Below, piece by piece: positions 1 to 64,000 of a DNA stretch of 64,000 nt (positions within the stretch are counted from its first letter, which is position 1; every line of letters starts with the position of its first letter). Source of the DNA: Pseudoselenomonas ruminantium (GTDB taxonomy: Bacteria > Bacillota > Negativicutes > Selenomonadales > Selenomonadaceae); assembly GCF_900104055.1 (NCBI RefSeq), contig NZ_FNJQ01000001.1, forward strand, positions 62,001 through 126,000. The letters run 5' to 3'. Below the pieces are notes generated by a model. It worked only from the letters and a program-made list of their open reading frames with translations, had not been told where the DNA came from and did not search any database. The position numbers and the translations under genes are program-made.

Positions 1-43
1 CTTCATATAATTAAACGCATATTATAATTTTATAGTAAAAAGT

Positions 44-1138
44 TCACTTTCTTACCGAAACAAAATCAGCAAAATTAACGCGAAAATTCTCTATACTGAA
101 CCGTTCTGCATTATGTCGGCATTTTTCTGCTCTTATTCCTTCATTATCACTCATCTTTGTTACAGCTTCCCTTATATCAGCTGCATCCTGTCTATAAAAG
201 AAAATACCTGTTTCATTTTCTTTTACAGTTTCAAGCGCTCCGCCTTTTCCATAGGCAATCACTGGAGTTCCGCAAGCCTGTGCTTCTACTGGCGTAATCC
301 CAAAATCCTCTTCAGCTGCGAACACAAATGCCTTGGCATGTTGCATTTTTTCTTTCATCACTTCAAAAGTCTGATATCCCATCATGGTTATATTTTCTTT
401 GGCAATGGCTTTAATTTTTTCATAGTCCGGGCCATCACCTATTACTATCAGTTTCTTATCCGGCATTTCATTAAAAGCTTCTACAATCAGCTTCACTTTT
501 TTATATGGCACCAAACGGGAAGCAGTCAGATAGTAATCTTCTTTTTCCTCACAGTATTCAAAAGCATCAATGTCTACCGGCGGATAAATCACTTTTGCCT
601 CTCTGCCATATACCTTCTTTATACGTTTAGCGATAAATTTAGAGTTAGCAATGAAGTAATCCACACCATTGGCCGTTCTTGTATCCCACATGCGCATATA
701 GTGCAAAATTATTTTTGCCAACCAGCCTTTAAGACCGTGGTTCAGATTTGACTCTTCAAGATATTGATGCGTCAAATCCCAAGCGTAACGAATCGGACTG
801 TGCACATAGGAAATATGTATCTGATTAGGCCCGGTTAATATGCCTTTTGCCACACAATGTGAGCTGGATATGACCAAATCATAGTCTGTCACATCTAATT
901 GTTCTATCGCCAACGGCATTAATGGCAGATAACTGCGATAATGTTTTTTTGCTCCGGGCAAATTTTGGATAAAGCTTGTATGCGTCTTCTTATTTTTTAT
1001 GAAATCGCGTTGCCCTTCGGGCAAGAAATCTACCAAACAAAAAATATCTGCTTCCGGGTAAATATTTAATATCTGTTCTACTACACGTTCTGCACCAGCA
1101 TAAGTAACCAACCAGTCACAAACTATAGCAATCTTCAT
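44..1138 (-). CDS. GT4-family glycosyltransferase
   Basis: A 364-residue GT-B glycosyltransferase that probably adds a sugar (mannose-like donors are common for this subgroup) to a lipid-linked exopolysaccharide or O-antigen unit at the cytoplasmic face. The N-terminal Rossmann half opens with MKIAIVCDWL and a GAERV loop. The C-terminal half holds the retaining GT4 EX7E pair at about E277 and E285 in EEDFGITPVEAQ, followed by a GG-rich nucleotide-sugar loop near 298. The start lies 3 bases beyond the stop of the upstream wzz-like gene, with GGAGG inside that gene's end, so the two are probably translationally coupled. It is last in the operon within the window; further polysaccharide genes may lie beyond the left edge. 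Donor and acceptor cannot be read from sequence. Confidence 0.9.
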   Translation of the reverse strand: MKIAIVCDWLVTYAGAERVVEQILNIYPEADIFCLVDFLPEGQRDFIKNKKTHTSFIQNLPGAKKHYRSYLPLMPLAIEQLDVTDYDLVISSSHCVAKGILTGPNQIHISYVHSPIRYAWDLTHQYLEESNLNHGLKGWLAKIILHYMRMWDTRTANGVDYFIANSKFIAKRIKKVYGREAKVIYPPVDIDAFEYCEEKEDYYLTASRLVPYKKVKLIVEAFNEMPDKKLIVIGDGPDYEKIKAIAKENITMMGYQTFEVMKEKMQHAKAFVFAAEEDFGITPVEAQACGTPVIAYGKGGALETVKENETGIFFYRQDAADIREAVTKMSDNEGIRAEKCRHNAERFSIENFRVNFADFVSVRK

Positions 1139-1141
1139 ACA

Positions 1142-2500
1142 TCATGCCTCCCGCCTGTAGCATACCAAGCTATAACAAAAAGCAAACATACAACCTAATA
1201 CAAAACCAATAGCTGTGATAAGTATTTTTTTAGGCGATGCTGGTTTGTCTTCATCTGGCAGGTTAGCCGCATCGACAATCTGGATATCCATACTGTCCAT
1301 GGCTTCTTTCAGCTTTTTATCCTCTGCCTGCTTGATAAGGTTGGTATATATCTGTTCCTTAATGCTGGTATCACGCTGAAGGTTCAAATATTCCAGCACG
1401 GCTTTTGGGAAACCATCCAGTTTCTTTTCTTCCTCTTCCCGACGCTGTCTTATGGCCGTTTCACTGGCCTTAGCTACGGCTACGCTGACTTCAGCATTTG
1501 CCTGTTCACCGATAAGACCTGCCTGAGTGGAATTCATTGTGGTGTATTTGGAGGCTACGATGGTATTCACTTCACTGGCCAATTTCTTTTGCAGGGCATC
1601 AATTCTTTCTTTAGCAGAAATGATGCTCGGATGTTCTTCCGTATAACGTTCCCTTAATCCCACCAGATTTACTTGAGCATCTACAATCTGCTTGCGCAGC
1701 CCCATAACGATCTCATTATCGTTGATGTTATAATTCTGACTGCTAGAGCTAATATCTCCCAGTTTTGCACCCACAGCATCCAGTTTTGCCTGGTTGGCCT
1801 TTTCCTGTACCTGCATGTTGCTGATGGCTTCATCAAAGGCACTCATTTTTGACACAGCAGCCTTGGCCTGTTCATCCGGGCTATAGATCTTATGTTCCTG
1901 CTGGTATTCAGCGAATTTGGTTCTGGCATCTTCCGCATCTTTTTTCGCTTCGTCAATACGTTTTTCCAGGAATTTCACCAGCAGACTCTGGGTTTGCTGG
2001 TTCATATCCGTCTGCAGGAGCAGGAAGTTGTCTACTACGCCCTGGGAGATTTTCTGGGCTTCTTCCGGCGTCCTGCCCTTGGCGGTAACGGTTATAAGGT
2101 CCGTCTGCTTGGTATTCTTGATATCCAGATATTTCTTAGCAAAGTCTTCAGCCTCAGGCTTTTTCTTTTCATCTTCCCATTCCATATCGTTGATGATGGG
2201 TTCCAATACGCGGCGAGATTTCATCAGTTCCATATAATTAGTAGCAGAACTGCTGGCACCTGTGTTCACTCCCATCATTGCCGCCATAGCTGCTGCACCG
2301 CTAATATCCTGACCAGCATTTCTGGTCTGTACCAATGTTGTAGATTCGTACTGTTTCGGTAGGATGAAACTGATGCCAGCCGCCAATAGAGTGCAACCAA
2401 TGATGATGCCTCCTACCTGTTTTTTGTGGTCAATAGCGACATTGGCTAATTTGCCGAGGTCGATGGTGTCTTCTTCTAAATGTTGTGGTTTATTTTCCAT
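1142..2500 (-). CDS. Wzz/chain-length determinant-type polysaccharide co-polymerase
   Basis: A 452-residue inner-membrane protein of the Wzz/GNVR family that sets polysaccharide chain length with the Wzy polymerase. A transmembrane helix at about residues 29-48 follows a short cytosolic tail. A long charged coiled-coil periplasmic section (about 160-390) follows, then a second helix near the C-terminus. There is no Walker A tyrosine-kinase domain, so any BY-kinase partner would be a separate protein. The reading frame stays open 60 codons upstream, but the ATG at 2500 has AAGGAG at ideal spacing and starts the conserved MENKPQ end. The extra upstream part reads through an intergenic repeat and is not coding. 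Confidence 0.88.
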   Translation of the reverse strand: MENKPQHLEEDTIDLGKLANVAIDHKKQVGGIIIGCTLLAAGISFILPKQYESTTLVQTRNAGQDISGAAAMAAMMGVNTGASSSATNYMELMKSRRVLEPIINDMEWEDEKKKPEAEDFAKKYLDIKNTKQTDLITVTAKGRTPEEAQKISQGVVDNFLLLQTDMNQQTQSLLVKFLEKRIDEAKKDAEDARTKFAEYQQEHKIYSPDEQAKAAVSKMSAFDEAISNMQVQEKANQAKLDAVGAKLGDISSSSQNYNINDNEIVMGLRKQIVDAQVNLVGLRERYTEEHPSIISAKERIDALQKKLASEVNTIVASKYTTMNSTQAGLIGEQANAEVSVAVAKASETAIRQRREEEEKKLDGFPKAVLEYLNLQRDTSIKEQIYTNLIKQAEDKKLKEAMDSMDIQIVDAANLPDEDKPASPKKILITAIGFVLGCMFAFCYSLVCYRREA

Positions 2501-2540
2501 TGAGATTTGCTCCTTAAAGTTATTTTTGAGGTTTAAAACC

Positions 2541-2590
2541 ACCTCATCCACCGCCTTGCGGTCCCCCTTCCCCTCAAGGGGAAGTCTTTT
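2541..2590. repeat. Short REP-like double-hairpin repeat
   Basis: About 50 bp lie between the sugar transferase stop and the wzz-like gene. They hold a small CCGC-CTT-GCGG hairpin (2551-2561) and a perfect 8-bp stem CTTCCCCT/AGGGGAAG (2567-2584). A TCTTTTTA tail supplies the sugar transferase's TAA stop on the minus strand. From memory, this layout resembles a palindromic intergenic repeat that is very common in gut Firmicutes genomes. Read on the plus strand it resembles an intrinsic terminator. On the minus strand it could stabilise or attenuate the message between two cotranscribed genes. No second copy was seen in this window. Confidence 0.6.
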
Positions 2591-4011
2591 TAGTATGCAC
2601 CTTTGCCGAAGAGGACGGCGGTGAAGGTTTTGGCCAGGTACATGATGTCGAGCCATACGGACCAGTTTCTGACGTACCATGTATCCATGGTGACTCGTTC
2701 TTCGTATGTGGTGTCACTGCGGCCACTGGCCTGCCACATACCGGTGATGCCTGGAAGTACCATGGCATATTCACGGAAATACTGCCCGTAACGTTCGATT
2801 TCTTTTTGTACAATGGGACGCGGGCCAACAAGACTCATATCACCCTTGATGACGTTCCATAGCTGTGGCAGTTCATCCAAACTAGTTTTCCGCAGGAAAC
2901 CACCTAACTTGGTAACTCTGGGATCATTGGTCAGTTTGAAGGACTCTTCCCATTCCTTCCTAGCTTCGGGATTAGCGGCCAGATATTCTTCCAGTTTTTC
3001 CTGTGCATTAGGAATCATCGTTTGAAACTTATAACAGGGGAATTCGCGGCCATCTTTACCGATACGATGATGGGCGAAGATTACATTCCCTTTGTTATCG
3101 ATTGCAACCAACACACTTACAAGCACAATAATCGGCAGAATCAGCAATCCACCGCCAAGCGTGCAAACCAAGTCAAACGTTCTTTTGTAAATCCGATTGC
3201 GTCGCATGGCAAGGTTATTGCGCATATGCAGCATCAATATCTCTTCTGCAAACAAAACCTGCGCTTCTACCCCCATCATCGGTGTGCCAATCAAGTCCGG
3301 AACATAGGACAGATGCCTTACATGCGGCTGGACTGTAGTAATCAGATGCTGGAGTTTATCCCGTCCCATACCCGGGGCCGTGATGATCACCGTTTTGGCA
3401 TTGCTGTTTTTTATAATCTGCTCTGCTTCATCCACAGTCCCCAACAGGTTATAATGCTTGGGAATCTTATCCGAAATGGGATTATCGTCAATGAAGCCGG
3501 CGATATTATAACGATAGCCCAAGTCATCCTTGAAGAAATGCAGGGCACGCTCGGCAGTCTTGCCAGCGCCAATCATGATTACGTCCTCATAAAGATGATG
3601 GCGGTGTTTCAGATACAGGCTGACTGCAAGGCGTTCCAAATAGATTGTCAATAGCATCAATAGCCAGAAAATTACAAAGAAAGAGCGCGGTGCCTGCCAA
3701 TTCGTGAAGAAATAGAGTGCTGCCACACAGGCCAGCATTGCATAGGTCACGCCATAGAATATGCTGCGCACAGTGTAGATGAACGGCTGCATGTTGTTGT
3801 AGATCCTGGACTGGGCCAGGAACAACAGGAAGGTCAAGGGCAGCCAGAAGTAAAGATAGCTCCTGTGGATTGACATGTCATAGATTGACGTTGACAATTG
3901 ACCGGTCAAAATGACGGCCAGATAGTCCATCGTCAAAAACAGGACTGGTGTCAGATAGCGCCTCGCCTTCTGCCTTATGGAGTTGTTATTTGATGTTGCA
4001 GTCAATGTCAT
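2590..4011 (-). CDS. Undecaprenyl-phosphate sugar phosphotransferase (WbaP/WcaJ type)
   Basis: A 473-residue polyisoprenyl-phosphate hexose-1-phosphate transferase that starts a repeat unit by moving sugar-1-phosphate from a UDP-sugar to undecaprenyl phosphate. The N-terminal half has several membrane helices (about residues 15-125) and a CoA-binding-like Rossmann section (MIGAGKTAERAL near 146). The bacterial sugar-transferase domain fills the C-terminal 200 residues with the hallmarks KFQTM, DELPQL and SLVGPRP. The start has AAGGGGAAG upstream and lies 9 bp after the small ribbon-helix-helix gene, so the two form an operon. Galactose versus glucose specificity cannot be decided here. Confidence 0.9.
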   Translation of the reverse strand: MTLTATSNNNSIRQKARRYLTPVLFLTMDYLAVILTGQLSTSIYDMSIHRSYLYFWLPLTFLLFLAQSRIYNNMQPFIYTVRSIFYGVTYAMLACVAALYFFTNWQAPRSFFVIFWLLMLLTIYLERLAVSLYLKHRHHLYEDVIMIGAGKTAERALHFFKDDLGYRYNIAGFIDDNPISDKIPKHYNLLGTVDEAEQIIKNSNAKTVIITAPGMGRDKLQHLITTVQPHVRHLSYVPDLIGTPMMGVEAQVLFAEEILMLHMRNNLAMRRNRIYKRTFDLVCTLGGGLLILPIIVLVSVLVAIDNKGNVIFAHHRIGKDGREFPCYKFQTMIPNAQEKLEEYLAANPEARKEWEESFKLTNDPRVTKLGGFLRKTSLDELPQLWNVIKGDMSLVGPRPIVQKEIERYGQYFREYAMVLPGITGMWQASGRSDTTYEERVTMDTWYVRNWSVWLDIMYLAKTFTAVLFGKGAY

Positions 4012-4020
4012 TTCTTCCCC

Positions 4021-4188
4021 TTACTTTTCAGCCTTCATATTGGCCAGGGCGTATTCGCAACACTGACGCACGAGATTATTAACCGATACATGCTCATGTT
4101 CAGCTACTTTCGTTAGTTCCTCCAACAAACTCTGTGGAAGACGAAAGGTTTTATTGAGCATTTCTTCAGTTTGTTTAACTTCGAACAT
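4021..4188 (-). CDS. Small ribbon-helix-helix (Arc-like) protein
   Basis: A 55-residue ORF begins with ATG at 4188 behind a perfect AAGGAG. It reads MFEVKQTEEMLNKTFRLPQS and ends ...NMKAEK. The short beta strand (KTFRLP) followed by two helices (SLLEELTKVAEHE and SVNNLVRQCCEYAL) is the pattern of ribbon-helix-helix DNA-binding proteins such as Arc, MetJ and many antitoxins. It is the first gene of the exopolysaccharide operon, 9 bp before the sugar transferase. No toxin ORF lies beside it, so an autoregulator of the polysaccharide operon is the simplest reading, by inference. Confidence 0.75.
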   Translation of the reverse strand: MFEVKQTEEMLNKTFRLPQSLLEELTKVAEHEHVSVNNLVRQCCEYALANMKAEK

Positions 4189-4220
4189 TCTTAATTCTCC
4201 TTTGCATTTTTACACACTCC

Positions 4221-4251
4221 ATTATATTAGCACATATGCCCCCCCCCACAA
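4221..4251 (-). promoter_or_regulatory. Probable exopolysaccharide operon promoter with G9 tract
   Basis: On the minus strand a perfect TATAAT (4221-4226) lies upstream of the ribbon-helix-helix gene. A weak TTGTGG -35 candidate (4246-4251) is 19 bp away. The spacer contains most of a run of nine G (4239-4247). Loss of one or two G would bring the spacing to 18 or 17 bp, the preferred range. Confidence 0.45.
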
Positions 4252-4363
4252 GACATTAACTAAAAAATTTTCCATTTACTCTGCGCATATGGCAATTTGC
4301 ATTTAAATATTACATTTTTTCCTATTGCAGATTTGGTTGCATATCGAAATAAAGACACAAAAA

Positions 4364-4401
4364 GAGAGCCTTACATAACCAGTCAGTTACATAAGGCTCT
4401 C
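4364..4401 (-). terminator. Intrinsic terminator after the FAD dehydrogenase gene
   Basis: A 10-bp stem GAGAGCCTTA/TAAGGCTCTC encloses an 18-base loop region and is followed on the minus strand by TTTTTGTG. It ends the cdaA-cdaR-FAD dehydrogenase operon 18 bp past the stop. Confidence 0.85.
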
Positions 4402-4418
4402 GCCTGATTTACTCTATT

Positions 4419-6038
4419 TTATTGTTCTTTATACGTGAGAAAGGCCGATGCTGCCTTCATACCGTCTACCGCCGCACTCATGATGCCGCCGGCATAACCT
4501 GCGCCCTCGCCCATGGGATAGAGGCCAGCCACGCCTTCTGCCTGCATATTTTCCCGGCTTCGGCGGATACGGCAGGGCGCCGACGATCTGGCTTCCACAC
4601 CGGTCATAACGGCGCCTTTATGGGCAAAGCCCTTGATTTTCCGATCAAAATGCGGCAGGGCTCCTTCCAAGGTCTGCGTGAGGAAAGCCGGCAGGCACTT
4701 GTGCAGATCCACAGCTTTCACGCCCGGCTGATAGGTCGGCGTGGTCAGGAACTGCGTAGAACCGGCTGTACCCGTCAGGAAATCGCCGACCGTCTGCACT
4801 GGTGCATGATAGTTCCTGCCCCCCAGCTCAAAGGCCAGTTTTTCCAGCTTGTCCTGCAGGTTCATGCCCGCCAGCACTTCCCGGCCAAAATCATCCGGTC
4901 CCACCTGCACCAGCAAGGCACTATTGGCAATGCCAGAGTCGCGCTTGTAGTTGCTCATACCGTTGGTGCATACCTGCCCTTTGAGCGACGTGGCTGCGAC
5001 TACCTGCCCGCCCGGACACATACAGAAGGAATACGCTCCCCGGCCCGTCCGGGGATCTTTGTATGTCAGGGCATAATCGGCTACCGGCAGCAGCGGATGC
5101 CCTGCATCTTCCCCATACTGGGCTTTATCGATGAATTCCTGCGGATGCTCGATGCGCACGCCGATGGCAAAAGGCTTGGCTTCCATCTGCAGGCCTTTGC
5201 CCAGCAGCATGCGATAAGTATCCCGGGCCGAATGGCCGATGCCCATGAAGACTTCCTGACAGGGAATGCGTTCCTCGCCATTGACGATGACCGCCTGCAT
5301 CCTTCCCTGTTCGATTTCCAGATCCGTGACCTGTGCCTCAAAACGAACTTCGCCACCCAGACGGATGATCTCCTGCCGGATATTCTTGACCACGCCCTGC
5401 AATAGATCCGTGCCGATATGCGGCTTATGCAGATAGCGGATCTCTTCCGGGGCTCCTGCTGCGATGAACGCCGCCAGCACATCCTGTATATGTCCATCGC
5501 TGATGCGGGTGGTCAGCTTGCCATCCGAGAACGTACCTGCCCCGCCCTCGCCAAACTGTACATTGGATCTTTCATTCAGCGTCCCTGTCTGCCAGAACAA
5601 TTCTATCGCTGCCTTGCGGCTGTCCACATCCCCGCCCCGTTCCAGTACCAGGGGATTCCAGCCAGCCTTGGCTAGTGTCAGGGCAGCAAACATCCCCGCA
5701 GGGCCAAAACCGATCACCACAGGACGCAACTCATCTTCCCGACACGGACGGAAGTTCAGGGCTGCCGTTTTCTTCAGCGGCAGGATTTCCACATTCTTAT
5801 CCTTGCGCAATTTTTTCAACACATTCTTTTCCGGCATGTTGACTTTGACGTCCAGCATATAGACGAACTGTACCGGCGCGCCATGATAGCGGCGGGCATC
5901 TACAGCCTTACGCACAATTACCACCTCAGCAACAGCCTGAGGTGGTAATTGCAAGCGTTTGGCTGCAAGCATTTCCAGGGGTGCCTTCTCATCAAAAGGC
6001 ACCTGCAGATTTTTGATACGAATCACTTGTAGCTTCAC
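4419..6038 (-). CDS. FAD-dependent dehydrogenase of the COG2509 family
   Basis: A 539-residue soluble flavoprotein. Residues 1-100 form a small basic alpha/beta domain found in this family. The FAD-binding Rossmann motif GFGPAG sits at 110-115, followed by a conserved QFGEGGAGTFSDGKL stretch and a C-terminal GEGAGYAGGI motif that closes the FAD fold. The family is widespread in anaerobes and lacks an assigned substrate; it resembles HI0933-like and NAD(P)/FAD oxidoreductases. The start overlaps the cdaR stop by 4 bp (ATGA), so it is coupled to the c-di-AMP genes. A perfect 14-bp inverted repeat lies early in its coding sequence (5915-5951). Confidence 0.85.
   Translation of the reverse strand: MKLQVIRIKNLQVPFDEKAPLEMLAAKRLQLPPQAVAEVVIVRKAVDARRYHGAPVQFVYMLDVKVNMPEKNVLKKLRKDKNVEILPLKKTAALNFRPCREDELRPVVIGFGPAGMFAALTLAKAGWNPLVLERGGDVDSRKAAIELFWQTGTLNERSNVQFGEGGAGTFSDGKLTTRISDGHIQDVLAAFIAAGAPEEIRYLHKPHIGTDLLQGVVKNIRQEIIRLGGEVRFEAQVTDLEIEQGRMQAVIVNGEERIPCQEVFMGIGHSARDTYRMLLGKGLQMEAKPFAIGVRIEHPQEFIDKAQYGEDAGHPLLPVADYALTYKDPRTGRGAYSFCMCPGGQVVAATSLKGQVCTNGMSNYKRDSGIANSALLVQVGPDDFGREVLAGMNLQDKLEKLAFELGGRNYHAPVQTVGDFLTGTAGSTQFLTTPTYQPGVKAVDLHKCLPAFLTQTLEGALPHFDRKIKGFAHKGAVMTGVEARSSAPCRIRRSRENMQAEGVAGLYPMGEGAGYAGGIMSAAVDGMKAASAFLTYKEQ
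5915..5951. repeat. Perfect 14-bp inverted repeat inside a coding sequence
   Basis: The arms CAATTACCACCTCA and TGAGGTGGTAATTG are separated by 9 bases. They lie at about codons 30-42 of the COG2509 gene (encoding roughly QLPPQAVAEVVIV). Codon usage alone rarely gives a 14-bp perfect palindrome. The RNA would form a very stable hairpin near the 5' end of the reading frame. Confidence 0.8.
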
Positions 6039-6988
6039 TCCATACTTTTTTCTGTTTTCTTGCTTTTCACCGCGATATGCACCAGCACATCATGATTGGT
6101 TACGGTCACCCCGGAGGGGAGTTCCAATTTCACGGTCTTGTTGGTATTCTTCAGCACATCAGCCAGCGATACTTTCTCCGTCGGGACGAATGTAAGATTG
6201 GCAATGATGTTTTCCGAACCTGCAATCTCGATCTGTAGCGGTTCCGGCTTCAGGGACACGAGCTCCAGATTATCCGGCAGGTCATCGCCGGGCACAGGCT
6301 TGATAGTGACAATCTTCTTGGTAAGGCCACGGGCCATCTGTACGGAAACATACATGGTCGAAGGCTGGATGGTAATGCCGGACACTTCCTTGCCCTCTGC
6401 GTTGATAGCCGTCAGCGGCACCTGCAGGGCAAAATCCGTATCATTCTTGCTGGTAAGTCCCACATAGCCGATCAGCCGGTCCACTTCCGTGACCAAAGAG
6501 GCCGGACCTTCCACCAGCACTTCCGCACTGGCCTGGCTGACGCTGGCCACCGTGACGCCGCTGGCCGGAGAACCATTGACATTGATATCGGCCCGGACTT
6601 TCCGGGTGATGATGGGATCGAGATTGACCTCCACCGTTGCCGGTGTCATATCCACGAGCTCGAAGCCGGCAGGCATTTCCATGCGCACCTTGTACTCCTT
6701 CCTGCCCTCCTCAGCACCACGCAGGTCCACATAAGCATGGAAATCGGCGTCGCTGTTGCTGACAAAGAGCGAGCGGGCACCGCGAACCGTAACCTTGATC
6801 TTATCCGTTCCCTGCGTGACCTTGTAACCTTCCGGGGCATTCAGGAGCTGCACCTGCGCCGTAAAGCTGCCTTCTGTTGACGGATTCTGGTCATTCATCA
6901 CATAGCCCCAAAGGATCACCGCAATCAAAAGGGCGACAATCTTGGCCGCTAAATTACGTTGTACCAAACTGCGAAAGCGTGAAATCAT
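6035..6988 (-). CDS. cdaR: CdaR (YbbR-domain) regulator of diadenylate cyclase
   Basis: A 317-residue extracytoplasmic protein with one N-terminal transmembrane helix (about 13-31, LAAKIVALLIAVILWGYVMN). Tandem YbbR beta-domains fill the rest, recognisable by repeats such as KVTVRGARSL and VLVEGPASLV. In Firmicutes CdaR binds CdaA at the membrane and tunes c-di-AMP synthesis. It overlaps the cdaA stop by 4 bp and the next gene by 4 bp. The usual third partner glmM is absent here; the COG2509 flavoprotein takes that place. Confidence 0.92.
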   Translation of the reverse strand: MISRFRSLVQRNLAAKIVALLIAVILWGYVMNDQNPSTEGSFTAQVQLLNAPEGYKVTQGTDKIKVTVRGARSLFVSNSDADFHAYVDLRGAEEGRKEYKVRMEMPAGFELVDMTPATVEVNLDPIITRKVRADINVNGSPASGVTVASVSQASAEVLVEGPASLVTEVDRLIGYVGLTSKNDTDFALQVPLTAINAEGKEVSGITIQPSTMYVSVQMARGLTKKIVTIKPVPGDDLPDNLELVSLKPEPLQIEIAGSENIIANLTFVPTEKVSLADVLKNTNKTVKLELPSGVTVTNHDVLVHIAVKSKKTEKSME

Positions 6989-7824
6989 TTCTTCTTCCTC
7001 CAGTTCATCACCATATCTTTGATGCCCGTGGTCGGCACTTCAAAGGCAGGCATCAGCACCTCTTTCAGATATTCCGGACTCAGATGCCGCATGATATGGC
7101 CATTTTCCGCTACGGAAATCGTGCCGGTCTCCTCGCTGACCACCACGATCAGCGCATCGCACTGCTCGGACAAGCCGATAGCAGCCCGATGACGGGTGCC
7201 AAGTTCCGTAGATAACGCACGGTTCTCCGTCAGCGGCAGCAGACACCCCGCTGCTATCAGCCGGTTGCCCCGGATAACCGTTGCCCCATCATGCAAAGGC
7301 GTATTGACGATAAAGACATTGAGCAGGAACTCTTCCGAAATGAGGCCATCGATCTGGATGCCCGTAGCGCTGACATCGTTGAGTCCCATATTGCGCTCAA
7401 TAACCAGCAATGCACCGGTCTTCGTTGCCGAAAGCTGCTTCACCGCCTTGGTGATCTCATTGACGACATTGCGGGCTTCCTCATCATCGAGTAGCGCAGC
7501 CGTTCCCAGGAACCGCCCCTGTCCCAAATGTTCCAGCGCCCGCCGCAGTTCCGGCTGGAAGACGATGGGCAGAGCCACAAAGAGCAGAGTCACGGCCTTC
7601 TGCAGGAGCCAGGAAATCACATGCAGATCCAACCAACTGCAGACCATGGTCACAGCTAGCAGGACCAGGATACCCTTCACCAATGTGATGGCCCGGGTAT
7701 CCTGCAGCATTTCGTAAACTTTATAGAGAATTGCTGCCACAATCAGGATATCCAACACATCGAACCAACCGATGGTGGACAGTATTCCATGAAATTGTAC
7801 CGGCAAGGAAAAATCAATTGGCAT
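6985..7824 (-). CDS. cdaA: Diadenylate cyclase CdaA
   Basis: A 279-residue membrane enzyme that condenses two ATP into cyclic di-AMP, a signal for osmotic and cell-wall homeostasis. Three hydrophobic segments lie in residues 14-90. The DAC domain follows with both catalytic motifs intact: DGA at 179-181 and RHR at 211-213. Length and layout match CdaA/DacA. It is the first gene of the operon, with GGGGAG upstream and a good sigma70 promoter at 7872-7901. Confidence 0.96.
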   Translation of the reverse strand: MPIDFSLPVQFHGILSTIGWFDVLDILIVAAILYKVYEMLQDTRAITLVKGILVLLAVTMVCSWLDLHVISWLLQKAVTLLFVALPIVFQPELRRALEHLGQGRFLGTAALLDDEEARNVVNEITKAVKQLSATKTGALLVIERNMGLNDVSATGIQIDGLISEEFLLNVFIVNTPLHDGATVIRGNRLIAAGCLLPLTENRALSTELGTRHRAAIGLSEQCDALIVVVSEETGTISVAENGHIMRHLSPEYLKEVLMPAFEVPTTGIKDMVMNWRKKK

Positions 7825-7871
7825 AAAACAAAACTCCCCAGTGTTACACTTCCGTTATATCTCTAGCTACT

Positions 7872-7901
7872 ATTATATGAAAAATTCGCGTTCTTTGTAA
7901 A
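7872..7901 (-). promoter_or_regulatory. Sigma70-type promoter of the cdaA operon
   Basis: Minus strand: TTTACA (7896-7901), an 18-bp spacer and a perfect TATAAT (7872-7877), about 50 bp upstream of the cdaA start. Further TTGTAA hexamers lie at 7909-7914 and 7918-7923. Confidence 0.7.
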
Positions 7902-7960
7902 GAACTCCTTGTAACTATTGTAAAAGTTTACGCCTTTTTTCTAAAAATTATATGAAAAAA

Positions 7961-7994
7961 AGAAGATTTGCCGTTAATATACGACAAATCTTCT
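7961..7994 (-). terminator. Intrinsic terminator after ilvE
   Basis: The stem AGAAGATTTG/CAAATCTTCT has a 14-base loop and is followed on the minus strand by a run of six T. It lies 13 bp beyond the ilvE stop. Confidence 0.85.
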
Positions 7995-8006
7995 CTAATC
8001 CATGGC

Positions 8007-9029
8007 TTATTTGATTTCGCGGATCCAGCCTTCCGGTGCTTCCACCGTGCCCATCTGCACACCACGCAGCGTGTTGTAGAGCTTGGTAAGGACAGGGCCC
8101 ATTTCCTGCATGCCGCTCGGGAACTCGATGGTCTTGTCCTTGGCCACGACCTTGCCCACCGGGCAGATAACTGCAGCCGTGCCGCAAAGACCAGCCTCGG
8201 CAAAGTCTTCCAGTTCCGTGAACTTCACCGGACGATGCTCGACCTTGTAGCCCAGGTTCTCAGCCAGAGCCACCAGCGAACGGCGGGTGATGGACGGCAG
8301 GATGGAATCGGACTTCGGCGTCACGATCACATTGTCCTTGGTGACGAACAGGAAGTTGGCACCACCGGTCTCTTCCACATAAGTACGGGTTGCCGCATCC
8401 AGATACATATTTTCATCGAACCCATTCTCATGCGCAACGATATAGGGGTGCAGGCTCATGGCGTAGTTGAGGCCTGCTTTGATATCGCCCGTACCATGCG
8501 GAGCAGCGCGGTCAAAGTCGCTGACGCAGATGGTGATTGGCTTGATGCCGTTCTTGAAGTAAGAACCTACCGGCGTACCGAAGAGACGGAACTGATATTC
8601 ATCGGACGGCTTGACGCCGATGACCGGGCCAGTAGCGAACAGATACGGACGCAGGTACAGGGCACCGCCGGATTCATAGGGAGGAATCCAATCCTTGTTG
8701 GCAGCGACAACCTGATCCACGGCCTCCATGAACATCTCTTCCGGAACCGGCGGCATGACCAGCCGCTTAGCGGAATCCACCATGCGCTTTGCATTCAGGT
8801 CAGGACGGAAGGTAACGATACGGCCATCTTTGGTACGATAAGCCTTCAAGCCTTCAAAAACTTCCTGGCAATACTGTAAAATACCAGCGCACTCATTGAG
8901 CACGATCGTGGCATCTTCTGTCAAACCACCTTTGCCCCATTTGCCATCTTTGTAATTGGCCACATAGCGTTTGGTAATCGGTTGATAGCTAAAACCGAGA
9001 TTTGACCAGTCAATGTTTACATTTGCCAT
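8007..9029 (-). CDS. ilvE: Branched-chain amino acid aminotransferase
   Basis: A 340-residue PLP enzyme that interconverts Val, Leu and Ile with their 2-oxo acids, the last step of their synthesis. It belongs to the longer BCAT form: the PLP lysine is probably K184 in GDIKAGLNYAMS, with the family motifs YLRPYLFATG (about 125) and EETGGANFLF. An upstream GTG in frame (9053) would add 8 residues, but ATG 9029 has AAGGGG at the right distance and starts the conserved end. It has its own strong promoter. ilvD lies upstream in the same orientation with no terminator between. Confidence 0.95.
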   Translation of the reverse strand: MANVNIDWSNLGFSYQPITKRYVANYKDGKWGKGGLTEDATIVLNECAGILQYCQEVFEGLKAYRTKDGRIVTFRPDLNAKRMVDSAKRLVMPPVPEEMFMEAVDQVVAANKDWIPPYESGGALYLRPYLFATGPVIGVKPSDEYQFRLFGTPVGSYFKNGIKPITICVSDFDRAAPHGTGDIKAGLNYAMSLHPYIVAHENGFDENMYLDAATRTYVEETGGANFLFVTKDNVIVTPKSDSILPSITRRSLVALAENLGYKVEHRPVKFTELEDFAEAGLCGTAAVICPVGKVVAKDKTIEFPSGMQEMGPVLTKLYNTLRGVQMGTVEAPEGWIREIK

Positions 9030-9065
9030 ACTAAAACCCCTTTTCTTTTTCACGAAAGTAACTTT

Positions 9066-9094
9066 ATTCTATGCTTGTAATGTACAAATGTCAA
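9066..9094 (-). promoter_or_regulatory. Strong sigma70 promoter of ilvE
   Basis: Minus strand: perfect TTGACA (9089-9094), a 17-bp spacer and TAGAAT (9066-9071), placed 37 bp upstream of the ilvE start. Confidence 0.85.
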
Positions 9095-9108
9095 GGGATT
9101 TTGTACAT
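9080..9108. promoter_or_regulatory. Candidate operator dyad around the ilvE -35 box
   Basis: A 9-bp perfect inverted repeat, ATGTACAAA (9080-9088) and TTTGTACAT (9100-9108), has an 11-bp centre that contains the ilvE -35 hexamer. The arm centres are about two helical turns apart, the geometry expected for a dimeric repressor. No regulator is identified. Confidence 0.5.
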
Positions 9109-9125
9109 ATTTAGAATTTGTGCGC

Positions 9126-10778
9126 TTATTTCACTACTGCACCCGTGCTGGCCGAAGTCGTCATGCGGGCATAGCGGGCCAGATAACCGTGTTTGATCTT
9201 CGGTTCCGGTTTCTGCCAGTTTGCCCGGCGCTTGGCCAGTTCTTCGTCGCTGACCGCCAGTTCCAGCTTGCGGTTCGGGATGTCAATGGTAATCTCGTCC
9301 CCATCTTCAATCAAGGCAATCGGACCGCCTTCCATCGCTTCGGGGGAAACATGGCCCACACAGGCCCCCTGGCTTGCACCGCTGAAACGACCGTCGGTGA
9401 TCAGGCCGACTTTGAGCCCGCGTCCCGTGATGACTGCTGTCGGGTTGAGCATTTCCTGCATACCCGGACCGCCCTTGGGACCTTCGTAGCGAATGACCAC
9501 TACATCGCCGTCATGGATCTCACCGTTCATGATGGCGTCGCAGGCTTCCGGTTCCGAATCATAGCACTTGGCCTTGCCCGTATAAGTCAGCATATCCTCA
9601 GCCACTGCCGATGCCTTGACGACAGCATAGTCCGGGGCCAGATTACCCTTGAGCACGGCAATGCCACCTTCGGAACGGTAAGGCGCCTCCACCGAATGGA
9701 TTACATTGTTATCCTCTACCGGCGTATTCTTGATCCTGTCACCCATGGTGCCCGTTACCGTCAGGGCATCGAGATGGATCAGATCCTTCTTGGCCAGTTC
9801 ATTCATCACGGCCGAAATGCCGCCTGCCTCGTTGAGGTCGACCATATGATGCTTGCCGGCCGGGCTGAGTTTAGCAATATACGGCGTGCGGCGGGAAATC
9901 TCATCAAAGAGCGGTGCCGGAATCTCGATGCCTGCTTCATGGGCAATCGCCGTCAGATGCAGCACCGTATTGGAGGAGCCGCCAATGCCCATATCCACGG
10001 TGATAGCGTTTTCAAACGCCTTCTTCGTCAGGATATCGCGGGGACGGATATTGTTCTTCAAGAGGTCCATGACCACCGCACCGGCGCGCTTGGCCAGCAG
10101 GCGGCGTGCGCCCGTATAAGCAGCCGGAATCGTGCCATTGCCCGGCAGTGCCATGCCCAGTACTTCCGACAGCGAATTCATGGTGTTAGCCGTAAAGAGG
10201 CCCGCGCAGGAACCGCAGCCTGGGCAGCATTTTGCCTCGAGATCTGCCATTTCCTCTGCGCTCATGTCGCCAGCAGCAAACTTGCCGGCGGCTTCAAAGG
10301 CCTGGCTCACGCTGACATCATGGCCCTTATAACGGCCAGGCAGCATCGGGCCGCCGGATACGACTACAGCCGGGATATTCAGACGGGCAGCGGCCATCAG
10401 CATACCGGGCACGACCTTGTCGCAGTTTGGGATCAGGATCAGGGCATCGAAGCCGGAAGCCATCGTCACCGCCTCTACGGAATCAGCGATAAGTTCCCGG
10501 CTGGCCAGGGAATACTTCATGCCTGTATGCCCCATGGCGATACCATCGCAGACACCGATAGCCGGGAATTCGATTGGCGTACCGCCGGCAGCAGCCACAC
10601 CTAATTTCGCCGCTTCCGCGATTTCCCGCAGATGGATATGGCCGGGAATGATCTCATTAAAGGAATTGCAGATACCAATCAGAGGTTTGTTCAAATCCTC
10701 CGGGCCATAGCCATTGGCATGGAACAGGGAACGGTGGGCGCAGCGGGTGGCGCCTTTTTTTACATTATCGCTAATCAT
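9126..10778 (-). CDS. ilvD: Dihydroxy-acid dehydratase
   Basis: A 550-residue iron-sulfur dehydratase that converts 2,3-dihydroxy-3-methyl acids to 2-oxo acids in Val/Ile/Leu synthesis. Cluster cysteines are visible in [13 protein letters not shown] (about residue 110) and [18 protein letters not shown] (about 180). The C-terminal half has [19 protein letters not shown]. Length is typical. TAGGAG precedes the start. It lies between cobO and ilvE with its own promoter; it and ilvE together give two steps of the branched-chain pathway. Confidence 0.96.
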
Positions 10779-10807
10779 CTTTCCACTCTCCTAAGATATT
10801 GAATCGA

Positions 10808-10836
10808 AATATAGTTACAAGTTTACAACTTTACAA
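10808..10836 (-). promoter_or_regulatory. ilvD promoter with tandem TTACAA octamers
   Basis: Minus strand: TTGTAA (10831-10836), a 17-bp spacer and TATATT (10808-10813). On the plus strand the spacer and -35 consist of three direct copies of TTACAA at exact 8-bp steps (10815, 10823, 10831). The 16-mer TTTACAACTTTACAAG (10822-10837) recurs with two mismatches at the glutamine synthetase promoter. Confidence 0.6.
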
Positions 10837-10856
10837 GCGATTTTGCAAGCAATGTG

Positions 10857-11393
10857 TTAAAATTCGATACCTTTTTGTGCTTTGATGCCTTTTTGATACG
10901 GATGTTTGATCTCCTTCATCTCCGTGACCAGATCCGCCCGCTCAATCAGAGACTCAGATGCATCCCGGCCGGTCATGACCAAATGCAGTTCCTCGGGGCG
11001 CAGATCCAGAAGTTCCAGCATATCCGCTTCCGCAATCAGCTCATATTTCACGGCATAGTTGATCTCGTCGAGGATGATCAGGTCCCATTTGCCGCTCTGG
11101 ATCTCTTCCTGGGCGCGCTGCAAGGTTTCTTTCGCCGCTGCCTCATGCTCCTCCTTCGTCGTAGGCCCTTTATTGGTAAAGCCCAGACCACATTGGTCAA
11201 TCTCGATGCGGTCATCGATATTCTTCAAGGTTTCAATGGTCTTAAGTTCACCATAGGTGCATCCCCCCTTGATGAACTGCAGGATCAAAACCCGAAAGCC
11301 ATCGCCCCAGGCGCGGACAGCGAGTCCTAACGCTGCCGTCGTCTTTCCTTTGCCATTTCCCGTATGTACGATTACCAGACCTTGCTTTTTCAT
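10857..11393 (-). CDS. cobO: Corrinoid adenosyltransferase (CobO/BtuR family)
   Basis: A 178-residue P-loop enzyme that transfers the adenosyl group of ATP to Co(I) corrinoids, forming adenosylcobalamin precursors. The Walker A stretch HTGNGKGKTTAALG starts near residue 10, and the WDLIILDEINYA Walker B-like motif lies near 105. Two starts are possible: GTG 11399 sits on top of the GAGGTGAT ribosome site, whereas ATG 11393 is correctly spaced and was chosen. Its role links it to the two cobalamin clusters elsewhere in the window. No riboswitch was seen directly upstream. Confidence 0.93.
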   Translation of the reverse strand: MKKQGLVIVHTGNGKGKTTAALGLAVRAWGDGFRVLILQFIKGGCTYGELKTIETLKNIDDRIEIDQCGLGFTNKGPTTKEEHEAAAKETLQRAQEEIQSGKWDLIILDEINYAVKYELIAEADMLELLDLRPEELHLVMTGRDASESLIERADLVTEMKEIKHPYQKGIKAQKGIEF

Positions 11394-11477
11394 TTTCACA
11401 TCACCTCAAAAATATGCTATACTAATTATTATAATTATAGGTAATTAAAGAAAATCCTGTTTGTGTTGGTGTTATTT

Positions 11478-13097
11478 ATGAAGAAATTTTTGCTATTCAC
11501 CCTGATTATTTTAAGTTTTACCATATTATCTGCCTTTGTGGCGGAAAAAACGGATGTGCTGGGATTGCGTTCCCTGACGCTTTCGACCTCCTTTGATGAG
11601 CAGGACGGGCAGCTGGTCCTTTCCTGGGATCCCCTGCCCTATCCCTGCTTCTATAAGGTAGAAAGCTACTCTCCCACCACCGGGTTGGTGGAGGGGGAAC
11701 CCGAAGCCAAATTCTGGGGCAGTGAATATACCATGAATGCGTCCTATGCCGTGCCCAGCAGTGCTATTCCCATGAACTACCGGGTAACTGCCTATGGCAT
11801 GTTCGGCCCGCTCACAGAGCCATCCGCGCCGATCCTGAACCCGCTGCATACCAAAGATCCGGTGAGCCCCAGTGTGATCCGCCATTACGGCGAAAATCAC
11901 CCCGCAAGCCTCATGCCGTTCCTGGTCTGGCATTCTGTCCCCAACGCAGTCTGCTACGAAGTCGAGCTTTTGGCCGGTAAGCCAGCCCAGGAAGGCGGCA
12001 CCGCCCCGGACAAGAACAATCATCTGGAAAGCACCCAGCTCATCTTCACCAACGGCTGGCAGGCAAACCTCAAGAAATATGCCAACCGCAAATTCATCTA
12101 CTGGCGGGTACGGGCTCTGGACATCCATCATCAGCCCATCGGCGAATTCTCGCCATCAGAGGAGCTCTACATCAATCCGGAACTGCCCCAGCCTGACCAT
12201 CCACTGCTCAATGAGTTCGACCAGATGCCGAACTTCGAGATGCCCATCTATCCGGTCTATCAGTGGATTCCGCTCAATAACATCGAGCGCTACGAGGTGG
12301 AACTCATAATCCATCCCCCCGCAGCCGAAAACGATACCCAGCCCACTGCCGACGCCGCCTGGCGCAAGATCGTCAATTCCGCCACGGCCTGCTATGACGA
12401 GTATCCCCGCCCCTATGCCGGGGATTACTACTGGCGGGTACGCGGCATTGACAAGGCCGGTAATCCTGTCGGCACCTGGTCCGATACCGCGCACTTCGTG
12501 GTCAAGCAACAGCCCGAGCGGGTACCGGTTGCCGTCCTCGGTGACAGCATCACCCATGGCGGCGGTGCCGTATCCAATTCGCCAGCCGCCTTGGAGTACA
12601 GTTACACGACCTACTTCGATTTCCCCTGCCTGAATCTCGGGCGCAGCGGCGATACCTCCACCATGACCTTGCAGCGCTTCGACCAGGATGTGCTGCCCTT
12701 CAGACCGTATAACCTCATCATCCTGACCGGCACCAACAGCCTGCGGGCCACGAACATGCAGCCGGATCTCATCATCAACGACCTGGATGCCATCCGCCAG
12801 AAATGCGAGGCCAACGATATCCGCCCGATTTTCCTGACGCTCATGCCCATCAATCCGGGCAATATCCAGTTCGCCTTCCATACACCCACCGACAAGAAAT
12901 GGGAAGCCAAGCTGCTGCAGGTCAACACCTGGATTCGCAGCCAGCCCTATCACATCGACCTCGAACCCTATTTCTACGATGCCAGCCATAAAGTCATGGA
13001 CACCCAGTTCAGTATCGACGGCCTGCATCCGGACGTGCGGGGCAAGATGCTGATGGGCGAAATCATCAACCAACATAAAGATCTGTTCATAAAATAA
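11478..13097 (+). CDS. Secreted SGNH/GDSL hydrolase with fibronectin-III-like domains
   Basis: About 539 residues from ATG 11478 (a GTG at 11463 is also possible; the ribosome site is weak for both). An N-terminal hydrophobic segment (KKFLLFTLIILSFTILSAF) is a signal peptide or anchor, with no lipobox. Two or three beta-sandwich repeats follow, seen from repeated YWRVRALD and YWRVRGID strands ending in WSD/FSP motifs as in Fn3 modules. The C-terminal SGNH esterase domain has GDSITHG with S357, GTNSL, and the Asp/His pair at D514 and H517 (DGLHPD). The substrate is probably an acylated cell-surface glycan, by inference. It stands alone on the plus strand. Confidence 0.8.
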   Translation: MKKFLLFTLIILSFTILSAFVAEKTDVLGLRSLTLSTSFDEQDGQLVLSWDPLPYPCFYKVESYSPTTGLVEGEPEAKFWGSEYTMNASYAVPSSAIPMNYRVTAYGMFGPLTEPSAPILNPLHTKDPVSPSVIRHYGENHPASLMPFLVWHSVPNAVCYEVELLAGKPAQEGGTAPDKNNHLESTQLIFTNGWQANLKKYANRKFIYWRVRALDIHHQPIGEFSPSEELYINPELPQPDHPLLNEFDQMPNFEMPIYPVYQWIPLNNIERYEVELIIHPPAAENDTQPTADAAWRKIVNSATACYDEYPRPYAGDYYWRVRGIDKAGNPVGTWSDTAHFVVKQQPERVPVAVLGDSITHGGGAVSNSPAALEYSYTTYFDFPCLNLGRSGDTSTMTLQRFDQDVLPFRPYNLIILTGTNSLRATNMQPDLIINDLDAIRQKCEANDIRPIFLTLMPINPGNIQFAFHTPTDKKWEAKLLQVNTWIRSQPYHIDLEPYFYDASHKVMDTQFSIDGLHPDVRGKMLMGEIINQHKDLFIK

Positions 13098-13128
13098 AAA
13101 CTGCCTCTCGCTATGAGAGGCAGTTTTT
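13096..13128. terminator. Bidirectional terminator between the SGNH and lctD genes
   Basis: The stem AAAAACTGCCTCTC/GAGAGGCAGTTTTT with a 5-base loop lies between convergent genes, with T runs on both strands. Confidence 0.9.
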
Positions 13129-13144
13129 TTGCTTAGGTTTACTT

Positions 13145-14548
13145 TTATGCCTGGCAGACCTTATGCGGATTCAGGATGTTATTGGGATCGAATACCTTCT
13201 TGATGCCCCGCATCAGCACGAGGCTGGCCTCCGGCAGGGACTCATTAAGATAGGGCTTCTTCACAAGACCGATGCCATGCTCGCCGGAAACCTGACCGCG
13301 CAGGTCATGGGCTTTTGCATACATGCGGTTCATGGCAATGCCCAGGAGATCCTGCCACTTATCTTCAGGCAGGTCATCCCGCAGAATGTAGACATGCAGA
13401 TTGCCATCGCCGGCATGGCCGAAGGATTTGATGCGGATGCCAATTTCCTGCCGCAGCTGATGGACAAACTCCACAAACGCATTGACCTTATTGCGCGGCA
13501 CAACCACATCCACCTCATCCATCATGCTCGTGGAAGCCTTGATGGCTTCGAGGAAAGCACCACGCGTCTTCCAGACCGGCAGGCTGCGCTCTTCCGTATC
13601 GGCAATCAGGATATCGATAGCCCCTTGATCTAGGCAAATCTGCGCTGTTTCGTCATAGTAGGAAGCGATCTCTTCCATCGTATTGCCATCAAATTTCAGC
13701 AGCAGATAGGCATCGGCCTGATTGTCCGGGAACTTGCGCCCCAAATACTCCTCGGCATCGAGGATGACTTCACGTTCCATGAACTCAATGGCCGTCGGTA
13801 CAGATTTTGCCTGAATGATCAGCGGCACCGTGCCGATTGCCTGTTCCAATGTCGGGAAAGGAACGAGCAGGCTGACGCTCTTCTTCGGCAGTGGCAGCAG
13901 CTTCAGGATGGCCTTGGTCACAAAAGCCAGCGTGCCTTCCGAACCAATCACCATATCCTTGAGGTCGTAGCCAGAGCTGTTCTTGACCACCTTGCCGCCA
14001 AGCTGCATGATCGTGCCATCGGCCAGCACCACTTCCAGCGAACGCACATAGTCACGGGTTACACCGTATTTCACAGCCGTCATACCGCCCGCATTGGTGC
14101 TGATATTGCCACCGATGGTAGCAGATTTCTCACCCGGATCAGGTGGATAGTAAAAGCCTCTCTCTTCCACGTAATTACGCAGTTCCATCAGCAGGACGCC
14201 CGGTTCCACGGTCAGCGTGAGATTTTCCTCATCGAGTTCCAGTACGTGGTTCATCAGTGTGGTATCGATCATGATGCCATGTTCCACGGCTACGGATGCC
14301 CCGACCAGACCGGTACCTGCCCCGCGCGGCGTCACTGCGATATGATGTTCGTTGGCATAGGCCATGAGCTTGGATACTTCTTCCGTGGAAGTCACCCGTG
14401 CTACCAATGACGGATAGGACTTTTCACTGGCCAGTTCATCATGGCTGTATTCCTCATTGATCTCCTCACCAAACAGCAGGCGTTCTCGATCCATAAAGCC
14501 AGCAATAATATCTAAATCTTCTTTGGTAATCTGTTTGTATTCCATCAT
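13145..14548 (-). CDS. lctD: FAD-linked lactate dehydrogenase (GlcD/LctD family)
   Basis: A 467-residue flavoprotein of the FAD-binding-4 family that oxidises lactate (or a related 2-hydroxy acid). The PP-loop style FAD site [13 protein letters not shown] lies near residue 97, with [13 protein letters not shown] near 152 and the C-terminal [10 protein letters not shown] signature near 429. It overlaps the EtfA gene by 4 bp, and both Etf subunits precede it. This order (etfB, etfA, ldh) is the one described for the bifurcating lactate dehydrogenase LctBCD of Acetobacterium woodii. A glycolate oxidase assignment is less likely given this context. Confidence 0.85.
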
Positions 14549-15738
14549 GCGATCTTCCTCCCCTGCTGAATCTCGTCAATCAGCTGCGGTATAATCTCGT
14601 ACAAATCCCCGACTACGGCATAGTTAGCCACCTTGAAGATGGATGCCTTGGGATCGCTATTGATTGCGAAGATTTCTTCCGAATGTTCCATGCCAGCCAC
14701 GAACTGGATGGCACCGGAAACGCCGCAGGTGATGATGAGCTTCGGCCTTACTGTACGTCCCGAAAGGCCAATCTGCCGCTTGGCATCCATCCAACCCGCT
14801 TCAATCAGCGGACGGGTGCAGGCAAAATCGCCGCCCAACGCTTCGGATAATTTATATACCAGTTCCAGATCTTCCTTTTTCTTGATGCCGCGGCCGGCCA
14901 CCACCAGCACATCGGCATGCTCGATGCTCTTTTCCTTGGGTTTCTTGGTGATGCCCAAAACGGCAATCCGGGAAGCCAGGGATTTTTCCGGTACATCAAA
15001 AGCTTCTATCACGCCATGCGCCTCCTCGCTACGCTCCGGCGCGTCCATGATCTTATAACGAACCGTAGCCATCTGCGGGCGGGTGTTCGGCGTCAGGATT
15101 TCCGCCATGATATTGCCGCCAAAAGCCGGGCGGATCTGTACCAGATCGGAGTTCTCGTGAATATCCAACACCGTGCAGTCAGCCGTGAGGCCCGTATGGA
15201 AGCGAGCGGCAACACGCGGTGCCAGCTGGCGCCCCACCGGCGTTGCGCCTACCAGAATGGCAGCCGGCTTCACCTGCTTGATGAAATGCTCAAAGACCTT
15301 GGCATAGGATTCCATATTGAATTCACCCAAGGCTTCCTTATCGCAGACATAGACCTTGTCCACACCATAGTGGCGCAGTTCCTCAGCACCTGCACTGATG
15401 TCATGCCCCATAAAGAGCGCATAGACCTGCTGATGGATCTTATCCGCCAATTCCCGGGCCTTGCCCAGCAGTTCATAGGAAACCGGGTGAATGCGGCCAT
15501 CCACATGATCGATATAAACGGCAATCCCCTGCCATTTGCTCTTGTCGATCTGCGGCTTTGCCTCATCCTCCACAAATTCCATGGCGCCATTGCCCTTCTT
15601 CACGCAGAGCTTGCAGAGACGGCAGGCTGCCGAGATTTCCACCTTGCCATCCTTCTCCGTCATGGCACCAAACGGGCAGATGGCCATAAGCGCCTTGATA
15701 TCCTGAATCTTATCCTGATGTACAACTAATTTTCCCAT
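14545..15738 (-). CDS. lctC: Electron transfer flavoprotein alpha subunit with N-terminal ferredoxin domain
   Basis: A 397-residue EtfA. Residues 1-60 form an added ferredoxin-like domain with four cysteines (C21, then C39, C42, C45 in CRLCKLC), enough for one [4Fe-4S] cluster. The Etf alpha domain follows, and the C-terminal FAD domain shows [19 protein letters not shown] and [10 protein letters not shown]. The extra cluster fits electron delivery from reduced ferredoxin in flavin-based bifurcation. It partners the EtfB gene 20 bp upstream and the lactate dehydrogenase that overlaps its end. Confidence 0.9.
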
Positions 15739-15758
15739 TTATGAAACCTCCCAAGTTT

Positions 15759-16550
15759 TTACGCGATAAATTTCTGACTCTTCAGCAGGCTGTACATGCG
15801 GTCTGCCAGTTCCTCACCACTGCCCTGCCAGGTCTCTCTGGCCTTGTGGGATTCCGGCGGGAAGATGCGCTGCACCTGAGTCGGCGAACCATTGAGTCCA
15901 TAATGATGTTCATCCGTATCGCTCATATCGCTCAGCGTGTAGGTTTCAATATCACGGCTGGCCGTTTCCTTGGATTTCTTATAGGACGGCAGGCGCGGTT
16001 CATAGATGTCCTTCTGTACCGTCAACAGACAGGGGAACGAAACCTTGAGCCGTTCCACATCTTCAGACATCTCCATATCCACCAGGATGGAATCATCTTC
16101 GACGCCTTCCACCTGTTTTACATTGCAGACACATGGAATGCCGAGCTGTTCGGAAACCTCCGGACCGACCTGGGCCGTATCACCATCTGTAGTCTGCAGT
16201 CCGCAGAGAATCAAATCGAAGTTACCAAAGCGCTTGATTCCCTGAGAAAGCGTATAACTCGTAGCCAGCACATCCGCACCGCCAAATTTGCGATCCGTTA
16301 TGAGAGCCCCCTTGTCTGCTCCCATCGCAAATGCTTCATATAATATCTTTTTGGCAGGCGGCGGCCCCATGGTCAGTACATTGACCGTACCGCCATACTG
16401 TTCCTTGAGGCGCAGCCCCGTTTCCAGCGCAAAAAGGTCATATGGATTCATCTTGGCATCCGCCCCATTGCGCTTCAGTACACCGGTTACCGGATCGACC
16501 TCAACTTTGTTAGAACCTGGAACTTGCTTGATACAAACGAGAATATTCAT
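15759..16550 (-). CDS. lctB: Electron transfer flavoprotein beta subunit
   Basis: A 263-residue EtfB with the opening MNILVCIKQVPGS and the adenine/FAD-binding stretch CGLQTTDGDTAQVGPEVSEQL (about 115-135). In bifurcating Etfs this subunit holds the flavin that splits electrons between NAD and ferredoxin pathways. A GTG at 16559 is in frame but overlaps the AAGGAGG site; ATG 16550 is 9 bp from it and was chosen. It is the first gene of the lactate operon. Confidence 0.92.
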   Translation of the reverse strand: MNILVCIKQVPGSNKVEVDPVTGVLKRNGADAKMNPYDLFALETGLRLKEQYGGTVNVLTMGPPPAKKILYEAFAMGADKGALITDRKFGGADVLATSYTLSQGIKRFGNFDLILCGLQTTDGDTAQVGPEVSEQLGIPCVCNVKQVEGVEDDSILVDMEMSEDVERLKVSFPCLLTVQKDIYEPRLPSYKKSKETASRDIETYTLSDMSDTDEHHYGLNGSPTQVQRIFPPESHKARETWQGSGEELADRMYSLLKSQKFIA

Positions 16551-16748
16551 TGCTTTCACCCTCCTTGCTTATACTAATTCGTCATATGATTCCTAATTCC
16601 TTCTATTGGATAAAATTTTCTTTCAATTGTGAAATAAATAACTATCACGAACTAAGACGAATCTTCAATAATAAATGCCTATGGCATTATCGATTAAATT
16701 TTGTTATTATAGGTACGTACTAATTTTTTATCGAGGTGTTTTATCTTT

Positions 16749-17894
16749 ATGCAAACCGCAAGTCCACCACGCAAGCCACGTCTCGCTGCCATTGAATACA
16801 TCCGCGGCATCTCCATGATGGGGGTTATCGGCATCCATATCGGCTCTCAATACATCATGAATCCTGCCGCCAATATCCATCTGGTGGCGCTCTTTGAGAC
16901 CTTCACCCGCTTCAGCGTGCCGATATTCTTTTTCATCTCGGCCTTTGGCCTGTTCTACAATCTGAATCTCAACGAGCCCTTCAACTTTTGGAAATTCACT
17001 AAGCGGCGGCTCAAGACCGTACTGATTCCCTATCTGGCCTGGTCATTATTCTACCTTTACCATGACGGTCTGCTCTACGGCGTGGACTTTCCCGATCCTC
17101 TGCATCTGCTGTCCATCCTGTTCTTTGGCAACGCCAAGTATCAGCTCTACTTCATGGTGATCCTGCTCTGGTTCTATCTGCTGATGCCTCTCTGGATTGC
17201 CATGGTACGCCGCCTGACCATTCCGCGCCTCGGCTGGCTGCTGGCCTTGCAGATTGCCTTCGATTACTGGTCAAGTTTCAGCACGTCCTTCAATATATAT
17301 GTCTACGGCCTGCCCGATGACAGCATCCTGAAACCCTTTTTGCTGTACCGCCTGAACTATTGGGTATTGCATTACTTCTTCATCTTTCTGCTGGGCGGCT
17401 ATCTCTCCGTCCACAGCGCAAGATTCATGGAGTTCATGAAATCACATCTGCATGGCCTGACCTGCTTTTTCTTCTTCACCTTGGGCGGGCTGATGACCTA
17501 TTACTACGAAAAGATCTATTTTGACGGCTATACGGCACTGGAAGCCATCAACACAGCCCATCAGCTCTGTCCCTGGGGCATCCTCTACACCATTGCCGCC
17601 AGCCTGTTCTTCTTTGCCGTCTTTACCTATCAAAGCTATCCCCAAAGCTGGAATAGCCTGCTGCATATCTTAGGCAAGCATTCCTACTTCGCCTATCTGG
17701 CCCATCCGCTCTTCATCACCTATATCGGCCTTTGGCTGCAGAACACCGGCCATCTTATGACAGCCCCGGTCGTGATTGCGTTCTACTTCGCCACGCTGCT
17801 GCTCTCCATACTCGCAGCCATCGCCTGCCGCCAGCTCGGTACTTATGTGCCCATCATCAACAAGCTGACCATTGGTGTCTATCCGAAAAAATGA
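16749..17894 (+). CDS. Membrane acyltransferase (acyltransferase-3 family)
   Basis: A 381-residue integral membrane protein with about ten hydrophobic helices. The OafA/NodX-type signature begins at residue 17 (EYIRGISMMGVIGIHIG), where the histidine of the last segment is the likely catalytic base. Such enzymes O-acetylate surface polysaccharides or peptidoglycan, or acylate lipids. GAGGTG precedes the ATG at 16749. It is a single-gene unit between the divergent lactate operon and a shared terminator. The substrate cannot be inferred; one of the surface polysaccharides made by the left-end cluster is possible. Confidence 0.85.
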   Translation: MQTASPPRKPRLAAIEYIRGISMMGVIGIHIGSQYIMNPAANIHLVALFETFTRFSVPIFFFISAFGLFYNLNLNEPFNFWKFTKRRLKTVLIPYLAWSLFYLYHDGLLYGVDFPDPLHLLSILFFGNAKYQLYFMVILLWFYLLMPLWIAMVRRLTIPRLGWLLALQIAFDYWSSFSTSFNIYVYGLPDDSILKPFLLYRLNYWVLHYFFIFLLGGYLSVHSARFMEFMKSHLHGLTCFFFFTLGGLMTYYYEKIYFDGYTALEAINTAHQLCPWGILYTIAASLFFFAVFTYQSYPQSWNSLLHILGKHSYFAYLAHPLFITYIGLWLQNTGHLMTAPVVIAFYFATLLLSILAAIACRQLGTYVPIINKLTIGVYPKK

Positions 17895-17901
17895 CAACGA
17901 C

Positions 17902-17945
17902 AAAAAGGCAGTGAAAAGTTTCGCATTACTTTTCACTGCCTTTTT
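17902..17945. terminator. Bidirectional intrinsic terminator
   Basis: A perfect 18-bp stem (AAAAAGGCAGTGAAAAGT and its complement) with an 8-base loop lies between the convergent acyltransferase and ABC ATPase genes. It is flanked by A/T runs on both sides. Confidence 0.93.
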
Positions 17946-17951
17946 CCTATC

Positions 17952-18734
17952 CTATTTTACTTTCCGCAGGGGAAAGATGATTTCCTGCCCCCTGCCATTG
18001 GCAAATACATCGGCTTCCACATGGAAGATATCCCGCAGGCATTTGACCGTCAGGACCTCCCGCGGCTCGCCCTGGGCCCGGACTCTGCCGTCCTGCAGCA
18101 CGATGACCTCATCGGCATATTGCAAGGCATGGTTGATATCATGCAGCACCATGATCACCGTGATCTGCTGCTCACGATGCAAGTCCTGTACAATATCCAT
18201 CACCTGCAATTGATTGGCAATATCCAGATACGTTGTCGGCTCATCCAATAGCAGGATCTCCGGCTGCTGGGCCAACACCATGGCCAGGAACACCCGCTGA
18301 CGTTCACCGCCTGACAGATCCTGCACCCGTCGGGGCGCAAAATCTGCAATCTGCGCCGTTTCCATGGCCCATTTCACCGCCCGCTGATCCGCTTCCCTGT
18401 CCTGCGTAAAAAAACTTCGGTAAGGAAAGCGCCCGTACTCCACGAGATTTTCCACCGTGACATCGGCAGGGGCCATGGTTCCCTGAGGCAAAATCGCCAT
18501 TTGACGGGCCAGCTCCCTGCGGCCGAAGCTTCCGATATCCCGGCCATCCAAAAGGATCTGTCCTTCGATATCCCGGTTCAGCGCCGCAATCGCCTTGAGC
18601 AGGGTTGATTTGCCTGCTCCATTGGGGCCGATGATGGCCGTGCGCCTGCCCGCCGGAAACTTCACGGAAATATCATGCAGAATCTTTTTTCCATTGACCG
18701 CCACCTGCAAATTCTGTGTTTCTAAGGTCATCAC
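17952..18734 (-). CDS. FecCD-type ABC importer ATPase
   Basis: A 260-residue ATPase of the iron-siderophore/cobalamin importer class (FecE/BtuD). It shows Walker A GPNGAGKST, signature LSGGERQR, Walker B ILLLDEP and the switch histidine in VLHDINHAL. It overlaps the permease gene by 4 bp. The whole transporter follows cbiK and cbiL in a riboswitch-led operon, so a corrinoid, cobalt-tetrapyrrole or related chelate is the expected cargo, by inference from context. An iron-siderophore cargo cannot be excluded. Confidence 0.93.
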   Translation of the reverse strand: MMTLETQNLQVAVNGKKILHDISVKFPAGRRTAIIGPNGAGKSTLLKAIAALNRDIEGQILLDGRDIGSFGRRELARQMAILPQGTMAPADVTVENLVEYGRFPYRSFFTQDREADQRAVKWAMETAQIADFAPRRVQDLSGGERQRVFLAMVLAQQPEILLLDEPTTYLDIANQLQVMDIVQDLHREQQITVIMVLHDINHALQYADEVIVLQDGRVRAQGEPREVLTVKCLRDIFHVEADVFANGRGQEIIFPLRKVK

Positions 18735-19726
18735 AATTCCCTCCTTAGCAAAAACAGAAAGAAGGGCGCGCCGATAATGGCCATGATGATGCCCACCGGC
18801 AGTTCCACCGGCGCAAAGGCAATCCGCGCCACTGTATCACAGACCGTCACAGTCCCAGCGCCCAATAGCGCCGTAGCCGGCAGCAGCCAGCGATAATCCG
18901 AGCCGATCAGGAGTCTTGCCGTATGAGGCACAATCAGCCCCACAAAGCCCAATAAACCCACCACAGACACGGCGCTGGCCGCCAGCAGGGCAGCGATAGC
19001 CGACAAGGCTATGCGCGCCAGCCCAACCCGCAGGCCCAAACCTTTTGCCAATTCATCCCCCAGCTGCAGGATATTCAGATGGCGGGCGCCCCCCAAAGCC
19101 AGAATAACCCCCAGCAAAGTGTAAGGCCAGAGCATTTCCACCTGGGGCCAGCTGCGGGCCGATAAGCCGCCCACCATCCACATCAGGGCGCCATGCACCC
19201 GGTCACTGTAGAAAATGAGCAACGCCGAAATACCGGCACCGAAGAAAGCCGACACCGCCACACCAGCCAACACGATGCGCAAGGGGCTGATGCCGTTCTT
19301 CCAGGCCAGGATATAAATGAGCACTGCCGCTCCCATGGCACCGATAAAGGCCGCCGGCGTGATCAGATAGGCATAAGCCGGGAAAGCCAGCATGATCAGG
19401 ATGCCGAAGATGCCCGCCCCCGACGAGATGCCGATGATATGCGGATCAGCCAAAGGATTGCGCATCACCGCCTGCAATATCGCCCCGGACAAAGCCAGAT
19501 TGATGCCCACCAGCAAGGCCACAATGGTGCGGGGCAGGCGGATATTGTAGAGGATCTGCCCATGGGCGCCGCTGATATCTCCGCCCAGTGCCTCCAGTGC
19601 TTCGGCCCAGGGTATCTCCACCGAGCCCCTGGACATGCTCAAAATGAGTCCAAAACAAGCAAAAGCGGCCAACACCGCCATAAGCAGCGTCCGCCGTTTT
19701 GCCGATGATTTAAAATCCATCTGCAT
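18731..19726 (-). CDS. FecCD/BtuC-family ABC permease
   Basis: A 331-residue permease with about ten helices. Family motifs include RLPRTIVALLVGINLALSGA (about 63-82), the LADPHIIGISSGAGIFG loop, and GLLGFVGLIVPHTARLLIG near the coupling helix. It probably works as a homodimer with the ATPase encoded downstream and the lipoprotein encoded upstream. It is packed without gaps: 4-bp overlap with the ATPase and 1-bp overlap with the binding protein. Confidence 0.94.
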   Translation of the reverse strand: MQMDFKSSAKRRTLLMAVLAAFACFGLILSMSRGSVEIPWAEALEALGGDISGAHGQILYNIRLPRTIVALLVGINLALSGAILQAVMRNPLADPHIIGISSGAGIFGILIMLAFPAYAYLITPAAFIGAMGAAVLIYILAWKNGISPLRIVLAGVAVSAFFGAGISALLIFYSDRVHGALMWMVGGLSARSWPQVEMLWPYTLLGVILALGGARHLNILQLGDELAKGLGLRVGLARIALSAIAALLAASAVSVVGLLGFVGLIVPHTARLLIGSDYRWLLPATALLGAGTVTVCDTVARIAFAPVELPVGIIMAIIGAPFFLFLLRREL

Positions 19727-20682
19727 TATTGAAAGACCTCAGGATACAGGCACTTGGCCATCTGTTCTACGGCTTCCGGATAATGAATGCCAGGGCTCAG
19801 CAGGAACAAATCCTGTGGCAGGTAGTAGACCTTGCCCTCTTTCACAGCCGTCACCGACTGCCAGGCAGGACTCTGCAGCGTCTTGTCCATACCAACCTTG
19901 ATATCCTCCATCTTGCCCATGCTCGTGATGAAGAGCACTTCCGGATTCTTTTCCACCAATGTTTCCAGGCTATAGGGAGCAGCATCCGGATTCTTGGCCA
20001 AAGGTTCCATGCCGCTCGCCACATTTTCCCAGTCCAGCATCTTCACGATGGAACCGGCAATGCTGCCATCGAGCTGCACCGTCAGCCCCTGGCTCGTGCT
20101 ATGAATGATGGCGGTACGGCGCTTATCTGCCGGTATCTTTGCCTTGACCGCTGCGATCTTTTCATCCATGCTGCTGACCAGCTGCCTGCCCTTGTCGAAA
20201 TTTCCCGTGACCTTGGCTAACGTCTCTACTTCCCGCTTGACATCTTCATAACTCTTCATATCCAGCACCAGCGTCTTGATGCCATTGGCTTCCAAGGTGT
20301 CCACGAGCTTCTCATTCATGCCCTTGTTGATGATCACGAGATCCGGCTGGCAGGCCATGATCTTTTCCGCGTCGATCTGATATACCTTGCCCACGCTGGT
20401 CAGTCCTTTGGCATAGTCCGGCATCTTCGTCTTAGAATCCGGACGGCCTACGACCAGGTCTGCACCACCTACGGCTTCCAGCGGCTCCAGGAAGGAGGCC
20501 GAGGTCACCACGATGCGGGCAGGCTTTTGGGCCAATTCCACACTGCGGCCCAAATCGTCTGTCACCACGGCAAAACTCTGCTGCCCGGCCGGCTGATCAG
20601 CAGGCTTGTCACTGCCACAGCCAGCCAGCAATACCGATACTGCCATCATAACCGCCAAAAAAAAATCTATCTGGCGCTTCAT
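19726..20682 (-). CDS. Periplasmic-binding lipoprotein of the BtuF/FecB type
   Basis: A 318-residue class III solute-binding protein. The signal peptide ends in a lipobox LLAGC with C22. A helical-backbone two-lobe fold follows, with DDLGRSVELAQKPARIV, a conserved opening of this family. It captures the substrate for the FecCD-type permease. It lies 17 bp downstream of cbiL in the cobalamin-riboswitch operon, which suggests a corrinoid or tetrapyrrole ligand. Confidence 0.9.
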   Translation of the reverse strand: MKRQIDFFLAVMMAVSVLLAGCGSDKPADQPAGQQSFAVVTDDLGRSVELAQKPARIVVTSASFLEPLEAVGGADLVVGRPDSKTKMPDYAKGLTSVGKVYQIDAEKIMACQPDLVIINKGMNEKLVDTLEANGIKTLVLDMKSYEDVKREVETLAKVTGNFDKGRQLVSSMDEKIAAVKAKIPADKRRTAIIHSTSQGLTVQLDGSIAGSIVKMLDWENVASGMEPLAKNPDAAPYSLETLVEKNPEVLFITSMGKMEDIKVGMDKTLQSPAWQSVTAVKEGKVYYLPQDLFLLSPGIHYPEAVEQMAKCLYPEVFQ

Positions 20683-20699
20683 AGTATCATCCCCTATTT

Positions 20700-21401
20700 T
20701 TAGTTCTTACGCGTCAAGATCGTGGAGAGATAGTTCAGCTTATCCTTCTTGTGCGCTAAGACATCATAGATGATCTTTTCGTCATCGAGGCCGGCACGGC
20801 TGACGAGGACGGCCTGTTCCGCCATTTCGTTCTGATCCAGCATATCGGCCACTTCTTCAAAGTTCTTGTAAACCTTCATCAGCACCACATTATCTGCGGC
20901 CTGCATGGCCTTCTCTACCTTTTCCGGGCTGGCCGTAGCCGGAATGATGGAGAGTACATCATCCCCTTCCACGATGGGATAGCCCAGCTGACTGCCAATA
21001 GCCGCGAAGGCCGGAATCCCCGGGATGGTCTTGATTTCCACACCGGCATTTTCCAGCAGGCGGAATACATAGATATAGGTGCTGTAGAACATGGGATCGC
21101 CGATCGTCAGGAAAGCCACATTCTTGCCCGCATTCAGCAGCTCCAGAATCTCCTGCTTATTGGCTTCCCAGGCATCCGTGCTGTTCTCCGCAAAGCCCTT
21201 GACCATGGGGAACACCTGATAGACAATCTCCACATCTTTTTTCAGATAAGGTTTTGCTACGGACAGGGCCACACTGCCATCCTTCTTCTCCGTCTTGGGC
21301 GCGATCAGCACATCCACCTGCTCGATGGCCTTGATGGCCTTCACCGTCAAAAGTTCCGGATCGCCAGGGCCTACGCCGATACCATAAAATATTCCACTCA
21401 T
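20700..21401 (-). CDS. cbiL: Precorrin-2/cobalt-factor II C20-methyltransferase
   Basis: A 233-residue SAM-dependent tetrapyrrole methylase that methylates C20 of cobalt-factor II in the anaerobic cobalamin route. It opens with GIFYGIGVGPGDPELLTVKA, the N-terminal SAM-site motif of the CobI/CbiL group, with LTIGDPMFYSTY near 95. An upstream ATG (21416) overlaps the GGAGG site, so ATG 21401 is preferred. It lies downstream of cbiK, which makes its substrate. A stable hairpin sits in the 144-bp gap between the two. Confidence 0.92.
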   Translation of the reverse strand: MSGIFYGIGVGPGDPELLTVKAIKAIEQVDVLIAPKTEKKDGSVALSVAKPYLKKDVEIVYQVFPMVKGFAENSTDAWEANKQEILELLNAGKNVAFLTIGDPMFYSTYIYVFRLLENAGVEIKTIPGIPAFAAIGSQLGYPIVEGDDVLSIIPATASPEKVEKAMQAADNVVLMKVYKNFEEVADMLDQNEMAEQAVLVSRAGLDDEKIIYDVLAHKKDKLNYLSTILTRKN

Positions 21402-21473
21402 ATTCCAAACCTCCATAAATAAGTTGTCTTAGCCTATCATACTATGCTGACTATTCCCTGTCAAATATTGAGG

Positions 21474-21513
21474 AAGCCGTCTGTCCCTTTCTGACAGGGA
21501 AAACAGACGGCTT
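21474..21513. other. Stable hairpin between cbiK and cbiL
   Basis: The outer arms AAGCCGTCTG/CAGACGGCTT and inner arms TCCCT/AGGGA form a long stem-loop. On the minus strand it is not followed by a T run, so it looks more like an RNA-processing or stability element than a terminator. Confidence 0.6.
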
Positions 21514-21545
21514 TAGTGTGTCATGTGGATGAATATGATTAAATC

Positions 21546-22538
21546 TTATTTTTCTAATGCGTTCCAGGCATCTTCAGCCCGTTTCACATAGAGGTCACGG
21601 ATGGCCTTGTTTTCGCCGATGCCATGGATATAGGCATCAACCTTGTAGCCGGCTTTTTCCAGGATGGACTTATGGGAATCTTCTTCCGCACCAGCCATAT
21701 CGTTGTTGGCATGGTCGCCAGCTACCATCATCATGGGCATGAGCGTTACATGCTTGATGCCGTTCTTCTTGAGTTTCGGCATAACCGTCTCGAGGTTTGG
21801 CCAGCCCTCTACCGTGTAGACATAGACATTCTTGAGGCCCATTTCGTCAATCTTGGCCTGAATCACGGAGTAGTACGCATTGGAAACCTGCGGCGTGCCA
21901 TGTGCCATGATCAGGATGGCATCATCTTTGCCCTGCTTCGGGAACTGCGTGGAAAGCGCCTTGATGGTCTCCGTCACATCATCAGCCTGCTCTTCCTGGC
22001 CCTGCCAGTACATCAGGGACGTGCCCAGCGTCATTTTCTTGAACTGATCTTTGTAGTTATGGTATACACCGATATCGTAGTTGTATTCCATGCCCGGAAT
22101 AACATCCAAGGATGCCAGTGCTACACGGGTATAACCTTCTTTTTTCAGCTGTTCGAGTGCTTCTTCCGGCGTCGGATAGGTGATACCCTCATTCTTCTTC
22201 ACGCGGTTGATGATGATATGGGAGGTATAAGCCGTAACTACCTTCGTATTCGGATGCTTAGCCTGGATTTCTTTTACCGTAGCATCAATGGTCTTTTCCC
22301 GGGTATCCTTGAAGGTCGTACCAAAGGTCATAACCACGATTGCATCCTTATCAGCCTGGTTAGCCATTGCCGGGTTCTCATTCTTGAGCACGCCAATCTC
22401 TGCAGCCTGTTTCAGCGCTTTGGTCGGAGCCTTGACTTCCTCATTCAGCTGATAAGCTGCCTCTGCCGGTACATAGCTTGCGGAAAAAGCTGCCCCGCAG
22501 GCAATCGCTGCTGCTAACATTTTCTGCCAATTTTTCAT
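21546..22538 (-). CDS. cbiK: Sirohydrochlorin cobaltochelatase with signal peptide
   Basis: A 330-residue CbiK-type chelatase that inserts cobalt into sirohydrochlorin, opening the anaerobic B12 path. Metal-binding histidines are probably H213 (MAHGTPQ) and H276 (GDHANND), with an acidic partner near E151; these match the His pair of Salmonella CbiK. The N-terminus (KMLAAAIACGAAFSASYVPAEAA) is a clear Sec signal peptide, as in the periplasmic CbiK of Desulfovibrio. The chosen ATG 22538 has GGGAGG upstream; the longer frame is not needed. It is the first gene after a cobalamin riboswitch. Confidence 0.92.
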   Translation of the reverse strand: MKNWQKMLAAAIACGAAFSASYVPAEAAYQLNEEVKAPTKALKQAAEIGVLKNENPAMANQADKDAIVVMTFGTTFKDTREKTIDATVKEIQAKHPNTKVVTAYTSHIIINRVKKNEGITYPTPEEALEQLKKEGYTRVALASLDVIPGMEYNYDIGVYHNYKDQFKKMTLGTSLMYWQGQEEQADDVTETIKALSTQFPKQGKDDAILIMAHGTPQVSNAYYSVIQAKIDEMGLKNVYVYTVEGWPNLETVMPKLKKNGIKHVTLMPMMMVAGDHANNDMAGAEEDSHKSILEKAGYKVDAYIHGIGENKAIRDLYVKRAEDAWNALEK

Positions 22539-22573
22539 AAACAAAAACCTCCCTAAACTGCTGCACAAGAAAA

Positions 22574-22606
22574 AGCACCTTTCCCGCGGCAGCGCAAAAA
22601 GATGCT
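22574..22606 (-). terminator. Riboswitch-associated terminator before cbiK
   Basis: Minus strand: the stem AGCATCTTT/AAAGGTGCT (one G-U pair) is followed by TTTTTCTT, 36 bp before the cbiK ATG and downstream of the B12 box. It is probably the expression platform by which the riboswitch stops transcription when cobalamin is abundant. Confidence 0.7.
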
Positions 22607-22679
22607 CTCATCACAAATGACGAAATCCCCTTCCTATCGCTCGCAGGTTCAGCAGCATCCCAACAGCTGCTACGGTGAT

Positions 22680-22856
22680 TGTCAAACAGGCAGTTCTCCT
22701 GGCTCGGTTCATCGCTCCTCTGCGCCTTCCCAAAGGCTTTGCCTTCAGTGACTTAACTATGCAGATTCGCTCCCCTTACAGTGGCGGGACCGCGCTGGCT
22801 TATTCCAGCTTCTCTTTTCAGCAACCGGATGTGCGCCGGTTTGCACCTGTTCCTTC
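22680..22856 (-). ncRNA. Cobalamin riboswitch (AdoCbl-type aptamer)
   Basis: On the minus strand the leader carries the conserved pieces in order: an AGGTGC start after the first stem, the CGGTCCCGCCACTGT core, and the B12 box GAGCCAGGAGAACTGCCTG (22687-22705). A GC-rich paired region follows. It lies 40 bases inside a transcript from the promoter at 22894-22922. It controls cbiK, cbiL and the ABC importer. The remainder of the 22539-23006 gap holds the expression-platform terminator, this promoter and the lysS terminator. Confidence 0.93.
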
Positions 22857-22893
22857 TTATGCAATTCAAACTGTGAAATAACTCACAGGCAGT

Positions 22894-22922
22894 ATTATAA
22901 CCTATTCTCATAAATTTTTCCA
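22894..22922 (-). promoter_or_regulatory. Promoter of the cbiK riboswitch operon
   Basis: Minus strand: TGGAAA (22917-22922), a 17-bp spacer and a perfect TATAAT (22894-22899). A CTGTGA/TCACAG hairpin lies at the start of the transcript. Confidence 0.7.
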
Positions 22923-22957
22923 TAGCTGAAATTTATTTTTCTTGAATTTATGAAAAA

Positions 22958-22994
22958 AATCCATGAACCTGCCGCTTGGCAAGGCTCATGGATT
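22958..22994 (-). terminator. Intrinsic terminator after lysS
   Basis: The stem AATCCATGA..CCT/AGG..TCATGGATT is followed on the minus strand by a T run (from A at 22953-22957). It lies 12 bp past the lysS stop. Confidence 0.85.
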
Positions 22995-23006
22995 CCAATC
23001 ACTTAT

Positions 23007-24521
23007 TTAGTTCTGCTCAGCCAGCGGCTTCATGGTCGGGAACAGCAGTACGTCGCGGATGGAAGCGGCATCCGTCAGGAACATGACGAGACGATCGATG
23101 CCGATGCCTACGCCGCCCGTCGGCGGCAGGCCGTATTCCAGTGCCATGACGAAGTCTTCGTCCATGCCATGAGCTTCATCATCGCCGGCTTCACGCTGCT
23201 TGAGCTGATCCTCGAAACGGCCCTTCTGGTCGATCGGGTCGTTGAGCTCGGTGAAACCATTGGCCAGTTCGCGGCCATAGATGAAGAACTCGAAGCGGTC
23301 CGTGATGCGCGGATCGTCCGCATTACGCTTGGCCAGCGGGGAGATTTCCGTAGGATGCCCCGTGATGAAGGTCGGCTGCATCAGGGTTTCTTCGACTTTT
23401 TCCTCGAAGGCCTGATTCAGGATGCCGCCGATGCCATGGCGCTCCTCGTAGGGAACACCGATCTCATCAGCCAGCTTGCGGGCTTCTTCCACCGTTTCAC
23501 AGGCCATGAAGTCCTTACCCGTAGCTTCCTTGACTGCATCGTTCATGCTGATGCGCTTGACCTTGGACAGGTCGATTTCCACACCCTGATAATTGATGAC
23601 GGAAGTGCCCAGCACCTTCTGCGCAGCATTGACGACAATACCTTCCGTAAGGTCCATCATGTCCGTGTAATCGGCAAATGCCTGATAGAACTCAATCGAG
23701 GTGAATTCCGGGTTATGACGCACGTCCATGCCCTCGTTGCGGAAGATGCGGCCGATTTCGTAGACACGGTCGAGGCCGCCGACAATCAGGCGCTTGAGGT
23801 TGAGTTCCGTAGCGATACGCAGGTAAAGGTCGATATCCAGCGTGTTGTGATGCGTGATGAACGGACGGGCTGCTGCACCACCAGCGATGGTGGACAGGAC
23901 CGGCGTCTCCACTTCCAGATAGCCGCGTTCATCGAGATACTCACGGATGGAATTGATGGTCTTCGTGCGGCGGCGGAAGGTCTCACGCACATCCTGATTT
24001 ACGATGAGGTCAAGATAGCGCTGACGATAGCGGATATCCACGTCCTGCAGGCCATGGAATTTTTCCGGCAGCGGACGCAGGGATTTGGAGAGCAGGTCGA
24101 AGTCTTCTACGCGCACCGTGACTTCGCCGCGATGAGTCTTGAATACCACGCCGCGGATGCCGATGATATCACCGATATCGAGACGGCGGAACTGCCCCTT
24201 GTACTTCTCTTCGCCCAGTACGTCGATCTTGAAGTACACCTGAATGTTGCCCGTGCGGTCATTCAGCGTGCAGAAGGATGCCTTGCCATGGCCGCGGATA
24301 GCCATCAGACGGCCAGCGATGAATACTTCGGGGCCCTCTTCGTCCCCTTCCAGATGATCGTATTCCTTCTTGATATCTGCTGCATAAGCCGTCACGTCAA
24401 AGCGATGGCCAAAGGGAGCCACGCCCATTTCCTGGAAGGCTGCCATCTTTTCACGGCGAACCTTCATCATCTCATTCAGGTCTTCCACAGGAGCCTGCTG
24501 ATTCTGCTTATTTTCTGCCAT
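23007..24521 (-). CDS. lysS: Lysyl-tRNA synthetase (class II)
   Basis: A 504-residue class II synthetase that charges tRNA-Lys. The N-terminal OB-fold anticodon domain contains [18 protein letters not shown] (about 65-85). The catalytic core has motif 1 around FMVETPVL-like EVETPVLST, motif 2 [20 protein letters not shown] (about 265-285) and motif 3 [15 protein letters not shown] near the C-terminus. Length is standard. It follows greA by 28 bp, a pairing seen in many bacteria, and the two are presumably cotranscribed. Confidence 0.97.
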
Positions 24522-24549
24522 TTACGCAAATTCTCCTTCTATTATTGTC

Positions 24550-25026
24550 TTACTTTAAAATATCCTTGATCTCGTATTTAATCACACCAGCCGGAGCGTG
24601 TACGTCAACAACAGCGCCACGCTTCTGGCCCAGCAGTGCCTGGCCCAGCGGGGATTCGTTGGAAATCTTGCCCTCATCCGGATCTGCTTCGGTGGAACCT
24701 ACGATCATGAAGGTTTCCGGGCCGTCTTCAGCAAATTCCAGGTCAACCACAGAAACCTTGGACCCCATCTGCACGACATCGCCGCTGCCGGCCTTGATGA
24801 TATCGGAGTTGCGGATCTTGGCTTCCAAATCAGCGATTTCGCCTTCGAGGAATGCCTGTTCATTCTTGGCATCATCGTACTCGGAGTTCTCGGACAAGTC
24901 GCCCAGGGCGATTGCAGCTTTCAGACGCTCTGCAATCTCGATACGCCGTACGCTTTTCAAATAATTGAGTTTTTCTACGAGTTTATTATAACCATCTTCG
25001 GTCAGCATGACCTTTTTATCTGCCAT
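24550..25026 (-). CDS. greA: Transcription elongation factor GreA
   Basis: A 158-residue factor, the exact usual size, that rescues backtracked RNA polymerase by stimulating transcript cleavage. The N-terminal coiled coil (about 10-75) carries GDLSENSEYDDAKNEQ, with the acidic D/E tip that enters the secondary channel. The C-terminal FKBP-like domain has SPLGQALLGQKRG. ATG 25026 with AAGGGG upstream was chosen over an in-frame start 8 codons earlier. It has its own promoter and precedes lysS. Confidence 0.97.
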   Translation of the reverse strand: MADKKVMLTEDGYNKLVEKLNYLKSVRRIEIAERLKAAIALGDLSENSEYDDAKNEQAFLEGEIADLEAKIRNSDIIKAGSGDVVQMGSKVSVVDLEFAEDGPETFMIVGSTEADPDEGKISNESPLGQALLGQKRGAVVDVHAPAGVIKYEIKDILK

Positions 25027-25068
25027 GTTAAACGCCCCTTTGCAAATCATATATTAAGTAACTGTATT

Positions 25069-25098
25069 ATTGTACCCCGCCCGCCCCTTTCCTGTCAA
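25069..25098 (-). promoter_or_regulatory. greA-lysS promoter
   Basis: Minus strand: perfect TTGACA (25093-25098), an 18-bp GC-rich spacer and TACAAT (25069-25074), 43 bp upstream of greA. Confidence 0.8.
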
Positions 25099-25124
25099 CC
25101 GTATTGGAGCAGTACACAACAAAA

Positions 25125-25155
25125 AAGGGATAAATCCGGAAAAGATTTATCCCTT
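25125..25155 (-). terminator. Intrinsic terminator after the glutamine synthetase gene
   Basis: The perfect stem AAGGGATAAATC/GATTTATCCCTT has a 7-base loop and is followed on the minus strand by TTTTTTG, 16 bp past the stop. Confidence 0.92.
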
Positions 25156-25171
25156 CTTGAAAAATCTATGC

Positions 25172-27058
25172 TTAGATCATGTTCTTGACATAGCTGTCAT
25201 AGAGAGCCTTGAGTTCCTCTACTTTATCGTACATCTCAACCTGCAGGCCGGATGCAGCAGCGTAGTCGCCTTCGTTCAGGGCGTTGATGAGCAGCGTGAA
25301 CAGGGACTTCTCATCAATGCTGTCCTTGGCCAGATATGCGCGGATGCCGTTGATCTTGTTCCAGTTGTAGGAATCCAGATCCGTTACATACTCAGCCTTG
25401 ATTTCCTTGGCAGCGCGGACGATATCGCGGTTTTCCGGAATGATGCGGGAGATGAGCTCCGTCTTCCAGCGCAGCAGAGCGCCAGCGCGGAATGCATCGA
25501 TGATGGTGTCATTGAGAGCACCGCCAGCGGTGATGACGGCCTTCTTGTCGGCATAGTTCTCGAAGTTCTGCATGTTTTCCCAAACCGTTGCAGGAGGTGC
25601 ACCGAACAGGCGGTCACGTTCTTCGTCCGTGTAATCTTCGAATACATCATCCTCACTGCGGTATGCGCGGTTCTTCTCCAGATAGAAGCCTTCTTCGCCA
25701 GCTTCCTTGGAAAGTTCGGTCAAGAGTTCGCTCGTCGTGTGGTTGACTGCCACCTTGATACCATCAAGGCATGCAGAGTAGATGGCTGCGAGCACCAGAT
25801 AGGTGTTGGTGTACGGGTTGCAGGCACGCAGCTCGAAACGGGTTGCATACGGATTGCCCAAGTCACGAATCAGACCGGCCAGGATGGTACGGTTACGGGA
25901 CGGGATTTCCGGCGTCTGGCCCAGGGAAGTTACGATACATACCGGAGCTTCGAAACCGGGTTTCAGACGGTTCAGGGAGTCATTCGTAGCGGATACGAAC
26001 GGATTGATTGCTTCATAGTTCTTGAGCATGCCCATCAGAGAGCCATAGCCGATAGCACTCATGAAGTCCTTGCGCTGGTCATCAGCCGTGAAAAGGTTAT
26101 GAACCTTGCCGTCTTTCGTGACAGCAGCCATGCCGATATGGGTGTGCTCACCGTTACCGGCCAGACCAATCATCGGTTTCGCCTTGAAGCTTACTTCGAG
26201 ACCGATGGAACGGAAGGTTTCCTTGACCACCATGCGGACGAGGATTTCATTATCGGCTGCCTGCAGGGCATCAGCGAAGCGCCAGTCTACTTCGAGCTGT
26301 TCACAGACATGCGTCATGTTGCCGCTGCCATCGATCTGTGCTTTGAGGCCGCCGACTTCCTTATGGCCCATCTCTACCTTGAGGCCGTATTTATCGAGTT
26401 CGAGCAGGCAGTTTTCCATAGCCGTGCGCACAGCGCCATGGGTGCGTTCCCAATACTGTTCCTGCATGACCTGAGAAGCGGACATCTCTTCGATAGCTGC
26501 TTCTTCCAGCGGCGTCTTCACCCAGAATTCCAATTCCGTTGCGGAGGTGAACTGGATGTCAACTACATCATTACCGTTGACGCTTTCGAGACCGGAAATC
26601 TGCGGATGCTTCTTGAAGGTATCGAGCAGTTCTTCCTTGACATAGTTCAGCGTGTCAGCCAGCACAGCACGGGAGTCCACACGCTTGCCTTCATGTACGA
26701 GGAAGGACGGAATACGCAGGGTACCAACCGGCTTGCCCGTCTCTTCATCGTAGAATTCCATATTGTAATCCACGAACCAGTTTACGGAAGGATCGATAGG
26801 CATATCGACTTTAGCGTTGTTCAGGGTGGCGATACCCGTCAGCACAACGGAAGAACCGTCCGTCTGTACAGCAGTGCCGGCATAGAAATCATCGATATCT
26901 TTGATGAAGATGCGGACCGGAATCTTTTCGTCCGTATCGTTACCAGCCATATCCACGCCCACGAGGGAAACGAACTTGATTTCCGGATGCGCTTTAAGCT
27001 GCTCGATGATTTCCTCTTTCTTCGAATTCGCCGGAATCACATACAGTAAATTTTCCAC
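25172..27058 (-). CDS. glnA: Glutamine synthetase, long form
   Basis: A 628-residue glutamine synthetase that joins ammonia to glutamate using ATP. The catalytic region shows GLAGNGEHTHIGM (the NGxGxHxH-like ammonia/glutamate loop), NRLKPGFEAP and SRNRTILAGL plus RFELRACNP (substrate and metal site). It is much longer than the usual 440-470-residue GSI and carries about 150 extra C-terminal residues of predicted helix. GSIII signatures were not recognised. The start is a GTG at 27058 with GGGTGG six bases upstream; the longer frame runs into the leader. It is a single-gene unit with a regulated leader. Confidence 0.85.
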   Translation of the reverse strand: MENLLYVIPANSKKEEIIEQLKAHPEIKFVSLVGVDMAGNDTDEKIPVRIFIKDIDDFYAGTAVQTDGSSVVLTGIATLNNAKVDMPIDPSVNWFVDYNMEFYDEETGKPVGTLRIPSFLVHEGKRVDSRAVLADTLNYVKEELLDTFKKHPQISGLESVNGNDVVDIQFTSATELEFWVKTPLEEAAIEEMSASQVMQEQYWERTHGAVRTAMENCLLELDKYGLKVEMGHKEVGGLKAQIDGSGNMTHVCEQLEVDWRFADALQAADNEILVRMVVKETFRSIGLEVSFKAKPMIGLAGNGEHTHIGMAAVTKDGKVHNLFTADDQRKDFMSAIGYGSLMGMLKNYEAINPFVSATNDSLNRLKPGFEAPVCIVTSLGQTPEIPSRNRTILAGLIRDLGNPYATRFELRACNPYTNTYLVLAAIYSACLDGIKVAVNHTTSELLTELSKEAGEEGFYLEKNRAYRSEDDVFEDYTDEERDRLFGAPPATVWENMQNFENYADKKAVITAGGALNDTIIDAFRAGALLRWKTELISRIIPENRDIVRAAKEIKAEYVTDLDSYNWNKINGIRAYLAKDSIDEKSLFTLLINALNEGDYAAASGLQVEMYDKVEELKALYDSYVKNMI

Positions 27059-27090
27059 GTAATACCACCCTTTCAAATCAAAACACAACG

Positions 27091-27148
27091 AAAAAACCAT
27101 GCAGACACACCCCTGTCGGGGTTTCTATCCACATGGCTCCATTGCCAT
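27091..27148 (-). promoter_or_regulatory. Terminator/antiterminator leader of glnA
   Basis: Between promoter and gene, the minus-strand RNA can form a hairpin ATGGC-AATGGA-GCCAT (27133-27148), whose hexaloop has A at position 1 and G at 4. It can instead form a long terminator: CCATGTGGATA pairs with TGTCTGCATGG through Watson-Crick and G-U pairs, encloses ACCCC/GGGGT, and is followed by U6 (27091-27136). The two share the CCAT bases and are mutually exclusive. An A1/G4 hexaloop is what ANTAR-type antiterminator proteins bind in other nitrogen genes. Confidence 0.65.
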
Positions 27149-27171
27149 AAATCTTCTGTTCTCTGAAATGT

Positions 27172-27200
27172 ATATTAGCATAGAGTTGCAAAGTTGTAAA
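27172..27200 (-). promoter_or_regulatory. glnA promoter with octamer repeats
   Basis: Minus strand: TTTACA (27195-27200), a 17-bp spacer and TAATAT (27172-27177). The -35 region reads TTTACAACTTTGCAAC (27185-27200), two tandem octamers matching 14 of 16 bases of the ilvD promoter repeat. Confidence 0.65.
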
Positions 27201-27225
27201 GTGTTTTTTTGTGATTTTTTACATT

Positions 27226-27858
27226 TCAGTCCACGGCAATCAGAATGCCGTGCGTCACCACAGGAAACTCAGCAGCGTCCTGCAAGGTTGTCGTATAGAT
27301 CGTCTCATCCTCATAGGACAAGCGGCTGCAGATGTATAATCTCGTCTCCTGGGGCCAACCGATATTGCAGAGTACCTCCGCAATGGTATGGGAATTATGT
27401 TCGCCATCCGTCAGCATTCCCAGTATTTTCCCCGGCTGATAGGCGACTTCACTGGCACCGGGCACGCGGCCATGGAAACTGGCCAGCGTAGCATCATGCC
27501 AGGGCAAGGCAAGTTTCGCAAAAGCATATTGCATCGAGCTGATACCGGGAATCACCTCGATAAGCTCTGCAGGGAATTCCCGCCGCAGAGCATCGAGCAG
27601 GGAATAGTATCCAGGATCGCCGGAAACCATTGCCACCACATTTGCCTGCTGCAGCCTGTCGCGGATAAAGGCCATCACGCCGGGAATATCGGCGGTTATG
27701 GCACAGGTATCCTGCCCGGCATGGGAAAACTCTGCCAGGGCGCGCTTACCGCCAACTAAATAACGGGCAGCCTGGATCGTTTTCAGCCCTTTGGGCACGA
27801 TATAGTCCGGATTGCCCGGGCCAATGCCCACTACGATAATCTTATTCTGCTTGTTCAT
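27226..27858 (-). CDS. cbiE: Cobalt-precorrin-7 C5-methyltransferase
   Basis: A 210-residue SAM-dependent tetrapyrrole methylase of the anaerobic B12 pathway that methylates C5. It opens with IIVVGIGPGNPDYIV (SAM-site loop), followed by VAMVSGDPGYYSLLDAL and VIPGISSMQYAFAKL, the CbiE order of motifs. Its usual partner CbiT (C15 methylation and decarboxylation) is not fused and is not in the window. It overlaps cbiD by 17 bp, so they are coupled. Confidence 0.92.
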   Translation of the reverse strand: MNKQNKIIVVGIGPGNPDYIVPKGLKTIQAARYLVGGKRALAEFSHAGQDTCAITADIPGVMAFIRDRLQQANVVAMVSGDPGYYSLLDALRREFPAELIEVIPGISSMQYAFAKLALPWHDATLASFHGRVPGASEVAYQPGKILGMLTDGEHNSHTIAEVLCNIGWPQETRLYICSRLSYEDETIYTTTLQDAAEFPVVTHGILIAVD

Positions 27859-28966
27859 CCGGCAACTTCCCTCCTAAATTCCGGCAGATTTCCCGGGCTG
27901 TATCATCCATGCCCAGTAATTCACCGGTCAAAGTCACGAGCACCGTGCCCACCTGCATCTTCTGGAAAAGATAACGCTGAGCCCGGGTGCTGGCTCGCAT
28001 TGCCAAAGCCTGACAGACTTTTTCCTTCAGTCCGGCCTGCGCCAATACAGCCAAAGCATCCTCCGTGGTATTAGCATTCAGTACGGCCTGCACCTGCTGC
28101 GTGGTCAGCCCGGCTGCAGCACCATAAGCCGCCATGGTTTCCAGCCGCCCATCGGCAATGCGGTTATGAGTATAGAAGCAGCCCGCCGCTACTTTAATCA
28201 GCTTGCCGATATGGCCAAAGAGCAGCACGCGCTTGATTTCCCGCTTCTGCGCAGCTTCGAGCATGAAGCCGATGAAATTGCTGGTCTGCACCATGGCTGC
28301 TTCCGGCAACTGCCATTCCTTTGCGAGCCGTTCACCGATCTTGCCGGGCACGAAGATCAGTTCCTCATAGCCTGCGGCCTTAGCCACATCAATCTGCGGC
28401 ACCAGCGAATTCTTGAAGCCTTCTTCGGACATAGGGCGCAATACCCCTGTCGTGCCGATGACGGATATGCCGCCTTCAACGCCCAGAATGGGATTCAGTG
28501 TCTGTTTGGCTAGTTCCACACCAGCAGGAATGGAGATGGTAACCTCCAGCGGTACTTTATCCGTGCCCAACACATCCGCCACAGCATTGCGGATAAGCTG
28601 CCGGGGGCCGGGATTGATCGACGGCTCCCCTACCGGCACCGAAAGGCCCGGCTTGGTCACCGTGCCGATGCCCTCCCCTGCCTTGAAAATGACTTCTGCC
28701 GGTGCATCCGGCAAATGGCGGATGGTGGTAAAGACCGACACACCATTGGTGATATCGGGATCATCGCCGGAGAATTTTACGACTTCGGCGGTCAGGACAT
28801 CATTTTCCTTGGTAATATTTTTTACGGGTATAATAAGCTCCGTGCCATCTAAAGCACGGAGTTCAATCATATCCCATTCATTTCCCTGTTCATAGAGCAG
28901 AGCAGCCTTAACACCAACTGCCGCACAGGCGCCAGTTGTATAACCGCTTCTCAACGTATCTGACAT
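27842..28966 (-). CDS. cbiD: Cobalt-precorrin-5B C1-methyltransferase
   Basis: A 374-residue CbiD, which methylates C1 in the ring-contracted intermediate of anaerobic cobalamin synthesis. It shows the signature opening RSGYTTGACAAVGVKAAL (residues 6-23), then PGLSVPVGEPSINPGPR and LFGHIGKLIKVAAGCFYTHN. Length is typical. AAGGGG precedes ATG 28966. Unlike cbiK there is no cobalamin riboswitch upstream: the whole 5' gap is filled by the nested palindromic repeat at 28985-29589, so its promoter is either within that repeat or further upstream. Confidence 0.93.
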   Translation of the reverse strand: MSDTLRSGYTTGACAAVGVKAALLYEQGNEWDMIELRALDGTELIIPVKNITKENDVLTAEVVKFSGDDPDITNGVSVFTTIRHLPDAPAEVIFKAGEGIGTVTKPGLSVPVGEPSINPGPRQLIRNAVADVLGTDKVPLEVTISIPAGVELAKQTLNPILGVEGGISVIGTTGVLRPMSEEGFKNSLVPQIDVAKAAGYEELIFVPGKIGERLAKEWQLPEAAMVQTSNFIGFMLEAAQKREIKRVLLFGHIGKLIKVAAGCFYTHNRIADGRLETMAAYGAAAGLTTQQVQAVLNANTTEDALAVLAQAGLKEKVCQALAMRASTRAQRYLFQKMQVGTVLVTLTGELLGMDDTAREICRNLGGKLPDEQAE

Positions 28967-28984
28967 TTTATTTACCCCTTTTGT

Positions 28985-29589
28985 AAATTGCAGTTTATCG
29001 GGCAGTTCGTGCTGAAGGTATCCCGTTCATACGTTGTCAGGGGTTCACGGGGGAGTACTTTTGCTGTTTCCGCTAAACGTCCCTCCCTGTCAAGTTAGAG
29101 CTGTTTAGCTGGATGCGCCGGGCAGGCCAGCGGCGCGTCTTTCAGCGTGCTTTTTAGTTACTACCTGCGTCGGGCCGGTCTTCGCTTACGCTCAGACTGT
29201 CGCTCCCACAGCAAAAGCACTCCCCCGTGAACCCAAGAAACGGAATTGACAATCAGCACGAACCGTTGCTCCCATAACAAGAACATCGATGTAATTGCGG
29301 CTTCCAGCCGGAACATATCTGCAGACACAAACAAAGCTTTGGGTGGAGGCGGGGATGCTTATTCGCCGACGGAACGACTGCCTGAACGAAGTGAAGGCTG
29401 GCCCGCAAACCGTTGTTACTGGAAACTGAGCTGAATATACGCGCCGCCGGCCTGCCCGGCGCAGGTTGCTAAAAAAATACGTACTTCTGCTGGCGGGTCA
29501 TTTAGTGGAGTGGCGAAGAAGTATCCCCGCCTCCGCCCCACTACGCTGTAACAGATTTAGATTAAGCTCGCATTGACAAACTGCAATTT
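28985..29589. repeat. 605-bp nested palindromic element (MITE-like)
   Basis: A non-coding block filling the gap between the flippase-like gene and cbiD. The ends are perfect 12-bp inverted repeats, AAATTGCAGTTT and AAACTGCAATTT. The left half contains 26-nt arms at 29041-29066 and 29209-29234 (25/26 complementary) and an outer pair at 29005-29015/29253-29263. The right half has 26-nt arms at 29342-29367 and 29512-29537 (23/26). A 24-nt GC-rich core at 29115-29138 recurs inverted at 29439-29462 (23/24), so the halves are diverged inverted copies. No transposase is present. One end lies 1 bp from the flippase stop. Confidence 0.8.
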
Positions 29590-29590
29590 C

Positions 29591-30580
29591 TTATTTGTTC
29601 AACTGCCTGTTCAGGAAGTCGCGGCCGAAGACTGTCAGTGTATAGTACAAGCCAATCAGGAACGGGATATATTCGGCCACCATGCGCCAGCAGACGGCGA
29701 TGATGCCGACGGTGCCGGCGGGAACGGATTCGCTGAACAGGTACACGAAGCCGCCTTCGGCCACGCCGGACCCCCCTGGCGTCGGCGTGAAGTAGAGCAG
29801 CATGTTCAGGAAAATCATGCGCCCCATGATCGTATACCAGTCCGCATCCGTCACGCCCAAGCCCAGCATCAGGCAAGGCACGATTGCGTAGATGCACAGG
29901 AGGTTCAGCCCCGACTCGACAAACACCCAGAGCATTTTCCACGGTGCCTTGGACAAGAGACCGATGGCACATTTGGTATCCCGATAGAACGCAAATATCT
30001 TACGGCGTCTGTCGTTATGCATCCGGCGGGTGAAGCGGATCACAAAGTAATCCAGCGAGCCCTGTCTGGCCCCCACCACGATGGCGATGATCACCACAAA
30101 AGCAGTCAGCGTGATGGCCATCAATGTCTGGTTGGATATGCCCGGCACGATGCCATTGTCGTGCAGGAATATCAGGGGCATGCAGAGCACCAAGAAGAAG
30201 ATGGACAGCAATGTGCGCACGATGACCAGCACGGTGGCTTTGCCCGCAGGCACGCCCGCATGGCGCAGGAACATCAGCTGGGCCACAGCGCCGCCGGTGG
30301 CTCCCGGCGTCAGCAAAGCCAGAAAGTAATTGCCAAAGACCACCTGCACGGCCTGATAGAGGGTTATCTTCTCATTGGACATCTTGACCATATGCATCAG
30401 GCGGCTGCCGTCAAAGAAGAGTCCCAGTCCTACAGCCAGCACAGCCAAAACAATCGACCAAGGCTGAAAGCGATTTAGATTTTTCAGGGTATTGATATCA
30501 ACGGTGGTATAGATGACGATGCCGGAGATGATGACCACCAGCAGGATCAAACCGATAAACCGTTTGTAAACTTTACTCAT
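29591..30580 (-). CDS. Flippase-like membrane protein (LPG synthase TM region family)
   Basis: A 329-residue integral membrane protein with about eight helices, resembling the UPF0104/PF03706 family that includes the membrane half of MprF. Motifs include GLGLFFDGSRLMHMVK (near 55-70), LLTPGATGGAVAQLMFLR and TPTPGGSGVAEGGFVYLF; the paired GG(S/A)G loops are characteristic. No soluble aminoacyltransferase domain follows, so it is unlikely to lysylate lipids itself; lipid flipping or polysaccharide export is an inference. It lies 21 bp after folE2 and may end the long operon. Confidence 0.8.
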   Translation of the reverse strand: MSKVYKRFIGLILLVVIISGIVIYTTVDINTLKNLNRFQPWSIVLAVLAVGLGLFFDGSRLMHMVKMSNEKITLYQAVQVVFGNYFLALLTPGATGGAVAQLMFLRHAGVPAGKATVLVIVRTLLSIFFLVLCMPLIFLHDNGIVPGISNQTLMAITLTAFVVIIAIVVGARQGSLDYFVIRFTRRMHNDRRRKIFAFYRDTKCAIGLLSKAPWKMLWVFVESGLNLLCIYAIVPCLMLGLGVTDADWYTIMGRMIFLNMLLYFTPTPGGSGVAEGGFVYLFSESVPAGTVGIIAVCWRMVAEYIPFLIGLYYTLTVFGRDFLNRQLNK

Positions 30581-30601
30581 GCAAACCGTCCCTTGGGATC
30601 G

Positions 30602-31387
30602 TTATAGTTCTTCCTCATGCGCCGCATAGGCACTGTGATTGTGGATGGACTCATAGTTCTCGCATTCCACCGAGAACCAGCCCAGACCTTCGAGTTCCCG
30701 CAAAGCCAGCACCGTATCCCGCAGGATGTCTTCGACAAATTTCGGATTCTCATAGGCCGCTTCGGTGACAAATTTTTCGTCTTCGCGCTTGAGCAGCGGA
30801 TAGATGGGCGATGAGCCCTGCTTTTCCACGAGCTCTGCCAGATCTTCAATATAGATGCAGTCATAGCCATCCTTGAAGCGCAGCTGGATGCGGGCCACAG
30901 AGCGCTGATTGTGCGCACCATAGCTGGAAATCTCCTTGCTGCAGGGGCACAGGGAAGTAAAGGGCACTTCCACCCCCAGCTGGAATTCCATATTCTGTCC
31001 CTGTTCCTTACGGCCTGTAAAGCAGCAGTCCAAATCCAGCACGGAAGTCTTGCCGCTTACAGGAGCCACCTTGTCTACAAAATACTTGAAGGACAATTCT
31101 ACTTCTGCAGCGTGCGCTTCCAATTTTTCCAGAGCCTCTTCCAGCATGGACTCCATCTCCGGCTCAGCCAGCGGTTTTCTGCTCCAGGGCATCAGGATTT
31201 CCAGGAAGCGGCTCATATGCGTGCCTTTGTACTGGCTGGGCAGCGCTACGGTAAAGCGAACCCGGGCCAATACCTGCTGATAGCTGCCATCTTTGGTCTT
31301 GATCAGGAAGGGCAGATGCGCTTCCTTGATGCCGACCTTCTGGATGGCAATGCCACGCTGGTCTTTGCGATTCTGTACGTCCTGCAT
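30602..31387 (-). CDS. folE2: GTP cyclohydrolase IB (FolE2)
   Basis: A 261-residue type IB cyclohydrolase that converts GTP to dihydroneopterin triphosphate for folate and queuosine precursors. The metal-binding motif LCPCSKEISSYGAHNQRS (about 145-162) contains the catalytic Cys, and E/H residues follow near SVECENYESIHNHSAYA. The open frame runs 47 codons upstream into queC in another frame, but ATG 31387 with GAGGGA is the real start. It is 1 bp past queC, which supports a role feeding 7-deazaguanine synthesis. QueD and QueE are not in the window. Confidence 0.94.
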   Translation of the reverse strand: MQDVQNRKDQRGIAIQKVGIKEAHLPFLIKTKDGSYQQVLARVRFTVALPSQYKGTHMSRFLEILMPWSRKPLAEPEMESMLEEALEKLEAHAAEVELSFKYFVDKVAPVSGKTSVLDLDCCFTGRKEQGQNMEFQLGVEVPFTSLCPCSKEISSYGAHNQRSVARIQLRFKDGYDCIYIEDLAELVEKQGSSPIYPLLKREDEKFVTEAAYENPKFVEDILRDTVLALRELEGLGWFSVECENYESIHNHSAYAAHEEEL

Positions 31388-31388
31388 C

Positions 31389-32075
31389 TTATTCCCTCGT
31401 CTCATATTCCACAGGATCTTCCACACCGGCCTCGGCAAAGCCCTGCAGGCGCAGCTTGCAGCTGTCGCAGACACCGCAGGCCTTCTCGCCGCCCTTGTAG
31501 CAGCTATGGGTGAACTGCAGCGGTGCACCGAGCTTGGAGCCTAGCTGCACGATTTCCTTCTTGGACAAGTCCTGCAGCGGCGTCTCGATCGTGATCTTCG
31601 TGCCATTTACGGCTGTTGCCGTAGTCGCATAGTTGGCCAGATCCTGGAATTTCTGGATGAACTCCGGACGGCAGTCCGGATAACCGGAATAATCCACGGA
31701 GTTCACGCCGATATAGACATGGGTGGCGCCGACCACTTCGGCATAGCCCATGGCATAGGACAGGAAGATCAGATTGCGTGCCGGTACATAGGTCACAGGT
31801 ACATCCTTGCGCTCCACATCTCCTTCGGGTACATCGATATGGCTGTCCGTCAGGGCCGAGCCGCCGATGGCTTCCATATTGGTCTCAATGATCAGATGCT
31901 TGGGCACCTTGTAGAAATCGGCAATCTTCTTCGCACCTTCGAGCTCGATGCTATGGCGCTGATGATAGTTGAAGCTGATAGGATAGACCTCATAACCTGC
32001 TTCTTGGGCCACAGCCATACAGGTACAGCTGTCCAGACCACCGGACAGCAGTACCACTGCTTTTTCTTTTGCCAT
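31389..32075 (-). CDS. queC: 7-cyano-7-deazaguanine synthase
   Basis: A 228-residue PP-loop enzyme that turns 7-carboxy-7-deazaguanine into preQ0 for queuosine-modified tRNA. The ATP pyrophosphatase motif SGGLDSCTC lies at about residues 11-19. The C-terminal zinc cysteines appear in CYKGGEKACGVCDSCKLR (about 193-210). GAGGAG precedes the start. It lies between rpe (20 bp away) and folE2 (1 bp away). Confidence 0.96.
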   Translation of the reverse strand: MAKEKAVVLLSGGLDSCTCMAVAQEAGYEVYPISFNYHQRHSIELEGAKKIADFYKVPKHLIIETNMEAIGGSALTDSHIDVPEGDVERKDVPVTYVPARNLIFLSYAMGYAEVVGATHVYIGVNSVDYSGYPDCRPEFIQKFQDLANYATTATAVNGTKITIETPLQDLSKKEIVQLGSKLGAPLQFTHSCYKGGEKACGVCDSCKLRLQGFAEAGVEDPVEYETRE

Positions 32076-32095
32076 TACTTACATCTCCTCAAAAA

Positions 32096-32740
32096 TCAAC
32101 CACGGATTGCCTTGATAGCGGCAGCCACATCCTCAGCGCCATAGACAGCCGAACCTGCAACGAGCACATTGGCACCAGCTTCCTGTACGAGCTTGCTGGT
32201 CTCAGCATTGATGCCGCCATCGACTTCGATATCGCAGGTAAAGCCCATATCCTTGATCGTATGATAGAGCATATGGATCTTCTCGAGCTGGGACTCGATG
32301 AACTTCTGACCGCCAAAGCCCGGGTTCACGGTCATGATCAATACCATATCCACATCCGGCAGGATTTCTTCAATCATGGAAAGCGGCGTGCCAGGATTCA
32401 GGGCAATACCGGCCTTGCAGCCTGCGGCTTTGATCTGCTGGATGATGCGGTGATGATGGCGGGCAGCCTCCCAATGGAAGGTGATGATATCCGCACCAGC
32501 TTCGGCAAAGGTTTCAATATGGGTTTCCGGATGCTCCACCATCAGATGTACATCGAAAACAGCCTTGCTCGTGGGACGCAGGGATTTCACTACCAGCGAT
32601 CCCAGCGTAATATTGGGTACGAAACTGCCGTCCATCACGTCGATATGGATGTATTCGGCACCAGCATCGGTGACTTTCTTCACTTCATCGGCCAGATGGG
32701 CAAAATCAGCGGACAAAATGGAGGGTGCTATCTTGATCAT
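32096..32740 (-). CDS. rpe: Ribulose-phosphate 3-epimerase
   Basis: A 214-residue TIM-barrel epimerase that interconverts ribulose-5-P and xylulose-5-P in the pentose phosphate pathway. It shows the order MIKIAPSILSADF, HIDVMDGSFVPNITLG (metal His and catalytic Asp), DVHLMVEHP, MTVNPGFGGQKF and EVDGGI. It overlaps rsgA by 4 bp (ATGA); rsgA-rpe adjacency is common in Firmicutes. Confidence 0.97.
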   Translation of the reverse strand: MIKIAPSILSADFAHLADEVKKVTDAGAEYIHIDVMDGSFVPNITLGSLVVKSLRPTSKAVFDVHLMVEHPETHIETFAEAGADIITFHWEAARHHHRIIQQIKAAGCKAGIALNPGTPLSMIEEILPDVDMVLIMTVNPGFGGQKFIESQLEKIHMLYHTIKDMGFTCDIEVDGGINAETSKLVQEAGANVLVAGSAVYGAEDVAAAIKAIRG

Positions 32741-33639
32741 TTATATTCCTTCTTTCGTTTCAATTGCTGTGCTTCCTGAATTTCCTTGTATATGGTCAGG
32801 TAAGCGTCGTAACGTTCCTGCGAGATCTCTCCGGCAGCCAGCGCCTCTTTGATACCGCAGTCCGGCTCATGGGTATGGCTGCAGGGAGCAAAGCGGCATT
32901 GCCCCAAGCAGGGGCAGAACTCCGGGAAATAATGGGCCAGGTCTTCCAAGGGAATCTCGCCCAGCTCCATGGCACTGAACCCCGGCGTATCGACAATAAA
33001 GCCGCCTGCATAGGGCAACAGCTCGGCCACGCGAGTGGTATGCCTGCCGCGCTTAATCTTGTCACTGACATTGCCAGTTGCCAACGACAGCGACTCATCG
33101 ATCACATTGAGCAGGGAGGACTTGCCCACGCCGGACGGTCCGGCAAAGACTGTCGTCTGCCCGGCCAGGACCTGCCGCAATTCCTCCATGCCCTGCTTCT
33201 CCTTGGCGGATACCCGCAATACCTTGTAGCCCGCCTGTTCGTACAGGCTGAGGAATGCGGCAATATCCCCATCATACAGATCACTTTTATTGACGCAGAT
33301 GATGATATTGTGCAGGCCGGACCACTCCGCGAGTACCAGAAAGCGGTTCAGCAGCAGCGGATGCAGGTCCGGCTGGGCTGCCGCAAAGGTCAGGATCACC
33401 TGCGTGACATTGGCCACAGCGGGACGGCGCAGCAGGCTTTCCCGGGGCAGCTGTTCTTCCACCACGCCCGTGCCATCGGGCAAGCGGCTGATGATGACCT
33501 TGTCCCCTGTGACCACGCCCTGCGTCTTCCGCGTTTTCTTGAACTTGCCCCGCAGTTTGCAGGTCACAAGCTCCTGTTCAGTCTGTACATAGAAGAAGCT
33601 GTTATAGGCCTTGATGATGCGGCCTTCCTCTCTATCCAT
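32737..33639 (-). CDS. rsgA: Ribosome small subunit GTPase RsgA
   Basis: A 300-residue circularly permuted GTPase that helps 30S subunit maturation. An N-terminal OB fold (about 1-65) precedes the permuted G motifs: G4 NKSD (about 117), then G1 AGPSGVGKSS (about 168) and G3 DTPG (about 217). The C-terminal zinc finger holds C...C-H-C in CRFAPCSHTHEPDC. It lies 20 bp downstream of the PASTA kinase, a conserved Firmicute order (prpC-prkC-rsgA-rpe). Confidence 0.96.
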   Translation of the reverse strand: MDREEGRIIKAYNSFFYVQTEQELVTCKLRGKFKKTRKTQGVVTGDKVIISRLPDGTGVVEEQLPRESLLRRPAVANVTQVILTFAAAQPDLHPLLLNRFLVLAEWSGLHNIIICVNKSDLYDGDIAAFLSLYEQAGYKVLRVSAKEKQGMEELRQVLAGQTTVFAGPSGVGKSSLLNVIDESLSLATGNVSDKIKRGRHTTRVAELLPYAGGFIVDTPGFSAMELGEIPLEDLAHYFPEFCPCLGQCRFAPCSHTHEPDCGIKEALAAGEISQERYDAYLTIYKEIQEAQQLKRKKEYK

Positions 33640-33659
33640 AAATGCTCCTCGCTACACCT

Positions 33660-35432
33660 TTAACGGCTCTTGGCAGCTTCATCGGGTTTAGGTGCGGCAG
33701 TTTCCTGTTTGCCGCTGTCCTTCTTCTTGTTCTTGCTGCCCTTATCTTCATCCTCAACCTTACCGGCTTCGGCAACTACCAAATGAATGGATTCACCTTC
33801 CAATGCCTCAGCACCGCCGCCCGGGCTCTGGCTGATAACGGTACCGGCAGCCTGTTTGCTGGCCTTGCGCTCCACACTGCCCACTTTGAAGCCGGCACTG
33901 GTCAGTGCCTTCTGGGCCGATTCCAGCGGCAAGCCCGTTACATCCGGCACCCCGGAGGATTTCTTGGCCTTCTTGCCCTTGCTGATGACCAGATCGACGG
34001 TTTCGCCCTTGGTCACCCGGGTACCAGCCCGTGGATCCGAAGCGATGACTGTACCAGCCTCTTCCTCATCGGAGGTCCGCTCCGAAACACGGCCGACCTT
34101 GAGGCCCATCTTTTCAATCTTGGCGATGGCATCTGCCTTCTTCAGGCCACGCACATCCGGCATCTCGATATTCTCGCCGCCCTTGCTGACCTTGATGGTC
34201 ACAAGACGTTCTTCCTTGACCTTCGCACCAGCTTCAGGATTCTGGGAAATGACCATGCCGGCGGGCACATCGGCACTGAATTCTTCATCCACCTTGACGC
34301 GCAGGCGCTTGTCCTCAAGGATCTGCTTGGCCAAGGTCATCTGCTTGCCCGTGACGTCAGGCACTTCCACTTCCGCCGTGCTCCAGAACTTGCCAAAGCT
34401 CATGAAAGCTCCGACAAAGAAGCCCATCAAAAGCACCATCACGAGGCCGGCGATAAATTTCTTGGACTTGAAAATGGATTTCTCTTCGTCACCATCTTCC
34501 TCATAATCAGGCTCCCGATAGCGCTCCTGCCGCACAGGGCGCACCGGCTCCTGCATGCGGGGCAGGACCTGCGTAGCATAGGGATCGACTGCGCCGGCCC
34601 CGGCATTGAAGCCTCCGAGCATCTGCTGTGCCTGGCTGATATCCTGCACAAGCTCGCTGCTGCTCGGACGCATATTGGCATCCTTCTGCATGGCGCGAGC
34701 CACGATAGCCTCCACCACCGGCGGGATGGACGGTTCCAGCTGCCGCACGGAGCGGGGCTGCTCCTGCAAATGTTTCATCGCGATGCTGACTGGCGTTTCC
34801 CCCGTAAACGGCAACTGACCGGTCAGCATCTCATACATGACCACGCCCAGCGCATAGACGTCGGAACGCGGCGTGATCATCGTGCCCTTGGCCTGCTCCG
34901 GTGAGAAGTAATGCACAGAGCCCACCACATTACCCGTATAGGTCATCGTAGATTCCGTCACGGCCCGAGCAATACCGAAATCTGCCACCTTGGCACTGCC
35001 ATCCGGCATCATCAGGATATTATGAGGCTTGATATCGCAATGGACCAGATTGTTGGCATGGGCATGCGCCAGAGCACTAGCAATGTCCCGGGCCACATGC
35101 AGAGCATCAGCCACACTCAGATGGCCTTCCTGCTTGATCTGGTCCTTCAGAGTGCTGCCCGGCACATATTCCATGACGATATAGTGATCATCCCCCATGA
35201 CGCCGACATCATAGATGTTGACGATATTCGGATGGGACAGCTTGGCTGCCGCCTGAGCCTCCCGATGGAATTTCTGGATGAATTCCGTATCCCGCTTGAA
35301 TTGTTCGTGGAGGATTTTCACCGCCACGGTGCGGTCAAGCAGTACATCCCTGGCTTTATACACGTCGGCCATGCCGCCGCCGCCAATGAGTTCCTGCAAC
35401 TCATATCGATTATCCAAGACACGCTGGTTCAT
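33660..35432 (-). CDS. pknB: PASTA-domain Ser/Thr protein kinase (PrkC/PknB)
   Basis: A 590-residue membrane kinase that senses muropeptides or lipid II and phosphorylates cell-wall and division proteins. The kinase domain (about 10-270) shows IGGGGMADVYKA, VAVKIL, HCDIKPHNILM (catalytic Asp) and DFGIAR. A basic juxtamembrane stretch and one helix near residues 333-353 follow, then three PASTA domains (each opening with (V/M)PDV) and a Lys/Glu-rich tail. ATG 35432 with AAGGAG is preferred over an in-frame ATG 10 codons upstream. It follows the PBP and FtsW/RodA genes and pairs with the PP2C phosphatase. Confidence 0.95.
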   Translation of the reverse strand: MNQRVLDNRYELQELIGGGGMADVYKARDVLLDRTVAVKILHEQFKRDTEFIQKFHREAQAAAKLSHPNIVNIYDVGVMGDDHYIVMEYVPGSTLKDQIKQEGHLSVADALHVARDIASALAHAHANNLVHCDIKPHNILMMPDGSAKVADFGIARAVTESTMTYTGNVVGSVHYFSPEQAKGTMITPRSDVYALGVVMYEMLTGQLPFTGETPVSIAMKHLQEQPRSVRQLEPSIPPVVEAIVARAMQKDANMRPSSSELVQDISQAQQMLGGFNAGAGAVDPYATQVLPRMQEPVRPVRQERYREPDYEEDGDEEKSIFKSKKFIAGLVMVLLMGFFVGAFMSFGKFWSTAEVEVPDVTGKQMTLAKQILEDKRLRVKVDEEFSADVPAGMVISQNPEAGAKVKEERLVTIKVSKGGENIEMPDVRGLKKADAIAKIEKMGLKVGRVSERTSDEEEAGTVIASDPRAGTRVTKGETVDLVISKGKKAKKSSGVPDVTGLPLESAQKALTSAGFKVGSVERKASKQAAGTVISQSPGGGAEALEGESIHLVVAEAGKVEDEDKGSKNKKKDSGKQETAAPKPDEAAKSR

Positions 35433-35464
35433 TGAATTTCTCCTTCCCCAAGGCTTTATCATAA

Positions 35465-36862
35465 TTAATTCTGTAGACTTAAGATTATCTTGCGAGCAAT
35501 CGGCGCCGCCACCTTACCGCCGCCACCGCCATTTTCCACGATGATGGCAAAGGCGATATTGCGATTACGCAGTTTGGCCGAACCGATAAACCAGGCATGG
35601 TCCTCCCCTTGGGGATTCTCTGCCGTGCCGGTCTTGCCAGCTACTTCCACACCGCTGACCTGGGCAGCCCGGCCCGTCCCCTTGGTGACCACATCTTCCA
35701 TATAGTTATGGATCTTGGCCGCCATTTCCGCGGTCGTAACCGTCAGCCATTTTTCCGGTGCGGCCCGATGAACCACTATGCCGCTGGGCGTAATGACCTC
35801 CTGCACCAGATACGGCTTCATCACCGTACCGCCATGGGCAAAGGCCGAAGCCAGGAGCGCCATATGCATGGGCGTGACCAGCAGCGTACTCTGACCGATG
35901 GCCGTCTGCGCCTGATCGCCGGTGCCCAAAGTGCCAAATTCCGGCAGATGAGACGATGTCATAACGATCTCGCCGCCGATTGACTGGTCAAAACCAAAGC
36001 GTTCAAAGGCCTTTTTGAGCTTCGCATCCCCGAGGCGCATGCCCAGGGTACCAAAAGTCACATTACAGGATTCCGTCAGCGCCTTGCGCAGGTCCACACG
36101 GTTATGGACCTCGCCATGGCTCTCGCGGATGCTATGTCCACCGCCAACATCCAACACGCCGGGACAGTCAAAAGTTTCCTGCTCGCTCGTGACGCCCTCC
36201 GTCAGTGCCGCATCGGCAATCATGGGCTTGATGGTCGAGCCCGGTGGATAAAGCCCCTGCACCGTGCGATTCAGGAGCGGGCCATCGGCCTCCTGTGACA
36301 TGCTCTTCCAGTTGGCCTCAACATTATTGGGATCATAGGAAGGCGAGCTGACCATAGCCAGCACCGCACCGGTATCGGCATCGAGTACCACCACAGCGCC
36401 CTTGCGTCCGGCAAGGCCATCGAATGCTGCCTGCTGGGCATCGGCTTCAATGGTGGTTTTCAGATCATTGCCACGTTCCGTCTGCAGCAGCTGGGATACG
36501 GGACCAAGCCTGGTCATATCCGCAGTCAGGCCCAAAAGCTCCCGGTTGGCATGGCCTTCCAGACCGGCACTGCCGATATTCTCGCCATTATAGCCGGTCA
36601 CTTGCGCCATCACACTGCCCAGCGGATAGTTGCGCGAACCATCATCATTGGTCTGGGCCAGCACGCGGCCATGGGCATCCAGGATCGTGCCGCGCCGGAT
36701 ATCGGCCTTGGCCGCCGCGCCCCGCATATTCAGCGGATTTTCCGCAAGTTCCTGCCCCTTCCATACCGCCAGATAGCCGATATAGATGGATAACACCGCC
36801 ACCATCAGGAGCAGGAAAGCACCAACCTGCAATATTTGCCGTTTTAATTTCCAATCAGACAT
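35465..36862 (-). CDS. pbpA: Penicillin-binding protein 2-type transpeptidase
   Basis: A 465-residue class B PBP that crosslinks peptidoglycan. One N-terminal helix (about 10-32) is followed by a short non-catalytic section. The transpeptidase domain has all three motifs: STIKP (catalytic Ser, about 208), SCN (about 264) and KTGTAE (about 410). It overlaps the FtsW/RodA-like polymerase gene by 8 bp, the usual SEDS-bPBP pairing. It is shorter than PBP2/FtsI of proteobacteria, matching PbpA of actinobacterial kinase clusters. Confidence 0.93.
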   Translation of the reverse strand: MSDWKLKRQILQVGAFLLLMVAVLSIYIGYLAVWKGQELAENPLNMRGAAAKADIRRGTILDAHGRVLAQTNDDGSRNYPLGSVMAQVTGYNGENIGSAGLEGHANRELLGLTADMTRLGPVSQLLQTERGNDLKTTIEADAQQAAFDGLAGRKGAVVVLDADTGAVLAMVSSPSYDPNNVEANWKSMSQEADGPLLNRTVQGLYPPGSTIKPMIADAALTEGVTSEQETFDCPGVLDVGGGHSIRESHGEVHNRVDLRKALTESCNVTFGTLGMRLGDAKLKKAFERFGFDQSIGGEIVMTSSHLPEFGTLGTGDQAQTAIGQSTLLVTPMHMALLASAFAHGGTVMKPYLVQEVITPSGIVVHRAAPEKWLTVTTAEMAAKIHNYMEDVVTKGTGRAAQVSGVEVAGKTGTAENPQGEDHAWFIGSAKLRNRNIAFAIIVENGGGGGKVAAPIARKIILSLQN

Positions 36863-38126
36863 TTTTCTGCTCCTTGGTCAACGATAACAACATGGCCAGC
36901 AGGATAAAGCTGGAAACCATGGAACTGCCCCCATAACTTACGAAGGGCAGGGTAATACCGGTAAGCGGCAGGAATTTCGTCACACCCGCCACGATGATGA
37001 ACATCTGCAGGAGAATCAGCACCCCGCAGCCAGCCATCAACAATGCTTCGGTAGTATTCTTGAGCCGCAGGGCACCTTTGATGCCCCGCCAGAACAACAG
37101 CGCATAGCAGATGATCAGCATGAGTCCGGCCGTCAGTCCCATCTCCTCCACGATTGCCGAGAAGATGAAGTCCGTATGCACCTCAGGAATAAAACCGGGA
37201 TGACCGAAGCCAAAGCCCGTGCCCCAAAGACCGCCGGTGCCGATGGCAAACAGCGACTGCACGACCTGATAGGCCATGCCATTTGGATCAGCCCAAGGGT
37301 TCAGCCAGATATCAAAACGCACCCGCACATGTCCGAACATGGCATAGCTCGCTGCCGCCGCCATGCCCATAAAGGCCAGCGCCAGGAATACGTAAGACTT
37401 GCTGCCCGTGGCCATATAGGTCATAAGCACCGCCATGCCGAAGAACAGCAGGGCCGAGCCCAAATCCTTCTCGACCACGAACATCAGTACCGCCATGCCC
37501 CAGATGCAGATCAAGGGCGCGATAAACCGCAAAGGCGGCAGCCGCAAAAACAAGATCTTATGCGCTGGCAAAGTCAGCACCTTGCGATGGTCGGACAAAT
37601 ACGATGCCAGGAAAAACAACAGCACAATCTTGCCAAACTCCGAAGGCTGCAGCGATATCGGTCCCAAGACCAGCCAGTTCTTGCTGCCGCCAATCTCCGT
37701 GCCAAAGAGCAAGGGCAGCCCCAAGAGAATAACACAGCCGATTCCCAACAGATAAGGGTAATTTAGCATCTGCCGGATCTTCGGCCAAAGCCGGATGACC
37801 AAAAACATCACGAGCATGGCGATGCAGAGCCATTGCAGCTGCCGCAGGAGCAGTGCCGGCTTTAACCGGGCAATCTCTACGAGGCCGATGCTCACCAGCA
37901 TCAGGATGATCGGCAGGATAAAGGTATCCAGCTTGCGGCGGATGACTACCATTTGAATAACAATAGTCAAGAATACCGCTATCACTAAATAAGGTACATA
38001 AGTCAAGGGATCCTGCAAAGTGTTATTTGTCACTTTTTGCACAGAGCCCTGCATTTTCAGATAAAGAATGGTCATACCGCAGAGGAATATCCCCAGCGGT
38101 GCGGTCAGGAGTCCCCAATTTTTCAT
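36855..38126 (-). CDS. SEDS peptidoglycan polymerase (FtsW/RodA family)
   Basis: A 423-residue polytopic protein with about ten or more helices that polymerises lipid II glycan strands. SEDS hallmarks are LVLGPISLQPSEFGKIVLLFFLA, VVEKDLGSALLFFG, WADPNGMAYQVVQSLFAIGTGGLWGTGFG and PFVSYGGSSMVS near the end. It sits between the phosphatase (overlap 4 bp) and the cognate class B PBP (overlap 8 bp). RodA versus FtsW cannot be settled by sequence alone; the pbpA/pknB context favours a RodA-like elongation role. Confidence 0.92.
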   Translation of the reverse strand: MKNWGLLTAPLGIFLCGMTILYLKMQGSVQKVTNNTLQDPLTYVPYLVIAVFLTIVIQMVVIRRKLDTFILPIILMLVSIGLVEIARLKPALLLRQLQWLCIAMLVMFLVIRLWPKIRQMLNYPYLLGIGCVILLGLPLLFGTEIGGSKNWLVLGPISLQPSEFGKIVLLFFLASYLSDHRKVLTLPAHKILFLRLPPLRFIAPLICIWGMAVLMFVVEKDLGSALLFFGMAVLMTYMATGSKSYVFLALAFMGMAAAASYAMFGHVRVRFDIWLNPWADPNGMAYQVVQSLFAIGTGGLWGTGFGFGHPGFIPEVHTDFIFSAIVEEMGLTAGLMLIICYALLFWRGIKGALRLKNTTEALLMAGCGVLILLQMFIIVAGVTKFLPLTGITLPFVSYGGSSMVSSFILLAMLLSLTKEQKNV

Positions 38127-38833
38127 ACGAGGCTCACCACCACAACGGTCACATTATCCCGGCCACCGGCGTTGAGCGCCTGCTCTACCAAGCTATGGGC
38201 AGGATCATCTTTCCCCTGGCAAAGCTGCCGGGCGATTTCTTCATCCGTCATATGCTTCATAAGTCCATCCGTGGCCAAAAGCAGGGTATCGCCATTGGTT
38301 ACGGCAAGCTCCCCTGTATCCACCACGAGATTTTCCATGGCGCCTACCGCGCGCGTCAGCATATTGCGCTGGGGATGGTTCTTCGCCTCTTCCCGGGTGA
38401 TGGTGCCTTCCCGCACCAAATCCTCCACATAGGAATGGTCCTGCGTAAGCTGTTCCAACTGCCCGCTGCCCTGACGCAGCAGATACAGGCGACTGTCACC
38501 CACATGGGCCCAATAGGCTTTGCCCCTGCCCTCATCAACATGCAGCATGGTAGCAGTGGTGCCCATGCCCTCGCAGCCAGGATGTTCCCGGACATAGTCA
38601 CGGATGGCGTCATTGGCCGCCAGGATAGCAGACTGCATCGCACCGGCATCGATATGTTCACGGCCGGATAACGCCTGCTGCACGGTATCCACCAGCATCT
38701 GGCTGGCCACCTCCCCGGCAGCTTCACCGCCCATGCCATCTGCCACAGCATAGACCGTATCAAACACGGCGAAATTATCCTCATTGCCCTTGCGCACTAA
38801 ACCCACGTCGGTGGCTTTATAAACTTGCTGCAA
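38123..38833 (-). CDS. prpC: PP2C-family Ser/Thr phosphatase (PrpC/Stp)
   Basis: A 236-residue metal-dependent phosphatase that reverses the PASTA kinase. Metal ligands are seen in GLVRKGNEDNF, AVADGMGGEAAGEVAS and WAHVGDSRLYLLR, with DGLMKHMTDEEI and GGRDNVTVV toward the end. The start is uncertain: TTG 38833 is correctly spaced from AGAGG, while GTG 38842 overlaps that site and the stop of the preceding FHA gene. The first option was taken; the difference is three residues. Confidence 0.93.
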   Translation of the reverse strand: MQQVYKATDVGLVRKGNEDNFAVFDTVYAVADGMGGEAAGEVASQMLVDTVQQALSGREHIDAGAMQSAILAANDAIRDYVREHPGCEGMGTTATMLHVDEGRGKAYWAHVGDSRLYLLRQGSGQLEQLTQDHSYVEDLVREGTITREEAKNHPQRNMLTRAVGAMENLVVDTGELAVTNGDTLLLATDGLMKHMTDEEIARQLCQGKDDPAHSLVEQALNAGGRDNVTVVVVSLV

Positions 38834-38838
38834 CTTAT

Positions 38839-39291
38839 TCACCTCTCGAATTTCAGGGTAACCATACCAATGCGAATCTCATCATTGGGCTTCAAATAGG
38901 CTTTCCCTTCCAGCATCTGGCCGTTCACATAAGTATGGTTCACAGAGCCTAGATCTTCAATCACATATTGGGCCCCATGCAAAAATATCGTCGCATGACG
39001 GTGGGAAACGAAGTTCTCCGGAATGATCACATCATTTTCCGCTCCGCGGCCAATGGTTATCTCATCCCGGAAGGCAAACCGCCGCCCGCTGAGACTTTCC
39101 TCATTGGCTTCCAGCACCGTAAGTACGGCTTCACTGGCCTTCACCACCGGCCGTTTCTGCTTTTTCATTTCCTGCTTCACTTCACCGAACATCTTTTTCG
39201 ACAGGCTGACGGTAAAATAAATCAGCCATAGAAGCATACCATATTCCAGTGCTACTCTTGCCACTTTTATGGCCATGGCTGCACCTTGCAT
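38839..39291 (-). CDS. Membrane-anchored FHA-domain protein (FhaB-like)
   Basis: A 150-residue protein with an N-terminal hydrophobic helix (about 5-30) and a C-terminal FHA domain (about 60-150). The FHA phosphothreonine-binding residues are evident: RGAENDVIIP, FVSHRHA and GSVNHTYVNG. It corresponds to FhaB/FipA in actinobacteria, a docking protein for kinase-phosphorylated partners. ATG 39291 overlaps the fhaA stop by one base. It is followed by the phosphatase gene. Confidence 0.9.
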   Translation of the reverse strand: MQGAAMAIKVARVALEYGMLLWLIYFTVSLSKKMFGEVKQEMKKQKRPVVKASEAVLTVLEANEESLSGRRFAFRDEITIGRGAENDVIIPENFVSHRHATIFLHGAQYVIEDLGSVNHTYVNGQMLEGKAYLKPNDEIRIGMVTLKFER

Positions 39292-40037
39292 CAAATCACC
39301 TCGTATATAAGTACCGTTTCCCCAATCTGGATTTCATCGCCAACGCGCAGACACAGGGAGTCCACCGGTTCACCGTTCACAAAGGTGCCGTTGGTGCTTT
39401 GCGCATCATAGAGCACATGGCGGTGATTCTCATAGGCAATCCAGGCATGCAGACGCGATGCCTTCGTATCCGTCAGGATGAATTCATTCTTCTCCCGGCG
39501 GCCAATGTAAATCTGATTTTCGCCAAATTCCAGATAAGCGTCCAGATCCGGCCCTTCCACCACCTTGAGCGAAACGATTTTCCGCTCCGGCGGCAGGTTC
39601 AGCGGCTGTCTGCCACCAGGGAAAGCCGGTTTGGTCAGTACCAATGTATTGGGCTCTTCACAGACTGCCTGCGCTTCTTCTTCCTCGGTAAAGCGGGCTT
39701 TGAGCTCAAAGAGGCCCCGCTGTTTTTCTCCATCAGCCTGACAAAGAATCGTCAGCTTGCCCGGCATCACATAATCCTGCAGGATAACCTGCTTTTCTGC
39801 CACGCCATAGAGTTCCTCTATGATCCGTTTTGCGCAGAGCCGTTGGTAATCCTCCCGGGCGAGAAAAAAGACATATTGATTGGGCACCTGCCGTCCGGCC
39901 TTGCCTTTGCCCTGCCGGGCAATCTCCTTTTCCAGCGCCTTGGAAAGCTCCACCGGTTCCAGATCGCTGCTGAATTTCTTATTGAAGAATCCTTCGATAT
40001 GATTTTCCAAAAAGGATTCCCATTTGCCAATCCCCAT
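39291..40037 (-). CDS. FhaA-like protein with DUF3662 and FHA domains
   Basis: A 248-residue protein. Residues 1-110 match the DUF3662 domain that opens actinobacterial FhaA (MGIGKWESFLENHIEGFFNK, then VPNQYVFFLAREDY). The C-terminal FHA domain (about 160-248) has YIGRREKNEFIL, SRLHAWIA and STNGTFVNG. Mycobacterial FhaA binds phosphorylated cell-wall proteins such as the lipid II flippase regulator. GGAGG lies 8 bp from ATG 40037; an upstream in-frame GTG overlaps that site. It begins the fha-phosphatase-SEDS-PBP-kinase block. Confidence 0.88.
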   Translation of the reverse strand: MGIGKWESFLENHIEGFFNKKFSSDLEPVELSKALEKEIARQGKGKAGRQVPNQYVFFLAREDYQRLCAKRIIEELYGVAEKQVILQDYVMPGKLTILCQADGEKQRGLFELKARFTEEEEAQAVCEEPNTLVLTKPAFPGGRQPLNLPPERKIVSLKVVEGPDLDAYLEFGENQIYIGRREKNEFILTDTKASRLHAWIAYENHRHVLYDAQSTNGTFVNGEPVDSLCLRVGDEIQIGETVLIYEVI

Positions 40038-40074
40038 ATGCTGCACCTCCCCGCTTAGAATTGCCTTAGAAAAT

Positions 40075-41121
40075 TTATTTTTTGTTCTGCAAATGCTTGT
40101 TGCGCAGCTGGCCGCAGGCCGCCTGGATGTCCGTACCCATTTCCCGGCGCACGGTCACATTGACATGATGGCTGGCCAGATAGCCTTCAAACCAGTCAAT
40201 CCGCGCCTTAGAGGGGCGCAGCAGATTGCGTTCCACCACGGGATTGATGGGAATCAGGTTGACGCTGGCCAATTGGCCATGCAACAGCGACACCAGTTCC
40301 TTAGCCTGTGCCTCGCCATCATTGAGCTGGTCGATCAGGATGTATTCGTAAGTCACCCGCCGCTTGGTCTTATCGGCGTAGTTTTTCGCCGCTGCTACCA
40401 CATCCTTCAAGGGATACTTGCGGTTGATAGGCATGATGTCCGAGCGCAGTTCCTGATTGGGCGCATGCAGCGATACCGACAAGGAAATCGGTATGCCTTC
40501 CTCAGCCAATTGGTACATACCTGGCACAATGCCCGAAGTGGACAGGGTGATATTACGATAGCCCAAGCCTAACGTATAAGGCTCATGGACAAGACGCAGG
40601 AACTTGATGACCTCATCGTAGTTCATCAAGGGTTCCCCGCTGCCCATGATTACCATGGTATCCACCTTGCTGCCAGACTCTTCCCGCAACATATCATTGA
40701 TGACCACGGCCTGCGACAGGATTTCCCCGCAGGTCAGATTGCGGGCCATACCATGGAGCGTCGAAGCGCAGAAGGCGCAGCCCATATTGCAGCCGGCCTG
40801 GGTGGACACGCAGATACTGTTGCCATAGGGCTGGCGCATGAGCACCGTCTCAATGGCAATACCATCAGCAAATTCCAGCAGGAATTTCGTGGTTTTCTGA
40901 TCCTGAGAATCCAATCTAGCTTTGATTTTGGGACGGCCAATGGTGAAATTAGCCGTAAGCTCCTGCCGCAAATTCTTGGGCAGATTGGTCATGGCGTCAA
41001 AATCTGCCGCCCCGCGCTGATAAAGCCATTCGGCCACCTGCTTGGCCCGATATTTCGGCACCTTGTAAGGAGCCAATGCTCCCTGCAATTCCTCTAAGGT
41101 CATGCCAAATAAATTCGTCAC
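40075..41121 (-). CDS. rlmN: Dual-specificity 23S rRNA/tRNA A-C2 methyltransferase RlmN
   Basis: A 348-residue radical SAM enzyme that methylates A2503 of 23S rRNA and A37 of tRNAs. The cluster motif CNMGCAFCAS (CxxxCxxC) lies near residue 110, preceded by CVSTQAG. The methyl-accepting cysteine is expected near the C-terminal AACGQLRN. It starts with GTG at 41121 after AAGGAT. It sits directly after rsmB, the usual fmt-rsmB-rlmN order. Confidence 0.96.
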   Translation of the reverse strand: MTNLFGMTLEELQGALAPYKVPKYRAKQVAEWLYQRGAADFDAMTNLPKNLRQELTANFTIGRPKIKARLDSQDQKTTKFLLEFADGIAIETVLMRQPYGNSICVSTQAGCNMGCAFCASTLHGMARNLTCGEILSQAVVINDMLREESGSKVDTMVIMGSGEPLMNYDEVIKFLRLVHEPYTLGLGYRNITLSTSGIVPGMYQLAEEGIPISLSVSLHAPNQELRSDIMPINRKYPLKDVVAAAKNYADKTKRRVTYEYILIDQLNDGEAQAKELVSLLHGQLASVNLIPINPVVERNLLRPSKARIDWFEGYLASHHVNVTVRREMGTDIQAACGQLRNKHLQNKK

Positions 41122-41127
41122 TATTTC

Positions 41128-42462
41128 TTATCCTTTCGCCTTGCGCATGCGCGCGATAAAGAAGCCGTCCGTACCATCCCGCTGGGGATAGAGCTGTACC
41201 ATTTGTTCTTCCCGCTTGACAGGCAGGAAATCCCCCGTCTGCTCTAACGTAAACTCCGGATGACGGGCCAAGAAGGCTTCCACCACCGCATCGTTTTCAG
41301 ACCGGTCAATGGTACAGGTACTGTAGACCAATACGCCGCCAGCTTTTAGTGCTTTGGCCGCGCTATCGAGGATTTCCCCCTGCAACGGCGGCAGGGCCGC
41401 AATTTCCTCGGCACTCTTATTCCAGCGGGCATCAGGCTTGCGCCGAAGTACCCCGAGTCCGGAACAGGGCGCATCCACCAGCACTCGGTCGGCCATATCT
41501 TCGTATTCTTCGCCCACTTCCCGGGCATCCAGCAAAGTGGGTTCGATGATATCTATGCCCAAACGCTGCGCATTTTCTTCGATACGCTCCAGCTTATGTT
41601 CGTAAATATCCCCGGCCACGATGCGGCCCTCGTTGTGCATCAGCGCGGCCATATGAGTGGTCTTGCCGCCAGGCGCACTGCAACAGTCGATGATCAGCTC
41701 GCCGGGCTGCGGATTCACCACATGGGCTACGAGCATGGAACTTTCATCCTGCACCTGGCAAAGGCCGTCCTGCAACGGTGCCAGTTTATCCAAGGCACCA
41801 TGAGCCGTAACCAGCACGCCTTCGGGCGTCCACTGACTCTCCTGCACTTCGGCACCAGCCTGCTCTAAAGCCTGCATCAATTCTGCGCGGCCTGTTTTCA
41901 GCGTATTGGTGCGCACAGAAAGTACGGGCTGGCCATTATCAAAGTCGCAGAGTTTTTCCGCTTCCTCAAAGCCAAACTGCTTTACCCAACGCTTGACCAG
42001 CCAATAAGGATGCTGGCTTCTGAGCGCCAGCCCTTCTGTGGCCTTGCCCTTGCCTTCGGGGAACTTCGCTTTCTCCGGCTCACGCACTGCCGTGCGCAGG
42101 ACCGCATTGACAAATTTCACCGTGCCCGCATGGCTGTATTTCTTCGTCAGCTCCACCGCCGTGTTGCAGGCCGCAGAGGCGGGCACCTTGTCCAGATAGA
42201 AGATCTGGTAGAGGCCCAGCCGCAGGATTTCCCGTACCATTGGCGGGATTTTCTTCAAAGGGCGGTTCACATAGCGGCGCAGGATCCAGTCCAGCGTATC
42301 GCCAGCCTTTACGGCACCATAGACCAGTTCCGTCACAAAGCGGCGGTCCTGGTCGGAAAGGTCCGCCTTGCGCAGATGACGGGCCAAGGCCACATTGGCA
42401 TAGGCCCCTTCCTCATGCACTTCGTTCAATATCTTAATCGCGATTTCCCGCGCTTTATCCAT
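41128..42462 (-). CDS. rsmB: 16S rRNA m5C967 methyltransferase RsmB
   Basis: A 444-residue enzyme. The N-terminal NusB-like RNA-binding domain (about 1-135, with RFVTELVYGAVK) is followed by a Rossmann methylase with CCSAPGGKTTHMA (SAM motif I) and the two catalytic cysteines in DAPCSGLGVLR and YSTCTI. The frame stays open 28 codons upstream in the DUF116 gene, but ATG 42462 with AAGGAG is the start. It overlaps the DUF116 gene by 8 bp. Confidence 0.96.
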   Translation of the reverse strand: MDKAREIAIKILNEVHEEGAYANVALARHLRKADLSDQDRRFVTELVYGAVKAGDTLDWILRRYVNRPLKKIPPMVREILRLGLYQIFYLDKVPASAACNTAVELTKKYSHAGTVKFVNAVLRTAVREPEKAKFPEGKGKATEGLALRSQHPYWLVKRWVKQFGFEEAEKLCDFDNGQPVLSVRTNTLKTGRAELMQALEQAGAEVQESQWTPEGVLVTAHGALDKLAPLQDGLCQVQDESSMLVAHVVNPQPGELIIDCCSAPGGKTTHMAALMHNEGRIVAGDIYEHKLERIEENAQRLGIDIIEPTLLDAREVGEEYEDMADRVLVDAPCSGLGVLRRKPDARWNKSAEEIAALPPLQGEILDSAAKALKAGGVLVYSTCTIDRSENDAVVEAFLARHPEFTLEQTGDFLPVKREEQMVQLYPQRDGTDGFFIARMRKAKG

Positions 42463-43270
42463 TATCTTGCTCCTTGGGAATGATGATTTTCTCGAGCTGG
42501 GCACGGACTTCCTCCATGTCCACATGGGTGTTATAGCAGGGTCCATTGGGCCGGATATTCAATACTCCCACCGCCGGCAGAGGATAGACATCCTGAATCC
42601 CGCTCATGAGGTCACGCTCGCAGGCGATGGCCAGCACCGCCTTGGGGCGGGTATTGTAGACAATCTGCCGCGCCAAAGTGCCACCTGTCGCCACAAAGAA
42701 GTGGAAGCCCATCTCGTCGGCCAAGGTCACCAGCGAACCGATATCACAGCCGCCGCAGCGCTTGCAATTATGCGGGTCACGGGTAATCTTATGCGGACAG
42801 GTGGCCAGCTGCAGACAATGCGGTGTCACCACCAGCAGTTTGTCCGCCGGCACCCTTATACCCATACGGTTGAACATCAGATTGCTCGTGGCAATGAAGG
42901 ACCCCTCCAGCTGTCGCTTGCCGATGCCAAAGATCTTGGCTACATAGACGGCCACCGGAAAGAGCAGATTGATCAGCTCATAGTTCTGCCGCTGCAAAAA
43001 GGGCAGATAGGGCCAGCCCTTTACCGCCAGCACCATATTGAAGATGGCCAGCAAAGCCCCGCCGCAGGCGAGCGCCAAGACCGCGCCCACAATCATCGGC
43101 AGAGGCTCGGCAATCTCAGCCAGCCCCAACCGGGCAATATGCCAAACGCCATAAAGCAGCACTGCTGCCAGGACTGTCGTCAGCAACAAAATGCCGATAA
43201 ACAGCCTTTTCTTATGCCGGCCTGGCAGTTTTATTGTTTTTGTTTTATTCTTTTGGGTAGAATCTGTCAT
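42455..43270 (-). CDS. DUF116 family membrane protein
   Basis: A 271-residue protein of unknown function. Two hydrophobic segments (about 24-45 and 60-85) precede a soluble part rich in cysteine: CLQLATCPHKI, then NCKRCGGCDIGSL (about 165-190), resembling a metal or iron-sulfur site. An HxxxxV and ACERDLMSGI motif follows. DUF116 genes recur between fmt and rsmB in Firmicutes and archaea-like contexts. GGAGG precedes ATG 43270. Its place among def, fmt, rsmB and rlmN suggests a link with translation maturation, but nothing in the sequence proves it. Confidence 0.85.
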   Translation of the reverse strand: MTDSTQKNKTKTIKLPGRHKKRLFIGILLLTTVLAAVLLYGVWHIARLGLAEIAEPLPMIVGAVLALACGGALLAIFNMVLAVKGWPYLPFLQRQNYELINLLFPVAVYVAKIFGIGKRQLEGSFIATSNLMFNRMGIRVPADKLLVVTPHCLQLATCPHKITRDPHNCKRCGGCDIGSLVTLADEMGFHFFVATGGTLARQIVYNTRPKAVLAIACERDLMSGIQDVYPLPAVGVLNIRPNGPCYNTHVDMEEVRAQLEKIIIPKEQDNG

Positions 43271-43309
43271 GGAAACCTCCAAACTCTCCCCTTGCCTTCC
43301 ATAACGCAA

Positions 43310-44245
43310 TCAGGCAAAGCAAGCGCCATCAGCAAAGCCATGGCCATTCAGATAGTCCGCCGCCCGCATTTTCTTCTTGCCGGGTGCCTGCAGTTCCAGA
43401 ACCTCCAGCACTTCATCCCCCGCAGCCACAAAGAGACCGGCCTTTTTATCAGCCTTCACGATGCTGCCAGCAGGAGCTGTTGCCTTCTCGCCCGTACGGC
43501 GGGTGCGCCAAATCTTGTACTTGGCCCCGTCCAGGCTGGTATAGGCGCCAGGCCAGGAATTGAGGCCACGCACCAGATTATGCACTTCCTGTGCCGTCTT
43601 TGACCAGTCAATCTGACCGGTGGTTTTCGTCAGCATCGGCGCATAATTGGACTCTGACGGCTGGGGCGTACGCGTGAGCGTGCCGTCAGACAGCTGCTCC
43701 AGCGTATCCATCAGCACCTTGGCACCCATACCCATGAGACCGTCATGGACTTCTTCCAAAGTCGTATCCTCTCCGATGGGGAATTCGGCCTTCAAGAGCA
43801 TATCGCCCGTATCCAGGCCTGCATCCATGAACATGGTGGTCACGCCGGTCTTTTCCTCGCCGTTGATCACGCACCACTGCATCGGGGCCGCGCCGCGGTA
43901 GCGCGGCAGCAGGGATGCATGGACATTGATGCAGCCGTATTCGGGGATATCGAGAATGCGCTGAGACAGGATCTGGCCAAAGGCCACGACCACCATCAGA
44001 TCCGGCTTCATTTCTTCCAATTTGATGGTAAACTCTTCCGTCTTGATCTTTTCCGGCTGATAGACCGGCAGATCATGTTCGACAGCCCAGGCCTTGACTG
44101 GCGAGGGCATCATCTTTTGGCCGCGTCCCCGGGGCTTATCCGGCTGGGTGATCACGGCGATGACCTCACACTGCTCGTGCAGGGCCGCCAGGCACGGTAC
44201 GGCAAATTCCGGCGTGCCCATGAAAACTACGCGAAAGTTCTTCAC
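43310..44245 (-). CDS. fmt: Methionyl-tRNA formyltransferase
   Basis: A 311-residue enzyme that formylates initiator Met-tRNA using 10-formyl-THF. The formyl-transferase domain shows VVVAFGQILSQRIL, the catalytic NVHASLLPRYRGAAP (Asn/His) and MDAGLDTGDML. A C-terminal OB-like tRNA-binding domain (about 205-311) follows. It overlaps the def stop by 4 bp, the classic def-fmt pair. Confidence 0.97.
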   Translation of the reverse strand: MKNFRVVFMGTPEFAVPCLAALHEQCEVIAVITQPDKPRGRGQKMMPSPVKAWAVEHDLPVYQPEKIKTEEFTIKLEEMKPDLMVVVAFGQILSQRILDIPEYGCINVHASLLPRYRGAAPMQWCVINGEEKTGVTTMFMDAGLDTGDMLLKAEFPIGEDTTLEEVHDGLMGMGAKVLMDTLEQLSDGTLTRTPQPSESNYAPMLTKTTGQIDWSKTAQEVHNLVRGLNSWPGAYTSLDGAKYKIWRTRRTGEKATAPAGSIVKADKKAGLFVAAGDEVLEVLELQAPGKKKMRAADYLNGHGFADGACFA

Positions 44246-44709
44246 GACTTATTCCCCCTATGGACGCTGGTCGCAATGTCAATAAACAGCTGGCCTTCCA
44301 GATGATCCAGCTCATGCTGGATGCAGCGGGCCAAAAGTCCCGTGGCGGTCAGATGCTGACGCTTGCCGCGGCGGTTGGTGAACTCCACCTTGACCTTGGC
44401 GGCGCGCTTGACTTCGCCATAGATATCCGGCACGGACAGGCAGCCTTCCGTATCCACTTCCTCCCCTTCCTTGAAGATGATTTCGGGATTGATGAGTTCC
44501 AAAAGACCATGCTCATCCTGACAGTCAATAACCACGAGACGGATATTCTGGCCAATCTGCGGCGCGGCCAGGCCGACACCATCATTTTCGTACATGGTCT
44601 CGGCCATATCATCCATGAGTTTTTTCAGTTTTTTATCAATACGTTCTACAGGTACGGATACCTGCTTCAGGACGGGATTACCCGCCTTCAACACTTCTAA
44701 TAATGCCAT
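44242..44709 (-). CDS. def: Peptide deformylase
   Basis: A 155-residue metalloenzyme that removes the N-formyl group from new proteins. All three motifs are present: GVGLAAPQIG (about 44), EGCLSVPDIYG (metal Cys, about 89) and QHELDHLEG (metal His pair and catalytic Glu, about 131). It has the short type 1B layout. AAGGAG precedes the ATG. It lies 9 bp downstream of pepT. Confidence 0.97.
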   Translation of the reverse strand: MALLEVLKAGNPVLKQVSVPVERIDKKLKKLMDDMAETMYENDGVGLAAPQIGQNIRLVVIDCQDEHGLLELINPEIIFKEGEEVDTEGCLSVPDIYGEVKRAAKVKVEFTNRRGKRQHLTATGLLARCIQHELDHLEGQLFIDIATSVHRGNKS

Positions 44710-44718
44710 ATATTCTCC

Positions 44719-45972
44719 TTACTTCTTGTTCAACTTGCCTGCGCCCACGGCAATCTGCAACACCGTTTCCCCAGCTTTCTTGAGGGATTCCAAGGGCAGG
44801 TATTCAAAGCGGCCATGGAAGTTAGCGCCACCCGTGAAAATATTCGGGCAGGGCAGGCCCATGAAGGACAGGCGTGCGCCGTCCGTGCCGCCGCGGATAG
44901 GCTGTACATCCGGCTCGATGCCGGCAGCCTTCATGGCCTCTTTGGCCAGTTCCACAACATACATATTGCCATCTTCAATCTTTTCCAGCATATTGAAGTA
45001 CACATCATGATGCTTCACTTCCACGCGGCCTTCGCCATATTTCTGATTGAAGAAAGCGGCCATCTGGTCAAGATATGCCTTGCGCTGCGCAAACTTTTCC
45101 TTGTCATGGTCGCGGATCAGCATGCTCATGGTGCAAGTTTCCACATCACCGCTCAGCTTATAGACATGGAAGAAACCTTCGTGGCCTTCCGTATACTCCG
45201 GCTTCTCACCAGCCGGCAGCATCTGCTGCCATTCGCAGGCCAGGGACAGCGCATTGATCATCTTGTCCTTGGCATCGCCGGTATGGACGCTGACACCATG
45301 GAAGGTGATTACCGGGTTGGCCGCATTGAAGTTCTCATACTCCAGACCGCCCAGTTCACCGCCATCAATGGTATAGGCAAAATCAGCGGCAAATTTTTCC
45401 ACATCAAAGAGGTCCGCACTGCGCCCCGTTTCCTCATCGGGCGTAAAGCCTACCCGAATCTTACCATGTTTGACTTCCGGATGCTGTACCAAATATTCCA
45501 TGGCACTGATGATTGCCGTCACCCCAGCTTTATCATCAGCCCCTAAAAGCGTCGTGCCATCGGTGAACATGATATCCTGTCCCTTGTATTTGAGCACTTC
45601 CGGGAAAGCCTTGGTCGAGAACACGATGTTCTGTTCTTTATTCAGCACAATATCCTGGCCATCGTAATCCTTGACGATCTGCGGCTTGATATCCTTGCCG
45701 GAAGCCGACGGGCTGGTGTCCATATGCGCAATGAAGCCCACGATCGGCGCATCTTCCATACCGTTAGCCGGCAGGGTAGCCATCACATAACCATGATTAT
45801 CGAGTTCCACGTCGCTAAGCCCGATCTCCTTCAGCTCCTCGGCCAAGTGCTTTGCGAGCACCAGCTGTCCCGGCGTGCTGGGGCAAGCCTTGTCATTGTC
45901 CTCATCAGACTGGGTATCAAAGCTCACATAATCCTTGAACCGTTTCACCAAAATATCCATGCTTAATTCCAT
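44719..45972 (-). CDS. pepT: Peptidase T (tripeptidase)
   Basis: A 417-residue dinuclear-zinc M20 aminopeptidase that releases the N-terminal residue of tripeptides. Zinc and catalytic motifs include AHMDTSPSASG, LLGADDKAG and FTPDEETG, with NFHGRFEYLP toward the end. ATG 45972 has GAGGTG seven bases upstream; a later ATG (45960) lacks a ribosome site, and the longer open frame upstream is not coding. It heads the long operon leading to def and fmt. Confidence 0.95.
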   Translation of the reverse strand: MELSMDILVKRFKDYVSFDTQSDEDNDKACPSTPGQLVLAKHLAEELKEIGLSDVELDNHGYVMATLPANGMEDAPIVGFIAHMDTSPSASGKDIKPQIVKDYDGQDIVLNKEQNIVFSTKAFPEVLKYKGQDIMFTDGTTLLGADDKAGVTAIISAMEYLVQHPEVKHGKIRVGFTPDEETGRSADLFDVEKFAADFAYTIDGGELGGLEYENFNAANPVITFHGVSVHTGDAKDKMINALSLACEWQQMLPAGEKPEYTEGHEGFFHVYKLSGDVETCTMSMLIRDHDKEKFAQRKAYLDQMAAFFNQKYGEGRVEVKHHDVYFNMLEKIEDGNMYVVELAKEAMKAAGIEPDVQPIRGGTDGARLSFMGLPCPNIFTGGANFHGRFEYLPLESLKKAGETVLQIAVGAGKLNKK

Positions 45973-46015
45973 GAAAAAACACCTCGAAATAATTTTTGTT
46001 ATCATACAACGTTTT

Positions 46016-46044
46016 ATTATAACATAACTGCCTGCCGTAAAAAA
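46016..46044 (-). promoter_or_regulatory. Possible promoter of the pepT-def-fmt operon
   Basis: A perfect TATAAT on the minus strand (46016-46021) lies about 44 bp upstream of pepT. The hexamer 17 bp further up is only T-rich, so the -35 part is weak. Confidence 0.4.
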
Positions 46045-46076
46045 GCCCTTCCTCATGCTTCTGCCGCCTGCCATAA

Positions 46077-46102
46077 AAAAAAGCTGCCGCAGCAGCTTTT
46101 TT
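46077..46102 (-). terminator. Intrinsic terminator after the solute-binding protein gene
   Basis: The perfect 11-bp stem AAAAAAGCTGC/GCAGCTTTTTT with a CGCA loop lies 4 bp past the stop. It separates that gene from the pepT operon. Confidence 0.92.
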
Positions 46103-46105
46103 CTC

Positions 46106-46981
46106 TCACTTCTTTACCGTAATATGGACAATTTCATCTTTATAGTAAGGAACTGTTGTCTTCACGCCCTGCGGGCAGTCAAAATCTGCCGGACGGATCT
46201 TGAAGGTATCTTCGGGAATAACCGCCCAGAAAATCACATCCACCTTCTTGGAAGAAAGTGCCGCGGCCCTTGCACCGCTGTCCACCTGTACGATTTCAAT
46301 ATTCCGTTTCAGGCGCTTGCCGATTTCTGCCAGCACAGCCGTGTTGAATCCTGCGGGTTTGCCATTGGCCAATACCAGGTCGATAGGCGGCAGGTCACCC
46401 GTGACGGCCACCTTGAGCGCCGGGCGTCCTTCTACCGTTTCCAATGGCACTGCCGGCGGCTCCTCGCCGGCCTTCACATTCTTGATATATTCCTGCACCA
46501 GCTTATCCAGCGTGCCATCATCCTTCATCCCCTTAATGGCCGCATTGAATTCTTCCAGCAAAGCCTTATCATCTTCCCGCAGAGCACAGCAGAAACCATC
46601 CTCGAGTTTGGATTTCCGGAATTCTGTCTGGGTAAACTTGTCATTCTTGGCCATGAGATAATCCGCCACGCACTGATAGGTACTCAGTTCCTGAATGCTC
46701 GTGGATTCGAGCCCCATCTGCATGGAATTCAGATTTTCATAGTAGGTGATGCTAAACCGCATATTGCTGGGAAAATTCCCCCGCTTGCCAGCTTCCTTCA
46801 GCAGTTCCTCCTGCCGCTGCTCGCTGATGTTCATATTCTTCAGCATGCCCAGCTTCACAGGCCCGCCATCGGAAGATTTACCGCCATCGCCGCTCGTCCC
46901 GCACCCTGTCAGCACAGCCCCGGCCAGAAGGCAGCTCATCAGAAGCCCGACCGTTTTCTTCAACCCCAGCTTCATATTCAT
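46106..46981 (-). CDS. Amino-acid-type solute-binding lipoprotein (SBP family 3)
   Basis: A 291-residue periplasmic-binding protein of the family 3 (polar amino acid) class. The lipobox LLAGAVLTGC places the lipidated Cys near residue 27. The second lobe opens with LKVAVTGDLPPIDLVLANGKPAGFNTAVLAEIGKRL, typical of this fold. The first lobe also resembles the family, so it may be a degenerate two-part domain. ATG 46981 follows AAGGAGG. No permease or ATPase is adjacent, so it is an orphan binding protein with unknown ligand. Confidence 0.82.
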   Translation of the reverse strand: MNMKLGLKKTVGLLMSCLLAGAVLTGCGTSGDGGKSSDGGPVKLGMLKNMNISEQRQEELLKEAGKRGNFPSNMRFSITYYENLNSMQMGLESTSIQELSTYQCVADYLMAKNDKFTQTEFRKSKLEDGFCCALREDDKALLEEFNAAIKGMKDDGTLDKLVQEYIKNVKAGEEPPAVPLETVEGRPALKVAVTGDLPPIDLVLANGKPAGFNTAVLAEIGKRLKRNIEIVQVDSGARAAALSSKKVDVIFWAVIPEDTFKIRPADFDCPQGVKTTVPYYKDEIVHITVKK

Positions 46982-47115
46982 CTTCCATCCTCCTTCAAAA
47001 TCTTTGACCAATCGTTTTATTTCACGCCTTTATGTTGTCTTAATATTCTATAAAAGATGGTATTTTCCTGCATATCCTTTTGCTTTTATTGCTTTTCTAT
47101 TGCTTATAACACAAA

Positions 47116-47147
47116 AGGCCTGACCGGTCAATTAACCAGTCAAGCCT
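47116..47147 (-). terminator. Intrinsic terminator after the fumarate reductase operon
   Basis: The arms AGGCCTGACCGGT and ACCAGTCAAGCCT pair with two G-U positions and are followed on the minus strand by TTTTGTGTT, 19 bp past the mfrE-like stop. Confidence 0.75.
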
Positions 47148-47166
47148 CTCATTGCCTATTATGCCA

Positions 47167-48033
47167 TCAGCCAATCTTCAGTTTTTCCTGTGCCGATACA
47201 TGGCGGTCAAAGCCTACATCGGTCTTGCTCATGCCTAAGGCAAAGCCCACGAGCTGCTGCAAGTGCAGGATGGGAACCTGTGCCTGGGAATGCACGGCTT
47301 CGCGGCCTTCCGGCTCGTACATGTCAAGCTGCATCTGACACAGCGGGCACGGGGTGGCAATCGCCATAGCCCCAGCTCTGTCGGCGCTGTCCACGATCTG
47401 ACCAGTCACGGTCAGGACATCGTGTTCAGCGGCCAGCTGAGCATGGAATCCGCAGCACTTGCGGTTGGCATCGAACCAAACCGGTTCTGCGCCCAACTTG
47501 CGGATCAGACGTTCCAGATATTCCGGATGCTTGCCATCGCCATGGTCCATGACTTCCTGCGGACGCAGGATATGGCAGCCATAGTAACCGGCAATCTTGA
47601 CACCCGTCAATGGTTTTACGATCTTGCCGTCCAACAATTCCGGATGGTCATCGAGGATCCAGAGGAAATGGGTTACCTTGCTGGTGCCCTTGTACTCATA
47701 AGGATGGCCGGATTCCTTCAGAACCTTATTGACCTTTTCCTTGAGTTTCTCATCTTTGTCGAGACGCGCCTTGGCCGTGCGCAGCTGCAAGGTGCAGGTG
47801 TTGCAGACGGTCATGATGTCCAGCCCCATGTTCTCGGCAATGGAGATATTGCGGGCATTGACCACCAATGCGGCAAAATCATTGACGCCCTGCGCATGGG
47901 ATGCACCGCAGCAGGTCCAGTTGGGGATGTCTTCTACTTCAATACCTAACTTCTCACAGACTTTTTTCAGCGAAGTGTAGGCTTCAGCTGCTGCACCTTC
48001 CAGCACGCAGCCCGGGAACAATGCGTACTTCAT
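47167..48033 (-). CDS. mfrE: HdrB-like CCG-domain subunit of fumarate reductase (SdhE/MfrE type)
   Basis: A 288-residue protein with two cysteine-rich CCG domains as in heterodisulfide reductase HdrB. The first has GCVLEG, NTCTLQ and TCCGASHAQG. The second has GCHILRP, RKCCGFHAQL and TPCPLCQMQLD. No transmembrane helix is evident. In Wolinella and Campylobacter MfrABE and related SdhABE enzymes this subunit replaces the haem-containing anchor and accepts electrons from (methyl)menaquinol. It lies 2 bp after the iron-sulfur subunit gene. Confidence 0.88.
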   Translation of the reverse strand: MKYALFPGCVLEGAAAEAYTSLKKVCEKLGIEVEDIPNWTCCGASHAQGVNDFAALVVNARNISIAENMGLDIMTVCNTCTLQLRTAKARLDKDEKLKEKVNKVLKESGHPYEYKGTSKVTHFLWILDDHPELLDGKIVKPLTGVKIAGYYGCHILRPQEVMDHGDGKHPEYLERLIRKLGAEPVWFDANRKCCGFHAQLAAEHDVLTVTGQIVDSADRAGAMAIATPCPLCQMQLDMYEPEGREAVHSQAQVPILHLQQLVGFALGMSKTDVGFDRHVSAQEKLKIG

Positions 48034-48035
48034 AA

Positions 48036-48992
48036 TTATTCAGCCTCCTTCGCTGCCGCTTCGGCATTTTTCACGATCTTACGGATGGTTTCGATTTCGG
48101 GATTCACCGGATGCTTATCCAGCGGATTCATCTTGCCGACACGCATGAGGCGGATAGCCATCGGTGCGCGCAGACCGGCCATGAAGAAACCTTCAGATTT
48201 GATATTCAGTTTGGACTCATCCAGCGTACCAGATTCGCTGATATCGTCATAAATGGCTTTTGCATGGCGGGCGCCAACATTGTCATCGAGACCTTTCTTG
48301 AAGGTAGCTTCCTTGAGCTTTTCGATAGCGCCGGCAGGATCGAGACCTTTCGGACATTTTGCCGTGCATTCCTGGCAGTTGAAGCAGCGCCAAAGACCGG
48401 CGTCCACTACAGCTTTCAGATGTTCTTCGGGGCTCTTGTCGCGGGAGTCTGCCACGATCTTTTCCGCCTTGACGAACACGAACGGATCGAGGAAGTCATC
48501 CTGATTCAGGCTGTTCTTGTTGCATTCGGATACGCAGGAACCGCAGAGGATGCAGCCGGCGTATTTCTTATACTTGTTGAAATCCTCAGGGGACTGCTTG
48601 CAGCCCGTTTCCTTGGAGAATTCGTCCTTCGGATGAACCACCGGTTTGATCTTCTTGATGCGGGCATATTTCGGATCCCAATCCACAACCAGGTCACGGA
48701 TGACCTTGAAGTTCCCCAATGGCTCGATGGTGAGTTCCGTGGTATCATAACGCTTCACGAGGTTTTCTACGAGGATTTCGCAGGCCAGTTCGGCATTGCC
48801 GTTGACACGGACAGCGCAGGCACCGCAGATACTGGAACGGCAGGAGCAGGTGAAGGACAGCGTCGGATCCTGTTTCTCCTTGATTTCAATGAGGGCTTCG
48901 AGAACCGTCATGCCGACTTTGATCGTTACGGTGTAGTCCTGTTCCCATTTCTTGCCTTCTACGAAGCGATGGATTCTAAGTTTCACATCCAT
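48036..48992 (-). CDS. mfrB: Fumarate reductase/succinate dehydrogenase iron-sulfur subunit
   Basis: A 318-residue electron-transfer subunit. The N-terminal plant-type [2Fe-2S] site is in CSCRSSICGACAVRVNGNAELAC (first Cys near 50). The C-terminal ferredoxin part has CILCGSCVSEC and CFNCQECTAKCPKG for the other clusters. It is longer than classical FrdB (about 240), as is usual when paired with an HdrB-type subunit. ATG 48992 follows AAGGAAG; the TTG two codons earlier is less likely. Confidence 0.93.
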   Translation of the reverse strand: MDVKLRIHRFVEGKKWEQDYTVTIKVGMTVLEALIEIKEKQDPTLSFTCSCRSSICGACAVRVNGNAELACEILVENLVKRYDTTELTIEPLGNFKVIRDLVVDWDPKYARIKKIKPVVHPKDEFSKETGCKQSPEDFNKYKKYAGCILCGSCVSECNKNSLNQDDFLDPFVFVKAEKIVADSRDKSPEEHLKAVVDAGLWRCFNCQECTAKCPKGLDPAGAIEKLKEATFKKGLDDNVGARHAKAIYDDISESGTLDESKLNIKSEGFFMAGLRAPMAIRLMRVGKMNPLDKHPVNPEIETIRKIVKNAEAAAKEAE

Positions 48993-48994
48993 AA

Positions 48995-50845
48995 TCAATA
49001 CTTCCTTTCTTTCGGCTGATATTTCGTGATCACGACATCTTTATATTCGGCACGATATTTGCCGGTATCCTTATCCTTGAAAATCAAGGTATGTTTCAGG
49101 AAGTTCACATCATCACGCTTCGGGAAGTCTCTGCGGGAATGGCCGCCGCGGCTCTCCTTGCGGGCCAGAGCACCCTGCACGATAGCATGGGAAATCTGCA
49201 GGAGGTTGCCCAGCTCCACATACTGTTCAAATGCCGTGTTATAGACATGAGAATTATCGCCTACATAGCAATGCTCATATTCTTTCTCCAGCGCATCCAA
49301 TTCTGCCGTAGCAGCCATGAGCTGGCTTTCTTCGCGGAATACGCCGACCTTGTACCACATGGTATTGATCATGGCATCGCGAATTTCCGGCACGGTCTTG
49401 TTGCCTTCCTTGCCGCGGTTGGTTACGGTCTCGAATTTTTCCTTCCACTTATCGCAGCCCTTGGCCAGAGCATCCTGACTGCCTTCATAGGAATTGGCTT
49501 TGGCAAATTCAGCAGCGCCGTCACCTGCGGTATGACCGAAGACCAATACTTCCGACAGGGAGTTTGCGCCCAGACGGTTAGCACCATGTACGGATACGCA
49601 GCTGCATTCACCAGCCACATAGATACCCTTGACGCGGCTTTCACCGGTCTTGAAGTCCGCCATCTCGAGGCCGCCCATGGAATAATGGCAGGTCGGGCTG
49701 ATCAGTACGGGTTCCTTCGTGATGTCAACGCCAGCAAAACGGCGGGACAGGTCATATACCTGACCGAGACGCTCATGGATGCGTTCAGCCGGAATCTTGG
49801 TGAAATCGAGGTATACACCGGCATGGATGCCCTCGCCGATACCACGCCCCTGCTCGATTTCCGTAGCGATACCACGGGCTACGATATCACGGGTAGCCAG
49901 TTCCATTTTCTCCGGCGCATATTTGGCCATAAAGCGCTCGCCATCCTTATTGAAGAGCAGGGCGCCTTCTGCACGGCTGGACTCGGACAGCAGCACGCCG
50001 TTGGCTGACAAGCCCGTCGGATGGAACTGTACCATTTCCGGATCTTTGAACGGAATACCCACGTTCATGCCGGCAACGATGCCGTCACCCGTGGAGCTGT
50101 ACGGATTGGACGTACGCACCCAGTAAACGCGGCCATAACCGCCGGTGGCGATGATAATGGATTTTGCCGGCACACCGAGCAGATTGCCAGTACGCATATC
50201 CATGGCGATAACGCCGTTGAGTTTGTCGTTCTCCCGGCTGATTTCCAGCATCTGGCACTCGGAGATAAAGTCAATGTTGTTTTCCAGGCACTGCTCAAAG
50301 AGGGTGTGCACCATGGCATGGCCCGCACGGTCTTCGAAGTAGGAAGCACGCGGGTGGCTATGGCCGCCCATCTTACGCTGATGGAAGGCGCCATCTTTCT
50401 GACGATTATAAGGATACCCCATATAATCCATTTCATAGATGTTTTCACCAGCATGCTCGGCGAAGTATTCCACAGCGTCCTGGTCGCAAAGATAGTCACC
50501 ACCCTTGATGGTATCAAAGACATGGGACTCAACGGTGTCTGTCGGATCGCTCACACCCGTAACACCGTTCATACCGCCCTGAGCCATGGTGGATGCGGAA
50601 CGGGTTGGAACCATTTTCGTCATCACGGCCACTTTCAGGTCCTTGCGTTCTGCTGCAGCCAGTGCGGCTCTCATGCCGGCACCACCGCTGCCGATTACCA
50701 GGACATCATAGGTCACATCGCCCGTCTTTACCTTTTCCGGAATGTTCTTGTTGCCATCCCAGGCAAAATACGAGCCTGCTGCCAGTACAACACCGGCCGC
50801 TGCCGCTCCCTTGATAAATGTGCGGCGCGAAATTTCCGTTGCCAT
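48995..50845 (-). CDS. mfrA: Fumarate reductase flavoprotein subunit with Tat signal
   Basis: A 616-residue FAD subunit that reduces fumarate to succinate. The N-terminus SRRTFIKGAAAAGVVLAAG is a twin-arginine signal (R7-R8), unusual for cytosolic FrdA but typical of the exported MfrA group. The FAD site VLVIGSGGAGMRAALAAAE follows near 48, then HPRASYFEDRAGHAM, QFHPTGLSANGVL, SRAEGALLFNKDGERF and GECSCVSVHGANRLGANSL. GGAGGG precedes the ATG. It is the first gene of the mfrABE-like operon and a probable key enzyme for propionate/succinate fermentation. Confidence 0.92.
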   Translation of the reverse strand: MATEISRRTFIKGAAAAGVVLAAGSYFAWDGNKNIPEKVKTGDVTYDVLVIGSGGAGMRAALAAAERKDLKVAVMTKMVPTRSASTMAQGGMNGVTGVSDPTDTVESHVFDTIKGGDYLCDQDAVEYFAEHAGENIYEMDYMGYPYNRQKDGAFHQRKMGGHSHPRASYFEDRAGHAMVHTLFEQCLENNIDFISECQMLEISRENDKLNGVIAMDMRTGNLLGVPAKSIIIATGGYGRVYWVRTSNPYSSTGDGIVAGMNVGIPFKDPEMVQFHPTGLSANGVLLSESSRAEGALLFNKDGERFMAKYAPEKMELATRDIVARGIATEIEQGRGIGEGIHAGVYLDFTKIPAERIHERLGQVYDLSRRFAGVDITKEPVLISPTCHYSMGGLEMADFKTGESRVKGIYVAGECSCVSVHGANRLGANSLSEVLVFGHTAGDGAAEFAKANSYEGSQDALAKGCDKWKEKFETVTNRGKEGNKTVPEIRDAMINTMWYKVGVFREESQLMAATAELDALEKEYEHCYVGDNSHVYNTAFEQYVELGNLLQISHAIVQGALARKESRGGHSRRDFPKRDDVNFLKHTLIFKDKDTGKYRAEYKDVVITKYQPKERKY

Positions 50846-50922
50846 ATTGCTTTTCCCTCCTAAAATAAATAGGCTTTCTCAATTCATCCCAAGACGAGAT
50901 TAACTAAGACTATTATATATAA

Positions 50923-50964
50923 ATAGGAGCTATAAGAAAAATACATACTCCTTATAGCCCCTAT
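50923..50964 (-). terminator. Intrinsic terminator after the chemotaxis receptor gene
   Basis: The arms ATAGGAGCTATAAG and CTTATAGCCCCTAT (one mismatch) with a 14-base loop lie about 22 bp past the stop. An A/T-rich run follows on the minus strand, then a TATAAT (50912-50917) that may serve mfrA. Confidence 0.7.
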
Positions 50965-50986
50965 TGAAAATTCCAATACGGTTTTA

Positions 50987-52696
50987 TCAGAATTTGAATT
51001 GTTTCAACGCTTCTCGCTGCTCATGAGCCATATTGGACAGGGTTTCGCTGGCGGAGGCGATTTCCTCCGAGGAGGCCGACTGCTCTTCGGTGGCCGCCGA
51101 TACGGATTCCATATGCTGGGAGACCACCTGCCCCTTGGCGGTGATATCCTCCATAGAGCGGGAGATATTGCTGGCATCTTCATTGACAATGCCGATGGCC
51201 TTATCCATCAACACGGTCTTTTCCGCCCCATTTTCCACCAGGTCGCGTATCTGGTCAAATACCCGCTGCAAATCTTCGACAGACTGAGCACCAGCCACCA
51301 CGGCTTCGCAGCCCTGATTCATGGATTTGACCGCCGCTTCCGTATCCTTCTGCATGGTCATGATCAGCTGGGAAATCTTTTCCGCAGCTTCTTCCGATTG
51401 TTCAGCCAGCTTGCGTACTTCTTCGGCCACTACCGAGAAGCCTCTGCCCTGCTCACCGGCCCGGGCCGCTTCAATGGCAGCATTGAGAGCCAGCAGATTG
51501 GTCTGGCTGGCGATATTGGAAATGGTATCGACAATGGCCCCAATCTCTTCGGAACGGGAACCAAGCTTGCCCACGATTTCAGCCGTATCGCTGACGGTTT
51601 TTTCTACGCCGCGGATCTCGCCCACGGATTTTTCCAATACATCATGGCCCCGTTCCGCTTCCTGCGCCGCCTGTTGGGAGTTTTTGGAAACCTCCGTGGC
51701 ATGAACGCGCATTTCCTGAATGGAACCATTGACCTTCACGAGCATCTGCTGGCTGTCAGCCAAGGCCTGCTCCTGATCCATGACCAGATTCGCCGATTCA
51801 CCCACGGCCTCTGCCGACTGCACCGCAGCCTGCGCCGACTGCAGCGAAGCCTCCTTGAGATTGCCGGAAGCATCATTGATGCTCTGTACCGTCTTGTAAA
51901 TACCTTTCATATACGATGCCATCTTATCCTGCATTTCCATCAGGATTCTGGCCAGATGACCGAATTCGTCTCCGCGGTCAAAGGACACACCGCTGGCACG
52001 AAAATCCCCATCCCGGAGTTTTTCGCAGCCGGCCTCCATGAATCTCAAAGCATCGGTAACACTCTTGGCAATCACCTGGCTGATCACGGCCTGTACCACG
52101 AGGGCCACCAAAGTCACCACCAGGATGGTCATGGCTGCTGTGCCATTAGCCGAGCTGCTGGCTTCATTGCTGGCCGCTGCTGCCTCATTGATCTTCTTCT
52201 GCTGCCCATGCAGGGCATCGCGCAGGGCTACCGTAGCCGGCGAACCTTCTTTTTCATACACGTGCATGGCTTCTTCCGAATTGCCTGCCGCAGACAGGCT
52301 CATGACCTTGTTCATGACGCCCTGATATTTCTGCCACTGACTGTCAATCTCCGGAATATTGCCCAGTTCCGAATTCTTCATAGCCTCCTTATACGCAGTG
52401 ATAGCCGCATCAAAATCCGTTTGGGCCTTCTGTTGCTGGCCTTTGACGCGCTGCAGATGCTCCGGATTATCCTTGAGCATCACCGCCTGCAGGGTCTTGA
52501 CCATCATGACGCGGCTCTGCTCCACCGCCGTTCCCAGATGCTGTACGCCCTGCATTTCCCGGTTGTACATGTTTTCCATGGCAGTATCGGCGTTGTTCAG
52601 TGAGCGATAGCCCACCAGACTGATTGCGATCATGGCTACAGCTGCCACAGCCACAATCAACAGCAGCTTGAACGACACCTTGATGTTGTCAAACAT
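50987..52696 (-). CDS. Methyl-accepting chemotaxis protein
   Basis: A 569-residue transmembrane chemoreceptor. TM1 spans about 8-28. A four-helix-bundle ligand domain (4HB_MCP type, about 30-185) and TM2 (about 188-210) follow, then a HAMP linker and a long signalling hairpin. The conserved tip [46 protein letters not shown] binds CheA/CheW. The 4HB domain senses small molecules that cannot be guessed. GGAGGG precedes the ATG. No che gene is adjacent. Confidence 0.95.
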
Positions 52697-52733
52697 ACCA
52701 TAATTCCCTCCTATCTTCTTCTCCCAATAAAAA

Positions 52734-52769
52734 AAGCAAGCAAAGTGTCAGAATACTCTTTGCTTACTT
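52734..52769 (-). terminator. Intrinsic terminator after the lysR gene
   Basis: The arms AAGCAAGCAAAGTGT and ACTCTTTGCTTACTT (nearly complementary) have a 6-base loop and are followed on the minus strand by a T run, 16 bp past the stop. Confidence 0.8.
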
Positions 52770-52784
52770 TATTCGCGAAAAAAA

Positions 52785-53690
52785 TTATCCTCCCTGCAAC
52801 AGTTCAATAAATTTTCTTGCTGCCTGGGATAAATGTTTATTCTTGCCAAAGGCCGCCACCAACTGGCGTTCTTCCACTTCTTCATCCAGATTGAAGAAGA
52901 ACGGCGGCTCCGACCAGCGGCCGTTATTGACCACCATATCGGTCACCAAAGTTGCCCCCATGCCCGCTGCACAGAGTTCTGCCGCATCCACGATGCTATT
53001 GGCCTCAAAGACCACATCCGGTGTGCATTGCGTCTCCATGCACAGGTCACTGTAAATCTGCGACATGCGGCGGCTTTCCTGCAGACGGATAAAAGGCTGA
53101 CCATGCATCCGGGCAAAGGACATGGTCGGATAAGGCTCACAGTTCACCTGACCGTATTTCTGCACAAACGGATGATGGGCAGGCAGGGCCAGCAGTGTCC
53201 GCTCCCGCAGCAGCGGAATCCGTCCGAAATTGTTTTCCAGCGGTTCATAGAGCAGGGCAAAATCCACTTCGCCTGCTGCCACTGCGGTCTTTAATTCACT
53301 GACGCTATGCTCCTTGACCATCAGCCGGATGCCCGGATAGCGGCGATGGAACTCGATGATTGGCTGCGTCAGATAACAGGATGACCGGGTACGGGAACTG
53401 CCGATGATGAGTGTCCCCGTCTTCAGCCCCGTGAGATCTGCGGTTTCCTGCATCAGCTCATGATAAATCCGCTGCATCTCCTTGGCCTTGCGCACATAGA
53501 TTTCTCCGGCCGCCGTCAGCTGCAGCGGCGTCTGGCTGCGGTCAAACAACGGCAGGCCGATTTCCCCCTCGATTTTCTTGATAGACTGCGATAAAGATGG
53601 CTGCGATACGAAAAGTCTCTTGGCCGCCGCCGAAAAAGTCCCCTCATTGGCTGCCTGCAAAACATATTTCCACTCGTGTTCGTCTATCAA
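52785..53690 (-). CDS. LysR-family transcriptional regulator
   Basis: A 301-residue regulator. The N-terminal winged helix-turn-helix (about 5-62) reads EGTFSAAAKRLFVSQPSLSQSIKKIE. The effector-binding domain (about 90-295) follows with two Rossmann-like lobes. It starts with TTG at 53690 behind GAGGAGG at good spacing. LysR proteins usually control a divergent neighbour, but here tatA lies upstream in the same orientation and is separated by a terminator, so the target is not evident. Confidence 0.93.
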   Translation of the reverse strand: MIDEHEWKYVLQAANEGTFSAAAKRLFVSQPSLSQSIKKIEGEIGLPLFDRSQTPLQLTAAGEIYVRKAKEMQRIYHELMQETADLTGLKTGTLIIGSSRTRSSCYLTQPIIEFHRRYPGIRLMVKEHSVSELKTAVAAGEVDFALLYEPLENNFGRIPLLRERTLLALPAHHPFVQKYGQVNCEPYPTMSFARMHGQPFIRLQESRRMSQIYSDLCMETQCTPDVVFEANSIVDAAELCAAGMGATLVTDMVVNNGRWSEPPFFFNLDEEVEERQLVAAFGKNKHLSQAARKFIELLQGG

Positions 53691-53704
53691 CGCGATTCCT
53701 CCTC

Positions 53705-53733
53705 AAAAAGCCCCCTTGCAAGAAGAAGGGGGC
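53705..53733 (-). terminator. Intrinsic terminator after tatA
   Basis: The stem GCCCCCTT/AAGGGGGC with a short loop is followed on the minus strand by TTTTTG. It begins 9 bp past the tatA stop and overlaps the 5' region of the lysR gene. Confidence 0.9.
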
Positions 53734-53742
53734 ATTTTTTCC

Positions 53743-54111
53743 TTATGCTTCTGTTTTCTTCGTCTGCTCGGCCAGCTGCTGACGCACACTTTCCTGGGTA
53801 GGAGCCGCATAAGCAGGCTGAACCGGCTGCGATGCCGGGGCTGCCTCCGGCTGGGCAGCAGCAGGTTGCTGAGCTGCTGCCTGCTGCTGTACGGGCTGCG
53901 CAGGCTGCGGTTGTGCCGGCTGGGTGCTCTGCTGCTGCACCGGCGTTTCCAACGGAGCATTAAGCGCCTGCGAGAAAACACTCGTGGCCTTCTTGAATTC
54001 CCTTATCCCTTTCCCCAACGAACGGGCAACTTCCGGCAGTTTGCCGGGGCCGAAAACGATCAGACCTACTACCAATATCAAGATAAGTTCCGGTACACCG
54101 ATTCCAAACAT
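53743..54111 (-). CDS. tatA: Twin-arginine translocase subunit TatA/TatB
   Basis: A 122-residue pore-forming Tat subunit. The N-terminal helix ([23 protein letters not shown], about 4-26) with the FGPGKLPE hinge and the amphipathic [11 protein letters not shown] helix are diagnostic. The C-terminal 65 residues are Gln/Ala/Pro-rich low-complexity sequence. GAGGAG precedes ATG 54111; the longer frame overlaps the upstream gene. TatC is not in the window. The Tat-signal flavoprotein mfrA nearby is a plausible client. Confidence 0.92.
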
Positions 54112-54137
54112 GGTGAATCTCCTCTCATCTGTTCCTG

Positions 54138-55109
54138 TCAAAAATCACGGTCGCCGATAAAATCTGCTACCTGTACGAAAGCGTCTTTGATCTCCGCGGG
54201 CAAACTTTCCGGAATCACCTGACGCGCCCGCTGCAGATATTCATCTGCCTTGGCCTTGGCCACATCCACACCATCCGTAGCCCGGACAATAGCCAGCGCG
54301 CGGTCCACCATCGGACTGGTCATCTCCGGATTGGTGACGATATCCGCCAGTTCTGCCGCATCCTCACTGACATTCAAGGCATGGATGACCGGCAAGGTCA
54401 CAATGCCCTGACGGATATCATTGCCAGCCGGCTTGCCGATCTTTTCCGATGTCTGCATGATGTCCAGCACATCATCGGTAATCTGGAAGGCCATGCCAAT
54501 GCAGTGCCCATACTCAGCCAATTTTTTTGTATCTTCCAGAGACATACCGCCTACAAGGCCGCCCAATTCACAGCAGATTTCCAGGAAATCCGCCGTCTTC
54601 TTTTGAATGCGTTCATAGTAATTATCCAGATCCTTGACCGCCTGATAAACGGTATGGTCCTGAATGATTTCCCCCACGCTGAGATTGCATACGAGCTCCG
54701 CCAGCCGCTTAGACACATAATCACCATAGCCGCCTTCGGCAATCAGCCCGAAAGCCCGTGCAAAGATATAGTCCCCGCCTAAGATTGCGATCTGATTATC
54801 CCACTTGGCATTGGCTGTGGGTTCTCCCCGGCGGGTATCCGCCGCATCGATCACATCATCATGTACCAGAGATGCCGTATGAATGAGTTCCAGCGCCTCC
54901 GCCAACGGCAGGACACGATCCAGAGAAAAGTCCTTTCCACCTCTGGCAGAAAGCAGGCACAAGGCCGGACGGATTCGCTTGCCGCCAGCCGTCACCAAAT
55001 GGGTGCCAACTTCATTCACCAATTCCACGGAAGAAGAAACTGCCCCGATCAGTCCCTCATTCAGCACTTCCAAGTCACTCTGTATTACATCAAACATGGG
55101 GTTTGACAC
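54138..55109 (-). CDS. Polyprenyl diphosphate synthase (long-chain, IspB/HepT type)
   Basis: A prenyltransferase of about 323 residues that elongates farnesyl or geranylgeranyl diphosphate for the menaquinone side chain. It shows the first aspartate motif [15 protein letters not shown] (DDxxD, about 80) and the second FQITDDVLD (about 210), with [12 protein letters not shown] near 46. The start is uncertain: GTG 55109 follows AGGTGA at 5 bp spacing, while ATG 55097 four codons later has no clear site. Chain length cannot be read with confidence. Confidence 0.9.
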
Positions 55110-55154
55110 ATCTATCACCTACATTAGTCTTTTTCGCATATCACGCATTTTACT

Positions 55155-55183
55155 ATTGTACTACATTTTTGTCCGTTTGTCAT
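55155..55183 (-). promoter_or_regulatory. Promoter of the polyprenyl synthase-tatA unit
   Basis: Minus strand: ATGACA (55178-55183), a 17-bp spacer and TACAAT (55155-55160), about 46 bp upstream of the start. Confidence 0.75.
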
Positions 55184-55197
55184 TATTATTTCTCCCT

Positions 55198-55226
55198 TTG
55201 ACTTGCTCCCCGTTATGACGTATCAT
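55198..55226 (+). promoter_or_regulatory. nadE promoter
   Basis: Plus strand: TTGACT (55198-55203), a 17-bp spacer and TATCAT (55221-55226), 32 bp before the nadE start. It is divergent from the promoter at 55155-55183. Confidence 0.8.
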
Positions 55227-55258
55227 TGTAAGGAAATGAAAATTAAGGAGTGAAGGCT

Positions 55259-57151
55259 TTGCTGAAAATCACCATGGCCCAGATGGAAGTCATCCCTGGG
55301 CATCCCGATAAAAATGCCGCCACCATGCTGCGCATGATCAAGCAGGCAAAAGAAGAACAGTCCGCTGTCATCATCTTCCCGGAGATGGCTATTCCGGGTT
55401 ACCTTTTGGGAGATACCTGGGAGCAGACCAGCTTCCTGGCCGACTGCGAGCATTATGGCCAGGAAATCATTGCCGCCGCACAGGGAATCACCGTCATGTT
55501 CGGCAACATCGCCATGGATTGGGATAAGACCAACAACGATGGCCGGGTGCGCAAATACAATGCCTTCTTCACGGCCCAGGACGGGCGGCTGATTACGCCT
55601 GCCGGGCAGGATTACCCCTATGTCATCAAGACTCTGATGCCCAACTACCGCGAATTTGACGACACCCGCCATTTCTACAGCCTGCAGCAGTTGGCCCTGG
55701 AACAGGGCAAGAGCCCGGCTGATCTGATTGCTCCGGTCCATATCACCATCGAAGGAAGGGAATACCGCGTTGGCTGCCTGCTCTGCGAGGATGGCTGGAG
55801 CGACAACTATGCATTAGAACCGTTTGAAGTCCTGCGTGAAGGCGGCACGATCGACTTTTTCGTCAATATCTCTGCCTCCCCCTATACGCTGGGCAAAAAC
55901 GGCAAGCGCAACCGCGTTTTCGGCGAACAGGCCCAGCGGGCAGGCAAGCCACTCTTCTACGTCAATGCCATCGGCCTGCAGAACAACGGCAAGACCGTCT
56001 ACACCTTCGACGGGGCCAGCACGGCATACAATGGCAAGGGCATGGTCTGCGCCATGAGCCAGGAATATCAGGAAGAGCTCACCAGCGTTAATCTCGATGA
56101 ACTAAGTACTCTCCCGTCTCTGCCCGAGGACTCGGAGCCGGATATCGCCCATATTTACCGCGCCCTGAATTACGGCGTGCGCCGCTTCCTCGAAAATATC
56201 CATATGAAAAAAGTGGTCATCGGCATTTCCGGCGGCATTGACTCTGCTGTTGCCGCTGCACTATATGCAAAAATCGTAGGCCCGGAAAACCTGCTGCTCG
56301 TCAATATGCCCAGCGTCTTCAACTCCGCCACGACCAAAGGACTCAGCAAGCAGCTGGCTGATAACCTCGGCTGTCAATATGCCGTAGTTCCCATCCAGCA
56401 CTCCGTGGACCACACGGTGGAACAGCTTTCCACCACGCCCATCACCTATCTGACCGATGGTTCCACGCAGAACCTCACCGTGTCTTCCTTCGTCACGGAA
56501 AACATCCAGGCCCGCGACCGCAGTGCCCGTGTGCTGGCCGGTGCCGCAGCAGCTTTTGGCGGCGGCTTCACCTGCAACGCCAACAAGGCCGAGACCACGG
56601 TGGGCTACTCGACGCTCTATGGTGACCAGTCCGGCTTTCTCGCCGCTCTGGCTGACCTTTGGAAACATCAGGTCTATGCCCTGGCCCACTATATGAATGA
56701 TGTGATCTATGGGCGGGAAGTCGTGCCACAGGGCATCATCGATATCGTGCCCAGTGCGGAACTCTCCTCGGCACAGAATGTCGATGAGGGCAAGGGCGAT
56801 CCCATCAAATACCCCTACCACGATCATCTCTTCCGCTCCTTTATCGAACGTTGGCAGAAAGCCGCACCGGAAGATATACTCGAATGGTATGCCACCGGCA
56901 CGCTTGAAGAAAACCTCGGCTGCGAAGCAGGACTCGTCGCAAAATACTTCCCCACGGCACAGGAATTCATCGCGGACCTTGAGCGCTGGTGGAACCTCTT
57001 CACAGGCATGGCCGTGGCCAAGCGCATCCAGGCCCCGCCAATTCTCGCTATCAGCCGCCGGGCCTATGGTTTTGACCATCGCGAAGCCCAGAACGGCCCT
57101 TACTATACCTTGAAATACCGTCAGCTGAAAGAAAGATTATTACAGGCTTAA
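55259..57151 (+). CDS. nadE: Glutamine-dependent NAD+ synthase
   Basis: A 630-residue two-domain enzyme that amidates deamido-NAD with ammonia released from glutamine. The N-terminal nitrilase domain (about 1-290) has the E-K-C triad at about E42 (FPEMAIPG), K124 (VIKTLMP) and C176 (LLCEDGW). The C-terminal NAD synthase domain shows the PP-loop GISGGIDSAVAAAL (about 320). A GTG at 55250 overlaps AAGGAG, whereas TTG 55259 is 8 bp from it and was chosen; the choice costs three residues. The 3' end overlaps the convergent pilC gene by 12 bp. Confidence 0.94.
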   Translation: MLKITMAQMEVIPGHPDKNAATMLRMIKQAKEEQSAVIIFPEMAIPGYLLGDTWEQTSFLADCEHYGQEIIAAAQGITVMFGNIAMDWDKTNNDGRVRKYNAFFTAQDGRLITPAGQDYPYVIKTLMPNYREFDDTRHFYSLQQLALEQGKSPADLIAPVHITIEGREYRVGCLLCEDGWSDNYALEPFEVLREGGTIDFFVNISASPYTLGKNGKRNRVFGEQAQRAGKPLFYVNAIGLQNNGKTVYTFDGASTAYNGKGMVCAMSQEYQEELTSVNLDELSTLPSLPEDSEPDIAHIYRALNYGVRRFLENIHMKKVVIGISGGIDSAVAAALYAKIVGPENLLLVNMPSVFNSATTKGLSKQLADNLGCQYAVVPIQHSVDHTVEQLSTTPITYLTDGSTQNLTVSSFVTENIQARDRSARVLAGAAAAFGGGFTCNANKAETTVGYSTLYGDQSGFLAALADLWKHQVYALAHYMNDVIYGREVVPQGIIDIVPSAELSSAQNVDEGKGDPIKYPYHDHLFRSFIERWQKAAPEDILEWYATGTLEENLGCEAGLVAKYFPTAQEFIADLERWWNLFTGMAVAKRIQAPPILAISRRAYGFDHREAQNGPYYTLKYRQLKERLLQA

Positions 57152-58363
57152 GGCATCCATGGTGCTTAATAGTGGCATGATCACGGCCAGCACCAAAAAG
57201 AACACCAGGCCGCCCACGATAAAGATGGCGGCTGGTTCAGCCAACGCCTGCAGGCGAGCGGATTCATTTTCAGCCTGTACCTGACAGAAGGCTGCGGCCT
57301 TTGCCAGCATAACTTCCAAATGTCCGGCCCTTTCTCCCGCCTCCAGCATTTCCGTGAGGATGACAGGAAAGGCCGGACATTTTGCCAGTACAGCCATCAA
57401 CGAACTTCCCTGTTCCACCTTCAGCTGCACCTTCAGCAATTGCTGTTCCAAATAGCGGTTCCCGGCCACGGGAGCCGCCATTTTTATGCCTGCATGCAGG
57501 GCAATTCCCTGTTCCAGTATCATCGCCAGCGTACTGAGGACAAGAGCCCAGGCAGAATTACGCGCCAGAGAGCCCACCAGAGGCAGATGCAGTACCAGCT
57601 GATGATAACGGTAAATAAAACTGGACTGACGGACCATCAGTAATATGGTCAAAACCAGCACAATCGCGCCAGCCAAAGTTTCGCCCCCATAAACCTGCAG
57701 GAAATCTGCCAGCGACAAAAGCACTCTTGTGGGCCAGGGCAATTCCACCTGCAGGTTCTGCAGCATAGATGCAAAGGACGGCAGGATGAACACGGCCATA
57801 AAGATGAGCATCCCCAAAGCAGTCAGGCCGAGAATAGCCGGATAAAGCAGCACCGATTTCAGCTGTTCCCGTGCTTTCACCGTCTGCGCCAAAAAATCCG
57901 CCAGCCGGCTGAAAACAGTCTCCAATGTACCAGCCTGTTCCCCAGCTGCCACCAGTCGCACGATTCGCGGGGAAAAATTCCCCGATTCCTCCATGGCCGC
58001 CGCCAAAGATTTTCCCTGCAAGACCAGCTGATACAATTTGTCCAGCAACTGGGCATAATTATCCCTGCGCCCTCCCGCCAGCAGCGCCTTGAGACCTTCA
58101 TGGACGGGAATCCCGGCACTCAGGAGCACTGCCAGTTGCCGGCAAAAGAGTGCAATCTGCGTATCGTCCACCTTGCGGCCGGACAGATAATGGCCAAACT
58201 TTTCGCTGCCCGCCGCCTGTTTTTCTTCTTCCGCCCATAAGGGTGCCGTAATCCAAAGTCCCTGCCGTTTTATCTGCCGGGCGGCCTCCTGGCGGTTTGC
58301 CGCCGCTACCGTGCCCCGGAAGATCATCCCCTGCCGGTTGCTGGCTTCATAATGATAAGTCAT
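57140..58363 (-). CDS. pilC: Type IV pilus/type II secretion inner membrane protein (PilC/GspF)
   Basis: A 407-residue platform protein of the GspF/PilC family with two cytoplasmic T2SSF domains (about 65-190 and 270-390), each followed by hydrophobic helices. Characteristic stretches are LFCRQLAVLLSAGIPVHEGLKALL and LATLAMILEQGIALHAGIKMAA. It assembles pilin or pseudopilin on the ATPase encoded just upstream (overlap 4 bp). The 3' end overlaps nadE. No pilin or secretin gene is in the window. Confidence 0.9.
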   Translation of the reverse strand: MTYHYEASNRQGMIFRGTVAAANRQEAARQIKRQGLWITAPLWAEEEKQAAGSEKFGHYLSGRKVDDTQIALFCRQLAVLLSAGIPVHEGLKALLAGGRRDNYAQLLDKLYQLVLQGKSLAAAMEESGNFSPRIVRLVAAGEQAGTLETVFSRLADFLAQTVKAREQLKSVLLYPAILGLTALGMLIFMAVFILPSFASMLQNLQVELPWPTRVLLSLADFLQVYGGETLAGAIVLVLTILLMVRQSSFIYRYHQLVLHLPLVGSLARNSAWALVLSTLAMILEQGIALHAGIKMAAPVAGNRYLEQQLLKVQLKVEQGSSLMAVLAKCPAFPVILTEMLEAGERAGHLEVMLAKAAAFCQVQAENESARLQALAEPAAIFIVGGLVFFLVLAVIMPLLSTMDALSL

Positions 58364-59415
58364 AATCTGCCTCCATCTGCCTGAAATTGACTGGTCAAAT
58401 CAGCAAAAACTGACGCGTCAATCCGGCCCGCCTGCCGCAGTTTCTGTACCGCTGCGGAAAACGGTTGCATGCCCTGTTCCTGTCCGCTGAGCATCACCGA
58501 AGATAATTGGCCGTATTTGCCCTGACGGATCAGGCTTTTGCTCGCGGAATTGGCCAACAGGACTTCCACCAAGCCTGCCCGCCCGCCGCCAACAGACGGA
58601 ACCAGCCGCTGGGCAAATATGCCCCGGAGCACTTCAGCAAGCAGCGAGCGCACACTCGCTCGTTCCTCCAAGGGAAACAATCCCTCCACACGCAGGATGG
58701 CCTCTGCAGCGCTGGCGCTATGCAGTGTCCCCAACACCAGCATCCCCGCCGAAGCCGCCATAAGCGCCGTCGCCATTGTCTCCCTGTCGCGGATTTCCCC
58801 CACGAGGATCAGATCCGGCATCTCGCGCAAAGCCCCGCGCAAAGCCGCCGCAAAATCATGGAAATCACGCCCCAGCTCCCGCTGGCTGATAAAGCATCGA
58901 TCCGGCTGGAATACATACTCGATTGGATCTTCCAGCGTAACGACATGGTAAGATTTCTCCTGGTTGAGTTCCTCGATAAAGGCCGCCAGGGTGGTCGTCT
59001 TGCCCGAGCCTGTCCGTCCCGTGACCAGGACCAGCCCCTGGTCAAGCTCCTTTATCTTCTGCCAGGCCGCTGGCACCCCCAGTTCCGCCAGTGTCGGAAT
59101 CCGCTCCGGCAGCAGACGCAGAGCCAGTGCGAGAAAGCCCTGCTGATAATAGGCATGCACGCGGAACCGCCGCTTCGCATAAGTCCACGAAAGGTCAATT
59201 TCCCGTTCCCTTGCCAACCGCTCCTTCTGGGGCTCGTTCATAATGACGGAGCCAAATTCTGACATAAAGCTCTCTGTCAGCGGGGCTTTGTCCATCGCGC
59301 TCAGTATCCCCTGACAACGCATATGCGGGCGCTGCCCCACTGTCATATGTATATCTGAAGCTTCGTTCTCTATCGCCTGGCCGATAAGACTCTGCCAATC
59401 GCTATCATCGCACAT
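58360..59415 (-). CDS. pilT: PilT-type twitching motility ATPase
   Basis: A 351-residue hexameric ATPase of the GspE/PilT superfamily, in the PilT subgroup that powers pilus retraction. Motifs are GRTGSGKTT (Walker A, about 132), EDPIEYVF (Asp box), QRELGRDFHDFAAALRGALREMPDLILVGEIRD (Walker B region) and LHSASA (His box). ATG 59415 follows a GAGG-rich site; the open frame runs 18 codons further. It is the first gene of a two-gene unit with pilC. Confidence 0.93.
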   Translation of the reverse strand: MCDDSDWQSLIGQAIENEASDIHMTVGQRPHMRCQGILSAMDKAPLTESFMSEFGSVIMNEPQKERLAREREIDLSWTYAKRRFRVHAYYQQGFLALALRLLPERIPTLAELGVPAAWQKIKELDQGLVLVTGRTGSGKTTTLAAFIEELNQEKSYHVVTLEDPIEYVFQPDRCFISQRELGRDFHDFAAALRGALREMPDLILVGEIRDRETMATALMAASAGMLVLGTLHSASAAEAILRVEGLFPLEERASVRSLLAEVLRGIFAQRLVPSVGGGRAGLVEVLLANSASKSLIRQGKYGQLSSVMLSGQEQGMQPFSAAVQKLRQAGRIDASVFADLTSQFQADGGRL

Positions 59416-59531
59416 CTCATCCTCACCTCTGCTATCCTGACAACAGCGTACAACCTCAATAAGATTCAAAATAATTTCTTTATTGTCTATTTTACCACTT
59501 ATACTATATTTCGGCTACTTTTGCAAAAACA

Positions 59532-59560
59532 TTGATAAAAGTGATAAATTAGGCTAAAAT
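59532..59560 (+). promoter_or_regulatory. Promoter of the HD-GYP/BMP/hybrid kinase operon
   Basis: Plus strand: TTGATA (59532-59537), a 17-bp spacer and TAAAAT (59555-59560), 61 bp before the first gene. The region 59470-59621 between the divergent pilT and this operon has no other feature that could be recognised. Confidence 0.75.
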
Positions 59561-59621
59561 TAAGAATATGATAAGTTTTTATTCAATTCAGATTAAACAG
59601 TAAAGGAGGGCGAACCTCATT

Positions 59622-60668
59622 ATGAATATCCCACCGCTTAAACGGCGCTGCATAATGGCTGTTGACGACGATGACATCAACCGGCTGACGCTGGAGGCCA
59701 TCCTCAGCATCGACTACGATTTCACCGCCGTATCCAGTGGCCCTGAAGCACTCACGCGGCTTGCTGAGCAGCCTGTCGATCTCATACTCCTCGACATCAA
59801 TATGCCGGAAATGAACGGCTTTGAAGTGCTGGCAGCCCTGCAGCAGGACAAAAAGACCTGTGCCATCCCCGTCATCATGCTGACTGGGGATTTGGATCAG
59901 GAAACTGAGGTTCAGGGCATCCAGGCCGGTGCCTTTGACTTTGTTCACAAGCCCTTCATTCCCACTCTGATCCTGCGCCGCATCGAACGTACCTTGGAAC
60001 TCAAGGCCCTGCAGCACCACATGCAACAGGAAATCGACCGGCAGACCGCCATCGCCCAGGAACGGCTGGCCTCCACCCAACGCCTGTTTCAGGAGATGGT
60101 GGAGACCTTGGCTGACACCATCGATGCCAAAGACAAATACACCCACGGTCATTCCCACCGCGTAGCGGATTACGCGCGGGAAATCGCCCGTCGGCTGGGC
60201 AAGTCCGAAGAATACCAGCGCGCCGTCTACTATATGGCGCAGCTTCACGATATCGGCAAGATTGGCATCCCCTCCAGCCTGATCAACAAAAGCACGAAAC
60301 TCACGGATGAAGAATACACTGCCATGTGCCAGCACACCAATATCGGCAGTGATATTCTCGCCCATGTCAAGGAAATGCCTGAACTTTTAACAGCCGCCCG
60401 CAGCCATCACGAACGCTATGACGGCACCGGCTATCCGGACGGACTCGCAGGCACTGCCATCCCCGAGAAAGTTCGCATCATCGCCGTGGCAGACGCCTAC
60501 GACGCCATGACATCTAAGCGCAGTTATCGGGACGCCCTGTCTCAAGATGTGGTCCGCCAGGAAATGCTTGAGGCCCGAGGCACGCAGCTCGATCCGCTCT
60601 TTACCGATATCATGCTGCAAATGATGGCCGAAGATGTTCACTATCAGCTACGGGAGGAACCGGTATGA
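59622..60668 (+). CDS. Response regulator with HD-GYP phosphodiesterase domain (RpfG type)
   Basis: A 348-residue RpfG-like protein. The receiver domain (about 8-125) has acidic DDD near 15-17, the phospho-acceptor D58 in LILLDINMP and K110 in VHKP. After a helical linker the HD-GYP domain (about 165-340) keeps its motifs: HSHR, HDIGK at 209-213, HHERYDGTGYP at 262-272 and DAYDAMTS. This class usually hydrolyses cyclic di-GMP. GGAGGG lies upstream at slightly long spacing; ATG 59655 is an alternative start. The gene overlaps the BMP gene by 4 bp. Confidence 0.93.
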   Translation: MNIPPLKRRCIMAVDDDDINRLTLEAILSIDYDFTAVSSGPEALTRLAEQPVDLILLDINMPEMNGFEVLAALQQDKKTCAIPVIMLTGDLDQETEVQGIQAGAFDFVHKPFIPTLILRRIERTLELKALQHHMQQEIDRQTAIAQERLASTQRLFQEMVETLADTIDAKDKYTHGHSHRVADYAREIARRLGKSEEYQRAVYYMAQLHDIGKIGIPSSLINKSTKLTDEEYTAMCQHTNIGSDILAHVKEMPELLTAARSHHERYDGTGYPDGLAGTAIPEKVRIIAVADAYDAMTSKRSYRDALSQDVVRQEMLEARGTQLDPLFTDIMLQMMAEDVHYQLREEPV

Positions 60669-61783
60669 ACTTCTGGCAATATCACAGCTTGTCCCAATGG
60701 GCCACACGGCTCATCGTCAGCTTCATCTTGATCGTGTTAGCCGCCGCCTGCTGGATCTTTTCCAGCAGCACCTTCGACCAGCCACGCCCCAAGGCCGGCA
60801 TTGTCCTGTTGGGCGGCATCGACGAGGAGGGCTGGAACGCCCCGCAATACCGCGGCATCCACAAAGCCTGCAAGGCCATGGGCATCGAGCTCATCACCAA
60901 GGAACGCATCATCGGTGACGGCGCCTGCACGCAGGCCGTCAATGAGCTGGTCAGCGATGGCGCGGGGATGATATTCCTGGCCAGTTACTCCTACTCACAG
61001 GAAGCGCAGCAGCTGGTCCGACAATATCCTCATATTGCCTTTGGCACCAACTCCGCGGAATGTCATGCGCGCAATATGACATCTTATTTTGTCCGCATGT
61101 ATCAGGGCCGGTATCTGGCCGGTGCTCTGGCTGGCATGCATACCAAAAGCAACGTCATCGGCTATGTGGCCGCCATGCAGAACTCCGAGGTCAACCGCGG
61201 CATCAATGCCTTCACCCTCGGCGTACAGCAGACCAATCCCGCAGCCCGCGTAGTTGTCATGTGGACAGGCAACTGGCAGGACGAGGAGAAGGAAGCCGAG
61301 GAAGCCCGCCGCCTGATCACCGAAGCCGGTGCCGATGTCCTCACCTATCATCAGGATGAACCGGCTGCCGCTGATGTGGCTGAGCAGCTTGGCATTGACT
61401 ACATCGGCTACTATGAGGACCTGGGCAGGCATGGCTGGCGCTCGGATCATGCCCTGACCTCCGTGGTCTGCAATTGGGACCGCTACTATGAAGACATCAT
61501 CCGCCGCTATCTCAAGGGAGAACTCAACTACATGGACAAACAATGGGTGGGGATGGAAGCCGGATTCGTGGAACTATGCGATTTTTCTCCGGCTGTCACA
61601 GAAGCAGAAAAGGTCCGGCTGGCTCAGATAAAAAAAGACATGCTGGCCGGACACTTCGTCTTTGCTGGGGAAATCTACGACCGGCAGGGCAGGCTGCGCT
61701 GCCGTCCGGATGAGTCCATCCGGGATGACCGCCTGCTCCAGCATATGGACTGGCTGGTAAAGGGGGTGGAGATCCTTGAATAA
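60665..61783 (+). CDS. Membrane-anchored BMP/PnrA-type ligand-binding protein
   Basis: A 372-residue protein with one N-terminal helix (about 17-35) and a periplasmic BMP domain, the fold of nucleoside-binding PnrA/Med proteins. It opens with KAGIVLLGGIDEEGWN and has GAGMIFLASYSYSQEAQ and YFVRMYQGRYLAGALAGMHTKSN. There is no lipobox; the helix is an uncleaved anchor. It is not next to any ABC permease or ATPase. Instead it is encoded between an HD-GYP regulator and a hybrid histidine kinase, which suggests a role as ligand sensor rather than importer, by analogy with LuxP. Confidence 0.88.
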   Translation: MNFWQYHSLSQWATRLIVSFILIVLAAACWIFSSSTFDQPRPKAGIVLLGGIDEEGWNAPQYRGIHKACKAMGIELITKERIIGDGACTQAVNELVSDGAGMIFLASYSYSQEAQQLVRQYPHIAFGTNSAECHARNMTSYFVRMYQGRYLAGALAGMHTKSNVIGYVAAMQNSEVNRGINAFTLGVQQTNPAARVVVMWTGNWQDEEKEAEEARRLITEAGADVLTYHQDEPAAADVAEQLGIDYIGYYEDLGRHGWRSDHALTSVVCNWDRYYEDIIRRYLKGELNYMDKQWVGMEAGFVELCDFSPAVTEAEKVRLAQIKKDMLAGHFVFAGEIYDRQGRLRCRPDESIRDDRLLQHMDWLVKGVEILE

Positions 61784-64000
61784 CCGCAAGAAAATGCTAT
61801 TGACCATCCTGATGACACTGTTCCTGATCTTCCTCTCCGGAGTCTTTATCCAGCAGCGGATCGTGAATATGCTCAACAAAGCAGCGGAACATTCCGTTGC
61901 GCGCCAGACCGAGGACCTCTCCATGCTGGCCGGAGAACGCTTCCGCCGCTTCCTGACACCGCTCCAGACCGCCGCCAAGCATCTGTCCGAACACGAGGAA
62001 GATAAAGCAGACATGCTGAAAATGCTGGTTCAGCAGAATCCGCTGGGACAGGCCGGCCTCATTGACTTCCAGCATCATACGCTGGGGCGATCTGTTTCCA
62101 ACAGTTCCTTCCCCCGCCTGCAGCTTGCCTTCCATGGCAATACCATCATCGATTACAATCCCGATATCGGCATTCTGCTGGCCACCCCGGTCATCTATGG
62201 CGACAATGTCCGCTATGTGCTATACCAGATCTACCCCATCAGCATACTGCCCCAGTTGTTTGCCCTCTCCGACTACGATGCCTTCACCCATGTCATCATT
62301 CAATACCATGACGGCACCTTGGCCGTCCCCTACGAAAACTACACCACGGAAGATACCAAGTTCTGGGCCGATGACACCATCCAGGAAGGGATGCGGGAAG
62401 TACATCGCCGGCTGGAGCGGAATAAGGCAGCCGCAGTCTATACCGAAGGGGCGGAGGGAAAATACTTCGTCTTCGGTGCAGATCTGCCCCAGACCGATTT
62501 TTCCCTGATCGGCTATATGCCCTGGTCAGCGGTAGCCGGCCAGATCATCAGCATCTACCAGCGCGTGTTCTTCCTCTTCACCCTGATGCTGATCCTCTTT
62601 GCCTGCCTGAGCATCTATCTGCTCATGGCCCAGACTAGTGTAGCTGAAACCGAGGAACTGCGGCAGGCCAGACAGGCTGCCGATGCCGCCAATCAGGCTA
62701 AAAGCCAGTTTCTCGCCAATATGAGCCACGAGATCCGCACGCCCCTGAATGCCATCAGCGGCATGAACGAGATGATCCTGCGGCAGGAACTGCCGCGAGA
62801 AGTACGGCAATACGCCAGCAACATCCGCTCCGCCACGACGGCACTGCTGACCATCATCAATGAGATCCTGGATTTTTCCAAGATCGAGTCTGGACACATG
62901 GAAATCGTGCCCACGGACTATCAGTTGACGCAGGTGCTGCGGGAAGTCTGTACCTTGGTGGGCGTGCGCGCGCAGACCAAGAACCTGGACTTCCGGATCA
63001 ACGTTGATGCGGAACTGCCCAACGGCCTGCATGGTGATGCGGGACGCCTGCGGCAGATCCTCATCAATCTTTTGAACAATGCCATCAAATACACGCCCTC
63101 CGGCTCCGTCACCCTGGATATCAGCGGCCAGCAGCTGAAAAACACGCTCTATCTCCAAGCGGCCGTCACGGACACCGGCATCGGCATCCGCGAGGAGGAT
63201 AAAGACAGGCTGTTCCATGTATTTGAACGCCTCGACCTCAAGCGCAACTGTCAGATTGAAGGCACCGGCCTGGGACTAGCCATCACCCACCGCCTGCTGA
63301 CCATGATGAATGGCAGTATCAAGGTGGACAGCACCTATGGCCAAGGCAGTGTATTTACCATCGAACTGCCACAGGAGATCCACTCCTTTGAGCCTGTAGG
63401 TGCTTTCAGCGTCAATGCCCAGCCGGACCTTGACGCAGGTCTTCGCCATCAATCCAGTTTCATCGCGCCGGCCGCGCAGGTGCTCATCGTCGATGACAAC
63501 GACATGAACTGCTTCGTAGCCAGCAGCCTGCTCAAGGAAACCCAGATGCAGACTGTCATCGCCCACAGTGGTGCTGAAGCTCTGAAAGCCCTACAGGAGA
63601 AACACTTCCATGTCGTGCTGCTGGACTACATGATGCCCGGCATGAACGGTGTGGAAACCCTGCATAAGGCCAAACAGCTGCCCAATATCGGTGCCACCCG
63701 CTTTATCGCCCTGACCGCTACGGCCATCTCCGGGTCCCGGGAAAAATTCCTCCGCGAAGGCTTTGACAATTATCTAAGCAAGCCCATGACCGGTGACGAA
63801 CTCTCAGTCATGCTGCACCAGTATCTGCCGCCAGAGCTCATCCAGCAGCCATTGCCCAGCCCCGCACCAGCACCAGTCGAGGTGAAAAAGCCCACAAGCA
63901 CAGCAGATGCAACGCCGCTTATCGATCCTAAGCTCGGGCTTACCTACTGCAACAACATGCAGGCAATCTACGACAAAGTGCTGACCTTGTTCCATGATCA
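61776..64000 (+). CDS. Hybrid sensor histidine kinase (partial, runs off the window)
   Basis: At least 741 residues; the 3' end is missing. A TTG start at 61776 with GGTGGAG upstream is likely (ATG 61794 is the alternative), overlapping the BMP gene by 8 bp. The order is TM1 (about 8-23), a periplasmic sensor of about 240 residues, TM2 (about 265-285), HisKA with H318 in MSHEIRTP, HATPase with NLLNNAIKYTP, DTGIGI and GTGLGLAI, then a receiver with D617 in VVLLDYMMPG. A Pro-rich linker and the start of a probable Hpt domain follow. The frame is continuous throughout the visible part. Confidence 0.93.
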   Translation, partial: MNNRKKMLLTILMTLFLIFLSGVFIQQRIVNMLNKAAEHSVARQTEDLSMLAGERFRRFLTPLQTAAKHLSEHEEDKADMLKMLVQQNPLGQAGLIDFQHHTLGRSVSNSSFPRLQLAFHGNTIIDYNPDIGILLATPVIYGDNVRYVLYQIYPISILPQLFALSDYDAFTHVIIQYHDGTLAVPYENYTTEDTKFWADDTIQEGMREVHRRLERNKAAAVYTEGAEGKYFVFGADLPQTDFSLIGYMPWSAVAGQIISIYQRVFFLFTLMLILFACLSIYLLMAQTSVAETEELRQARQAADAANQAKSQFLANMSHEIRTPLNAISGMNEMILRQELPREVRQYASNIRSATTALLTIINEILDFSKIESGHMEIVPTDYQLTQVLREVCTLVGVRAQTKNLDFRINVDAELPNGLHGDAGRLRQILINLLNNAIKYTPSGSVTLDISGQQLKNTLYLQAAVTDTGIGIREEDKDRLFHVFERLDLKRNCQIEGTGLGLAITHRLLTMMNGSIKVDSTYGQGSVFTIELPQEIHSFEPVGAFSVNAQPDLDAGLRHQSSFIAPAAQVLIVDDNDMNCFVASSLLKETQMQTVIAHSGAEALKALQEKHFHVVLLDYMMPGMNGVETLHKAKQLPNIGATRFIALTATAISGSREKFLREGFDNYLSKPMTGDELSVMLHQYLPPELIQQPLPSPAPAPVEVKKPTSTADATPLIDPKLGLTYCNNMQAIYDKVLTLFHD

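What the first reader, a model, noticed from the sequence alone, without database searches (positions are those of the whole stretch)
28985..29589. A 605-bp nested palindromic element fills the gap upstream of cbiD
Seen: perfect 12-bp terminal inverted repeats; inside them two stem-loops with 26-nt arms each (25/26 and 23/26); and a GC-rich 24-mer that occurs in inverted orientation in both halves (23/24). The halves are therefore diverged inverted copies of one roughly 290-bp unit. The element ends 1 bp from one gene's stop and 18 bp from the next gene's start. There is no transposase. It could be a non-autonomous mobile element, a large structured RNA, or a recombination/nucleoid site. It also leaves cbiD without any visible promoter or riboswitch.
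Basis: partly seen in the sequence, partly recalled or inferred. Interest (0 to 1): 0.7.

Follow-up and report, generated by a model that had tools for sequence, protein, structure and literature searches.

The report
Dispersed flipping palindromic repeat in Selenomonas
The 605-base palindromic stretch is one copy of a non-coding repeat family scattered through Selenomonas genomes; many copies sit at the same chromosomal sites in different species, yet they are alike within each species and often lie in opposite orientation, which is unusual for a bacterial repeat.

Summary
In detail: this is one copy of a dispersed, apparently non-coding ~605-bp repeat family. There are about 24-40 copies in this genome, 25 sites in one complete relative and 33 places in another. 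It matched in 16 of 22 genomes of the genus (Selenomonas ruminantium and kin) and, in a family sample, only weakly in one other genus. Its halves are inverted, diverged copies of a ~250-bp unit. The cbiD copy is a gained insertion: present in 3 of 22 genomes, both neighbours 11-106 nt apart in the other 19. No target duplication of 3 bp or more was found (0 of 54). In two complete genomes its terminal 12-mer occurs only at ends of this element. Best reading: an old MITE-like palindromic repeat, now maintained mainly by ectopic recombination between copies (probably break-induced gene conversion), with in-place inversion. The mechanism is inferred; a dedicated recombinase or repeated insertion at fixed targets is not excluded. 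A strand-specific RNA is not supported.

The parts
28985..29589 (.). one full-length copy (605 bp) of the dispersed palindromic repeat; orientation at a shared site varies between species
28985..28996 (+). left terminal inverted repeat AAATTGCAGTTT (imperfect match extends further inward)
29578..29589 (-). right terminal inverted repeat, perfect over 12 bp
28985..29236 (+). half A, ~250-bp unit
   Evidence: consensus A against reverse-complemented B: 68.6%; score 70 vs shuffle maximum 30
29340..29589 (-). half B, the same ~250-bp unit in inverted orientation
29041..29067 (+). half A long stem, 5' arm (partner 29208-29234)
   Evidence: compensatory changes among copies
29208..29234 (+). half A long stem, 3' arm
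29341..29367 (+). half B long stem, one arm (partner 29512-29538); in four copies of a relative the matching place (element 357-365) holds an IS1182-family element
29512..29538 (+). half B long stem, other arm
29104..29138 (+). GC-rich core hairpin of half A; inverted partner 29439-29473; several short forms lack the stretch between these partners
29439..29473 (-). inverted copy of the GC-rich core in half B
29283..29292 (.). perfect 10-bp palindrome ACATCGATGT in the centre; its 20-column alignment block has mean conservation 0.90 over 34 copies
27842..28966 (-). cbiD (downstream neighbour)
   Evidence: PF01888, TIGR00312
29591..30580 (-). flippase-like membrane protein gene (upstream neighbour); 11-106 nt from cbiD without the element in 19 of 22 genomes
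   Evidence: PF03706

Best explanation
It is one copy of a genus-specific, non-coding, interspersed pseudo-palindromic repeat, MITE-like in architecture. SHOWN: about 605 bp, two inverted ~250-bp half-units, short terminal inverted repeats, tens of copies per genome, gain at cbiD, no detectable target duplication, sites shared between species, within-genome homogenisation of the copies, opposite orientations at shared sites, and central-deletion forms, some of which end at base-pairing partners. INFERRED: the shared insertions are mostly old. The palindrome probably forms hairpins or cruciforms that break during replication, and the breaks are repaired from other copies. That would make all copies in a genome evolve together, would allow copying in either orientation because both ends look alike, and would delete the loop in short forms. 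The enzyme that first dispersed it is unknown.
For: Dispersal. Gain at cbiD: (3 of 22 occupied, 19 of 22 empty). Shared sites: 30 groups of copies with matching flanks in different genomes. Homogenisation: of 25 orthologous pairs picked by hand, 14 have at least 3 sampled paralogues on both sides, and in 14 of 14 the orthologue is less similar than the best paralogue in both species (one only narrowly, 0.792 vs 0.794); orthologue identity is about that of other cross-species pairs (tree). It does not clearly depend on intact ends: G005 damaged (15) 0.860 vs intact (8) 0.872, p 0.32; G006 0.890 (4) vs 0.885 (8); this fits general recombination better than an end-recognising enzyme. Flips: of 29 copy pairs matched at both ends 14 are flipped; as sites, 9 of 14 contain a flip. 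Short forms: two G002 sites and one G004 site join element 152 to 457, which pair in the palindrome. Compensatory changes in stems without consistent strand bias. 170 of 171 gaps are not multiples of 3.
Against: No break, conversion tract or inversion was observed directly; each species is one genome, so in-place inversion is deduced. Flipping the whole core needs recombination inside the short end repeats, little homology for general recombination. Spacing between core end and neighbouring hairpin is equal in only 7 of 25 orthologous ends (shuffle mean 3.5, p 0.038), so junctions are often not identical, which also fits renewed insertion. In G002 end damage does correlate with divergence (rho -0.52, p 0.03). 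Flanking single bases match more often than shuffled (19 of 54 vs 12.1; 1 of 500 shuffles as high), so a 1-bp duplication or base preference is not excluded. Open frames: 52 of 82 copies have a stop-to-stop frame of 100 aa or more, vs 26 of 82 mononucleotide shuffles, a point against non-coding, though frames are not kept across gaps. Compensatory changes in palindromes can arise by template switching without selection, and several rest on one sequence.
Confidence: 0.55

Rival explanations
1. Classical MITE: a non-autonomous derivative of a transposon, moved by a transposase that recognises AAATTGCAGTTT; homogeneity within species reflects recent bursts and shared sites reflect strong target preference.
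For: Terminal inverted repeats, tens of copies, gained at cbiD. Ends often abut a hairpin: 69 of 203 vs 6 of 203 control stretches, and 19 of 203 ends directly abut a motif close to ATATGTGTGGATAA (orthologous sites counted apart), as a target preference would give. Variable junction spacing. The 1-base excess at the flanks.
Against: No target duplication of 3 bp or more in 54 copies with near-intact ends, though direct repeats are said to wane with age (PMC10969869). All 57 occurrences of the terminal 12-mer in two complete genomes lie at ends of this element (placed by eye), so no autonomous partner with those ends is there, unless the five copies split by an IS1182-family element are counted. 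Chance sharing of so many sites between species is implausible without old insertion. GC equals the window (53%).
Confidence: 0.22
2. Site-specific inversion system: a recombinase acting on the terminal repeats flips the core at fixed sites, perhaps switching what is transcribed next to it.
For: Core orientation is about random relative to fixed flanks: flanking hairpin on the left in 27 and on the right in 34 of 61 ends; 9 of 14 two-sided shared sites contain a flip.
Against: No recombinase was sought systematically or identified; no within-species inversion observed; copies with damaged ends persist. Inversion alone does not explain homogenisation.
Confidence: 0.1
3. A large structured RNA or a processed mRNA element.
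For: Strong predicted folds on both strands, compensatory changes, neighbouring terminator-like hairpins.
Against: No Rfam family on the element (E up to 5). Wobble pairs do not favour one strand consistently: half A 45 GT vs 25 AC, half B 23 vs 30. Orientation at shared sites is not kept. No transcription data here.
Confidence: 0.06
4. REP/REPIN-like element moved by a Y1 (RAYT) transposase.
For: Inverted halves with hairpins, no target duplication, intergenic sites at gene ends.
Against: Y1_Tnp (PF01797) has no match in G002 and G005, two complete genomes with 25 sites and 33 places; it is present in element-free G003. The size is far above REPINs (recalled).
Confidence: 0.03
5. A selected chromosomal site (nucleoid, supercoiling or replication function).
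For: Persistence at the same sites in several species and few decayed copies.
Against: No significant bias towards the origin in G002: 16 of 25 in the origin half, p 0.23. No match in 6 of 22 genomes of the genus. Present at a given site in some species and absent in others.
Confidence: 0.04

Closest known systems
Bacterial MITEs such as ERIC, Correia, RUP (general class)
   Same: Little or no coding capacity, intergenic, inverted-repeat ends, tens of copies, strong hairpin potential.
   Different: Longer than the usual <500 bp, not AT-rich, no direct repeats found, no partner element found, opposite orientation at shared sites, strong homogenisation. (MITE definition from PMC10969869: passages and section 2.1 read; details of the single families recalled.)
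REPINs / BIMEs
   Same: Two inverted hairpin units per element, no target duplication, intergenic, persistent populations.
   Different: 605 bp instead of about 100 bp; no Y1 transposase in two complete genomes that carry 25 sites and 33 places. (REPIN features recalled; REPIN papers seen only in the listing.)
Concertedly evolving gene families such as rRNA operons
   Same: Dispersed copies resemble each other within a genome more than their counterparts elsewhere.
   Different: Not a gene family, and orientation at a site is not kept. (rRNA gene-conversion paper PMC8022953 seen only in the listing.)

Membership tests
MITE (prokaryotic) | terminal inverted repeats of about 4-30 bp | tested here: met
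   12 bp perfect, longer imperfect
MITE (prokaryotic) | total length typically under 500 bp | tested here: not met
   82 full copies as extracted 595-613 bp; short forms of 260-300 bp look like deletions
MITE (prokaryotic) | flanking direct repeats, at least in younger copies | tested here: not met
   0 of 54 with 3 bp or more, shuffled mean 0.96; 1-base matches 19 vs 12.1. Copy ages unknown, and direct repeats are said to wane with time
MITE (prokaryotic) | typically AT-rich | tested here: not met
   GC 53.4% vs window 53.3%
MITE (prokaryotic) | autonomous transposon with the same ends | tested here: not met
   57 of 57 terminal 12-mers in G002 and G005 are ends of this element, five copies being split by an IS1182-family element with its own ends; other genomes not tested this way
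MITE (prokaryotic) | no transposase gene of its own | tested here: met
   no frame kept across gaps: 170 of 171 gaps not multiples of 3; but longer open frames than shuffles, 52 vs 26 of 82 copies with 100 aa or more
REPIN/RAYT | a Y1 transposase in the genome | tested here: not met
   absent from G002 and G005; present in 13 of 22 genomes including element-free ones
REPIN/RAYT | inverted pair of REP hairpins with GTAG/CGTC-type tag | not tested
   inverted hairpin units present, tag not examined
structured RNA family | match to a curated family | tested here: not met
   E up to 5; gathering, whole window
structured RNA family | strand-specific base-pair conservation | tested here: inconclusive
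   GT/AC 45/25 in half A, 23/30 in half B
concerted evolution by gene conversion | paralogues more alike than orthologues at shared sites | tested here: met
   14 of 14 testable of 25 hand-picked pairs
concerted evolution by gene conversion | conversion tracts seen between strains | not testable with these tools
   one genome per species

The most novel reading that the evidence does not exclude
A genome-wide set of fixed chromosomal sites, each holding a 605-bp palindromic core that is repeatedly flipped and overwritten from the other copies by a dedicated end-recognising recombinase: an invertible, self-homogenising interspersed repeat whose orientation at each site may switch local transcription.
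Probability: 0.12. Interest if true: 0.8.

Novelty: new variant of a known kind. Interest (0 to 1): 0.5.

Why it matters
Bacterial intergenic repeats are usually read as transposon relics that jump, then decay. Here sites are shared between species while the sequences at those sites are shared within species, and orientation at a site is not kept. That makes it a natural experiment on palindrome-driven recombination and concerted evolution in a bacterium. Practically, many contig breaks of this draft genome fall inside the copies, and a copy between the flippase gene and cbiD may affect cobalamin gene expression.

Tried and rejected
Origin-proximal enrichment: looked likely by eye, not significant in G002. 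Y1/RAYT origin: rejected. Autonomous partner: no terminal 12-mer away from the element in two genomes. The IS1182-family element inside five G002 copies as the driver: rejected, because it has its own ends and 9-bp duplications (read by eye) and lies in both orientations. The idea that a CCGYTGRC...GYCARCGG hairpin is an integral part of the element: such hairpins lie next to it in 8 of 9 cases in G002 and 12 of 16 in G005, and at metQ-purB in 3 of 3 occupied and 0 of 4 empty genomes (15 of 22 lack that gene pair); but element-free G007 and G016 have 18 and 16, G003 and G019 3 each. Left open. pSR1 as an excised circle: first noted so, then rejected. Clean target reconstruction from empty sites failed, because other repeats occupy or replace the junctions. 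Viral contigs: no match to one exact core pattern. Literature: searches listed nothing recognisable as this element; only PMC10969869 was opened (passages and section 2.1). One search failed in the script and was rerun. Dropped rows: the group around L028/L066/L067/L099/L100/L111/L051 probably joins different sites through a repeated flank; without it 29 groups, 20 with a flip, and 37 flipped to 26 same pairs; it contributes no two-sided pair.

Full report
CHECK. The two halves are inverted relatives over ~250 bp, 68.6% identical as consensus, with a ~100-bp centre between them.

WHAT IT IS. In its own genome (G000) the 605-bp query has 40 places at E 2.5e-48 or better. Six are full length, two (on C55 and C41) have an internal deletion, and most of the rest stop at contig ends, so there are about 24-40 copies. 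In the genus 16 of 22 genomes match, one of them (G018) by a single 31-bp hit. In a family sample 10 of 121 genomes match: nine of the genus plus one weak 70-bp hit in another genus. Exact-pattern hits in named genomes, 20 stretches, are all S. ruminantium: HD4, ATCC 12561 and metagenome-assembled genomes (near-identical records may be left out there). G002 (10 contigs, 3.0 Mb chromosome with a DnaA-like ORF near base 1, named by eye) is probably TAM6421; that name is recalled, not tested. G002 has 25 sites: 17 full, 5 split by an IS, 3 short forms. G005 lists 33 places, two of which (6361 and 2821428) have equal scores and may be an assembly duplicate.

IT MOVES OR MOVED. The flippase gene next to the window copy was found in 22 of 22 genomes. 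In 19 of 22, cbiD follows in the same direction after 11-106 nt with no element (11-13 nt in 8 of them; in several of the other 11 a terminator-like hairpin lies between, by eye). In G000, G002 and G006 the element sits there (G006's contig ends inside it, and the G002 and G006 copies lack the first bases of that end). So it was inserted into a close gene pair, most simply in the ancestor of these three; no species tree was made. No target duplication of 3 bp or more: 0 of 54 copies with near-intact ends, shuffled mean 0.96; single flanking bases match in 19 of 54 vs 12.1. The terminal 12-mer occurs 57 times in G002 and G005, each time as an end of this element (placed by eye).

WHAT IS UNUSUAL. 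With flanks of up to 400 bp from 203 ends, 73 cross-genome copy pairs fall into 30 groups of shared sites, 21 of them with at least one flip (for one doubtful group see Tried and rejected). Restricted to the 29 pairs matched on both sides, 15 have the core in the same and 14 in the opposite orientation; these are 14 sites, 9 with a flip. Pairs are not independent. Copies largely cluster by genome (82 copies): within G002 mean 94.8%, G002 against G000 80.3%. Of 25 orthologous pairs picked by hand, 14 have at least three paralogues on both sides; in 14 of 14 the orthologue is less similar than the best paralogue in both genomes. Exceptions to clustering exist: L136 of G006 is 99% like L014 of G000, a copy at another site, and L138 of G004 is 94% like the window copy, which suggests transfer between lineages. 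Homogenised copies include those with damaged ends (G005: 15 damaged, 8 intact, difference not significant), but in G002 damage correlates with divergence (rho -0.52, p 0.03).

SURROUNDINGS. 69 of 203 ends have a hairpin starting within 30 bp, control 6 of 203; of 89 copies with both ends read, 51 have it on exactly one side, 3 on both, 35 on none. The cbiD copy has none by eye. 19 of 203 ends carry an ATATGTGTGGATAA-like motif (10 or more of 14 letters) directly at the boundary, against 5 of 203 anywhere in a control stretch of 60 positions; orthologous sites are counted apart. The window holds no such motif at up to 2 mismatches, where 0.29 are expected, so this says little. Core orientation relative to the CCGYTGR-type hairpin is 27 to 34 over 61 ends.

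STRUCTURE. Half-unit stems common to both strands' folds (56 and 49 pairs, 34 copies) show 12 and 9 pairs with two or more Watson-Crick types, several resting on a single sequence. Wobble counts do not favour one strand: 45 GT/25 AC in A, 23/30 in B read inward. This suits a DNA hairpin or palindrome self-correction rather than a strand-specific RNA, but does not prove it. Short forms join element 152 to 457 (pairing partners) at two G002 sites and one G004 site, 140 to 457 at a third G002 site, and lose other central stretches at two G006 sites; the BLAST pieces overlap by up to about 20 bp at some junctions. Five G002 copies carry a 1711-bp element whose transposase, tested in one copy, is IS1182 family (NF033551 above cut-off); four lie at element 357-365 in both orientations and one in the other half's stem, each with 9-bp duplications by eye. 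Coding: 170 of 171 gaps are not multiples of 3, but 52 of 82 copies have a stop-to-stop frame of 100 aa or more against 26 of 82 shuffles.

MECHANISM. Shown: insertion, shared sites, homogenisation, flipped orthologues, central deletions. Inferred: palindrome-induced breaks repaired from other copies. From general knowledge, long palindromes are cut by SbcCD in E. coli and repaired by recombination (recalled; one search gave listings only). Whole-core flips need recombination within short end repeats, the weakest step. Rivals are given with their probabilities.

NOVELTY. Several MITE features were tested and not met (length, direct repeats, AT-richness, partner in two genomes). It works like an interspersed palindromic repeat and is best filed as a new variant of that kind. 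The literature searches listed nothing recognisable as it, within a library that lacks most subscription papers.

Noticed in passing
L095 (NC_002139.1, 1-4692) and L219 1212-5903: 'Plasmid pSR1' of S. ruminantium is identical over all 4692 bp to one stretch of the HD4 chromosome; it starts right after and ends with a HindIII site that is present in two direct copies of this repeat, with no other HindIII site between. It is probably a cloned chromosomal HindIII fragment rather than a plasmid.
   Followed up: yes
window 22672-22865, minus strand: Cobalamin riboswitch (RF00174, 94.9 bits), on the far side of cbiD from the element and reading away from it.
   Followed up: no
L210, L252, L253, L254, L267: A second ~85-bp hairpin repeat (TGATGGTAACTTTCC...GGAAAGTCACCATCA type) sits at gene ends, and behind metQ occupies the place where other species carry the 605-bp element.
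   Followed up: partly
L221 and L222: In G006 another palindromic repeat (CCCCTTTAGGGGG... / GTGGTCAC... type) lies at or near sites that hold the 605-bp element in G002.
   Followed up: no
L216 (G005): By eye, a sequence resembling half of the element, not hit by blastn, lies beside a flank that in G002 adjoins the element; possibly an older relative.
   Followed up: no
L136 (G006) and L014 (G000): Two copies 99% identical at different sites in different species, suggesting horizontal transfer of a copy.
   Followed up: no
G007 and G016 genomes: The stem CCGYTGRC...GYCARCGG that often neighbours the element is also frequent in species without it (18 and 16 places), perhaps a genus-typical terminator.
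   Followed up: partly
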